DNA of 64,000 bases from Diploscapter coronatus (Eukaryota > Nematoda > Chromadorea > Rhabditida > Rhabditidae): contig OZ038422.1 in NCBI GenBank assembly GCA_964036155.1, positions 10,377,201-10,441,200 on the forward strand. Direction: 5' to 3'. Below are positions 1 through 64,000 of this stretch, piece after piece. Every line of letters begins with the position of its first letter. Position 1 is the first letter of the stretch. Both the position numbers and the translations under genes were made by a program. The notes beneath the pieces were generated by a model. It ran no database searches, was not told the origin of the DNA, and was given only the letters and a program-made list of their open reading frames with translations.

Positions 1-33
1 TTTTGTATAAAGGTATGCAAAATCTCAGCTCAC

Positions 34-3021
34 CCTCCGATAGCATACAATTTCCTATTGGCAACAAAGAACGAATGATAATGCCTTGCATAATTCATAT
101 CAGCGATTCGAGAAATTCGACTGTCAACTGAGGCTGAGGGGTCGAAACACAGACAGGATTTCAATACATCATAACCATAAGCACTAAATATATAATGATA
201 CATTATTTACCATACAAAATTAACGATTTCCATCCTCCAGTTATGTAAATTTTTCCATTTAGAGATGCAACTCCAAAAGAACTGCGTCTTTCTGGAATCT
301 TTCCAATTTCAATCCATTTCCGTTCATCGTCTGATAATCGATATATCTTTCTACTTCCACGACCATCAATAACTGAATATTCATAATTACAATAATAAAT
401 ATGCTATAATGTGACCATATAAAATCTCATCGCATATTATTGTTTGAATATCACTAATTGGGAAAGGAAAAGCAGTTCTTGTTTGCCATTTTCCATCTAT
501 TAAAACCTGAATAAATTATTTCATGGACTTTCATTCGATCTTCTTACATCAACTCGATTCGTATCATTCCTTGTTTTAAGATCTTCTCCACCCAAGTAAT
601 ATAGCTTGTCTTTGTAATAAGCAACAGATGCATATCTACGCCATTCAGGAGGGTCTGGACCTGTAAAATTCTTTGAATCGATCATTCATGAATTTGTTGA
701 GCAGACCTCTTAAAGTTTGTCGAGTATCTAAGTCATATATTTCAAATGATTTATTTTCGCCGTTAATCCCAAAAATCTAAAGCCTAAGACGTTATTCAAA
801 ATAACGAACATAAGAGTTTACTTTATTCTGTGTAGTTGCTACTTCATATGGCGTATAATAATTGTGAAATTTTGCAATCTCTTCTACTGAGCAGGTATAT
901 GAATTGAATAAGCATATTCTTTCTTCATTGTCATCATTATTTCGATAACAAACTAAATTATTAAGAATCGTTTCAAAATCTTTTACTTAGCTTTCATCAT
1001 AATTTCTTACAATAAAATAAAAATTCATGCGAATTATCGAATGAATTATCTTCATAAATTTCCAAATTATCGATATTCTGGGATAGTTCATTCAGTATAT
1101 CATTAATCAATGGGGTTTCAATTCCTTTCTGAAATGATCACTTCCATTTAGTAATTAATTTCTTATTTTCAAACCTCCAAAGCATCGGCAATAATCGCTG
1201 CTCCATGCGCTATAGCTTCGTCTGGATTTATATCGAATTGAATTTTTGAATTACGAAATTTATTCTTTATATTCTGTTCAACTTTGGGAATTCTTGTCGA
1301 TCCACCAACCAAAATCTAATTATTAAAAATAAGTTTAGATTTTTCTCTATAATTTTTACCACATGATCTATTTTCTCTGGCGACAGTTGTGCCATATTCA
1401 AAGCTCGATCAACGAATATCGTCGCTCTTTCAAATAGGTCGCTGCACAATTCATTAAATTTCTCCTTGGTCAGTCGGACATTAATTTCGTATTCATCGTT
1501 AATATCCAGCTAAATTTATTAAAATAATGATAATCTTATGAAATTGTTATTCTTACATGAACATTAACAGGATATTGTGAGAATGACAACGATTCCTTCG
1601 CTTTTCGACATTCAATTCTCAATCTCTTTAATAATCTAAGGTTATTGTAAATATCATAATCAGGAGATGATTTGTTGAATTCATCAATTACGAATTTCAT
1701 GATACGGCTGTCAAAGTCTTGTCCTCCTAAATCTTACATTTGTAATTTGCAAAATCAAAAATCAACCTAAATGAGCATCACCAGTAACGGCCTTAACATC
1801 GAAATGTTCGTCTTTAATTTCAACAATGCTTATGTCGAGGGTACCTTAGATTTAAATTATTTTAGAATTCTAAAAAAGTCTGAAAACCTCCTCCAAAATC
1901 GAAAACAAGAAGTTTTGAATTTCCTAGTTTCTTCTTCTCATTATAAGCGATGGCAGCAGCCGTAGGTTCTTGCAACAAATATTTCAACCTCAGCCCAGAT
2001 AATTCAATCGCCTTCTTGGTTGCCGCGATTTGATCAGAGTTGAACATCGCTGGCACAGTAACAACTGCTTCGATCACTTTTTGGCATGTGTATTTCTGAA
2101 AACTAAGAAAATAATCTGTATATGATGAATGTAAAAGAATAATATTTGAGTGTAGAACAAGAAACTAGTTTTCAGAATTTGTACGGTAAATATTATCTAG
2201 TCACTATTTTGCAATATTTTATAAAAATAAAAGAACTTACTTCTGCTTGAGATTTCAAATTCTTCAGAATTTCAGAGGAAACTTCCTCTGGTCGAATAAA
2301 TCTTTCATTTGAAGTTCCTCTGTTCAAAATGTATCCAGCACAATTCTAAATTTCCTTAGTAATTTGGTTAAAAATGATTTTTTCTGCATTTTTGGTGTCT
2401 GCATTGAATGTCCATAATTGACGATTTTCAGCAATGGGCAAATCGTGTAAAACATGCCATCCAATCAAACGTTTTGAATCTGAAAAGTCTTAATTTCAAT
2501 CAAATCAGACATATTCTAGAAGTTATTTTTTTGTATTAATATAATTTACGATTTCTTTGAGATTTTTGAATAGCACTGACAGGTTAACGATATGTGGATG
2601 CAAACATCATATTTTTACCGATTTTCCCTAAAATGATCTAAACATTTACCATAGAGAATATTCGTCATATCGGTGTTGCAATCCAAAGCTGGATTTCCAA
2701 CCAGAATCTCGCCATCGCTAAATGCTATTACAGAAGGTAGGGTATTTCGACCTAAAATTGAATTTTTTTTCTCTTATTATAATTGGCGTATTTGAGAAAT
2801 TTTACGGCTACAGTTTTTCAGAAGGTTTGATTTAAAACTAGAGCACAACTATTTTTCTTAGAAAATATGGAACGCTTGGAAACAGCAAAAGTGAAATCAT
2901 GCAACTTTTCGAATAAATCCTTCATTCTACCATCATCATTATGAATCGCCACAGGTCGACCATCTTCAATCACGGAAACACACGAATATGTCGTTCCCAA
3001 GTCAATTCCGATATAGACCAT
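34..3021 (-). CDS. HSP70 ATPase domain-Kelch repeat fusion protein (3' end cut by window)
   Basis: Fifteen or sixteen exons splice in frame into at least about 660 residues. Residues 1-393 are an HSP70 nucleotide-binding domain: IDLGTTYSC (phosphate 1), KRLIGW, an EPTAAAIAY segment, DFGGGTLDIS (phosphate 2) and [10 protein letters not shown] (adenosine). Just after the domain's usual end ([10 protein letters not shown]) the substrate-binding domain is missing. An acidic linker (about 394-440) leads into Kelch-like repeats, where [19 protein letters not shown] and KLYAIGG show the diglycine strands. The last exon (34-183) ends at a GTGAGC donor, so the gene continues off the left edge. Exons (plus coordinates): 2931-3021, 2650-2751, 2241-2479, 1888-2095, 1767-1844, 1557-1726, 1360-1509, 1175-1315, 1011-1128, 822-952, 707-776, 548-660, 416-506, 225-372, 34-183. 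Exon 2241-2479 holds an in-frame TAG (2346-2348) unless a 57-nt GC-AG intron (2346-2402) is removed. A TTTAG acceptor lies 17 nt before the ATG. Family assignment is firm; function is unknown. Confidence 0.85.
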
Positions 3022-4732
3022 TGTTATTCTTTAATTTTCTAAATAAAAAGAGAATAATGGTGTTCAATATTTTGCAAGAAAGAAAAATCTTATCATAAAA
3101 TTAAGTTTTTGCAAATGATTAGGAATTAGAAATAAAAGAAGGGGTTTTAATTGGGTAAGCAATAATCCCAACTTCAAACTTTTCTTAAAACTCTAATTCA
3201 ACCACTCCGAATTCCATTCAAAGTGGAGTTCCTCAGTCCTGATCCTGAGACTTCAATATCCTGATATTAAAGCATGGAGAAGACATGAATCCTGCATATA
3301 TTTGCAAGTTACCTTTTTCAACCGATCATAAGCCATGGTGAGTGGGCATGGCCTGTGAACAATTGAAAAAAGTGATTTGCAAAATGTATGCAAGATTCAC
3401 GTCCTTTCCATGCCTTAATAATAAAATAACTCATCAAAGAATCAATCGGATTCAAAAACTACAGTATCGATTTGCTTACCCCGTATTTCGCCGTTTTTAT
3501 CAACAAGTAACGCACAAGGTAGTACAAATGAGACAAAAAATTTCTTCGGATAAAAAAGTTCAAAAAATTAAAAGTCTAAGGACCCCTTTTTGAGAAATAA
3601 CGGGTCAAAGTTTGGGTCCCAAAATCTAATTTTATGGATCATATTCGGATTGGAGGATCTTTGCTTGAGTCTTATAAGGAGTTTTGCTTAAAACAATTTA
3701 TCTGAAATGGTATAGTCGAAACAAAGATGTGAATTTATCGAGTTTGATAAATTTATGAAATTCCTAACAATGATACTGCAAATGTTGGCGAATATGTATT
3801 GGTTGGTGTAAAACGTACGCTTCGAAAGCGAAAAGATGGCCTGCTATTTTTCCATAACATAACTCAGAATTCCCATACTATTCAATCAATATTTCATATT
3901 CAAATATTGACTTTAGTGTAGTCGAATGATTGTCCCATTCTTATCATCGATAAAAATGATCAATTTAGTTTCTTCTTCATATAATTTCGATTGAAACTCC
4001 TAGGTATATGTATCGTCGTGTTGCATTTCTCATTTTCATGTTCATACTCTCTCATACCATTGAAATTAAGAGTATATTTATAAGACCCGAGCAGTCATTA
4101 AAGAAAACTCGAATTTCAGAAAGTCTGAAAACTCGTGATTTTCAAATTAGCATAGCTCTGCCCACTTATGGGGGCGGGGCCTTGTTTCCTCGATTTTGTG
4201 ATTAGGACCCATCTCTATGGTCAAAATATGATTTGAAGGACTTATTCCCTTAATTATTTGAAAATTGAAACAAATAAAACTCCGTCAAAACTTTATAAAC
4301 AACAAGGTTCTGTAACAAATTTCCGACTAAAATCAATAAATATTCAAGAAATTAAATAATTAACGGGTAATTAAGAGATGGTTAGTGATGAATAATTATA
4401 ATCAGATTGACACAAAGTCAATAGAAACGAAGAACTACCCATAGCATATCAAGAATTAGGAAAAAATCGAGAAAAAATGAAAAAATAACTTCTCTTCAAA
4501 ATTTTCAAGAAAAAAGAACCAGCAAATGGGAAAAAAACTTGAAAATGTTTCTTTTAGATTTTTTTCAGAAATTTTTAGATCTTTTAATTTTCCAGAAAAA
4601 ACTAAAAATAATAAATGAAAAATAGAGATCAATAAAATCAAGAAAAAAGGAAAAAAAGTTGACTTAATAGAAGAAATAGAAAAAAAAACTAATAAAAATT
4701 AGGAATAAAAGAAAAATAAAAAGATCCTTGAT
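3022..4732. other. Intergenic, HSP70-Kelch 5' flank / NCBP1 3' flank
   Basis: About 1.7 kb between two minus-strand genes. It should hold the 3' end of the NCBP1 transcript and the promoter of the HSP70-Kelch gene. I looked for arrays of GAA/TTC heat-shock elements upstream of 3021 and see no convincing one. The open frame at 3342-3593 has no recognisable domain and no good splice or start context. Confidence 0.5.
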
Positions 4733-7700
4733 TTACTGTTTGAGAGAGAGGAACTGGTTGAAGGGCGCGAGGAGAGGCGCGTCCAAATTCGTCGGGTTGA
4801 AGAGCTCAGTGCCGAGCGGCGCGATGAAACGCCACAACTCGTTCGTGTGCTGCAAACGTTTGCCTTCATTTTTACTTTAAAAAAAACCCGAAACAGCATA
4901 AAAACGATGATTTCTACAAAAATTTATGACGTTGAAACTATTAGAAAAGTGTCCCTTAAGATTCACAATTTTTGGTTGTTGAAATCATAAATTTCGAATC
5001 AAAATTAAAAGATATTGGCGAAAAGAATAAGTTTTTCGTTTTTTTAGAATTTCTGAAACATACAAAAATAAAAGAAACTGGTAAATCGAAAGAAAAAATC
5101 AAACCTCCAAGAAGAGCTGCCTGAATCGGCCGTGAATCCAGACGTACTCGGGCGTGTAGAAATCGATCTTCTTCTCCTCGCACTCCGCAGCGATCTCCGT
5201 CAAGTACACAGTGAATTTCTGCAAAGAACGTCGATTTTTGAAAAGTAGATATTTTTGCTAGGAAAAAGCTGATAAAATTCACTTATTCGTCTATTTACAT
5301 GAAAAATCTCCCAAATAATTGATAATGCTGAATTTTAACAATGTTAAAGAGCGGATCATTGGTTTTTCATCAAATTTCAGATGTTTTTATGAGTTTTCTG
5401 AAACCAACATGAGAAAATATCAAAATGGAACTTTTGAAGAATTTCTTCCTCTAATTTTCATATGTAAACTTCAGACAATGCAGAACTCAGAACTAAGTCT
5501 CATAAAAATTATTTTTAAGTAACTGATTTGAAACGTACATGGAAAATGTCGAGGAAGAGGTTCTTTTGGAAGTCCCTGAGCGTCTCGTGCTTCTCCTTCA
5601 ACTCGTTCAGTCGCTCCCTTGCAGCCTCTTTCGCGCTCGCAGCGAACAGCTCTTCGTCTTCCATCTAAAAATAAAAAAAGATAAATTTCAAAAATTTTGC
5701 TCTATTCTAGGATAAAAATTGTAAAAATAGACAAAATGATAGATTTATTTCAATCTAACAAAACAGGAGGGAAATGTTGTCAGTATTTATTTTCATATCA
5801 TAGAAGAAAAATAGTTATGTTTTAGAAAATCAAATAAAACGATCAAATCCTAAGTACTGATATTTTCATTTCTCTAAATTAAAAGAAATCAAAGAGCAAA
5901 AAATGCTCGCCTGTTCATCTCCATCGCGGTCCCTGATTCTATTGTCCTTCGAGTTGAATTCCCTCTCTGCATCTTTGTACTCGCCTTCGACCTTGTTGAT
6001 GTGACGAGACAGACGAGAGAGGGCAGTGTTCATCGTGTCGAACAGCCATTGCCTGCAAAATTTTGATTTTTGAAGTTTAGGAATTTTTAAAGCCTTAGGA
6101 AAATTTTGGGATTAAGGTTGAAACTAAGATTTTTTATTTGCCAACGAACTGAATCTTATCCAAATTCGTTTTCAAAATAAGTCACTAAGAAATTTGCTAG
6201 AATACGTGATGAAAAGAAACCTATTCAAGTCATTGTTTAGTGTATGAAGGGAAATGCCGACCTATTCATTTCATGTTTCATGTCGGCACTGAAGAGCCAG
6301 GAGAACACGACGGCACAGTCGAGCACCTGCATCTTCAGCATTTTGTCCACCACAACTTGGATTGTCTGAAAAAATGTTCGCTCTTTAATTTTTTAAAAGA
6401 AGTATTCATTATTAAAAACACATTGCAAAGGGAAAGACTAAGAAAGATTTTAAGAATCTTGAAACATATTCCAAAATAAGCCCAAAACAAATATTCCGAT
6501 TATTTTATGAGAATTTTGCGGTGATAATTAGTCAGAAACCAGTTAAAAGATTCGTTTGGAAACCTGAGGATAGGTCTTCCAGCAAGCGTAGAGCGCCTGC
6601 AGCAAAACCAATTGGAGTTCGTCCCCGGCTTCGGAGACGGTTTTCAGAGTGTGGTGATATCTGAAAATTTTCATCTCTTTCTCAAACTTATCGATTTTTA
6701 AAACTTTTTTATTCTACAAACCTCGACAACGCCGCGAACACATGCGAGTACGTCTTGCAGCCGAGTTTCAGAAGGACCTAAAAATGTCTTTGAAATTAGC
6801 ATTAGGGGATTTTTTCTCTATGATTTTAAAAATGTCGTTTCCTATCCATTAAACAAACATGTGTTCAGCAACTTATATGAAATTTTTTAAGTGTATCACA
6901 ATAAATTTCAAAAATATCATTTAGGTTCCACATTTTCGATATAATAAATTCTAATCTTGTTGATACTTAATAGCGATAAAATACTCCATTTGCACAAAAT
7001 TGCTGAAGCGTACCGAGAAAAAGATTCCGAAAGCGTCCCTTTCATAATCGCCCTCTGGTCCTTTCAGGGCCTCGAGCATTTGCTCGTCCGTGGCTTTGCT
7101 CTGAAACAGCTGCGAGAATTTGGACGCAGTCTCGAAGTACTCGTTGTCCGCTGAAAATTCCAATTATGTATTATCTTCCCCCCGAAGCATTCAGTATCCG
7201 CTAAAACTGAGATTTTTTCTCGAAATATTCAGTACCAGTGAAAAATTTGAATTTGATTTTTGTTTTACCATAAAAAGCGCAAACGAACATTAAGCGAAGG
7301 AAATCGTGGAATTTATAAAGGTAGTTTGAAACATCTTAAAATGATTTTTTCAAGATCATTTACTCCATATCAGTCTTTGCGAGATCAAAAGGGTCGATTA
7401 AATTAAATTTAAGTAAACTTCTTGTAATCAACATGAATTAGAAAAGATTAATCTCGGTTGAATATTTGCAGTGTAGTCTTGAAATTGATACACCCAAAAA
7501 AGGAAAGAATCGTAGATATCACTGTAACCTACATGAATATTCGAAATAGAAAGAAAAAACTGACGATCATCGAAAGTGTATCTTATTTCCGGCAGGGGCG
7601 GGAGATGAGGGCCGAAGTTGTCGGGGAGGAACTCCTTGAGTCTGTCGTAGTAGGACAGACGAAGGCATTTCTCGATGATCTCCTTCGTGAAGATGTGCTT

Positions 7701-10700
7701 CGGGTCGAATGCGCTCGCCTGGAACATTTTTTCCTTTATTTATTTAAATTTTCTTCAAAGAATAGAAAAAGAATCTGAAGATTATTGAAACTGACCGCCA
7801 AGCTGCCGTACCAGTCTTCCCACGACCAGCGATACTGGAAGTTGGACAGATGGAAACTGAACCAGTCCACCACTCTGAAATTGAGAAAAATGACAATTAT
7901 TTTCTCTCTATATATGTATAAGCAATTGGTCGTTCAGCAACTAAAAGTTTTGTAAGAAGATTTTTGCAATTTTTAGAAGCCTACATATTTTGAAGATGAA
8001 TATTTGGTTTTTCAGCTCTAATGTCTTAGAAAATGAACAAATGTCTCACTTTAACAAAACATCTGTAGATTCTTTGAAACATACAAAATCTACATGAACC
8101 TTTTCTTACAGAATGAGCATTACTCACTGTACTTTCATGATTTTTGAGACTCCATTCATACAGTAACCTTTTTTATTAAAATATGGTCCGCGTCCTACCG
8201 TAATCCTTCCTTATTATTCTAATTTGAGTCCCACCCACCTGTCAATGATGATCGGCTGCATGGTGTCGGCGCGCTGATAGACGAGTTCGATAGCCTGCGC
8301 GAGGGCGAATGGGAACGACTTCGGCAACAATTTACACAGCTCAAGGAGGAGGGAGTCTGAAGATAGAAGATTACTGTAATTTGTATGTTTCAAAAATAGA
8401 TCATGTTATCTTAGAATTTGGAATTTCAATCGATCGGTAATCGTCAATGATTGAATATTTTTCGAGAAATTGAAATTCTATGTTTTAAAAATAGGACATT
8501 TAGACTCAAACATATAAAACTTGGATTGGTTGATTATCAGTAGGGCATATTGTCAAAGATTGCACTCATATGTTTCAAATGAGATATATATTGATTCTTC
8601 AAAAACAGATTATCAATTTTATCGAAAATTATAACAAAAAATATCTATGTTTCAAAGAATGCATATTTTAATGCAGTCTAGCTTATCGTTAATTAACAAA
8701 CGGCATTCTAATAAAAGTCCTTACGATAGAAGATTTGTGGCAGAGGGGCGCTGGGGAGCTTGAACATTTGGGAGAGCACAACTTCAAGGATCATATAGGC
8801 GATCGGCACGTTCGTCGCCGTCTCCGCGTACTGCGCCAATTCCTTCGCACTCAAAATTCAGGTTTATTCAAAATTGCATTCAAGAACAAATTTTTCCTAT
8901 CGTATTAGCTTTTTCAGAAATTCTTTTGAAAATGAAAGCCGTTTCATCTTATAAATGTTCTGATTTTATACTTTTTTTCCTAAAAGTTCAAATTAATTTG
9001 CTTTTTCTTCGTTTTACAAATAAATTTCAACAACTATATTCCCTTCTTTTTAGATTTTTCTGAAATAAAAATTGTCGTTTAAAATCTGTTTCAAAGAATT
9101 GCTTTTATAAATCAAAGAATTTAGAAAAGATAATAGTTAGTGAGTTTAGATATAAAAATAGTATCCTCACCAAGATTTCTTATCCAAATGTCGTCCATTA
9201 TTCTCGATGATCCAGCGAATTTCCTCCTCGATCAAGAAGCGCTCGATTGCACGGTGACCAGGCAGGACTGGGCCCTGGAATTCGAATTTCGATGTCAAAT
9301 CTATCTTTTTTTTTATCTTATTTGAAAAAAAACCTAAGGTGAAAACTAAACTAAAATTGATTGAAAAATCACTAAAAGAAGGCGTTTTGAAACATATCCA
9401 TAAATTCTCTTCGAAAATTTATAGAATTCCCGTCTAATTATCGTAAACTTGGTCAAGTAGCACGGCTTGAAAATTGGTCATTTTATCTAAAACTAATTTT
9501 TGGAACCTACATCATCCGGGCAATCAGCGTAGTCGAACAGCCGAAATACCACATACGGGAATGGATATTGGCTCTCCTCGCGATGCACGGGCGCCGAGAA
9601 ACTGAAGTAATTAATATGGTTAATTAAACCAATTAGTTAATCCTAATTATCTCGACTTACGCGGGGAGATTGTGTTGAAGGGCGTCTTGGAGAACAGACT
9701 CGAAAGCCAGATGATGTCGGGGAATGTGGAGCTCTTTCCAGTTGTCTTCCTGAAAATTCATTGTGATTATCGTTAGTCCAAAACAAGAGCAGTAAAAGAA
9801 AATTTTTAAATTTATCGAAATAGATTGCTTGAAACATAACAAAAATAGGTGGTTTTTTAAGAAAAGTTTTTAAAAATAGGAAAAAAAACGCAAACCTTGA
9901 GTTTATTGATCTGCGCCCATAGACAGTCCAAATAGTCCTCCTGCTCGTGGATCACCGTCACCTCGCCGCGCGAACACCATACTTGGATTAGCTGGAAATT
10001 CATGTTTTTTTAAATCCTTAAATTTGTAAGTTTCAGGAAATTAATACTTTCAAAAGTTCGTCATAAAGTCAGTTGAGTCGGGAAAAGTGCGTTTATAATT
10101 TCTAAAATTAAAAGAGAAGCACATTTCGATGTGTTTCAAGAAACTTTTTCTTTTTTCAAAAACTCAACAAGGTCAGCCATTTTTGAGCTATGTGGTCACT
10201 CAATGTCAATTTTTGGAAGAAAAATTTCGAGAATTGAAGTATTTAAAACCCGAACCGGCAAATATTCCCTCTTCCTGGTGTCCTGGATGTAGTTCTTGAT
10301 GCCCTCGAGAATGTTGTTCAATTCGTCCGGCTTCTTCTCCTTCAGCTCGGAGCCGATCCAGGGCAGTGCGTGCAGAATCGCGTAGATCAGCCAGTCGATG
10401 CGAACCTGCAAAACTCGATTTTCCATATTTATTATTCGCAGTAATATCAATTCGAATCGAGCTTTCCAAGTAAAGTAGAAAAATCGAAACATACATTTAA
10501 AATTAAATATGTCCAAATATTGCAACATATTATATAAAGATCAAAACAAAAGGTACATCATTTCGAAGGAAATTTCCAAAGTTAATGGTTAGATTGAAAC
10601 ATAGGTTTTCAATATTCCTTTTCCTAAAACCAGGTTTGCAATAATTCTCTAGCAAATTTTTGTGATTCTACATTCTTTGAAACATACTATATTTTAGAAT

Positions 10701-11988
10701 ACGTTTTTAATTATTATTTTAAAATTAATATGTAACATGCCAACAATATTGAATGAGAAACTGGATAGAGTTTAACATTTTTTTGAAACACATCTTTCAA
10801 AATGCAATTTGCCAACCTGCGGAACGTCCTTCTCCTCGAAGACCAATTGGAGCATGGACTCGATGAATTCGACGATCGAGTTCAGCGTCAGCACACGCGA
10901 GTTTCCGAGGTCGCATAGGAACAGGATCTGCGAAACATTATTTTTAATTTGTAAGTTGTATGAAGTTGAGCTTAACAAATACGTGTTGAAAATGCGGCAG
11001 ATAAACATATTTTGAATCTTATCTTGAACATTTTTATCTGATAAAATACTTTTCAAGGATTTTTTAACAACCTTCCTAATATTGAACTTGCACAAATAGT
11101 ACAATAATAAACCCAAATTGAAACTTACTTCGTTTTTTGGTAATGTTATTTTTAATGAGAAAAAAACCTACGACATTGAGTGCCGCGTTGAAGTCGCCGG
11201 AGTCTAGTTTATCCTGGAGAATTTGGGTCAGCTTTTCGACGATCTGAAATAAAGAAAGTAATATTTTTAAAAATGAAAATTTCAGACCTCGCCCCCAAAG
11301 TTGAAATTCCTCGCGTTCAGAATGCCGACCACCGTCGAGTAGATCGTCAGCTTTTCAGGCAGATAAACGACGCTGAAATTCAAAAATTAAAAAAATGAAA
11401 ATCCATATAGATGTTTTAATTTCAACAATTTATACGTTCGACGCAGAGCATAATCAACGGTTCAAAATGCGTGATTTTAGCCAAATTTTGAATCTTATAT
11501 GACTCAAAGGTTTCTTTGCCAAAAATAAGAAAAATCAGGCATCTTACCAGCCGGCCATGATCTCGATGATGTTTGATCTGTAATTCTCCATGTACTGATC
11601 CAACACGTTGCACAGCTTTTCCAGATTGTTTTCCAGGGAAGCGCCGTCTTCCTGGAAAAATAAAAGAAAATAAAAATGAAAAAAGTGAAAGAATAGTAAA
11701 AGTGAGCAATAAAAATAAAAATGTTTCTTTTAAAATCCACCTTATCTCCGACCCGACTGATCACGTCCTCGAGTTTCCTCTGCACCTCGTCCACTCCCGG
11801 CGGCGCTCGCCTTCTTTTAGCGTCAACCCCTCCATCGTCATCTTAATTTGAGAACTTACTCTTGAAAAAGTAAGATTCGATAAGTTATGATTTTTCGAAA
11901 TCTTTATTTTGAAATAAATGGCAAACGTCGAGTTTTTAATTAGCATACCGTGATCCTCATGCCGGCGACGCATACCAAGATTGCTCAT
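4733..11988 (-). CDS. ncbp-1: Nuclear cap-binding protein subunit 1 (CBP80)
   Basis: Twenty-three exons give an 805-residue protein (human NCBP1 is 790). It is the large subunit of the nuclear cap-binding complex, which with CBP20 binds the m7G cap in the nucleus and links it to splicing and export. It starts with a basic N-terminus ([13 protein letters not shown], then KRRR, like the human NLS region). Family segments follow in order: [107 protein letters not shown] and a C-terminal helix ending FNQFLSLKQ. Every junction keeps frame. Exon 5911-6052 ends in a GC donor (CAG|GCGAGC), and exon 8725-8849 uses a GAG acceptor. A TTTGCAG acceptor 10 nt before the ATG suggests trans-splicing. The TTR gene stop lies about 390 bp upstream on the same strand. 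Confidence 0.95.
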
Positions 11989-12003
11989 CTTCAGATGCCT
12001 GCA
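11989..12003 (-). promoter_or_regulatory. Likely spliced-leader acceptor of NCBP1
   Basis: A pyrimidine-rich tract ending in TTTGCAG stands 10 nt before the NCBP1 start codon, with no upstream donor or coding exon visible. In nematodes this arrangement usually marks spliced-leader addition. Similar acceptors precede the starts of the HSP70-Kelch, TTR, Ig, GPAA1, DHHC, zinc-finger, CLN3, RAB3GAP2 and MRPL13 genes. Confidence 0.55.
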
Positions 12004-12384
12004 AAGTCGAGGAAATTAGGAAAAATCGAAAAAAAACGAAGGAAGTTAGAAAATTTAAATTTCGAGCGACAAACTGGTGAAGAATGACGAGTAAATGCAA
12101 CGCGATGAGCGAAAGAAAGAAAGAGGATGAAAAGGTAGGGAAAATGCTGAAAGATCGATTTTCCAGGGTTTTCAAACCCAATTTTTGAACAGAAAACATA
12201 GAAAACAAAAGAGCTTTATTTAAAAAAAATACTAAAATGAGAACTAAAATCAAGTCCTTTTTCCCGCGATGAAGTCCTTTGGCAAAATTAGATAGAGGGT
12301 TACTGTGGTTTTCTGTTTTGTGTTGAAAAAACTTTCGTCGACTAAAAACACGTAAAATGTTTATTTAAACTGAAGACCAATAAC

Positions 12385-13565
12385 TTAAGTAGCTTTAGCA
12401 GAGGTAACTTTCTCGCTTTTCTGTTGTTCGTTTTTATTGTCTTCTTGAGTATCATCATCTAGGTAATCTGCGTTAACGCCTCCACGCTTTCTAAAAGTAA
12501 AAAATCAACGAAAAGTAGAAAAATTTATTAAAATTAAAATTCATGATGAATTAATAAAAGTGGTTTTATTAAAATTTTAGGGATGAATAAAGATGTTTCT
12601 ACAAATTTTGATATCCTGAGGTCGCTCACTTTCGGGACACGATCAGTTCGCGCTCTTCCTTGGCGAAGATCGTTTCCAGATTCAGGATTCCTAAATACAG
12701 TATTCATGAAAATGGGTTGCGATATTTTTTTTATAACTTTTCTAAATCGATTTTCAACAAATATTTATGTTCCGGGAAAACTCGTAAAAACTTATTGTAA
12801 AGCATATTAAAATTTTATGCCATTGGTTATCGTCACAAATTGAAAGAGTTAGTCAAATTCTAAAACTCACCGATATCGAAGGTCTTCTTTGGGACTTGGC
12901 CCTCGGTGATGTAGGATTTCGGCAGGGCGAATTTCACCTTTCTCATGCCAGGCTTGATACCATCGTCACAAATGAAAATAAAAAACTTTAAAGATAATCT
13001 TAAAAAGTATTTTTTAAAATTGGAAAAAAAAAACCTACTCGTGGTAAACCTTGAAGACGGGGTCACTGAAATTAGATTTGTGAAAAAAATTAAAGATAGA
13101 CAATTTTACATGGGGGTCAATTCAGCAGTGCCGCCCTTCAGGTTGAACTCGCCGTTTCCATCGGTGTAGCCCTGGTCGAGAAGATCATCCTACAAATTAG
13201 AGTAAAAGAAGAACTTTTGAAATGTTAGATTTTGAAAAACTTACCGGATCGGGGCCGGAGTCCTCTGAAAATAATAAATTTTGTAGCCAATTATAGTCTC
13301 TTTTGTTACGGTTTACTAAAGGTTTTGAAAACTTTTCGAAAAGGTTGTACTTCATGAAGATCAACCTTACTAATTGAGAAAAATTCTAGATAAATATGTT
13401 TTTTTTTTCAAATCAAATTCAAGCCTTGCCTTCCCAGAGCTTGACTCGGACGTTGCTGGCCGGCTTGGAACCACAGAGCAGCTTGCCGTGGATGGCGATC
13501 GACTGGTCGCGCATGGCGAGGGTCATACCGAAGAGGGCAAGAGCTAGCACCGTAATTCTCAGCAT
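12385..13565 (-). CDS. Transthyretin-like (TTR-52/TTL) secreted protein
   Basis: Seven exons encode about 176 residues, against a usual 130-160. A signal peptide (MLRITVLALALFGMTLA) leads into the nematode TTR fold: SIAIHGKLLCG, VRVKLWE, LLDQGYTDGNGEFNLKGGT, DPVFKVYHD, CDDGIKPGMRKVKFALPK and a YITEGQ segment. A charged, low-complexity tail (about 50 residues ending TSAKAT) extends beyond the domain. The family is secreted and greatly expanded in nematodes; the best-studied member bridges apoptotic cells and phagocytes, but most have no known role. Exons: 13430-13565, 13245-13264, 13110-13189, 13039-13065, 12871-12971, 12630-12690, 12385-12490. The first intron has a GC donor (AAG|GCAAGG). The intron before 12971 ends TTTTCAT where CAG is expected. 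A TTTTCAG acceptor sits 1 nt before the ATG. Confidence 0.9.
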
Positions 13566-15950
13566 TCTGAAAATTAGTCGGAAAATCAGACAAAGATCTT
13601 TTCAACGAAGAATGAAATGTGCAAATGATAAAACATAAAGTAGAGAAAGTAGTAATTTTAGGAAAATAGGGAAAAATGCTTGAAATAAAATACAATTAGA
13701 TCAAAAGGAGTAAAAATAAATAGGATAAAATAAACGACTAAAGAGCCCAAACTCCATTTGACTTCTGATAAACGATAATCACTCGCTTCGAAATTTTAGC
13801 TTTTATAGAGATGGCATCCCTATGTTTGTTGTTTCTTTCGTACCTCCTTATTTTCAGCGCTATTTTCGAACGGTTTGGTTTTGGCAGAATGAAAAATAAA
13901 CAATTTTTGCCTTTGAGGGAGTAATCAGTTAGAAATAGCATGGAAAATAAGAGAAAAGGAAAAGACGATACGGAAAAATAGGTGTGATAAATTCAAAATA
14001 AACCACGGACCAATGATTCAAAACGGTCAGGGGAATTTGATAGCTTTGGTATCAGATCAGTTCAAAACGATAAACAATCAGTGAAATAGCAATGAAGTGA
14101 TAAATTCACATAGTACCAAAGGACACTCGCCCCCGCTTGATATTTCGTGTGCGAAAACAGTACGAGTCGACTAAAGCTGTGACTCAGAAAAATGTCAATT
14201 TTACAGTGTCCAAAACTCCTAAAATAATAAACGCGGTCCTTACATGATAAAGAATAGCTCTGAAGACCGATTGGCATAAGTTATGGTCTACTTTTCATAT
14301 TTTTGATTTTTTTACTTGGCGAAGATCAGTTTTAATTTAATAAAAAAGGTTTTCTTTAAAAAATCTTGATAGACCAAAGTTTACTTTTTTCATTTTTCAT
14401 TCATGTTCTGCATAAATCTTCACCAAGCTCTTGAACTTTTATGAGAATTCCTTATTCCAAATTCCGTCTGAAAATGTTCTCCCAAAGTCCCGCTGCTTAT
14501 TATTTCCAGCTTCCCTGAGACAAGCCCCATAAGTGGGTGTGTATCTATCGGGGCTAGCCACGCCCACTTTTGGGATAAAGCCTACCCCATTCTTTAACCT
14601 TACTCTCATTATGGAACCACCTTTCAAGGAAGGCAGTTCTAATTATCCCAGAGTTAATTAGGCAACTATTCAAACTCAATTGGCTAATTACCGATGGACC
14701 AATTACTCGTATTCTGGAGCATTCTTGACTTTTTTATTTTGAATATTTGTAAGTCGTAAAACAAATAACTTGCGTAATTAAAGCTGGAAATTTTCACCAA
14801 ATGGCAAATTTTCTCAAACTTATGTGAAAATTGAATAAATTTTGAATGTTTTCGAGGTATTTTTTTCGTATACTTAAAGAAACCAAATGAAATCACTTAT
14901 CGAGAAAAAATTTGCTTTACTTATAAAAAATCTTGAAACTTACTCAAAAATTTCTAAAACAAACGTCCCATTATCTGCTATTACACCATTTAGCACCCTC
15001 TAGCAAGCTCTTCATTCATTAATTTGCTCATCACTTCATTAACCGAATCATAAGTGGCTTAGACTGACCCATACTCCTTAACTTATGACGCCTAAATTTA
15101 AGGAGGACTTCACATATACCATCCTAGATTCCTCGCCTATCCTTAACCATTAAAGACAAAAATAGGATATGACATCCTAGCCTGTTTTCTTTTTCTATCT
15201 TTTAACATTGGGTCAGTGGTTGAAGTGAAAAGATTCAGATTTATTTAGGCCTTTTTCTCGGGGGAGTTTGCGTTGAATACGCGCTAACGATGCGCAAAAT
15301 AGGATCAGCGTGAAAAATCATCCTGGTTTCATAAAAGGGGAAACACCCCCTTGGCTATCCAGAGAAATCTTCATCCCGACCTAGAAATCCCCTAGAAAGC
15401 TCAATTTTACTCTTAAACCCCACTATTTCTGACTTCCGGTCAGCAAAATTTACGATAAGCCCTGATTTCCGACGTTCCAAAGGCCCGAATTTGGACTTTC
15501 CGAGAATTTATTAGTCGGAGATTTTTGGCAATTTTGATATGCCAGATTCCACCCTACTAATGTTTCCGACGATTTTATGCAACCTGTTCAATGGTAGGTT
15601 TCAAAATGTTGGAAAAGTCAAGGAGTTTTTGCTAAATACTAGTGTACGAACGGTGATTATTAGCTAGAAGTAAATCAATATGGTTCAGTCTCAATTATAT
15701 ACTTTTCAAAAATTCTATGAAACGCTATACATTTAACTTCTAACTGAACGCTTTATTTCTAAAGTAACGAAATTTCGCTATACCTAACCTTTTCACTTTT
15801 AAGATTTAGAAGTCTCTGAATTCAGCGAAAGTCTCAAATAATTGTGCCGAAAGATATTTTCGCTAATTACACTTTCAAAAAAGCGTTCAAAACACTGCGA
15901 ACTTTCCAGTTTTCTTTCAAACTTTTCCATGAAAATATATAATTCCAGTG
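13566..15950. other. Intergenic between divergent TTR and Ig genes
   Basis: About 2.4 kb that should hold the promoters of two divergent genes. I see no exon-like stretch with matching splice sites. A GC-rich patch at 14520-14600 can form a GCCCC/GGGGC hairpin and contains CCCATAAGTGGG; the complement of that core recurs near 4160. A small hairpin (CTCCTTAA/TTAAGGAG) lies near 15075-15112. Nothing else stands out. Confidence 0.5.
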
Positions 15951-18900
15951 ATGCGTGGGGATGAATTTCCTTATTTCGTCATTATTTACTTTTCATTTTG
16001 TTTTCCCGTATTCATGCATGAAAAATTACTGAACGAAATTTGCGAAATTGTCAATATTGAATCATAAAAATATCCAAATTTAGAATAGTAACGTTTCTCA
16101 TGGAAAACTTCATACTTGATATGTTCAATTTTTCTCGTTTTCGGATAAAAATAACATTCTTTTTCAAAATGAGTAATTTCTCTAAAAACGGATTTTACAA
16201 ATCTTCTCGTTTTTTATCGCCTTGGTCAATTCTCTTAAATCTGGCGCAAAAATGTGCGTGTGGCATTTTATGGCTTGTGGCAATTCAACTGGATTGGGAA
16301 AATAGGAGAAAATGAAAAAATAGCTGGGGAGTGTTTTTGTTGAAGATCAGTTTTTATAGGTATAACACCACAATCGCTCACTAAAAGATTAAAGCAGAAT
16401 TCATAATAATAGATTTTTGAATCTTCTAAAAACAAAAATGTTTAAAAATGATCAATTTTCAGTATGCACTCGCGACATACCGCCCTCTATTATGAAGGAG
16501 TCCATGAGCGGCACCGTAGCTTTGATGGGTCAGGACGTGGAAATGACCTGTCGGGTCGAGAATCTCGGAAAGCATATGGTAAGGGGTCTTGTATTTTCTA
16601 AAATCTAAGAATAGAAGGACCCCTCAAAATGTTAGAGAAAAAATAAAGAAATCTGAACCTTTATAATTTTAGATTGCATTTATCCGAAGTGGCAGTCCAC
16701 CTAGGCTAATCTCGTTCGATGAAAAGGTAAGCTGCTGACATTTTTGAGACAAATTTGGAGGTTTAGATTTTCCGAAATCGAGAAAAATACGAGCTCCGGC
16801 CGCATAGCGGTGATAGTGGGAACGATTGGGTGTTGACGATCAGGAATATTCAGGTTGGTTTCAGAATGAAATTTATGTCTTTGTGATGTTTTCTTTAAAT
16901 TACTCGTCTGGTGGAGGATGAAAGAGAAGTATTAATTAAATCAAAAATATTTATGTAAGTTTCAGGAAAATTCTTAAATTATGCTAAATTTAGCTTCACT
17001 AAATTATGCGAGAGAATATAGTGAAATTTAAACAATTTTAGGAGTCGGACCACGGAAATTACTCGTGTCAGATAAATACCGATCCAGTCACCATAAAAAC
17101 CGGATATTTAGAGGTTAAAGGTAGTGGTTTTATCCTAAACCTCATTTTTCCCTAAATTTGGATCTCATTTATTTTTTCCTCTTTAATTTCGGAGTTCCTT
17201 TAGCCGAACTCATTTAGCCTAGAGCAATTTAGAGTCTAGCGCAGTTGCAGAGATTTATGATGAAAATAGAGTGAGGAAATTCGAGTTAGAGAAGAAGAAA
17301 GAAGAGAAATAGTGCGAAGAAATGGAAGGGAAGAGGAATAGATAAAGCTCAAATTTGCATCTCTTAATAGGAATCTATGAGGGTTGGTGTAACCATATGA
17401 AAGTTGAGGATTAGGAAGTGAAAATTAGGGGCAAGAGCTAAACAAATAATGGTTTTTACCTAATATCTGCATAAACGACAATTTTTAAAAAATATTTTTT
17501 CATTTACTTCCTAGAAAATCGATATTTCTGAATACTTCCATGTTCAAATTTAGAACATTCTAGCTCCTTGAAAGTCGAAAAATCAAATTAACTTTCCTTT
17601 CAAAAGATGGATATTCTTGCTAGTACGCATTCGAATAATTCTCTCCCGCTGGGTTAATTGCTTTGCGCGGTTTCGGGTTTTGGCAAAAAGAAAGGGCCAG
17701 TCGGCCAACCCACTGAGCCATTGAACCATGCGCTGGTGGCCTAGTGACAACAGGTTCGAATAATTATTATGTGATTGAAAAAGGTTATGCTAATTATCCA
17801 CTGACCGACAATGGGATAAAGGCTTCGAACGAAATTGCCCAAATAAGTATAGGTCATTCGACACTTTACACTATTGTTACATTATTGTGCAGTTGCGTGC
17901 GCGCGCTTCGACAAAATATGCAACTTAGTGGGGAATATGGAAGTTCGGAAAAATTAAGAATGAACAAGGGAAAGATTCAATTCTTGAGGAATGTCAGTAG
18001 AAAAACTTTGTTCTGAGGCCTATCAAATCCGAAAACAATTTTGAAAAAATCTAAATTCAACAATTTCAGTTCCTCCCTCGGTGCATCGGTCCACCCCATC
18101 CGCTGTCGAAGTTCGTGAAGGCCACAATGTCTCTCTGCACTGTCGAGCGCAAGGCAACCCTCAGCCCACGGTCATTTGGCGACGCCAAGACCGGCAGATC
18201 ATACGATACAATGGAGCTACGGGGTTTGGAGGTAAGCGTGGTTTTTTTTTCTATTTAAATTCTATATGTTTCCAAAATATGGCTTAATAACTATTCGCAA
18301 AAATGCATCAATCGTCGGCAAAAAACAGATTTTATCTAATATTAATAAAGTAACCAATTTCTAATAGCTATTTTGTTGTTCATTTTAAAAATAATCAAAT
18401 TATCGAAATCCTCAAACTTGCCCGAAACGATACCCCTGCCATTTCCTTCCGATCCATCATGCCTCTTGCCATATTTGCTGTTGTAACCTAACCCTCAAGC
18501 GCACTTTGTCTCTGCTCCATCAATCTTATTCCTTCCCAAATCTGTTCGCTCTATGGCTAATTTTGCCCTATCGTTTCGCATTTCAGCCAACTTGCAACAC
18601 GGAGTCGATTTCAAACAAATTCTAATGGATACCGTGAGAATGTTGGGGTGTATTTTCGGGTATCAAAATTATGTCATGTTCAAAATTTTGAGAAATTCAT
18701 AATGATGGTTAATTACCTACATATCTGGGGAAAGACAAGATTTTTTTTAAAATACCGGGCCGAAAAACACTAAGCGTGCAATCTAATTCCAAAATTTAGC
18801 ACTAAAGTTCCTTCTTTCCCTTACATTGCAAACATTGACATGAAAAATTACCGTACATCGCGAAGCGAGCATTTACAATGCCATTATTCGCTGTAGCAGC

Positions 18901-21872
18901 AGTTTTAAAGGAAAATTTCGATGCTAAATTCTAGAATTAGGGTATACGTTTAACGTTTTTGACCTAATATTCGTAATCGGCATGCTCGAATTTACTTCTC
19001 CTGTAAAAATGAAGCGAATCCGTGGGTAACACACTGATCGTTTCCCTCGTCGGTAGATTGATGAAATTTGAGATTTCCAAAAAATCATCCAATTCTATTT
19101 TTTATGTTTCATCATCAAAAAGGACCAAACATGACATAACTTCCTTTTCTATCGTGGGAAAATATTATTTTAGGGGTTACGTCGAAAATAATCGAGTGGT
19201 TGTGCTAATGTCTGGGAAGTGTGCAAATCCTTACCATATGCTAGATCCTCGAGAAGTCAAGGAAGGGAGAAAAATGCCGTCTTATTTTTCTTTCCGACTC
19301 TCTCAATTTCTATTCTATTTCTCACTTTCTATATCTTTAACCCTCTAAATTTTTCGTCACTACTTCCCAATCTCTAAAGCGCCATATCATAATTGCCAGC
19401 GGAAGAGTAAAGACAGAAATAGTCCTAGCTCAAAAGAGAGGGAAAAGAGAAAGAGCTGCAACTGTCAAGAAGCTTCAAAGACACGGGGTCACTCAAGGAG
19501 AGGAGGGAAAATCATCAACCTAATAAGGAATAAGAAAGAAAGGGATTTTAATTACGCCAGCCTGCCTTAGATTTCCATATTTTAACATGAGATGATAGAA
19601 TTAAAGAAAAAAAACATAAATCAAGAGAAAATTACGACTGAAAAATCAGATAACAAAAAAAATTCAAAATTTTTATCAAAAATCATACATAATTCTACCT
19701 AAAATTGCAAAGAGTTGATCATTTTGATAATAAACCCAAAGTTTAGCCTCGATCGTCCAAGGACCGACCCTGAACCTGACGAAAGTCTCCCGAAAGCACA
19801 TGAGCGAATACGTCTGCGTAGCGAGCAATGGAATTCCACCCGATGAATCTTGGACCGTCAAGTTGCTCGTTACTTGTGAGTCTTGTTAATAGGTTTTAAA
19901 GTTCCCGTAAATACTAAAATGTGTTAGAAAACATGATTTCTCGTAAGGATTCTTAAAAAATATATATCTAATTTTCTTCAAAAATACAGTATTTCGAAAA
20001 GAAATCATTAAAATTTTGTCCAGTTTCAAAATAGCATAAATCTACCTCCGAAAAAGCTACTATATTATGTCGCGTTTTGAGGAGAAATAAACAAACAAGT
20101 TCAAATCAAAAGAGAATTCACAATTTCAAGAAGCAAGTGTTAAAATTTAAATATTCAATTGGGTTGTTCTGTATCCTTTTTTAATTATAAATCATATTTT
20201 CAAAAATCTTCAATTTGCAGTCCCACCCCTGGTCCAGCCTAAAGAGCCGGTTATCAAGGGCAGCGTCGGGTCGATGGTCCGATTGGTGTGCACCGCGGAG
20301 TCCTGGCCACGACCCGACGTCACCTGGGAAAAAGACGGAAACCCCCTGTTCGACTCGAATCATTATGCTACGGTAAGGAAAGCTTTCATTGTAATCTACG
20401 AGATATAACGAAGATAAAACTAGAAATTGGTCAAAAATTTCCTATTCAATTGGTTTTTGAAACATAACCTAATAGCGAAACTTTGCGTTTCTGTAGAAAG
20501 TCATGCTGATCAGCGTTTCATGAAACAACGCAAATGCTTTCGAATTTAATTAGAGAAATTTTTAAAACCTAAACAGAATTATTTTCAAATGAATCACCAA
20601 ATGAATTTTTAGTCTCAAACCGTTTCCGGCCACTACCATTCGGTCCACGTGTTGGAGATTCGAAAATTAGAGCCGCACCATTACGGCGCTTATCGATGCG
20701 TAGCGAAAAACGACAACGGAATGCACTACGCAGATATAGATTTGAAGCGTAAGTGAAAAATTGATTTTTTTTCTAAACTTACCCACTTTCTTTTTTCATC
20801 AGCATATTTCTGTAAAAAAAAAGTAGCTAAACTTCAAAGTAGGTAAAAATTACTCTTAGAACATTTATCCTGTTCTCTCAAATTTTATCTGTAAAGTTCA
20901 TCAATTTTAAAAACGAAATAGTGCTGATAAAAATGGGCACCCCTAATCAGAAACTTAGGAAAAGCGAAAATTCTAAAGTGTCGAATTTTAGCCACCGAAA
21001 AAGACTTCCAATACACGAATGTGATTCCAGAAGGTATGACTTGTTTTGAAAATTAGGATTTTAGAATGTTTGGCGTGAAATGGTTTGCATAGGTTCAAAA
21101 TATTCTGTTTGGATAAGTTTCACAAATTCATAAGTCACCTGCACCGCTAATTCGGTTAATGTATTAACCTGTCTAGTAATGATATTCTTGGAGTTTACAA
21201 CAAGAGACAAATTGCCACATTTAAATTTAGTGAAAGTTACCATATCTGACTGTCTAATTCGAAATCGTTCCTTTCATGAAAACCTATCTGATTTTTGCAT
21301 GAGTGTGCTTATCACCTAATCACTAACCCCTCTTGTGTTACACCCAAATTAGGTAGCGGTCGTGATGCACCCTCCTCACTCGATGATGAAGATAGCCATA
21401 TAGGGCCTGCACCCGAACGGGCTGATCGTGATGGACTGGAGGAGCGCACCCGTCAGCTACAACCCAGAACTACGTCCACAGAACATGTCGTCAGGCATAT
21501 TCCAGGTAAGATATGCTAATTTCATAAGTTTAAATAGCATGGAAGTGGGAAAGAAATTGAAATTTTGTTCAAGTTTTTGGAAAAAATATTTTGTGGCATG
21601 AAAACGGAAGGTTTTGAAAGAATGAAATATTGTACATGGATACAGGTTGTACTGAAACTAGCATGTAACATGCAAAACGAAGGATTGTTAAACATATTTG
21701 TTGATAACAAAAGAGATACTATGAAAATTGTTTTACGGCAAATTTAAACAAAAATTTGATGAATTTAGAACTTCGCTCGGGCCAGGACGATTTTGGAAGT
21801 CAAACTTTGTGCCTATCGAGTTACCTAACGCTCCAATTCTTCGTAGCCCTGCTTTATTTTACTATAATTTAA
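15951..21872 (+). CDS. rig-5: RIG-5-like three-Ig GPI-anchored surface protein (DIP/Dpr family)
   Basis: Ten firm exons (16463-16578, 16673-16726, 16767-16853, 17042-17120, 18070-18231, 19747-19875, 20221-20372, 20613-20748, 20992-21033, 21353-21505) and a last exon 21769-21872 give about 403 residues in frame. Three Ig domains show paired cysteines and YxC motifs: TCRV...HGNYSCQ, LHCRAQGNPQP...SEYVCVASNG and LVCTAESWPRPDVTW...YRCVAKNDNG. NYS, NVS and NLT are possible N-glycosylation sites. After a polar linker the protein ends in a hydrophobic stretch without a cytoplasmic tail (LTLQFFVALLYFTII), typical of a GPI signal. A first exon at 15951-15999 (signal-peptide-like, phase-compatible, after a TTCCAG acceptor, but needing a weak GTTTTC donor) is tentative. 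In C. elegans RIG-5 is the DIP-like partner of ZIG-8 and works in axon and neurite maintenance. Confidence 0.9.
17121..18069 (+). other. Long intron of the Ig gene
   Basis: About 950 bp between the first and second Ig domains. A GA-rich stretch lies near 17260-17345. Around 17700-17760 are short tRNA-like box sequences (TGGCCTAGTG, GGTTCGAA) in a wrong arrangement for a tRNA. No coding exon is needed here, because the frame joins directly. Confidence 0.6.
18232..19746 (+). other. Longest intron of the Ig gene
   Basis: About 1.5 kb. The flanking exons join in frame (phase 1) to give a continuous second Ig domain (NGATGFG then ASIVQG). An exon-like stretch at 18587-18633 and a 108-codon open frame at 19022-19348 are therefore probably not used in the main transcript. 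Confidence 0.6.
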
Positions 21873-22547
21873 TCTTTTCTCAACTAAAAAGATCCCAAAA
21901 TGATACCGGTATTTCATGATTTATCATTTTTTCGAGCTTAAGGAATTCGGTCCTAAAATTTACACCAGCCAATTTTTAGAGCTACTTTATCGCGTAATTA
22001 AAAATAGGCCCGGATTTTTCGAGTTTTTATGATCAACTAACCAAAATGTGTTCACTTATTTCTTCACATCAAGGTTTTAGCAATAAAATTCAAATTTTTT
22101 TCGTCTTGATAATCTCAAAATAAGGGTACTTGAGCTCTACTTCCTAATTTTTTGGCAAAAAATCTTAAGTGTGCGAGTGCTGACTCGTGAATGAAAAGCA
22201 AACAAAAAGTGCCCCGCTAACCCCTACACTACTACTAAGGCTAATTCATCATGCCCAAACATTTGTAAAAAAAAATTTCTTTATCGAATATTTTTCTCAA
22301 AAATTCTTGGGTTCAACAATTGTCATGATCACAAAATTTGAATGGATAAGTATTTTTTGTTTACCATTACACTACCCGTTTTTATCTTTGATAAACGCTG
22401 ATTTTACATGAGATAATAAATATTGCAATAAAGCTACAGAATTGAATAGAAAATGCATGATTTTTTGAAAATTTTAAGAGGCCAAAATTAGGATAAAAAG
22501 AAAAAAAAACTTAATATTTTGAAAAGAAAATCCGAGACTAAGAAAAT
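21873..22547. other. Convergent intergenic region, Ig gene / GPAA1
   Basis: About 675 bp between two 3' ends. It is AT-rich and should hold both 3' UTRs. An AATAAA-like element on the plus strand lies near 22420. No exon is visible. Confidence 0.5.
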
Positions 22548-25500
22548 TTACTCCTCCTTTTCGTCAATCTTTCCGGTCCCTTTGAATTTCGCTTCGAAAA
22601 GCGCATTCACCTGATCGTCCTCGTTCGGTTCATCTTCACCAATCGGCGCACCGTCTGGCGAGAGGGCGGGTGCGATGGCGCAGGCCAGAGCCGTGTTCCA
22701 GATGGGCATGATCAGGACGGTCAACAGAGGGAGCATGTTCGAGCCGTACAGCATCTGGAGACGCAGCAGGTCGGAAACAGTCGAGGGCAACTGCAAAGGA
22801 CTTGTTTTTCGAATACTTCTAATTTACTAATTTTAATTTTAAAAAACTTTTCAATGAAGAAAAGATTTTGAAACTAGAACATTTTAGAAGACTTCCAGTG
22901 AACGCTTGATGAAGCATGAAAACTTGAAATTTCAAAAGACGAATGCTATATTTGAAATGTTTTCAATAAGTTTCAAAATATTCCTTTAGACAAACTGAAA
23001 GAAACTAAATCGATAGAGGGAATTTGAAAAAGAATTAAAAAAAAAAAAAAGTGCTCACATCCTTGAACTCGATCTTCGCCAAATAGGGCGTCTGTCCGAA
23101 ATAGCGAGTTCCGTACTGCGAAACGACGAGCAACAGGACAAAGGGTTGGGCGGCCAGCACGAAAAACACGCGGAGTATGCGTCTGAAAATTGTGTTTATT
23201 CATTTCGAAAAATAAATATGCTTCAAAATTTCTAATACTCGGTTTTGAAAGATTTCTATAATTTGCTTGCTGTTATTCAAGTACTGAAATTTAAAAGTTT
23301 TGTTACAGCATTCGATCAATTTCTTCAAAAATCAGATATGTTTAAAAATTTTTAAAGAAGAATATCTTGAAAATCTGATATTTGGCGATCCGTTGTTTTA
23401 AAAAATCATGTGATTAAATGAAATGTAGCAATTCTATCTGCTATTTTTCATCTTATTTTCTCCCAAAATACCACACTCAATTCATAAATTCACTAGCACT
23501 TTCCGCATTTTGTTACATGAAGCTACTGAGATCTAAACTAGAAGATCAAACTCACAAAAGGAAGACGACTTTCATCGTAAGCATTTCGTAGATTCGCAGA
23601 GTTGCTACGTAAACGACGGGTGTCGCGATGATCGAAAATGCTAGGGCCTGAAATTTAATAGTCATAAAATAAATAAACTTTAGGAAGAATTATATTTCTC
23701 AAAATACTTAAATTTTTAAAGAAAAAAACGATTTTATAGAGAATTTTCTTCTTGAAGCTTACCTGAGAAAAGTTGGTGAGTGCCAAACTCGCCGCTAGCA
23801 AAGCCGTCTCAGTCAAAATGTAGACACGCATCGGTTGAATCTCGTCGCGCTGGGGTCTGAAAATAAACATAAATTTGAAATTGATTTATACAGAACTAAA
23901 AACCATGAGTTGGATAAAAATACTCGAATTTCTTAAATTTTTGAGACTTATCCATTTAGTTTTAAAATAGTAAGATTTTGGATCTGGTAAGATGTTGTAT
24001 TATCTGTGTGGTAATTGGAAAAGTAATATTTAAATTGTAGAAATCTCTGAAGCTTATTTAATTAAGAAAAAACTTACCTCATCAAAATCCCAGTGGGCAT
24101 GGAAATGAGCCCGAGCAGAATGGTCGAGTCGCGAATGATCGTCGAAGGGGCGCCGAGATTTTCAAAGTACCTGAATTTTTTCATGCTCTTCCCGAAGACA
24201 AAGATTTTCCCTACCAATAGCTGACGATCCAAACCGATAGCCCGTAGAAGTGGAATAGACACCAGGTGGGAGGCACTTGAAAAGTGATACACATGTTGTG
24301 AAGGTACTCGTATAGAATCTGGAAAGAATCAAATATGTTTCCGATAACAACGATTCGTTTGTTTCAATAGCATGCCAAATTAGTAGTATAGTAGAGCTTG
24401 TGACAAGATTGCAAATATAAATGTGATATTTAAAACTCCGAATGCAGATGTTTTAAAGATAATAAAAGAGTTAGATTGATTCGAAGAAAATCGTCGAGCT
24501 TGAAATTCTTTGAAACCTACGAAAATAAGCAACGGCACGACGAAAATGACAACCATCGGGTAGAAATAGGCGATCGAGATGAAGTGGTTCGAGGAGAGCA
24601 TCACATACCTGAGACAATTGTGAAACATAGCTTTCTTTCATCTTTTCATGGAAAAAACTTATAGTAATTCTAATTTTAAATCCGAGAGCAAATTTTGTGG
24701 TTTTATTCAAAATATTAGAAAGATAAAGGGTTTCACAAATTTGTGATTTTGGTGAAAGTAATTTGAATCGCATGACTTTACTGATAATTTTCAGTTCTAA
24801 CAAGTTGTAGGAAAAGCTCGAAACCTACATGAAATAGCTCTGATGGAGTCGTTCATGGGCTACGTTGAGTGAGCGCGCGATGCCCTCGATGAGTTTGCCG
24901 TATTTGGTCAGATCATTCCCTGATTGGGTGGGGACGATTGCGGTCGCACCCTAGAAATTTTAACTTCTAAAATTTCGTTTTCGCATTTTAAACTGGGATT
25001 CACTACTCAATCAGACAGGTATAAAACAACATTTTATCATAAATTTGAAATATACTTTGAATATCTTTTGGGAAATATTTTAGTTTGTAATTCTCTCATG
25101 GGTTCGCATACACTAAAATAAGACCTTCACAATTGATATTTTTTACCAATTATTTGAAGCATATATTGTTTTTTTTTTTCAAAATAACGTTTCATCAAAG
25201 AGGAACTAATGAAAATGAAATAAAGATCCATTTCATTATTTTCTGAAACATATTTAAAAAGAAAAAAACCGACCTCAACCCTGTACTTGCCCATGACGCT
25301 GTGGAGACCCTCGATGGGAATGAACGCCTGTGTCCACATCGCTCGATACGGGATGAACCAGGGTGCCTCGATTTCCTAAAAAAAAACATAGACTTATAAA
25401 TTTTTCAAAATTCAATTAGAATTTAGTTGAAAGTGAACTTCAAATAGAGGAAAAATCAGTACCAAAAATTCATTAAAGAGATAAATGATAGCCTTTTTCA

Positions 25501-28356
25501 AAGTTTCATTTTTTTTTAGATACCCAAGTAGACGGAAGCCTATTAATTGCGTAGCTTGTGTCAACTAGATATTAAAATTTTGAAACGTACAAATTTGCTG
25601 ATGTTTGCCGCGTAGATGTGGGGTTGTTTGTCCAGAGTGCGACTGCCGATTTTGATCATTACGTTGATCAGATCCAGATTCGCCTGTTGACCATTCAGGT
25701 GATTCAACTGAAAATAGAATAGTCACCCTAATTATTAGCTTAAGTAGGATAATTAAAGGTAGTCAATTGTCCTAATCATCTTTATTTACCTACCTGCACA
25801 CTGTACGGAACATTACGCTCGTTTTCGTCGTAGCCCCAGTCCTGAATTTCGAAATTTTTTACTTTTGATAAACTCCGTTGATGGTATAGATCTACCAGAA
25901 AAGTGGAATTTTGAGAATTTGTGAATATTTTGAAGCATATATTGTGTTAATGAGAAAAAAGAAGAAACGACTCGAGAAGAACATTCAAGCTATATGTTTC
26001 TTGAAACATAAGATTCCTCATAAAGAACACATTGAAACGAATTGATTCGTCAAAATAAGTTCTATCTTTGAAACTTATGAAAAAAAAACTTACCCGACAA
26101 GAAATGCCGCCGATGAAAAACCCGCCCGTCGTTTGCAGAGGTTCGCCACGAATGCCGCTACTTCGAACCTGAAAAATCCCATACTTCAAATGAGTTACTT
26201 AAAAATGCAGAAAGTAGCTTGCCTTATGAGGTTTGGTGCTATTTTAAAGTTTTGAATTTTTCAGATACTCTAATTTTGTAAGAAAATGGATACCAAGTGA
26301 TACTCCTGCAGAAACGCGTCCAGACCCGATGCGCCACCATCGGTGAAAACGATGAAAATGTCACGGTACCAGTAGATTTGGTCTGAAATTTACAAACTTT
26401 TAGCATAAAGTAAGAAAAGTATAAAATAAAAAGTATGTTTCAAAACATATAATTTTGTCATGCAAACTAAAATAATATTAACGGTTCCAAAAGGTTTACG
26501 TATGTACAAAAATACCTTTAGCATACTGGGCGAAAGCGATGAGCGCGGCTGTGGAGCGTGGATGCTGGTTGAAATCGACGGCGAACAGCATCGCCTCAAC
26601 GCCAGTCGAGCGTTTCGCCCTAACTACCGTGTAGAGGTTCGTTCCTTTTGAATTCTAGAAATAATCCTGATTTCTGGCAACCATTATTATTATTATTCTC
26701 AATAAATTTTTTATCTAGTCTGAAAAAAACTTGAAAAATGTCCAATTTGAAAGAATAAACTTTTTGGAATGATCATAAAATAAGTTCAGAACTACAACTG
26801 GATCCAATAGTTTGACTGCTTTTTTGAGAAAAAATACTAAATTCATGAAACCTACATGAAAAGCGACATTGGACGTCCAGTTCTGGCTGAAGCATGGCAG
26901 ACCGGCTCGCTGCAAAAGGGACTCGCAAATGATCGACGATTTTTCGGCGCTGAAAAAATCTTAAAATACGAAGAAAAACAGATCGAATAAGTATAGTACA
27001 TTTTTTCGAACACATAATTTAGAATCTTATCTAAAAATTTAGAAGAATAATCAAGAAAAATTATTTCTGAAAGGGCATAATAATGGCCGGAAGAAAAGTT
27101 TGAAAAATGAGAATAACGACTGGGAGATAAAGTAAAGCAACACAGGGATATTCGTAGTTCAATTTTTTCGTAAACCGAACCGCGAACACTTCTGAAAGCA
27201 AATTTTCTGGAACCTACACGGACTTGGCCTGTTTGAGATTGAAGGCGAGCTCATTGGCCAACCCGCCGCGGTCGAATTTCTCTGTCACATAGCCAGGCAT
27301 CAGACTCGGCTCACTCATGCTGGAAAAGAAAGGGTTTTTCTTAGAAAAAAGATTACATATGTTTCAAGAAACTTTGTACAAGATTCGCTAGAATTGGATT
27401 CAGTGCTTGTATATCACCTCAACTATAAGGGAAAAATATTTTCAGCATTTTCATTAAAATGATTCTCCAAATTCAAATTTTATACCAGTCCCCTATATCC
27501 TCTAAATGCTCAACCCGTACTCGAGTTGCTAGTGAGTTTTTCAGAAGTAATGAGAAATTCGGACTTACTAGGTGGTCATGACCATGTCCTCCTGCAAAAC
27601 AAGGTGAAGGTAGGCGAATCCGGCCAGGTAGATCACCATCGATCCGAGGAAGAACCGGTAGAAATACTCCAAATTTGTTTAATTACCAAATTTATAACAA
27701 CTGATGTCAGGAATTGATGGGAGTGGTTAGACATCTAACGTTAAGTAATTCCAATCAATTTTGGGATAATGGTCACCCCTACCCTATTCTACCATATCTA
27801 TTCTTTTCATTTATTTTCCCTCCTTTCTCATTTCCTTTACCTCTTCTTGATAATTTATATTAACTTATCCTACCATATAAAGCTAAAATTAGCTCAAAAA
27901 ATTATAAACTTCCTCAATTTTCACCTCTACTATATTATATAGATATAATTATTGGCTTTAACGTATCAAATACTATGTTTTCGTTCACTATAATTTGAAA
28001 ATTTTCGAAACAGGAATTTTTACTTGAAAATTTGCACGAATCTCAAATCTCTAAAGAATTTCCTATACTGCACGAAACTTCCGAAGAATAACAAATTTCA
28101 AATTAACTTTACTCACTCCAGGTTTAACTTCGGTTTTAATCAGACTTCTCAAAACTCGACTCGCAAAAATAGTATCTTTTCTAGGGAAAAAAACAAAACT
28201 TGCTACTTTCCTCTCGGCATACTATTTTTCCTACGAATTTAGTTGGTTTATAGGAGCCGAGTCTTGAGAAGTCTTTTTTTTATTTTATTTTTCACTCACC
28301 CCGCGAACCCAGCTCTGTCTTACCCAGGGCTGAAGTTGCTCGTTGGTCTCATCCAT
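22548..28356 (-). CDS. gpaa-1: GPI transamidase subunit GPAA1 (GAA1)
   Basis: Eighteen exons give 618 residues (human 621), in frame throughout. GPAA1 is a polytopic ER membrane protein of the transamidase that attaches GPI anchors to proteins with C-terminal signals. An N-terminal membrane segment (VIYLAGFAYLHLVLQ) is followed by TTYMSEPSL (human RTYMSENAM), GGLANELAFNLKQ, GTNLYTVVRA, VFTDGGASGLDAFLQEYH, a luminal segment with HLNGQQANLDLINVMIK, then HERLHQSYFM and several membrane spans, including LAASLALTNFS. It ends with an acidic, lysine-rich tail. The first exon (28324-28356, MDETNEQLQPW) follows a TTTTCCAG acceptor but needs a weak GGAG acceptor at 27667; otherwise the start is the ATG at 27639. 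The frame at 24215-24318 was chosen by phase over a competing one. Confidence 0.93.
28142..28274. repeat. Foldback element, copy 1
   Basis: A 133-bp inverted-repeat element. The left arm AGACTTCTCAAAACTCGACT and the complement of the right arm AGACTTCTCAAGACTCGGCT match with few differences, and a second block AAAAATAGTAT is also inverted within it. A relative lies at 30970-31114. It falls in the proposed first intron of GPAA1. It resembles a small non-autonomous DNA transposon. Confidence 0.65.
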
Positions 28357-29304
28357 TTTAATTCTCTGGAAAATCTTAAAAAATTAAAAACAACGCGATT
28401 TCCCAAATTACAGATATACAAAGTACGTTACGACAACGTGTGATTTGATCAATTTTAGCTCATCGTAGAATTTTTATTGCACTCTAGTATAATTAGAAGC
28501 CTGTAAAATCGCCATATTTGTTCAGTAAATCATCTTTACAAATAGAAAATCCGTATTTAGAATAACGTCTTTGTTGCTGAGTACGATAAATATAGACGTA
28601 AAATGGTGCCGTAATCCGAAAAAGAACGAAGTTTCGGGTTACGGTGTCGAAAAATACAAAATTTGAGCCGGGGGTACACAGTAAACGAAAAATGAAAAAC
28701 GAGAAGACAAACAATTTTTGTATAGATACCAGACTAGAAAGATCATCATCAAGAAATCACCGTAATCTTGGTATTTCCAGAAAAACTATCTGAAGAAGCG
28801 ATTACGGTAACTACGAATTAATAAATAAACGAAAAATGGCAAAAAATTTGAATCACAAATGAGTAAAATCGTCTTTTAGACATGTGTTTTATGGGAAATT
28901 TTGATTCTTCGGGAAAAATGATATAAAACAATGCTGAATGGTGAAAATTGCGTGTACAAATAAAACAATTTTTGAGAGATGAAAACGGTAATCGCCAAGA
29001 CCCGTATATTTGATGTATTGACTCAAGTTATTTTTTTTATAATAAAGAAGAGTTTGAATTGAAATAAATGAAATTCCGATAAATCTTACTTTCTTTGAAA
29101 CATATTTAGCAATTTCCGCTTGAAACAAAAATTTTGTCATTTTCGAATTTCAAGAAACTAAAAACAATCATGGATTTGAACGTATTTAGAACTGCTAAAT
29201 TCCAAAAATCATATTTCATTCAAAGTTCAAAAAATCATTCTTGCACAATTTTAAATTTTCAATCAAAATAATTGACCTTTTTCCGAAATCCGTATTTTAG
29301 ACGG
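28357..29304. other. Intergenic between DHHC gene and GPAA1
   Basis: About 950 bp, AT-rich, holding the 3' UTR of the DHHC gene and the 5' flank of GPAA1. Several ATTACGGT/ACCGTAAT words occur between 28580 and 28820. No exon-like stretch has matching splice sites. Confidence 0.45.
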
Positions 29305-32083
29305 TTAGACGGAATACTCGTAAGCGGATTTGGCCAGATAGGGTTCGGACAGCGGGTTGAACCAGTAGAGACCGAACGGCCCGCCGAACACCAGCTGCAG
29401 GTTCTTCCAGTAGTTGTTATTCTGACGATCTTCGTGATCTCTGAAATTCTTAGAAATAAGTTTAAGAAAATTTTCCAAGTCGAACTATTTTTTTAGGAAA
29501 AAGCGATTCAAAATAACTTCAGCAAAATCAAATTCTTTTCTCGTTTATTACCCCTTGAATCGGCATAAAATTAGCTCCGTTTTAAAGTTTTTTTTTTTTT
29601 TGTAATTATACAAATTGAACTCACTTCCTCATGGACTCGATGGTGGTCTCGTCCTGACAGATGCCCGCAATCTGCGTGCCGAACATCACGGACGTGAAGA
29701 TCACGAACAGAATCGCTTCGAACAGAAGGAATATCTGCAGTTCAACATTTTGCACTTTTATGCTCTATCGAAGATGGTAATAGGATTTTTAAAGTCTATT
29801 TGCTGAAACCCATGAGACTTTTGCTTGATTTTGATAAATTAATAGAGCTAGGACTATGAATTGAATTAGGGGAAATTGCAACTAAATATCGCTTTCCTTG
29901 AAGCACAACCAGCTAAAATGATTTCTTCTAGGAAAAATGGTATGTTTCAAGCAAATGGATATTTCTTTCAACACCAAAATCGCTAATGCGTGTATGGCTT
30001 TTTGGAAAAAAAAAACAATTTCAAAGAAAAACTCTCCATGTACGTATCAAATTATATATATATATATATATTTCTTTTCAAAATGTCTTATAAGATGATT
30101 CATTGTGTTTCAAGCCAAAAATAAGAAAAAAAAAAAGATCTCACCAGCATAAGCGTCGTGGCAGGCGGCCCCACGGATGAGCACCTCGACCACTCGCTCT
30201 CGACACACAACATGAACTGCCAGATGCCCCAGTACAAGGCATGCGCGGAGAGGAGCGCTATGTACATCTGCAAATTCGAATATTCAGTTTTTTTTTCTAA
30301 ATAGGATATGTTTTAGAAGACTGATAACAGACGACAAAATGCGTATTGTAATAGTGGTACATTCACAGGTGTTAGATTCATAGTATCTATAAAAAATATG
30401 AAAGAAAAAAATCGAATTTTTGTTTTATGTTGCAAAAAAACGTTTTAGATTTCCTATTCTGGTGGTACATTCACACGCTGAGTTTATGGTTCGCTCAAAA
30501 ATATGAAGATGAAACTGAAATTTAAAGTATGTTTCAGAAAATTGGTTAAAGCAATCATAAAATTCAAGTTTCAATCCTTCTCCTGTTATGTGCAATAATT
30601 ACCGTAAAAAGAACGAAGAATTTTTGGTTGGCCTCGCCGACGCAGTTGTTAACCCAGGCTGAAAGATCAAAATAAAATGGAAATGATAATGAGAACAAAG
30701 AAAAATTGCAAAAACTTACGACAATGGTGATCCATTCTCCTTATGCATCGTTCGCAGACTGAACAGTGATGAGCCCTCTTCGGCTTGATGCTGCAGCACT
30801 TGTGGCATTTATAAATCACCTGGAAAGCAAATTACTTTTGTATGTTTCGAAACTTCGTTTTAAAGCTGACTGGATTTAGGATATTCGTTCCTAATTTTGT
30901 TCTAATAAAAAACCAAGTATTCAAGAAAATTAGTGTTACTTCATTCAGGAACTGCTAAAAGTTACAATTAGATTTCTCAAAACTCAGCCCGCAGAAATGA
31001 TAGCATCATTTCGAGAGAAAAGAAGCCATGCATTTTTCTCTTTATGACATAGTATTTTACTATTTTCCTGCAGATCGATTTGCGGGGTTTTGCGAGTCAA
31101 GTTCTGAGAAGTCTGATTACAAATTGCCTTAATTTCGCAAAAATCGCCGAAGAAGCAAACTTCATACCCGATTATCATCGATGGCCTGCAATCGCTCGAT
31201 GTACTCGTCGGTGGCGTTGCCCTTCGGCACGGCCCCGGGGTCGGTGAGCATCGTCTGGAAATTTGAAAATAATGTATGTGTTTCAAAAAATATTCAAAGT
31301 GGAGAATAAAATCGAAAGTATAATTCCGCGCCGCTGTTACTTAAACAATTGAATATTTATAATATTTTTCACTCGTGTACGTTTCAGGAAAACTTTAACG
31401 AATACAAGCTGCCAATCGTTCTAATGATCGTCAATCTTGTTTTTAAAAAATGATTCGAATACTAGGAAATTCTCAATTTTTGAACCAGCATAAAATATTC
31501 TGACCTTCAAATGACTGACGAAGGCGAGTATGGAGAAAGCCTCGAAGACGATCAAATTGGCGATCGTATGCTTGGTGTACGTTTCATAGGAGTGCATCAT
31601 CACGCAAGCCACACAGATTTGGCCGTACGCGATTAGAAACCTGAAATTTTAAATGAGATTTCATATTTTCATTGTTCGAGTGTTTGATAAAATTCAGAGA
31701 ATGAACGTTTAAGATTAGAACCCTGAAATCGGTACTTTTCAGGGAGTTTTCTTAGTTATCTCTTCCCGATTCTGATAGAATTAAAACTGGAATTTTGAGC
31801 TGGTTTAAAGACGTTTTTGAAACCTACTAAAAGCAATTGTAAAATAAGGAATTAGAAAAAGATCTTTTTCTTCTCCTGATACTGATTAAAATTTGCTATG
31901 AAAACGAGAAAGTGCTAACCAAAATCGACTAGTCTATTTTTGAAAGATATTAAACCTTTAATTGTTTCTTGACAAGTAAAAAAATGGAAATAATCGGACG
32001 AACCAAGTAATGACGGCGCAGACGAGTCCGCACGGGTCGGAGACGCACCACTTGCGGCCGCAGCACTGTGTCGATCGGGTCAT
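29305..32083 (-). CDS. DHHC palmitoyltransferase, ZDHHC3/ZDHHC7 type
   Basis: Eight exons encode 275 residues; all junctions keep frame. It is a membrane S-acyltransferase that moves palmitate to cysteines of target proteins, typically at the Golgi. The cysteine-rich domain reads [19 protein letters not shown], then RMDHHC, interrupted by an intron exactly inside the catalytic motif, then [15 protein letters not shown]. Membrane segments flank it on both sides (near residues 18-65 and in the half after the motif). [32 protein letters not shown] and the [13 protein letters not shown] segment place it with ZDHHC3/7. The C-terminus EYSV resembles EFSV in human ZDHHC7, a possible PDZ ligand. The start at 32083 follows a TTTTCAG acceptor by about 21 nt; the upstream ATG in the same frame is probably untranslated. 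Exons: 32004-32083, 31505-31640, 31168-31254, 30720-30819, 30603-30658, 30145-30267, 29625-29734, 29305-29440. Confidence 0.94.
30053..30070. repeat. (TA)n microsatellite
   Basis: A short run of alternating T and A inside an intron of the DHHC gene. Likely polymorphic; no function is implied. Confidence 0.8.
30970..31114. repeat. Foldback element, copy 2
   Basis: About 145 bp in an intron of the DHHC gene. The left arm AGATTTCTCAAAACTCAGCC is inverted against the right-arm complement AGACTTCTCAGAACTTGACT. An inner GCAGAAATGATAGCATC block pairs loosely with GCAGGAAAATAGTA. The same architecture and end sequence occur at 28142-28274. The flanks show ACAATT and ACAAATT, which may be a decayed target-site duplication. 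Confidence 0.65.
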
Positions 32084-33979
32084 TTCTTCAGAAAATTGAT
32101 CTATCTGAAAACCCATTCTTTCTGGGAAACTCGATATGAGGAGCATCTTGTAAACTTGATTTTATTTCCGTTAAACTGCTACTTGTATTGTTTCCGCTTC
32201 ACTTTCTCGCCTTTCAACTCAAAATGAAATCTATCTCGCGAATTTTAAATGAGTAGCTCAAAATTAACCTGATCTTTGAGTTGGAGTTATTTTTGACGAG
32301 TCTTGAACATCACAGGCCTAAACCACGACGCCAAAGGGCTGAATTCCACTTTACCGACCAGCAGACGAGTTAATTGGCCTGTAATTGAGGTAATTAACTC
32401 GGTAATTAGGGCAATTAAATATGATAATCAACGAGAAGATTCGAATAACAGATATGAAGGAATGAGTCAATAAAAGAGCGTTTTTTAGAAAGAGTACTGG
32501 TTTTACAGTGGAAAAATCAAGAAGAAAGGCGTTAGACTCGAGAATTGGTGGATAATTAGGGTAATTAAATGGTTAGTTGTTTGAAAATCGAGATAATTGG
32601 CGTGAAAATACGAACGAGACAATCAATAAGGGGTGCAATTATAGAAAGTGTACTGGGTTTACGACAGATACAAGAGTTATCGAGAAAAGAAAGTGAAGGA
32701 GAGCTCTTAGAAAAGTCGGCAACATATTTGGAGCGTTTCGAAATCTAAAAAGGAGCAAAAATAGAAATCTCAAGATAATTGCAATTTTTCAGAAAAGCTT
32801 CAAAAGAAAGTTGAAGAAAAAATTATTCTTCGAAAAAGTTCACAAACCCTCCTAAAAGTAAGATAATCACCTTTAAAATCGACATTTTCTAAGTTTTCGA
32901 TTAGTAAAGTCCGAAGGGACGCAACAAAAATGATAAATTAGAGAGCTATTGAAAAGCAAGGGAGGTCTAAAAAGTGAATAAAAGGGGGGATGCAAAAAGT
33001 GAGATAGGGCTAGAGAATCAATACGCTCTCGTTAGTTAGAGAGACTTACCTATAACTATTTTAGGTAAGTACAGCTAGAAATCTCTAGAAAAATCTGATA
33101 ATGTAATGAAGCACAAACTACACTTATGGGAAATTAGCATAAGAATGCTTTCCTTTACTTTTTCTAACTTACCTAACTTGTGACTATTTTAGGTAAGTGG
33201 ATCAAAACATGTTCAGAAATTTAAAAAATCGAGTCATATGATAAAGCATAGGGAATAAACTGCCAGTGGCTGGGCATGAAATATCACAAACTATACTAGT
33301 GAAGAATATGTATTTATTTTCTAAATGTTTGAAACCTATCTAAAATGAACATGCCTATTTTAGGCACGGGGAAAAGATTGCGTGCGACATTTTGCAAATC
33401 GCAAATTATACCTTTTCAAGGGAGATTGAAACTTTCTTGAAGATCGTGAATTTTTGAATTTTCCGTTCTAGATATTTTGAAAAAAGATAGAATTTCTTGA
33501 GAAAAAAATCTTTGGTATATAGCTACTTGCCTAAAATGTTCGAATGGAAATAATAAGTTGCAAAATTCGAGCAGATGCTATGGAAATTGATTTCTCGAAA
33601 ATTATATGATTTGAAAGTTCTAAAAGAATAGATTCTTTTCGACTACCCCAGATTTTAAGGGGAAGAATTATCAGAAGATAATGTCTGAAACGAAATGGTA
33701 AACGTTTTTCTTCACAATATTATAAATTCTAAAACCTAACCAATCTATGCTCTCAGAGTCATTTAGCAGGTTATTTTCAAATTAGAGAAGCATCTGAAAT
33801 AATTATCTCAGTCTCATTTTCCATGTAATTCCCCTTTTAGACTACAGCTAATTTGTGACGCTTAAATTTGGAACAAGTATAACTCGAATATTCATAATTA
33901 GGCAAAAGTACGAAGATCAACCTGAACTTTTTCTATGTTTACGATTTTGACGCATTTCGCTCATAATTCATATTTCCAG
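32084..33979. other. Divergent intergenic region, DHHC gene / small plus-strand gene
   Basis: About 1.9 kb. It contains a diverged tandem duplication (32390-32700) marked by TAATTAGGGYAATTAAAT and TAGAAAGWGTACTGG, and two hairpins whose arms are CTTACCTA and TAGGTAAG (33044-33070 and 33167-33198). No coding exon with matching splice sites was found before 33980. Confidence 0.5.
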
Positions 33980-34368
33980 GAAATACCTATAAATGTAACT
34001 AAGTATATGCGTGTCGAATTAAAAATGGCTATAGAATCTCAAAATATAGGTATTCTAAAACATTTCTTTTTTCTTAAAATTTCATTTTTATCCGGGAAAA
34101 GACCTTCAAAATTCCTTAGAGAAATTAAAATACCCAAACTGCCCTGCTAATTAATGTTCCCTCCCCTTTTCGAGTAGTAAGTAACTCCTCCATATTCTTT
34201 GCCTCCCTCCTCTTCCCATTTTATTTAGGTTTTCACCTCCCCTGGGACTGCGAAGGTCCAATCAACTCGGTCCCCAGGGAGACCCTAGAGGCCTTCCTAG
34301 AGCCTATCCAAGCCCTATATCCTCAACTCCCTACACTCATTTCTGGTCCAGAAGGCCTAGAATTATAA
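33980..34368 (+). CDS. Small unrecognised two-exon gene, possible first cistron of an operon
   Basis: Exon 33980-34049 follows a TTTCCAG acceptor; exon 34229-34368 follows TTATTTAG and ends in TAA. They join in phase 1. From the ATG at 34007 the product is about 60 residues. The frame is also open back to an ATG at 33935. The second exon is GC-richer than its surroundings and open for 46 codons (GFHLPWDCEGPINSVPRETL and on), which supports coding; the first is AT-rich and weaker. I recognise no domain. The stop lies about 105 bp before the acceptor of the zinc-finger gene, the spacing typical of nematode operons. Alternatively, exon 2 could be the end of a longer gene whose 5' exons I missed. 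Confidence 0.5.
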
Positions 34369-34473
34369 GCCCAGCTCCAGATCACCAGAAGATACTTCAT
34401 TTCTACTTTTAAAATATAACGTATGTTTGAAAATTGATTTCCATTTTTATTTTTTTGAATTTTGTATTCTTAG
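34369..34473 (+). promoter_or_regulatory. Possible intercistronic spacer with trans-splice acceptor
   Basis: 105 bp between the stop of the small gene and the acceptor TATTCTTAG, which lies 3 nt before the zinc-finger start codon. It contains a T-rich tract near 34450. The length fits SL2-type processing of a polycistronic transcript. No SL2-specific signal is proven. Confidence 0.4.
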
Positions 34474-34476
34474 GAA

Positions 34477-37400
34477 ATGTCCGAAAATCACTCGAAAACT
34501 TCGGACAGATCTACTGAAAATCGGTAAGTTTTTCATAATATAGCAATTTTCAAAATCTATCTAGTTTTCTTGATGAAATGCAATTATTGATCATTTTAAT
34601 CAAGCAAAAGCATCAAGAGCTCAAAAGTTTAGGGCCACCCCCACAGCGACCGTATTCATTAAGACGGAAATCGATGAGGAGATAACTTTGGAATTGGACG
34701 AAACTCCGAGAAATGAGGATGAAACGGAGAAATTCTCGCTTTCGAACTCCGGAGTTCAACCAGTGAATTGTCAAATGTGCAATTGTTCGTTCACCAACAT
34801 CGCTGATCTGCAAACCCACACGATAGAGGCACACGTGCCGAGGACGAGTGGGAGTACAGTAATGAAAGTTTAAACTTACAGGAGCCCGTCGGGTGAAATT
34901 ATTAGCCATAGTTTGTAACGATAAACTAGTGTAATGTTTGAACCTTATCATTTTTTTGCACATGAGAAAATTAGAGGTTTTTTTTAATGCAGAGGTATAT
35001 CCATGCTAATCAGTTGAATCTTCTAAATAAAATTTGTAGAAATTTCTGAAACCTATCATAAACCTTCTGAAACGATTAGTTCGCCATTTATAAAATTCAA
35101 AAAGACATTTGAAATGTGTTTCAAAGGAAGTTCATATAACGAATGGAGAAACCTCGTTGATACTCAACGGCTTAACAATAGTGATCACAAATCTAAATCA
35201 TTTCAAAATCTCGAATTACAGTGGCCTTAATTTTAAACGTTACAGTAGCTCTCACTTTAGGTCGATTCTCCCTCCTTGGTTTGCCCCCATTGCGAGCTCG
35301 GATTTTCATCTCTTCTACAATTCGCTTCGCATATGAAACAGCACATTAGCACCTCCCCATCTCCGCAAGCCACGCCCGTTTTTCTGTGCCAGATTTGCGG
35401 TCTGTCTTTCGGCAATGAACAAGTAATATTTTTTTAAAAAAAATCATACCCAAATTTTCCTAGAAAAGGCAATCTTTTTCTTCATTTCTGCACGATTTTT
35501 GCAATGCTTTGAAGCCAAAAAGATAGAAAGAACGAAGTTTGGGAAAACAAATTTCAGACCCGATTTACTCACCTAATGATCCACTTTTCTGACCACGCAA
35601 CTACGACTTTCTGTGAAACTTGCCAAATTGCGCTACCAAATGCAGGTCACGCCCATCACTACCTTCAAAGGCATTTACAACTACAGTACTTTTGCACAAT
35701 CTGTGCGCAAGTATTCGAAAGCGAGTTGGATTTTAAGGTTAAAATAACTTTTTTCTGATTTCTAGATAGGCTTTAGAATTTTTAAGATGAGGACAAAAAC
35801 CCTTGTCAGTGCGTTGATATTACACTTGGAAAGATAAAATAAAACTCGCTCTGCTCAAATACTCCTTTTATGTTTGGATAAGTTTCGGGAGAAAATTATT
35901 AGTAGAAAGTAAAGCATCTAAATGGCAGCTTCATATTCGTAGTGAGAAGTATTTTTAAAAGATGCCTATTTAAAAATTTCATGCTGAAGATAAGTTTTAG
36001 CAAAGTTCGAAAGTGAAAAAGTAAAGTTTCACTTCGACGCAAAGTCGTTGACGTCTAAAATAAACCAAAAATTGTAGCACCACTCCAGCAAGCACTCTAA
36101 TGAAGTTAGTCTCCTTCAATGTCGGCTATGCAAAATCGTCTTCGAAAACAAGGATTTGCTAATCACCCACGTGAAGTTCGTACACGACAAGTAAAAGTTT
36201 ACTCTTATGGGAAAATTGGAAAGTCCATAGTTTTTAGGCTAAATAATGATAGTAAATAAGGAAATCATATGAATTTTCCATATGTATGGCTTTTTGAAGA
36301 TAACATAAAGGCAGAAAATTTCAGAGATATCAAATCTCTTCTCTTGAACCACCGTTCTCCAGTACCTCAAAATTCCATGTCTATGAAAATTCGAGAGCCA
36401 TGCAGTCAAAAAGTGAGTTTACTGATTTTAGATTTGTACAGGAATTTTTAGAAAGTAAAACTACACTGTTCGGTTTGTGACGCCGAATTTTCGACCGACG
36501 TCGATTTGGAAAAGCATCGATTAGAAGCGCATTGCAAGGCAAGTGTTTCAAAAATTAAAAAGTGGTCAAATTTTTGAAAAATTCAATTTTTAGATACCCC
36601 ACTCAGAAAAATGTTCCCGCTGCGAAAAACCTATACCAGGAAAATCGGAATTTTTGGAGCACGCTCTAAACTGTCCCGCCTCAAATTTAAATAGTGACCC
36701 TTCGTCTATGTATTGTCCGGTTTGTAGGTAAGTTGGGAATTTTGATTTGAATTTTTGAAAAGTACATTTTTAGACAGTCCTTAAGAACCCAAATTCAACT
36801 GAAACTTCACGCTCATTTTCATTATCCCAATTCCAGTGAGGTTAAAGAAGAAGAGAAAGTAAAAAATAGATCATTTTTCCTGAAAATTCGAAATTTTTCA
36901 GTCCGTAATTACCGAAAAAGAAGCAGAATCGACGAGCCATGAGAAAATTGATGACACCGATCAAAATCTGTTGAAATCTCCGGAAAATTTCGTGGTTTGT
37001 AAGAGAATTTTTTAAATTTAAAAATAAAATTTTAGACTAACCCTGAATTCCAGACGATTTTCGACCAAATAATGGAAGAGCCGGCAAACTCACTGAAGTC
37101 AAAAATACCGTAATCCTAAAATTTAGTCGAAAAGGCATAATCACTTTTAGCACAATTTCCAAATATGTCAAGAAAAGTGAGAAGCGAAAATTGTGCTGTG
37201 GGTTAGCGTTCAAAACCAAACACCGGTACGAAAGGCATCTCAGAAAGCATGATCATATCAAGCATAAGGTGGGTGCATTTTGCAATATCATGGACTTTTC
37301 CCAAAATATTCTTTTTACTAACCCTCTTTCTCAATCATTCTAAAAAATAATTTTAAAATGTCGAAATAGAATTTTTATCCTTGAAAATATGTTTCAAATG

Positions 37401-37680
37401 AATCGATTTCATTTTTTCAACATTATGATTCAACTTGGAGAAAAGTTTACGATCTCTTATCTAAACTAAAAGTGCACAATTTTTTTTACTAAACTAAGTT
37501 AAAAATTTCGAGTCTGAGGCAATTCGTAACAAAATTTATAGGGAATCTCCGCTAAGTTTTGTCACAAATTATCCCCGACCCAAAAATTTCTAGGTGTGCC
37601 AAATTTGTGGGGAAAAAGCCACGAATCAAGAAGAGCACATGAAAATGCATCGACTGAATATTCAATCTACCGTAATTTAG
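34477..37680 (+). CDS. Multi-C2H2 zinc-finger protein
   Basis: Thirteen exons encode 497 residues, in frame throughout. After an acidic start the protein carries about ten C2H2-type fingers: CQMCNCSF with HTIEAH, CPHCELGF with HMKQH, CQICGLSF, CETCQIAL, CTICAQVF, CRLCKIVF with HVKFVH, CSVCDAEF with HRLEAH, CSRCEKPI, CPVCRQSL with HAHFH, and a final CQICGEKA with HMKMH. Several fingers are split by introns between the cysteine and histidine halves. Linkers are not the TGEKP type, and some fingers lack a full hydrophobic core, so both DNA and protein binding are possible. An acidic, serine- and threonine-rich stretch (about residues 370-430) separates the last fingers. I cannot assign an ortholog. 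Exon 36452-36538 ends with a GC donor (AAG|GCAAGTG). A TATTCTTAG acceptor lies 3 nt before the ATG. Confidence 0.88.
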
Positions 37681-37992
37681 AATTTTATTTATTTTTATTC
37701 TTTTTCCAATTTAATTTCAATAAAATCGATTTTTTTGAGATTTCAATAATTTCGAAAGTTTGATTTCTTATCAGGCATATCACACTTTTTATCATCGTTT
37801 TATGGTCATTTTCAGGAATGATGAAATAGACATAACTCGCATTTACGAACTATCTCATCATTTCATTCCGATTTAATAAACATGATCTGAAACCCATTTT
37901 TCAAAATTCCGAAAAAGCATTTTTCAGACCATTACCAAAAATATAAAGAAACAAAAAAGGTTAAAATTTGATACCCTTATTACAATGCGTTG

Positions 37993-40900
37993 CTAGTAGA
38001 ATTTCAATGCGAAGTACTGCTCGGACAGCGAGTTGAGTTTGACGAGACTTGCGATCGAAACCTGCAGTTTTACAATTTAAAAACCCTGAGACTTCTATTT
38101 TTTCTTACTTCTGTAAGGTGATTATCAATTAGAAAAAATAACCGTAAATCTTGTGTAAACATTGCAATAGTTCGTAGAAAATTTAATTCGGAACTAGAAT
38201 AGGTTCTAATTTCGAAATTTTTATACGATCTTCAATTAAAGAAAATATGGTAATTTATGAATTTCGAACCTGGGGTAAATTTGGCAGAGACGAGAGAAGT
38301 CGACCCATCGATTGCAGGGAGGCACGCCAACCAACTGAACCATCCTCCACTCGACACGTCTCCTCACCGGCAAACTCGCAGAGTAGACTTAATTGGGATA
38401 ATTAAAGCTAATTAAGCTAATCAATTTCTCAATTGATAATTTAAACTACCATTGATAATAGTCATGAGAATTCCTTATCGAAAGTCTTTGAAACATACAT
38501 GACTTGTAATCGTAAAAATCTTGAACTTCAAATTTGGTAAATTCCCAGGAACTCATTATCAAATCAATACTTGCATGTTTTAATGGCATCCTGAGGCTTA
38601 CCTTGAATGATTTGGAGTAAGCGTGGTTTTCTCTTCATCCGCTAGTCGAACAATTCTCGCAGCGACGATTCGCTGAAAATGGTATAAACTAACAAAAAGC
38701 CCTACGAAATAAAAGGGTTCGTTTTAAAATGAAAAGACCCCTTACAATCAGCGCAGTGGCAAGTCTGTCGTTTTGAGGCACGGAGGCGATTTCCTGGGCG
38801 GCTTCCGAGTCCTGGCCTTTGCGAAGTAGAGATATCACTTGCTGAAAAATATTCTTGAAAAGTTAACTTTTCGAAAAAAAAATCACAATAAGAGCGATCG
38901 AATCGACGGTCAAATTCCATTCTGCAGCAAGTTGTCGGGCGCCTTTCCGCTCTGATTCCTGGCATTGCTCGGCTACCTAAAATGGCTAGTTCGAAACGAA
39001 GCATTCATACATAAGTGAATTTAGATAATTTTAGCTATGTTACATTCTTTCATTTTAAGTATTGTAAAGTCTTCATGTTCAATTAAGTGTCTTTCACCGA
39101 ACAAAAAGAATCTTTCCGAAACTCACCGATAATATATTATTTTTTAAATTTGCCTTATTCAAAAATTAAAAACTTATTTCTTATTATTTTCAACAAAAAA
39201 GTCATACCTTATTCAAGAAGTCGTGCCTCCTCTCCATGACGGCCTCGTCGACATTGTCGAGCGGGATGAGTGGATGAGAGTCGAATGGCTGGAAGAAGGC
39301 TCTCAGGCCAATCGAACAAAACAAATGCTTCAGCGGGTGCAGACGCATTCCGATTGAGACCTGCAAAATGATTATGCTAATTTTCAGGCATTTTCATCTT
39401 TATGTCTCAACATTTTGAGAAATCTATGAGTATAAATAGAACTAATGAAATGTCGGTATAAATACCATAAATTAAATTTTCATAAAAAATCAATAGTTGT
39501 TTCACAAGTATTATATGATTAAAAAATAAATAACATATTCGATTTACGTCAGAAAATATTCATTTTCAAAAAGAAGATAAATTATCCAAAAATTTAGTAG
39601 ATTAGTCGTATGAGTTTTTTCAAATTAATGAAATAATAATTTACCTGCAACCTAAGAGCGATCGCCAAATGCAGATGATGCAGTACGAGATGGTAGTTGA
39701 CCAGTGATTGTCGTAGAGCCAAGTGAACGAGAGAATCACGAGGCGCAGAGCCAGACAGAGACAGTGGAGGGTGCGAGGTTGACAACTCGATAATCGTGTC
39801 CTCAAAATAATCACGTTAGGGTTTTGACGCGGAAATACTTATTTTTGGATTACCGTAGTAAACATTTCCAATGCTAAATGAAAGATCTTGTAGGAAAGTT
39901 TTTTCTTTCGAAACGAGCTGTATTCGATGATTTTTAATTACTAAGAAAGCCTTCACTAGGTAGGTTATTATAGAAATTTGTGACCTATTCAATTTGAAAT
40001 AGAATTTTTTAAAGGGAATGAAAACTGTTCTTACCTGTTGAAAAGGCAAAGAGGACGGCGAGTCGCGAACTGATTCCAGCAAAATGCATAACAGCCGCTC
40101 GGCGGATTGCAGAAAGTCGGACTGAAAATAGACTTTCTAGGCTTCAAATTGATCAAATAGTCTGTTTCAAAAGATATTCAAAATGAGTGAGTAGCATCCA
40201 GGGTTAATAGGCTTTCTATCTTATGTCCAAGTTGACTTAAAAATAAAACCTTCCGACTGGTGTGACAACTTGCAACTTTCTTCAGAAACACTCCTAGTAT
40301 CAAATTGAAGCCGTGTCCCAAAGATAGAAAATCATAAAATCATCGAACTAACCACTTTGCTCTCTCCGAATCCCAACTGCTGCCTGGCTTCTCGCTCTTT
40401 CGGCGCTCTGCCAGTCTTCTCCATCAGCATGGCCGTGGCTTTGAATGGCTCATCTACGAATTTCTCCCACAGAAGACGAGCCACGCCGTGCCGAAGTCGG
40501 CTATCCGAGATTGCCTCGGCGAAATCAATCGATAACTGAAACTTGAGAAAATCAGATTTTGCAAACCTTTCTGAAATTTTGAAATACGTTTTTAAAAATC
40601 GGGAATATAGTGAGAGTTTTCGAATAACACTCATTTGATTTCCCTTTTCACTTGAACGTTTATTGCTTGCTTTATTCAAGTTCTTCTCCTACTTTCAAGT
40701 ATGTTTTAGGCAATTCGTAAATACCGCAATAAGAGTTTCGGACAGTCTCTTCCGCTTACCTTTGTTTTTCTATTAAAGAAATAAATTTCAATAGAATCAT
40801 CATCATTTTAGATACGTTTCAAAAGACTTACAAATATCGTTGCCTATTGAGAAAGTCGATTGATATCTTCTTACATTTTTGGAAATTAAAAAAGGTTAAA

Positions 40901-43900
40901 ATCGGCTGCGAGTACTTTGTTCCCAAAGAAAATAATAAGTACATTGTTACCAAACGCTATTTCTCCCCTTTTTTCTTCTTATCCTACGCTATTTCTGCTT
41001 TGGGAACCAAGTACTCACCCTTGGTAACAAAGTACTCACTCGTGGGAACAAAGTACTCGCAACCGTTAAAATCACCAACCTTCAAATTCTCGAAGTTTTC
41101 TGCCTTGCCCTTGAACCACCTGCTGGCGTGCTCCCAGGAGATATCGCAATTCAGCAGCGGTGATTTCAGCGATTCAGGCAGTTTCTGGATCAGCTCCAAG
41201 ATAGCCGGCGCTTCTTTCAGTCGATTTTCCAAACCAGGCTGATTGATTTTTTGAGCCACCGCCCAAGAGGCGACCTGAAAAAAAGGAACATTTTTGAAAA
41301 CTTAAAAATATAAGACTTTTTCCTGTAATCCTAGTTCGTCAATTCGCTAATTAAGATAAGTATATTCATTAGTGAAGTTTTGCGAATTCTTTGAAATCTA
41401 TGAAAAATTGTGATTTTCAAAATTCAATGAAAAAAAAATTTGAAAGTTTATTTTTTCGAAAAAAAAAAATTTAAGATAAAAAAATCTCGCCTCCTCCCTG
41501 AAGAAGCCGTTCAATTTCGGCCAGATGGCTTCAAAAGTGTGTCCGCCGGCATTGGGGAGTTTCGTCAATTTTCCGGTCAAACACACACAATGCATCGTCG
41601 TTAAAATGGCCGTGATATGTTCCAAAACAGGATCATAGGCGATCCAGTCACCTGGAAAATAGTTCTTCCGTGCTTTTCTTTTGGGCCCGTTCATACTTAG
41701 TTGCATGCAACTTGCAATTCGCGTGCAACTCGGCGAAATAGTATGAGAAACGCGGAGAGTGGCCAAATTGCAGCAAGTTGCATGCAATTTTGTCCATTCA
41801 TTCTCTCTTCATTTTCCGTGCTATTTTGAGCGAGTTGCAAGTTGCATGCAACTGCAACTAAGTATGAACGGGCCCTTTAAAATTGTCCTGAAAAAGTGTT
41901 CAGGAGTTCGAGAATTGCGTATTTCACATTTTCTGGAACATAAAAGTTGATTTTCTTTCAAAAATCCCAAAAAGAAACGTAAGAAAAGTTCGAATATTCG
42001 CTCATTACAATTATCTTAAAGAAAAAAGCAGTTTTATGAAATATTGGGGAAGAATATGTTATAAAAGGAGGCGAAATATTCAATTTTCAAACATTTTAAA
42101 ACGTACTCGATTTTTCGCCTTCTGGTTTGGCATCATCATCATCATCTTTTTCTTCTTCTTGATTTTCCCGATCGAGTTTCTCCTTGTCCCCTTCCGAAAC
42201 GTCCATTTTGTGTTCCCTTCGAATCGCGTTGACGATCGCGTACAGCAGAAGGGCTCGCGAATTGTTCGGACTGAAACATTTTAAATATAAATAATTCTCG
42301 GCAATATCCATTAAAATGATTGACAAATTGACTAACTTATGGTTATTTTAAACCAAAAATATCATTTTCCAAGCATCAAAGTTTGTTTTATATGAATAAA
42401 AATGGACGATTAGTAAACTAGAAATTTTGAAATCAGGCAATTCTTAGAGTTTCATGAAACATTTAAAACAAATTTTTTAAAAGAAAGGAAAAACCTCGTC
42501 ATGGCGGTTCTTTCGAGGTGGTCCAGAATTTGCCCTTCATTTTTCGATTTGGCTGCCAAATAGGCGACGAACTCCTTGACGACTCCAAACGCCGTGAAGG
42601 ACAACTCGTCTTGGGAGTGCAGGAAGTGGAACGAGAACAGGTCGAGGATGTCGGACTGAAACAAACCAACTATTTTTATCGAATTTTTTGCTAATATTTT
42701 ACTTTGCAACATAGACGCTGTCGTTAATATAATTTTGAGAGTTACTCGAAAGAAAATAGAGTTGTTCAAATGATAATGAAGATAAGTTGCAAAATTTCTC
42801 GAAAACAGAAGATTTTGGGAATAGTGGGCCCATTAATGTCTTATCAACCAAAAATTTAATAGTTCTTGTATTTCAATTTTCTAATATCGAATTATCAAGT
42901 AAAAATGTGTTGGACGTGTGATGAATACTTGAAAAGTATGAAATAACAAAATTCGACCTCTTCAAAAGGCAGCTTGGTGAGTCCGTACTCGTCGAATTCC
43001 TCGACATCGATTTGATTCTCGAGCAGTGGTCCAAAGATGAACTCTGTCAACGACAGAATGTCCGAGTCGGAATAGTTCCTGAATTTTTCACCTTTATCTT
43101 TTTTAATATGCTTCAAAATTTAAAAGAAAGAAGATCGAATATTCCGAAGGAAGTGTGTAAATACGTAATGCAACTTCTCTCAACTTATCAGAATGATCAT
43201 TTTTCTGAAAATTTGAAGATACATTTCAAATGCTGTTGGAAAGAAGATGAATATTCGGAAAGCGATTTGGAATGAAACCTGCTATAAACGCTAAAAGAAC
43301 AAAAACTTGGAAAAATTCTGATACAAGTTTCAAGGTTTAGTTAGATGAGAATTAGATTGCTTAAGATAAATGTAATGAAGCATGTTCTAAGGAATCAAAA
43401 AATGACAGAAAGTTTTAGGTTTCAACTAGAAGAGAATAGAATTTCTAACAAGCGGTGTGTAATAAGGTCTGTGTCATCATCAAATATGTTTCAAGAAGGG
43501 TAATAGTAAAATCATGATTTTCAAAATGTAATTGGTATGCCTGTTTAGGATTTTAAAAAATAAAAAGCAAACCTACTTTTTCAAAACGGCAGTTTTCTGC
43601 GTTCCCCAGTCCAGCAACGAGAAGAAATTTGTGATCGCGTAGTCGCTCTTTAGCCTAAACTTTCTCATTAGTTTTTAGGTGTCTTCAGATATTATTACCC
43701 CAAGAAATTTTCAATAGTAAAGTCTAGATTCCTTGAAACATACAGAACTGTTCACTCTAATTTCCCCCAACTTTAGATTTTTGTTAAAGTATTGAAATAT
43801 ATCTTGCACTATTAAAACATAAGTTTTTACTTTTATGAGGTTTACATTTCTGAGATATAATTAGATCGAATTTTATAAACTCTATGAAATAACCGTGCAT

Positions 43901-46900
43901 CTATCACAATAAACTCTTCAAATTGTATGAAGCAAGGCACTTGAAACATAAGATATCGATTTCCATAAACCCCCGACAGTTTTGGACGAAAAGTGCGTTT
44001 TCAGATTTCGAGAACTGAAAATGAAATTTAAAATTTCGGAAATTGAAAACGCAATTTCCGCTCAGCACTCATCCCCGATTAAACATGGTATCGAAATATA
44101 CCTTTCCAAAGAATACAAATAATCTTCTTGAGACATAGCTTAAAAAATAAAGCCGACCTATTTCCCCCTTTTTCCAGATGTTTTCCGATGATGGCATTGG
44201 CTTCGCTGTCGAATGGCAAGTTCGGCAGTTCATCCAATTTCGGTCTGGGCTCGGCCCCGTGCCAGGAATGAAATTTCGAGTAGCAGATTTGTGCGTTCGA
44301 AATCAGCTCAGGTAAGTGACCTAGCGCTTGACTCCCTTCTACCTGAAAATTAAGAAATTGAAAATAAGGGAATCTTTGAAAATTGAACTAATTTTAAAGA
44401 CTAATCTTCTGTAGTGGTAAACTATCACAGTAATATAATCCACCTCGAGATTTATGAAGTGTTACAAACCTAATTAAAAAATAATCTAGCAAGGTAGTCT
44501 CGCTCAATCAGCAATATATTCCATAATATCACATTCTTTAAAATAAATATTGAAACCTACAAAATTATGCACTCTCTAATAGAAATCAAACGAACCCTGT
44601 ACTTAGTTTAAGCTAGTTTCTTGATTCAAAATTATCTCATTTATCTATGAATTAACGAAGGAAAGATCAAGTAACTTTTAGGATCTTTTTGAAAACTACC
44701 TTATTAATAGTTTCGAGCATTTTCTCGACATCCTCCTCGTTTTTAACGATGTTCAGCACCGAGAGAATCGCCTGTCGTCTGCCCTTCAACGTTCTCAGAT
44801 TACTGTAGATCTCTTCGAAAATGACCGCGTCAAATACGTTTCGATTCGTTATCTAAAGGCATATAATTAATGTAAGGCATTCAATAATAAATGTGAAATG
44901 CTATTTTTCAAATAAAATAAAGTGTCATAGGAAACGTAGAAAATAGCACAATGGAATAAAATCAAGTGTAATTTGAAATAGAGAGAATAGGTATCAAGTA
45001 AAACTAAAACATGAAGGAAAGATTCTTTTCTGCTTATTTTGGTAAACTAAAGGATGGCTTACTTTTGGCAGTAAAATCTCGTCATGCTGATCCCTGGACT
45101 TGTTGCGCAGCAAGGCGAAGTGATAAGGCACGATTATGCGAAATATGGCACCCTGAAAATGGAAACTAATCAAATTATTTGAATTCAAATACAACAATTT
45201 ATACCATGTATCAATACAATAGAAACCTATTTCGATATTCGAATTTTAGAGAATTTTAAAACATAATAAAAAAACCGAAAGTAAGATAATGCCTCAGATA
45301 GAGTTTGCATTTTCAAAGAGACGCATATTTTTGAGGCATCAGATAGAAATATTAGTTTCTAAAAGCGCTCACACTTTTATCCATGAAGTAAGCATCGCTC
45401 TGTTCGGACTCCCGAATCCCGCAGAGCACCGTCGACGACCCGCCCGAGATCAGAAGGCCGTCTGCGTCCACGTGCTGAGCGCCCACTCGAACACCGTTCT
45501 GAAAATTGAAATTATATTATGTTTCAAACAAAATGTTCTACGAAAGTACATTCGAAAAATTTCAGTACCAATGGCACGTATTTATTGGAAAGAAACGTTG
45601 AAAAAACTAGCCAAATATGAAGCATAATTACGTCTTTTAGAAAGAAAGTTTGACATGTAAAAAAAACCTAACCTGAATACTCCAGACTTCGAGCAACGCC
45701 CTCCGAGGCACGAAAATGACGAGAAACACTGCGGTCTTCAGTTTGGTTTCAGGCGAGGCGACAGAGACAAAGACCACTTTGGCGTCCCTGTAGCCCTTCC
45801 AAATCCGAATGATTTGGCGGTTCTCGATCTGAAACAAGTTATTCTAAAAATTAAAATTTCATTACATGTATCAAAAATCATTTCGGAAATGGTGCAGAGT
45901 ATTAAGGCTGCAGAAATTAAACCTTCAATAATGAAAACATGCAGAAAAACCTACATCAATCAATAGTACCCTAGCAGCCCTGTCGACGATAGCAGCCAGA
46001 GGACCTGGTCCGATTTCCACGCTCTCGGCTACTCTGAATAATTCATTCCTAACATTAAGGAATCAAATTTAGCCTTTGGACAAATTTTTTTTTTAAATTC
46101 TAAATAGAAAAAATAGTTTTTGAACTTAGTACCTCGAATCCAAAAGAGTCCCTCGTGTTGCTGCGACTTTCGTCGTCTCTCCAACCGGCCGCTTCTTCTC
46201 TTCGACCGCACCGAATCCCAACATCTTCCGGAAACCGAAGTGCGGAATGAACTGGAAAAAGTGCATTATTTTGATAAGCTTCAAATTTTGTATGAATTAG
46301 AGTGACTTTTGGGAAATTCAATGAGAAAACCTGAGTCACAAATCGAAATAAGACGTCAAAGTAGTTTGATCAATCGATGATTTTATAGACTTCAAAAGTT
46401 GCATACAGTATTCAGCAATCGGAGGAAACGTTCAAGGTGCGATATTTAAAAATGATAAAAATTAGACAAAAATATCATTGCCTCATAAGTCGTAAATTTT
46501 CAAAACTTACTAGATTAATTTTGAGGTCAAACTGATGTTAAAATACTTTCCATTATAACCGAAATGACTGTTGTCAGCGAGACCCCCTATTTTTCTCGTC
46601 ACTGACTCTACCGCCCTCGACGTCTCTCGCGTCTATCCTTAATCATTGCCTAGCTGAAAGAAAGAAGAGACTGCCTTCGTTATTCTCGCTGGCAATAATC
46701 ATATCGGTTATAATGAAGAGTACAAATAGAAGTTACCGATTTTCCCAGCTTGATAGCCTCGTTCCAGATGAATTCCCTCTCGTCGGAATCTCGCCAGACG
46801 AACGAGAGGAAATACGAGTTGGAGCATGTCAAATACGTCGAGTAGTTCGGAAGGTTCGGCCTCTCTGCACGCTCCTGGAAAGCGAGATTTCGAAACTAGC

Positions 46901-49501
46901 TTTTTTCAATAAATTAAAATGAGTAGATCTTATTGTCAATAAATTTATGTTTATTCTTGATCGCTCACGGATTATTTAGAAAATTCGAATTTGAAATGGT
47001 TTGTTTATAATATAGATCTTGAACTGAAAGGAAATATTTCCGAACAAATGATATAGCGAATTAACTATCAAAATTAGATACAATTATATTTGTAAACTTA
47101 CATAATACGACTTTGAAGATGCAGCCGCGTACTGTTCAAACGACGATGGTTTGTGCATGCCTGTGAAGTAGACGTGGCGAAGGCTTTTTCTGAAGTTGAG
47201 AATTTCAAGAGAAACTTTAAATAAAAAAGTACCTTTCTTCCGTGACCAAATGCTCGCACTGTATCTCTAGCGAGTCGGAGAGTTCTCTGAAAAGAGTCAA
47301 AGATCTATTTAAGGTAATTAAATTTCAACTCTGAACGAGAAATTAAAAAAGAAAACCTCAATTAGTCAAAAACTAAAATAAAAAATCACCTCGCATTTTT
47401 CTCGTTCCTTGCAATAGCCGATTTCGACTGGGCTAACGCGGCATGCAGAGAATGCGGATCAACTGCGAAAAAAGTCTGCTCCGTGGAAACCGTGATTTGT
47501 TGAGAGTCCTGGAATTAATTTTATTTGTTAAAGATTATATTATAGCAAAAAATTGCGAGTTCGGATCAGGCAAACCATTAGCCTCAAACTATCAAGATTT
47601 TATAAAACACTTTTTCAGTTTGACAATTTGAATAAGAACTGAAAATTGCAATGTCTTATACTCCACAGATTAAGACAATAATGCGCCTTCAAACTAGAAA
47701 ATTTCCACGGAACACATTTGTTCAATTATCTTTATCGAATATTTTGAATCGAGCTGAAAAAATGATATTCAGACTTGGGGCTTTTTTGAAATTCGGCTAT
47801 CGCACCGCAGTCATAGTGGAAAAGTCTCAAGTCTGATGATGTCTTTAAAACCTTTTCAAAGTCTAGCTAGTTTTTGAAACATATTTTAAAAAGTGAAAAT
47901 CGCACTCCGACTTGTTCCAGCCTTATCGAGAACAGCGGTTGATTGTTGGTGAATTTCTCGAAGAAGAGGAGGGTGCCCTTTTCGGTGAAGAACAGAGCAA
48001 GTCCGTTGGAGAGTCCCAAAGCGACGATGACGCAGTCCAAGGATTCCGTAGTGCGACGGCTCCCCAAACCAAACAGGTCGCCGCACGAGATGCACACCTG
48101 GAAAATACGATGATTTAAAATAAGAATTTAGTAGGTTTCAAAACGATTGATAGAAAAAAACAAGTTGAGATGTCTAATAAAGCTTATAACACGCGACGAT
48201 TACTTGAAAATAGGGTATTGAAATTTAAAAGATGGAAAATTTAATAGGTTTCAAGGACGTTTCATATAAAAATAGGAAAACTTTTTTCTAATAAAAATGG
48301 TTCATGGAAAAGATTCATAGGACGAAATATTCCGAAGTTTTCGAGATTTTGGCGACTCGTTAACTTGTCATTGTTTTAACTAGATTTCAAAAGTCGCATA
48401 AAACAAATAGAAGATTTGTTGAGTCAATATGATTATGAAGTGAGTAATAAGAATCAAATTTTCGATAAAAGCACAAGTTTCAAAATATTTCCAATATGTT
48501 GATTTCTTTCAACAAAGTAATCAAATGTTGACTTAATAAAAATCGAAAAGATAACAAATATCCCACCTCCTCATTGATCAGGTCCTCTAGTTTGTCTCCG
48601 ATTTCGCAGGTCGCGTGAATCGCGTATTGTCCAGCTTTTCTGACGAGCACCACGAATCTCAGTTCGTTTGCCAGCAGGAGATAGTCCAAATTCGAATAGG
48701 TCGACAAGAGAGAAAGGGAGATCCATCCAGACATTAAGCTCTCGTCCGCTTGAGAGGGCTGAAAATGAACATTTTTAGAGTAACTTTTTCATGCTTAAAA
48801 ATATAAGTTATAGTATTAACGAGGAATGAATCAGAAATTACACATTTTCAAGAATATGTAGTTTCGGAGTTTACGTTCTTGAAAATTTAGAATTAGCAAA
48901 AGTCGACAAAGTATTGAATAAAGGACAATTTTAAGTTTATCAAGAATTCTTGAAACTTATCCCCTTGGCAAAAAGATCAAATTTCCGAAGGTGTGAAACG
49001 GAATTGAAAATAATTTGAAACATAGTTTTGAAACTCTGAAAATTTACCTGCTTTTCCTCGCTCTGCGAGAGGGGCATCCATTCCGCAGATTTGGCCGGCG
49101 CTTCGGTGTCGGGGAACTTTTCGGAAAAGGACTCAGTCGAACTCGTACTCGCACTCCGGTTACGGAACGTTTCTGGGAATGAGAAAATATATTTTTAAAA
49201 TTAATATGTGCATGCAGTGAAGATCTATTAAATTATTATTTTGAAATATATCATTCCGATAAACCTTATAGTTAATTTTTGAACGAAAAGGCACTTTTAG
49301 TTTGTCATAACAATAAATACCACCTTGAATTTTTTTTTAAATCTTTGAAACACATAAATTTAAAAAAAAAATGAACATTTATTAATTTTCTAAAAATAGA
49401 ATACCGTTAGCCCCTGATCCACCTAGAAGATATTCCCTGACTTTGTTGGCGACGTCCTCGGAAATGAGGCAGTCCGACGACAATTCCACCGATAGCACCA
49501 T
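37993..49501 (-). CDS. rbg-2: RAB3GAP2, non-catalytic subunit of Rab3 GAP / Rab18 GEF
   Basis: Thirty exons encode about 1,360 residues (human 1,393). With RAB3GAP1 it forms the complex that regulates Rab3 in exocytosis and activates Rab18 at the ER. Diagnostic segments in order: VIVALGLSNGLALFF with FTEKGTLLFFEKF (human IVVGFTSGYVRFY), RIWKGYRDAK (human RMWKGYRDAQ), FLVIFVPRRALLEVWSIQ, NGVRVGAQHV, an acidic loop with five aspartates near 42135, LWEKFVDEPFKATAMLMEKT and QSLVNYHLVLHHLHLAIAL. The tail ends VSIASLVKLNSLSEQYFALK. The N-terminal half is the predicted beta-propeller region; the rest is helical. Exon 38270-38387 was recovered by phase. The exon at 41491 uses a GC donor and the exon starting at 39800 a GAG acceptor. 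The intron after the exon ending LKGKAENFENLK-type sequence near 41072 contains an in-frame repeat. The first exon is 49405-49501. Confidence 0.94.
40902..41062. repeat. 21-bp repeat cluster with inverted copies, in a RAB3GAP2 intron
   Basis: Three tandem 21-bp units run from about 41000 to 41062, each with a core like GGGAACAAAGTACTC. Inverted copies stand upstream: GCGAGTACTTTGTTCCC at 40908-40924 and AAGTACATTGTTACC near 40938. The outer copies are flanked by GGTTAAAATC-like sequence in inverted orientation, so the block can fold back. In the RAB3GAP2 reading frame, the tandem part reads as a seven-residue repeat (EYFVPTS, EYFVTKG, EYLVPKA). Confidence 0.8.
41683..41875. mobile_element. 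MITE-like element with perfect terminal inverted repeats
   Basis: A 193-bp element in a RAB3GAP2 intron. The first 23 bp (GGGCCCGTTCATACTTAGTT, then GCA) are an exact inverse of the last 23 bp. Pairing extends to about 40 bp if a 6-bp GTTGCA indel is allowed. The centre carries further GCAAGTTGCATGCAA palindromes and no open frame of note. It is flanked by TTT on both sides, a possible 3-bp target duplication. I see no transposase, so it would be non-autonomous. Confidence 0.85.
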
Positions 49502-50267
49502 CTTCACATCGCCCGCTTCGATTCAGGAAAATCTACCCGCTTCTGAAAATGGTTTTTCACGTCTTTATAAAGTTCATCAATTTTTCGTTGCTTTTCAAAA
49601 AGATCCACCCTCTTGAAGAATGCCCTATTTTCCTGCATTGCTCATAAAATTTACCTTCTTTCCTTGTCCCAGAAAATGCACCCGTTTTTTGTAAAATCCA
49701 CTGTCTTTCTTTTCGCCAGGAAAATTCACGTGACCTGAAAAATGGAGCTTTTTTCGAGGACGGAAAAAATATCCGATTTTTGCGAGAAATTGGCGAGTTT
49801 TGAAGAACTCACCGAGAATTTTGAAATCCCAACCGATTTTAACGATAGAAGAGTAGGTGAAAAATTGAAATGGTTCAATTTTCCAACAGAAAAACGTACG
49901 CTAATTTGACACGTGATGTGAAATTCGGGAAAAAATCGCGAACAATCATAAAAGGAGATATTTTTAAAACCGAGTTCAACAGTTCATGAAACTTCAAAAT
50001 TACAGTAAGAAATACAACAATTTATTGTCAAATAGATGAAAAATCCGCCAATTTTGGCGAGATCTGCCAAAGAAAAAAACAGAACAAGCAAACAAAAGAA
50101 GGTAAAAGAGAATGGAAAAAGTGGAGAGCGAAAAGAGAAAAGTTGGAGACTAAACCAAGTAACACTGCGCCAAACTGCTTCAAAACTGTGACCGATTTGA
50201 TTTTTTCGTATTTTTCTTTCAAAAATCGATATTTTTGAAAATGCTATGCTAATTTCAGCAATTTTGT
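49502..50267. promoter_or_regulatory. Shared bidirectional promoter region, RAB3GAP2 / CLN3
   Basis: 766 bp between two start codons on opposite strands. A TTTTCAG acceptor at about 49543 precedes the RAB3GAP2 start, and GCTAATTTCAG precedes the CLN3 start by 12 nt. An ATG directly followed by TGA (49504-49509) lies three bases before the RAB3GAP2 start codon. No clear TATA box is visible. Confidence 0.5.
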
Positions 50268-53200
50268 ATGTCAACATCGCGCCGGCCGATTATAGCAGCA
50301 CGCGGTGAAAATGTAGACGGAGAAGGTAACTCTTTTTCTTCAATGATAAAATATAAGATAGCAAAAACGGCTGAATATAAATGCCTGATTTTCTTATTGC
50401 GTGTGAAGGATAGGTCAGAAAACTGAGTGACATATCAAAATTTCAGACGTCGAAGACGTGCTCACGTCCGTGGAATATGCACAACAGCGAAGGGACGAAC
50501 TATTGCGAAGAAATCGGGTGGCGTTTTGGTATGACTTTAAAGACTACTGTATTTGTTTAATTTTAAACCGTAATTTCGGTTAATAACGTTATTTTAAAGC
50601 AGGATTACGGTATTTTTCAGGTTTCTCGGGCTATGCAATAATATTGCGTACGTGATTATGTTAAGCGCCGCTAACGATATTTTGTCGAATGGAAAGAAAA
50701 GCGAGGAAACGAAAAGTTGCAGGGTAAGTTTCGGAAAAAAAAATTAAAAAGTTGAACACATTTGAAGGAAGATCAAAAGTGTTTAGCAATGAGGTCATTT
50801 TTTTAAAGTAGATTTCGAACTTTGAAAAAGAGCAACACTTTCCCTATTCAGGAAAAAATCACGCACCGCGATTGCCACGCGATGTCCACGGGATCAGTTT
50901 TGCTGGCCGACATTTTGCCCGGGCTGATTGTCAAACTCACCGCGCCGCTCTACGTGCAGGCGATTCCTTTTGGGTCGGTTTTTTATTTAAATTTTGCCTA
51001 GTGCTGCCATTATAGCATTAGTAAGTGAAAGAGTTGCAAGTTTTTTGTTTTCTTTGAAATACATATGCTGAAATTATTTTGGAAAGTATTAGCCAGTTAG
51101 ACCAGCTTGTTCTTTGTTTTAGGTTTCATCAAATCGAAGAATTTTGCTTTATATTTTATACATTTTTGAAAATGGTTTTGGTAAGTTTCAAAGGGATCAT
51201 ATATAGTTTTCGAAGATTGTTCGGTGATACTTTTGGTGGTGGCGGGACATTTTAAGCAAATACATTTCAATTTCAGACTGCGCCACCTCATCGTAGTGTC
51301 TCTTCAGTTCATGAGTTTTTTCACCGTAGCCACCAGCGAGACGGTAGGAATGGCCTTATTCGGTAAGATATTACAGTAACCTTTGAAATTTTCAAATTTT
51401 AAGGTACCGTATTAGCGAGCATCGGCTCGAGTCTGGGCGAGATTTCGTACTTGTCGTTGGCTTCGCATTTCGATAAGTGAGTTTTCTTTTTTCCTGAATA
51501 ATTTCTATTTGAAGGCCCTTCAAAACAAATGTCACTTTTGAAGCCTACAAATTCATTATCTTCTCGAAATTTCCTAAATCATATTTTATCGTATTACTTT
51601 TCAATCAAGACTACTCCATTCAAAAGAATCACAGATATATGTCATTTGTGAAACCTACAAATTTTCGATTTTTAAAAATTCAATTTTTCAGCCGAGTCAT
51701 CTCGATGTGGTCATCGGGAACGGGTGGTGCGGGAATTTTCGGGGCTCTAGCCTATGCCGTCCTGACCGATCCTTTCCTGCTACATATTTCCCCGAGGAAT
51801 ACCCTACTTTCCATGCTAGTTCTACCAATAGTTTTCGCAGCAACGTGAGTTAGTTTTAATTAGAAGAGATGATGATCTACAAAAAACTAAACTCAAAATG
51901 TTCATTTTTCAACTAGGTTTGACTCTAGAACATCATCTACAAGCATATCTGAGATTATTAAAATCAAAACTTATCGTTAGATTTCTACTACAAATAAAAA
52001 TTTTCCATCCAAGAAGGTCATCTACGAAATGTCGGATTAGACTTTTCGGAATTGCGAAAATCGAGTTTTTATCCAGGAAACATATATCATCACCAAACTT
52101 GATCTCAAACTGTTCAGATACTGGCTTGTCCTGATCGTTCCCACCCATATCCATCGAGTTTCGATTCTCCGAATTCGCACTTATCTAGTTCCAAACTCGT
52201 CAGAACAAGGTATGTTTCCTCATAGGAATAAAAAAATTATAAGACCATTTACACTTTATTTTTTGGGGATTTAAAAAAAAAAATTCAATTTTCAAGGTCG
52301 ACTTGGTAGCCGAGTGGCATTTGAGAGGGTCGAAGCTCAAGAGACGAACGAGGATTATCGACCCCTGATTTTGTCAGATTCAGAGGATGAAGGTTAATTT
52401 ATTTTTTAAAATTTTTATATTGAAATTTCGACTCAGCGTACCAACAGTTTTAGACTAAAGCTGCTTTTATCTAACTAGTTGAAACAACTCTCTAATAGAA
52501 TTTAGAGTACGTCAATTGAAATTTGATAAATACCAAAAAAAATCTACATTAGATTTAGGTTCTCTGATTTATTTTATCCAAGATCTGAAACTTATTTCAA
52601 CACTTTTCTGAAATGTTTAGAATCTCACCACCAAAGTGCTCACAATCGGTTTGGAATTCGAGAGAAAATCGAACTCGCCAAGCCTTTGGTGCGATTTATG
52701 CTACCTCTAGGGCTCGTCTACTTGGCGGAATACTTTATAAATCAGGGAATTGTGAGTTTTGGAAATTTTTGCATTAAATAAATCACCATTTCTTAAATCA
52801 CTACCCTTATCATTTAAAAATTATGTTGATAGCTTTACAAATTTACACAATTCACCCCTTCCTATTGCATTGCAAAATGTTTTGATATTTTTAAAAACCA
52901 TAAAATTCGCCCGTTTAAATTATTTTTTTTTTGTAGAAATCACCTCTTTTCAGTTCGAGCTTTTGGAATTCGACTGTGCTCATGGATTTGGGTTAACGCC
53001 TGCAAGTCAATACCGGTGGTATCAGGCAAGATTTCTACCGTATATCTTAATTTCCAGGTTTTATATTTTTTGTTGTTTTGTATGCTGCGACGTATACAAT
53101 TACCCAATTAAATTCATCATGAATTTTAAAGTTTATAAGACTTTCTTGAAACCTACTCTTCAATAATGGGAATTCTAGGTCCTCTACCAACTGGGGGTTT

Positions 53201-53940
53201 TCGTGTCCAGATCTTCTTCGGATATCATCACTATCAAATCAGTTAACCTGCCCTTACTCGCTCTGTTGCAGGTAATTTTTCGATTTTGTTAAAAATAAAA
53301 AAATCCAATTTATAAAAGTTTCGAAGATGGAAAGTGAAATCCCATAAAATTCGCGAGTATCAAACGCTTTTGAAGCATTTTTAAGTTTAAAAAATTTAGC
53401 TCCTAAACGCGGGCCTATTTTTCTACGACTCGCTATATTTCTACGTGCCGCACATTTTCCCGATGATGTTGATCATCTTTTACGAAGGACTTCTCGGAGG
53501 AGCATCTTACGTCAACACGTTCAGAGCAGTGCACGATGAGGTTGGTTTTCAAAAATATCCATTTTTGGAGTTTACTTTTCGAATGTTCTAATATTAACAA
53601 GTTTCAATGATAGGTATAGGTTAAAATTAGCGCTTCAGAAAGAAAGACGAGTGCAATGATGGTAGACTGAATAATATATCATCTTTCTAAATTTTATATT
53701 TTGAAAATAGTTTTGATAGGTTTCAAAAATCATTCAAATTCGCTGTGAGTAGAGGAATTTGAATGCATACAGAGACCGCGTAGGTTTTTAAAAAAAAATC
53801 TCTAAAGTATTTAGATTCCACCCTCAGCGCGCGAGTTCAGTATGGGATTCGTCTCGATTTCGGATACACTGGGCATCGTCATGGCCGGGCTACTTGCCAT
53901 CCCAACTCATAACTACATTTGTGGTACTCCGATTTTATGA
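50268..53940 (+). CDS. cln-3: CLN3 / battenin lysosomal membrane protein
   Basis: Fourteen exons encode about 480 residues (human 438), all in frame. CLN3 is a polytopic membrane protein of lysosomes and endosomes. Its loss causes juvenile neuronal ceroid lipofuscinosis in people, and it is needed for export of glycerophosphodiesters. Diagnostic segments: [20 protein letters not shown] near the N-terminus, [71 protein letters not shown] and [15 protein letters not shown]. The C-terminus [19 protein letters not shown] precedes YICG (human HDFLC, the prenylated region). A polar loop (about residues 270-330) between membrane segments is longer than in human. The exon ending at 53025 has a GC donor (CAG|GCAAGA). 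Transcribed head-to-head with RAB3GAP2. Confidence 0.94.
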
Positions 53941-54751
53941 GCTTTTGTTAATCCTCGACATTTCGAAAAATTCATTATCAGTAGAGATCATCATTTTTGA
54001 CGACTTTTATCAGAAAAATATCAGTTTGGGTTTTAAAAATTTAACTCTCTTCTTAATTTCTAGTCTTTTTACTAGTTACTTGAAGCACTTGAAAATTTTT
54101 ATCAGTAAGAAATAACTTTTCATGTCATGAAAAAATCTTTCTGATAAAATAATTTTATCAGGTCACTTTAGCCTTTGCTTACCATTCCCAAATCTTAAAC
54201 CTGTGATATATGCTTTCAAAAACAAAACTGAAGACTCGACGTGTCATATTTTTGGGTTTTCATGGAATTCGCTTACTTCTAATTACGGTATATCTTTCTC
54301 ATTTAATTACGTTTCTATTGCCCGGTGACATTTTCAGAATTTTATTGCTTGAATAAAGTATTCGCCTTTCGGAAATTGCTGTAACTTCAGAAAAGTCGAA
54401 ATGAAAACAACAATATATAACAACTTTAGGCCTAGGTTCACTAATTCAACTGATATTTATTTTTTTCGAAATTTGCACACAAAGAATGAGAAACCAATTA
54501 GAAAAATTTTGTACAAGTTTAAATTATTTTGAGGTTTTTTTTCTAACAACTCTAGTATTCTGGCTCTATTCAAATCAATGATTACTGGTCAGATTTCTCA
54601 TCTTGTACAATTTTAAAATCTAGCAAATCATTCCTTCTTGACAACTCACTCTTTGTATGAAAAAATTTCATATCTTTGTTTTCAAAAATGATCGTTCTTT
54701 TGAAACGAAGAAAAATATGCTAATTTCTAGAAGAAATCTACCTTCCTTTTC
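53941..54751. other. Convergent intergenic region, CLN3 / MRPL13
   Basis: About 810 bp between two 3' ends, AT-rich, with an AATAAA-like GAATAAAG near 54352. It should hold both 3' UTRs. No exon is visible. Confidence 0.5.
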
Positions 54752-56357
54752 TTATTTGGTAGGTGTCTGTTGGATTTTGGACTTCCTCTCATACGGGTTG
54801 TAGAGCTTGTGTCTGCCTGGGTTATCGATCGGAGCCTCCCAGTCAACGACGTGATCCTCAGGGAATTTCACCAATCTGAAAAATCCTAATCTTTGGAAAC
54901 ATTTTTTTGTTTTAGAAATCAACATTTAAACGAAGTAACTATTTGATAATGAGGGTGAGAATTATTTCAGCAATTATTGCAACGTATCTAATCTTATTTA
55001 AAACAAAAAAACGCCCATAGATTTTCTTCGATAAATATCAAACGTTTTCACTTGTTAAGTTATCGGATGCACAAAACCCATTGTAAAAAGTGAAATTCAT
55101 TGAGTTCACCTAATTTTTGAAATCTATATAAAACTATACAAGTTAAAATAAAGAGGAAAACCCTACATACCTCGGGAAGTTCCTCCTCTCCTCGTCGGTG
55201 TACTCTGTGCTGCGTTTGACGACCTCTTGTACCTGTTCGAGTTGGTTGCCGATGTTCTTCATCAGAAACGAGGGCACTTCTGCATCGGGCAACAGATGCA
55301 GTCGGGCGATATGCGAACGACGGATATTGCTTTTGCCGAGACACTGAAAAATCGTTTTTACCTGCTAGAAAAACAAGATATTTGAAAATCAAGGTTCTGA
55401 AACAAGAAAATCGTGGAACATTGGGAATAATGCATTCTTTGACTGAAAAAAGTTTCAGAAAGTTTGAGAATTTTGATGGAACAAATCAATATTTTTTAGA
55501 GATTAACCTTGTAAACGGCGAGATAGACGATGCGACACGGGTCGTACATGTGGATTTGGTAGGCCGGGATGTTGACCTTTGATTTAGGGTATTCCTGGAA
55601 TTTGAGAATTTGAATTTTAATGAAGAATATGCTTCAAAAATTCTATATATTCTAAAAAAAGTCTTATAATTGCAGTATACGTAACGGATAGTGCTAAAAC
55701 GTTTATCGAAAAAATTCAATGATCTGCAGAAGCGGTGAAAACATGAGTATCAAAAAAGAGTTTCAAGAAATATATAACTTCAACCTTTGTTCAAACTGGC
55801 TACAAAGTTAGAAAATGCCACTCTTCAGATGTGTTTTTTTTTATTTTCCAAATACGACACCTTATTGAAGTGGAACTGCCTGTGTTTCCAGTCGAAACCC
55901 TCCATGGCGATGTCCTGACAATTGATGACGACCACATGGTCACCACAGTCAGTGCTCGGATGCCAGATCGGCTTCCAGTTCCCCGACAGGTACTTGGCCA
56001 CCTTCGTTCCCAGCTTGTATACGTCCTGAAAAATCAAATTAGCATATTTTGTAGGTTTGTAGACTTCAAAAATTCGACATTTTCAGTATACTGGAAGACT
56101 TTTAATTCATAGAGATAGTATCACGAGAATAATGGAGTTTTTCAAGATTATCTATGCTTCAAAACTCGTTGAATATAAATCAACATGGCATAGGCTATTA
56201 TAGCGATAATTTAGAGAAGAAAAATGCTCCAATTTTATAGTAATAAAAAAGAAAAAAAAATGGACGTGGTCAATTTGATTAACTTTCCGACCTGCTGATT
56301 CGCGTCGATGAGGTGCCATTGACGCATGAACTGAGCGAGTTGGCGGGCCTGATTCAT
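54752..56357 (-). CDS. mrpl-13: Mitochondrial ribosomal protein L13 (uL13m)
   Basis: Five exons encode about 204 residues (human 178). It is a large-subunit protein of the mitochondrial ribosome. The family core is clear: QWHLIDANQQDVYKLGTKVA, then a YLSGNWKPIWHP segment, DCGDHVVVINCQDIA, HMYDPCRIVYLAVYK, the helix SNIRRSHIARLHLLPD and the tail RRNFPRLVKFPEDHV. It ends with a 30-residue basic extension (YERKSKIQQTPTK) absent in human. The start at 56357 follows a TTTTTCAG acceptor by 17 nt. There is no obvious long presequence, as in other L13m proteins. Confidence 0.95.
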
Positions 56358-57638
56358 GGATTTTTTGAGATCTTCTGAAAAATAAGCTTTCTGAAATTTT
56401 TGATCTTTTCCATAAATCTAAAAATCAAGATAGCTTTTGCCGGTCTCAAACCGATTTTTTTCTTCAAAAAAAAAAAAAATAAAGAAACATCATTTTGATT
56501 TTCATTGCGAAAGGCAATATGAAAGTTTAAAAGTAAATCGACAGAAACAAATCTAAATAACTCTCGTCGAAACGAGAAAAAATCGGATACCTAGTGACTA
56601 ACTCGGCAGCTCTTAAATGACAAGATGACGAGATCCGAAATGACGAAACTCTTTTTAGCAAATTATGAGAGATCGCTCGCTATAGTTTAGGATAAGGGTG
56701 AAATAGTATTGGAGCGGTCGGTCAGAAGATCTCGTCATTTACTAGAATCATTTAGGACTTCGTCATCTCATCAAATACGATTTGCCGACTAACCCTCAAT
56801 GTCCTAAAAATGGAATAGAAATTAGTCAAAAAGACGTCATTTCACAAAATTCTCAAGGAAAATCGATATTTTCCAACGTTTCTAGCGAAATGACACCGTA
56901 AAAAACAATTGCTCAGTGGTAGAATTTGTACAAAAAAATAGTAATGGGCAGGACGAAAATAGCTCTGAAAAATAAAAGCTACCGTAATTTCCTTATAATA
57001 GAGGGGTCTTCTATTGTGAAAATAGAAGGTCCGAACTTCTATTACAAAGCGGAATTGAACATTCTAGAAAATAGCGTATTTCAAGAAATCTATTTTTCTC
57101 GAAGTAAAATCTCAAAATGCACCATTTTCAACTAATAAGAAGAACAATCTAATATCACAGCTTAGTTCTAATATGAGATGAAAATACCAAAAATTGACAT
57201 AGAAAAAAATTTTGATGACATTTTCCTGGAAAAAATAGCTAATTTTCAGATCTCGTAACTAGAAATTGGAACAAATAAAGTTCATATAAACGGTTTTACA
57301 CGTTTTAAGGTTGAGGAAATTAACGTTGGATAAGCTAGAAGTTGGTTCTGGATTTTTGACCGACTTAAAAATTGTTTGGGGTTTGAAGAAAATTGAAAGT
57401 CGATCTACATTTCCTCGGAAACTTATGTTAAGCTATTTTCAAAATTTCAAAAATACTCTCATTTTCTTCGAAAATAAACTCATCGAAGAATCAAAATTGA
57501 GTCATTTAAACATTTTTAAATGCTAGATTCTAGCGTAAAATTTTAGACTAGTTCTTGAAAACGGGCTAATCTTCGTAAAGTTTACCAAAAATAGTACCAT
57601 GTGCTACTAAAATACCAGTTACCATTTGGTAATTATGG
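56358..57638. other. Intergenic between SLC25A44-type gene and MRPL13
   Basis: About 1.28 kb. A loose foldback (56590-56795) carries repeated ATGACGA and GATCTCGTCAT words, with TTAGTCGGCA-like ends in inverted orientation. The rest is AT-rich and lacks supported exons. Confidence 0.5.
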
Positions 57639-60600
57639 TTACCACACGATGCTGTCGCGGTACTCAGGGAGGACGGAGAAGCGCTTGACGCTTTCGTAAG
57701 CCAACATCACCAAACAGGAATAGAGGCTGTTGTTCAAAATTCGGGGGGCCAGACCCTAAAATTTACTTTTAGAACAAAAATTAAAGAAAATGTTCTGGGA
57801 AAAAGGTTTTAAAAAATAATAGTTTTGAACGAAAATATTAACCTTGGTAAAAATATGTTTCTTCTCGTACTTCCACAACCGAGAAATCGTTTCGATGTAA
57901 GTCGTGCGGTGGACCTGAAAATTCGATACTTTTGAGTTTATAATTTCACAACTAGGTAAACGATAGTGGCTAATTTGGTTGGATTTTCACGAAATCTTGA
58001 AACGTACTCCAACGCATTTGTTGAAGAACAAATTGATTTGTTTGGATAAATACAGCATCATTGGATCAAATCCACGGAAGCTCACAATTAGTTTTCAATA
58101 AATATCGGAGCTTAACCAAAGCGTTTTTAAATGTTGTACTCCGGAAACCTGACCTGTAACCGAATTCTGAGCATTTCCAGTGGATTCGTGACGATGGCAG
58201 AGGCCACGCCCCCGATGCTGCCAGAAATGGCCTGGTCGATGAACAAATTTCGATCGTCAACTTCAGCTGGTGACCGAGGTTTTGCGCCTTTTTCCCACTC
58301 GGTTACCTGAAAACATTTTTCTTTCGATTTTCAAAATATTTCATCGATTTTATAAAGTCTCTCTCTCTCTTTCTGGAATATGATAAATGATCCATCTCGG
58401 AGTAGCATTAGTACAATAGTCCGAAATTTTACGATATGCTTCAAGATATGATATATCATCAACGGTAAAAATATTAAAAGTCCTTTATCACTAGTAGTGT
58501 GAAATTCTAAAAATCATCAGTCAAACCTTGGTCCGGACTATCCTGAACATGGCGAGCGCTTTGTAGTAGGTCGACCAGAACACCATCGTCGAGGGAATGT
58601 AGAGCATGATCGCCGAGAAGAAGCCTCTGCAAAAGGATAAATATTTGATAAAAAATCGATTTTCGATAGAGAAAAATTGAAGATACGATTTTAGAAAAAA
58701 AATCTACCGGTAAAACCCCATGAACCCATCGACCTTGTAAACAGCCCGAATGACCCGTAAGCCCAAAGTCCGCTTCCCTGACAAACCATCGTTCTTCAAA
58801 GTCTCGGTGACGGCGACATTCTTGCGACTTCCTGAGTTTTAGTTCCTTATAGAAATTTCTTTATGCTCAACTACTGGCCAGAACCATTACTTAAGAATTT
58901 GGATGACTCAAAATAAACTTTCTTGAAACCTATTTCAAGAATTTCTATCAAATTAAGATTTGCAACTGGCGTTTGTACAAGAATTTTCGTAGAAAAACTG
59001 TAAATGTAACTGTTCGAAAAATAGTTTAGAATAAAACTATATCTTTAAAGAATACCCCCGAAAGCCTCCGGATTGTTGTGGACCATCATGTGTTGAGCGA
59101 CGATGTCGGTCGGGACGAAGACTAACTGAGCCACGGGAGATGCAATTCCGCCTAAAGTTTTAATTTATTAGGATAAGTTCTAAAATTTGCATAAATGAAA
59201 TTTTTAAAGTTCCCCCTAATTGAACGGTTGCAATGTGATCGTTCAAACTATACCTAACAAAATTGAAAGGTCACCAAATTTCGATTACAAATAAGAAGTC
59301 TTATAGAAAAAAAGAAAATCAAAGCATGATTCAAAATTTGGGTAAATTTAATCCAAGGTTCTTTTTCTAATCTACGAGCAATTTTTAGATGCATAATAAT
59401 CAAATTAGAAAAAAAATCGCATTCAAGTAAACCAAATTCTCGTCATACTCGGTATGTGATAAAGTTCAAACTTGAAATTGTTGATCTTCAATAAACTCTG
59501 AAACCAACCAGCCATGGCCGAAACGATGGAGGGATTCTTGATTCCGAGATGGGCTTGCAGAAGATCGCGGACTCGCTCGTAGGTCGAGGAATAGAGGAAC
59601 GAGGCGGAGAGTTGAGGAAGAGTCATCCAGAAACCCTGGAAATTGGAATTATTTTCTTAAAATAATAAAGTTAGGTCGGAAATTTGAATTTGGCATTTTC
59701 AACAAATTTTGCCTTCAAAGCGGCGAAGCGCTGAATTATCAAGGTAATAATTGTATAATAAACTTTTAAAACATCTTCTCCATAAAAAAGTAAAAAAGTT
59801 TAACAAGTACCCGATAAAGTGCGCCGGCCCCCTCTGTCGTGATGATTTTCACGAACGCGTGCCGCATTCCGGTGTACATGTTGTTTTGTCGTTGAAGTTG
59901 GAGACGACTCTGGAAAAAAGAATTCTAAAACTCATAAAATCCGTAGAAAAGTTAACATAAAAAATAAATTTGGGACAGAAAACATGGATTTTATGGAAAC
60001 TTCTAAAAAATTGGAATATTCAAATCTATACCTTAACAACAGACATGGGATAGAGCAAGCATCTGATGGTCCACGATGAGGCCAAAGCCATCGGGTAGAA
60101 CCGGTACAAGTCCAGATGCTCCCATTCGATCACGAGCAGCTTGTCCTGAACATTGCAAATAATAGACTTCATAAATGTTTAATAGTTGAAAATTTGAAGT
60201 TTGCCATCCATTGTGCTTAGACGAAAAATTTGTGGAATTTCTTAACGAAAATTCTGTCCTCTTTTTGATACAAATATCTAGATGGTTCAAAATAAGCAAA
60301 TGTTTGAAAAGATAAAAAGTTGTATGTTAGGGTAGGTATTTTGTCGTCTTTCAGTGTATCAATCAACAAAATGCTTCAAAAGAGAACAAAGCTCTAGGAA
60401 ATAACGATGCAACTGTTGATGATCTTGAGGAGCCAGAGGCAAAATTATTATCTAATATAAAGATGTTCCCACCTTTTTCACTCCACTCATTGTCCGGTCG
60501 AATTGCGGTTCGGGCGGCAGACTGACCACGTCATCTGTGTCGGACGAGCTCATTCTCAGGATCTATCGATCACTTCTGATTCAATTGCAAACGAAGGCTC

Positions 60601-60860
60601 AACAATTTGGAGTTTTTAGCTGCAAACTTGTATGTTTGAAAGTATGCACCTCAAATATTGCAATGCCTTAGGAATTTTGAGCGGTTTTATGGATTTTTGA
60701 ATTTTCAAATATCCACTGATGCCGAAGAATCGATATTTGGGGTTAAAAGTTAAGAAATTAGTTTGTAAATACCTTGAAGCTTAGATTTCATCAAAGACAA
60801 TGTTAAAATCTACCTCAAATTAGAGATCCTGGATTTGGTAGGCGGCAGAGAATACGACAT
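57639..60860 (-). CDS. Mitochondrial carrier of the SLC25A44 type
   Basis: Ten firm exons from the ATG at 60553 give about 380 residues (human SLC25A44 is 314). SLC25A44 sits in the mitochondrial inner membrane and imports branched-chain amino acids. Three carrier repeats are present: IEWEHLDLYRFYPMALA with YPMSVVKSRLQ; SPVAQLVFVPTDIVAQHMM; and SGSIGGVASAIVTNPLEMLR. RGFFSAILMYIPSTMVFWS and the end VKRFSVLPEYRDSIVW match the family closely. An extra exon (about 45 residues, NVAVTETLKNDGLSGKRT) lengthens the second matrix loop. Upstream, an exon-like stretch at about 60833-60952 is open, polar and phase-compatible through a weak CTGAG acceptor; it would move the start to 60860 or beyond. That extension is tentative. 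Confidence 0.92.
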
Positions 60861-60952
60861 CCCAGTCTGGTTGATCTGATTTTGATTTTCGATCCCTGGA
60901 TTTAAATTATCGTTACCAAAATTCGCGGAGTTCTCCGAATCCTGGAAAACGT

Positions 60953-61403
60953 TGAAAAATAATGTTCCAAAAACGGTCCCAGAAAATCATAAATATCAAA
61001 GCCGAAATAAGACGGCAATATCTCATCCGCTAGACTTCTTTCAATAAAACCTTTATTTTTCCAAAAACGCTCAAATCAATCGGTTTACCAATAAAACGGG
61101 TAAAACTCAAAAATCACGGGAAAAGAAAATAAATAAAAGAGTGATGACGCGATGACCAGTATGGAATTTTACTACTCAAAAGAAAAGGGGAAACAACTTT
61201 CAATCTAATAAAATTTCAGGGAATAAATTAGAAAGAAAAAGGCTAAAATTGGAGACCAAACGGAGTAGTTTCTTTAAAAATTATACAGGAAGTTGGATTC
61301 ATTTATGGATGTTTTTTGCATTACGATATTCATATTTTCAATCAAGGGTTGGATCGATAATGGGTGGCGCTTGTGAGGATTAGGTCGCGCCCCTTTGCAA
61401 TGT
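60953..61403. other. Spacer between SLC25A44-type gene and PSMC3
   Basis: About 450 bp, with the 3' UTR of the proteasome gene and the 5' flank of the carrier gene. Both are on the minus strand. I see nothing specific besides A-rich sequence. Confidence 0.45.

Positions 61404-64000
<2,597 letters not shown>

Follow-up and report, generated by a model that had tools for sequence, protein, structure and literature searches.

What does an HSP70 ATPase domain do when it is followed by Kelch propellers and lacks the part of HSP70 that binds substrate? The question is raised by the left edge of the window, which is the whole stretch of 64,000 nucleotides of the Diploscapter coronatus genome analysed here (C1:10377201-10441200); the genome searched was the diploid assembly of 169.7 Mb in three contigs. 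A minus-strand gene with its ATG at 3021 is cut by this edge. The first-pass annotation placed the gene at 34-3021 and took the contig to end at the window edge, but the contig goes on and the gene runs 1.3 kb further left, its stop codon ending at window coordinate -1321. Leftward extension, proposed in the same annotation as the way to the full propeller, did yield a sixth Kelch blade and, in addition, a second Kelch unit. The whole gene model has 24 exons encoding 978 amino acids with no internal stops; the window part has 16 exons and 15 introns (14 GT-AG and one GC-AG) and encodes 652 amino acids, also with no stops. The product predicted from this one gene model joins a complete HSP70 nucleotide-binding domain (NBD) through a linker to two Kelch propellers, of which the second lies beyond the window; it has no substrate-binding domain (SBD). 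The earlier two-module reading was thus confirmed and surpassed, the gene being longer and its family large.

Table 1. Features of the window, in window coordinates.
Feature	Position	Strand	Basis or remark
HSP70 NBD-Kelch gene, window part	1..3021	-	continues to about -1321
HSP70 NBD, 9 exons	1175..3021	-	exon model; Pfam HSP70 residues 4-390; 9/9 exons kept in paralog
NBD exons 1-5	3021-2931, 2751-2650, 2479-2388, 2345-2241, 2095-1888	-	exon model
NBD exons 6-9	1844-1767, 1726-1557, 1509-1360, 1315-1175	-	exon model
GC-AG intron, 42 nt, contains in-frame TAG	2346..2387	-	GT-AG in paralog
Intron 9, phase 0, at NBD/linker junction	1129..1174	-	exon model; DNA match ends
Linker exon, about 40 aa	1011..1128	-	exon model
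First Kelch propeller, blades 1-5 and part of 6	34..952	-	exon model; Pfam
Kelch exons	952-822, 776-707, 660-548, 506-416, 372-225, 183-34	-	exon model
AG of acceptor-like TTTATTTAG, 17 nt before ATG	3039..3040	-	sequence read
Ig-domain exon(s)	18045-20405		
C2H2 zinc-finger exon	35261-35434		
RAB3GAP2 C-terminal exon	40335-40688		
AAA ATPase exon	61996-62184		

Upstream of the ATG, the acceptor-like AG is a possible trans-splice site. The in-frame TAG of the GC-AG intron might be taken for the mark of a pseudogene, a reading that was rejected because the 42 nucleotides act as an intron, the insert being absent at this site in all 14 relatives searched and the paralog having GT-AG there. In the stretch read leftward from the window (L009), just downstream of the gene (about 6100-6350), lies a peptide resembling a Tc1/mariner transposase ('HPLYSPDLAPSNYHLF', a motif we take to be of that type), and more divergent NBD-like exons are found left of the gene (L009, 672-1435). 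Elsewhere in the window, a mitochondrial carrier, SLC25A44 (58-60 kb), is identical to D. pachys WR25_22350 at 315 of 317 aligned residues when unjoined exon pieces are excluded (96% in the search listing). A ribosomal L13 exon lies near it on the same strand (55803-60124), and among the matches listed both domains occur together in three other nematode models; a conserved L13-SLC25A44 operon is possible.

The domain content of the protein was read from Pfam. In the 652-residue window part, the HSP70 family matches residues 4-390 with profile positions 2-389 of 599 (E 7e-109), and since the match stops there, the protein has the whole ATPase half of HSP70 but nothing of the substrate-binding half. 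The absence of the SBD, already claimed in the first-pass annotation, holds for the longer protein, as a Pfam search of all 978 residues at E up to 0.001 returned no C-terminal part of HSP70. The same search returned neither BTB nor BACK, only HSP70/MreB and Kelch-type families, which leaves a role with CUL3, mentioned earlier for Kelch propellers in general, unsupported. Kelch_6, Kelch_1 and PF24681 exceed their cut-offs in the window part, and the full protein reaches 133 bits for Kelch_1 and 113.9 bits for Kelch_6. Six blades were counted by eye. Among relatives with predicted models, the region 769-1006 of P0121 has 21 strands in a model whose mean pLDDT is 70.2, and P0001 shows an actin-like NBD fold together with a stretch of pLDDT below 50 (387-414) that matches the linker exon of the window. 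The fold-search matches listed all came from the NBD, and a structural match is claimed for the NBD and for no part of Kelch.

The residues for ATP binding and hydrolysis are kept in the window NBD, and no leader precedes the first phosphate loop when the N-terminus is read by eye, which would speak against an ER-targeted protein like HSPA13. Other surfaces have changed. The equivalents of Hsc70 R171 and N174, which we take to be J-protein contact residues, are Y and Q in the window protein; among 23 family sequences R171 is kept in 2 and N174 in none, and both are kept in six of nine comparison rows, the reference P0100 included. A crosslink of Hsc70 R171C with auxilin is named in PDB titles. 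Reading by eye found no canonical DLLLLDV linker after the NBD of the window protein. On what is presumably the exchange-factor surface (positions 258, 261, 262, 283 and 285), R258, R262 and D285 are kept, and R261K and E283H are changes. The second NBD of P0121 has lost catalytic residues.

Selection was assessed against the closest full paralog, at C1:1651470, which served as the dN/dS reference because the homologous site on C2 holds no allele. In the paralog all 16 exons are kept; their one gap, of 3 nt, does not break the frame, and the 650 codons compared are free of stops. Each of the 15 introns is kept too, starting with GT or GC and ending with AG. The dN/dS values, 0.205 for the NBD and 0.451 for Kelch, show purifying selection on the coding sequence that is strong in the former and weaker in the latter. 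Identity over the whole gene is 84.2% in exons and 78.7% in introns, as expected of coding sequence. In part of the Kelch region, and there alone, exons fall below introns: exons 12, 14 and 15 are 74, 64 and 73% identical and introns 11, 12, 13 and 15 are 87, 94, 95 and 95% identical, with introns 10 and 14 at 64 and 67%, and synonymous divergence there exceeds intron divergence.

A similar comparison was made for 30 Kelch units from 20 loci, the window's two included. Their introns 11-15 are 81-90% identical versus 75-82% for exons 11-16, introns 9 and 10 are at 48 and 68%, and dN/dS, 0.62 overall, reaches 0.84 in exon 14. All 30 units have GT-AG at introns 11-14, and the propeller core (codons 43-303) is open in 27 and carries a stop in three, stops after codon 303 being taken as natural gene ends. 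In seven of the 30, some Kelch exon has gained or lost a net number of nucleotides that is not a multiple of three; the second Kelch unit of the window gene is one of these, yet it is open in the gene model. The exon/intron pattern would fit diversifying selection or exon exchange, and the values suggest the former for Kelch, although dN/dS stays below 1 in the pairwise (0.45) and the multiple comparisons. Intron constraint or gene conversion could also lie behind the lower identity of exons.

Sequence matches place the gene in a Diploscapter family that is large and dispersed and in which Kelch commonly follows a predicted NBD. Protein matches, taken exon by exon, were found in the assembly at no fewer than 272 places for the NBD and at least 348 for Kelch; the best 150 of the 272 NBD rows correspond to 95 loci and the best 150 of the 348 Kelch rows to 124 loci, counts that include both homologous chromosomes and, for the NBD, perhaps some ordinary HSP70s. 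A full Kelch unit lies downstream on the same strand at 17 of the 20 top-ranking NBD loci, a sample chosen with Kelch ignored and leaning to near kin, as rank is likeness to the window NBD; Kelch is absent at L010 and L014 and present only as a scrap at L013. Measured from where the final NBD exon starts, Kelch begins 0.2-0.6 kb on in 11 of the 20, as in the window; in the other six of the 17 that bear it, the distance is 0.9-2.0 kb. A profile built from two seeds detected the SBD at none of these 20 loci most like the window's and, as a control, at seven of the eight loci best matching the full HSP70 profile (six of seven genes, L001 and L007 being one gene). Among the matches listed, Kelch stands within 6 kb downstream of 12 of the 95 NBD loci, and an NBD within 6 kb upstream of 14 out of 124 Kelch loci; many Kelch loci may be joined to something else, or stand alone, and not be NBD fusions. 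No further copies were found in the 64-kb window, all 70 tblastn matches of nine queries falling within 1-3100.

At the DNA level, the window gene has 66 genomic matches, dispersed and in tandem, and 23 of them end at 1155-1181, the border between the NBD exon and phase-0 intron 9, which suggests that linker and Kelch form a module. The end of DNA likeness is no proof that an NBD is absent: at L035 the match ends at 1141, yet an NBD lies upstream. This was one of five Kelch loci inspected upstream; L031 has more Kelch there, and at L032-L034 no NBD, kinase or Kelch was found within 5 kb. Six DNA matches lie in tandem within 7 kb (C2:31745149-31752304), and this array and L031 suggest tandem linker-Kelch arrays that may be poly-propeller genes. 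Two loci are candidate fusions of another kind, with a Kelch unit about 0.4 kb beyond a kinase gene at L038 (C1:78134601-78138300) and about 1.8 kb beyond one at L039.

The window gene is hemizygous in this assembly. The homologous C2 site aligns on both sides at 87-88% identity, and is about 1.0 kb long where C1 has about 6.2 kb that includes the HSP70-Kelch gene; neither NBD nor Kelch was found in 8 kb at this site (L030). The difference may reflect insertion on C1, loss on C2 or an assembly fault.

Outside this genome, the nearest relatives are in D. pachys. D. pachys models take the first eight places among the matches to the HSP70-Kelch protein (best 120 of 7995 matches in a search of 5.8 billion proteins), and a Kelch-only search gave 31 proteins, 11 of them from D. 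pachys, including the five best, the remaining matches being weaker and to bacterial, KLHL-type or unnamed Kelch proteins; because the search needs 5-residue words in common, it may overlook distant relatives. P0001 and the second half of P0121 are collinear with the window protein through NBD, linker and Kelch. Among the matches listed, 28 of 31 D. pachys models have an NBD, of which 15 have Kelch after it, a count that is probably low because many models look incomplete beside the window gene. Four of the 28 have an SBD and 24 have none. In four of the 31 models listed (P0003, P0040, P0128 and P0132) a Kelch piece comes after a kinase domain, and these predicted fusions have nearly the same junction. 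In P0015, P0022, P0023, P0036 and P0037, the NBD precedes a second, divergent HSP70/actin-like ATPase ('AIDIGTSKCKIA' or near). A tree of 34 NBDs included 20 SBD-less Diploscapter rows, the window's and those of 19 of the 24 models (the fragments P0004, P0035, P0036, P0037 and P0122 were omitted); the program flagged several long branches in it. All 20 form one group with support 100/99, separate from ten SBD-bearing and four other rows. WR25_05901 (P0023) sits in this group with the window.

The reading that we tentatively favour is that the gene may encode a nucleotide-switched recognition protein and not a chaperone, belonging to a diversified repertoire of sensors or adaptors inside the cell that is possibly directed against soil microbes. 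The NBD, in which the residues for ATP binding and hydrolysis read as intact, would open and close with ATP and ADP; its state would set the position of the propellers or the oligomeric state, and the propellers would bind a protein partner. Members of the family would share a conserved ATP switch, following an NLR-like logic without homology, and soil microbes are possible targets. This reading is drawn from the faster change of Kelch than of the NBD, the very high copy number, the presence of the gene on one homolog only, and the occurrence of the Kelch module beside kinase domains and in tandem. A bolder version, somewhat unlikely as a whole, would see an NLR-like, lineage-specific repertoire in an asexual animal, with an HSP70 ATPase switch, a diversifying Kelch sensor, intron-mediated module swaps (an N-terminal NBD or kinase with one or more propellers behind it) and presence or absence between homologs.

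The same copy number and hemizygosity could arise in a high-copy birth-and-death family, in which duplication and module shuffling under weak selection leave many copies doing little. The 66 DNA and at least 348 exon-level protein matches, dispersed and tandem, the units with stops or frame changes and the pseudo-ATPase of P0121 all agree with this; the low dN/dS of the NBD, the 650 codons of the paralog free of stops, the open core of 27 of the 30 Kelch units and the intact GT-AG sites of introns 11-14 do not, and we regard it as unlikely. More doubtful still is the ATP-gated adaptor of the first-pass annotation, in which J-proteins and exchange factors would dock on the NBD and a client would reach the Hsp70 machine by way of the propeller. 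Its architecture stands, with the NBD fold, ATP site and part of the exchange-factor surface kept, and a propeller that picks the partner is plausible and near to the reading favoured above; the recruitment of J-proteins is weakened by the replacement of R171 and N174 across the family and by the lack of a canonical linker. A CUL3-type substrate adaptor is highly improbable, as the likeness of Kelch to KLHL proteins is not matched by a BTB or BACK domain. That two neighbouring genes were fused by modelling error is the least credible reading. Certain D. pachys models (e.g. P0012) stop after the NBD, as read-through into intron 9 would give, but the NBD and Kelch lie in one modelled spliced frame, and the three introns across the linker, noted earlier with the frame held, are present (46, 58 and 45 nt), the frame across the junction being kept in the paralog. 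The 46- and 58-nt gaps leave scant room for gene ends, the NBD and Kelch are equally close in 11 of the 20 other loci, and they share one chain in D. pachys models; on the short gaps, the recurrence and the kept frame, an annotation artefact was rejected.

Heat adaptation has been put forward for the Diploscapter Hsp70 expansion. The genome paper of Halicephalobus mephisto describes a Diploscapter-specific Hsp70 'Cluster III' of 59 genes, explains it by heat, reports positive selection at its root and calls D. pachys thermotolerant (PMC6872716). WR25_05901 is branch J in Table 3 of that paper and is taken here as Cluster III because that branch is placed among those of clusters II and III (PMC6872716). 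Its place inside the SBD-less clade and the thermotolerance of D. pachys would speak for heat-adaptation chaperones. Against them stand the lack of an SBD at all 20 loci and the lack of an exact heat-shock element in 1.7 kb upstream of the gene, where four one-mismatch sites lie within background (mean 2.4, maximum 8, in 33 other window stretches), and the explanation seems very unlikely for this gene. Counting Diploscapter HSP70 domains as chaperones is unsafe, because 24 of 28 models and 20 of 20 loci, both sampled by likeness to the window gene, are without an SBD; at least part of the supposed extra heat-shock genes in Diploscapter is probably something else. If the sensor or adaptor reading is true, the HSP70 ATPase has been uncoupled from peptide binding and reused at large scale in an animal as a switch for a different binding domain, and the family would allow one to study how gene-family diversity arises and is kept in a nematode lineage reported to be asexual.

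Comparison with known systems begins with Cluster III, which shares the genus and a large lineage-specific expansion, and one member of which, WR25_05901, groups with the window gene in our own tree. The difference is that the paper treats its members as Hsp70 chaperones, whereas the relatives tested here are without an SBD and many have Kelch; the words 'kelch', 'substrate' and 'nucleotide-binding' are absent from its main text (PMC6872716). A term search of the D. coronatus genome paper gave no occurrence of hsp70, heat shock or kelch (PMC5483258), and no description of an NBD-Kelch fusion was found in the titles, abstract starts and passages searched within the open-licence PMC literature. 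The earlier statement that no such family is described needs qualifying, since such genes were counted in the published Hsp70 cluster and only the architecture is not given there; as far as these searches go, the family has been counted at least in part and its architecture is apparently undescribed.

Loss of the SBD as such is already known from HSPA13, which to our knowledge is not a large family. Like the window protein, HSPA13/STCH has an Hsp70 NBD with no SBD and is divergent from canonical Hsp70s (PMC9691929, PMC12692333), but it belongs to the ER and has most of its J-contact sites intact (PMC9691929); 'kelch' is absent from the text of PMC12692333 that was searched. Hsp70 chaperones share the NBD with its catalytic residues and differ in the SBD and lid, R171/N174 and the DLLLLDV linker, all absent in the window protein. 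The BTB-Kelch (KLHL) proteins share the propeller, the best solved relatives after the designed SAKe propellers including KLHL3, IVNS1ABP and KLHL2, and the window protein has an HSP70 NBD in place of their BTB/BACK. In PPKL, Kelch precedes the phosphatase, and the enzyme is unrelated to HSP70. The likeness of this protein phosphatase with Kelch domains lies in the joining of an enzymatic domain and Kelch on one chain (PMC3447748). With NLR/STAND receptors the likeness would be one of logic alone, as the window NBD is of HSP70 type with no STAND homology.
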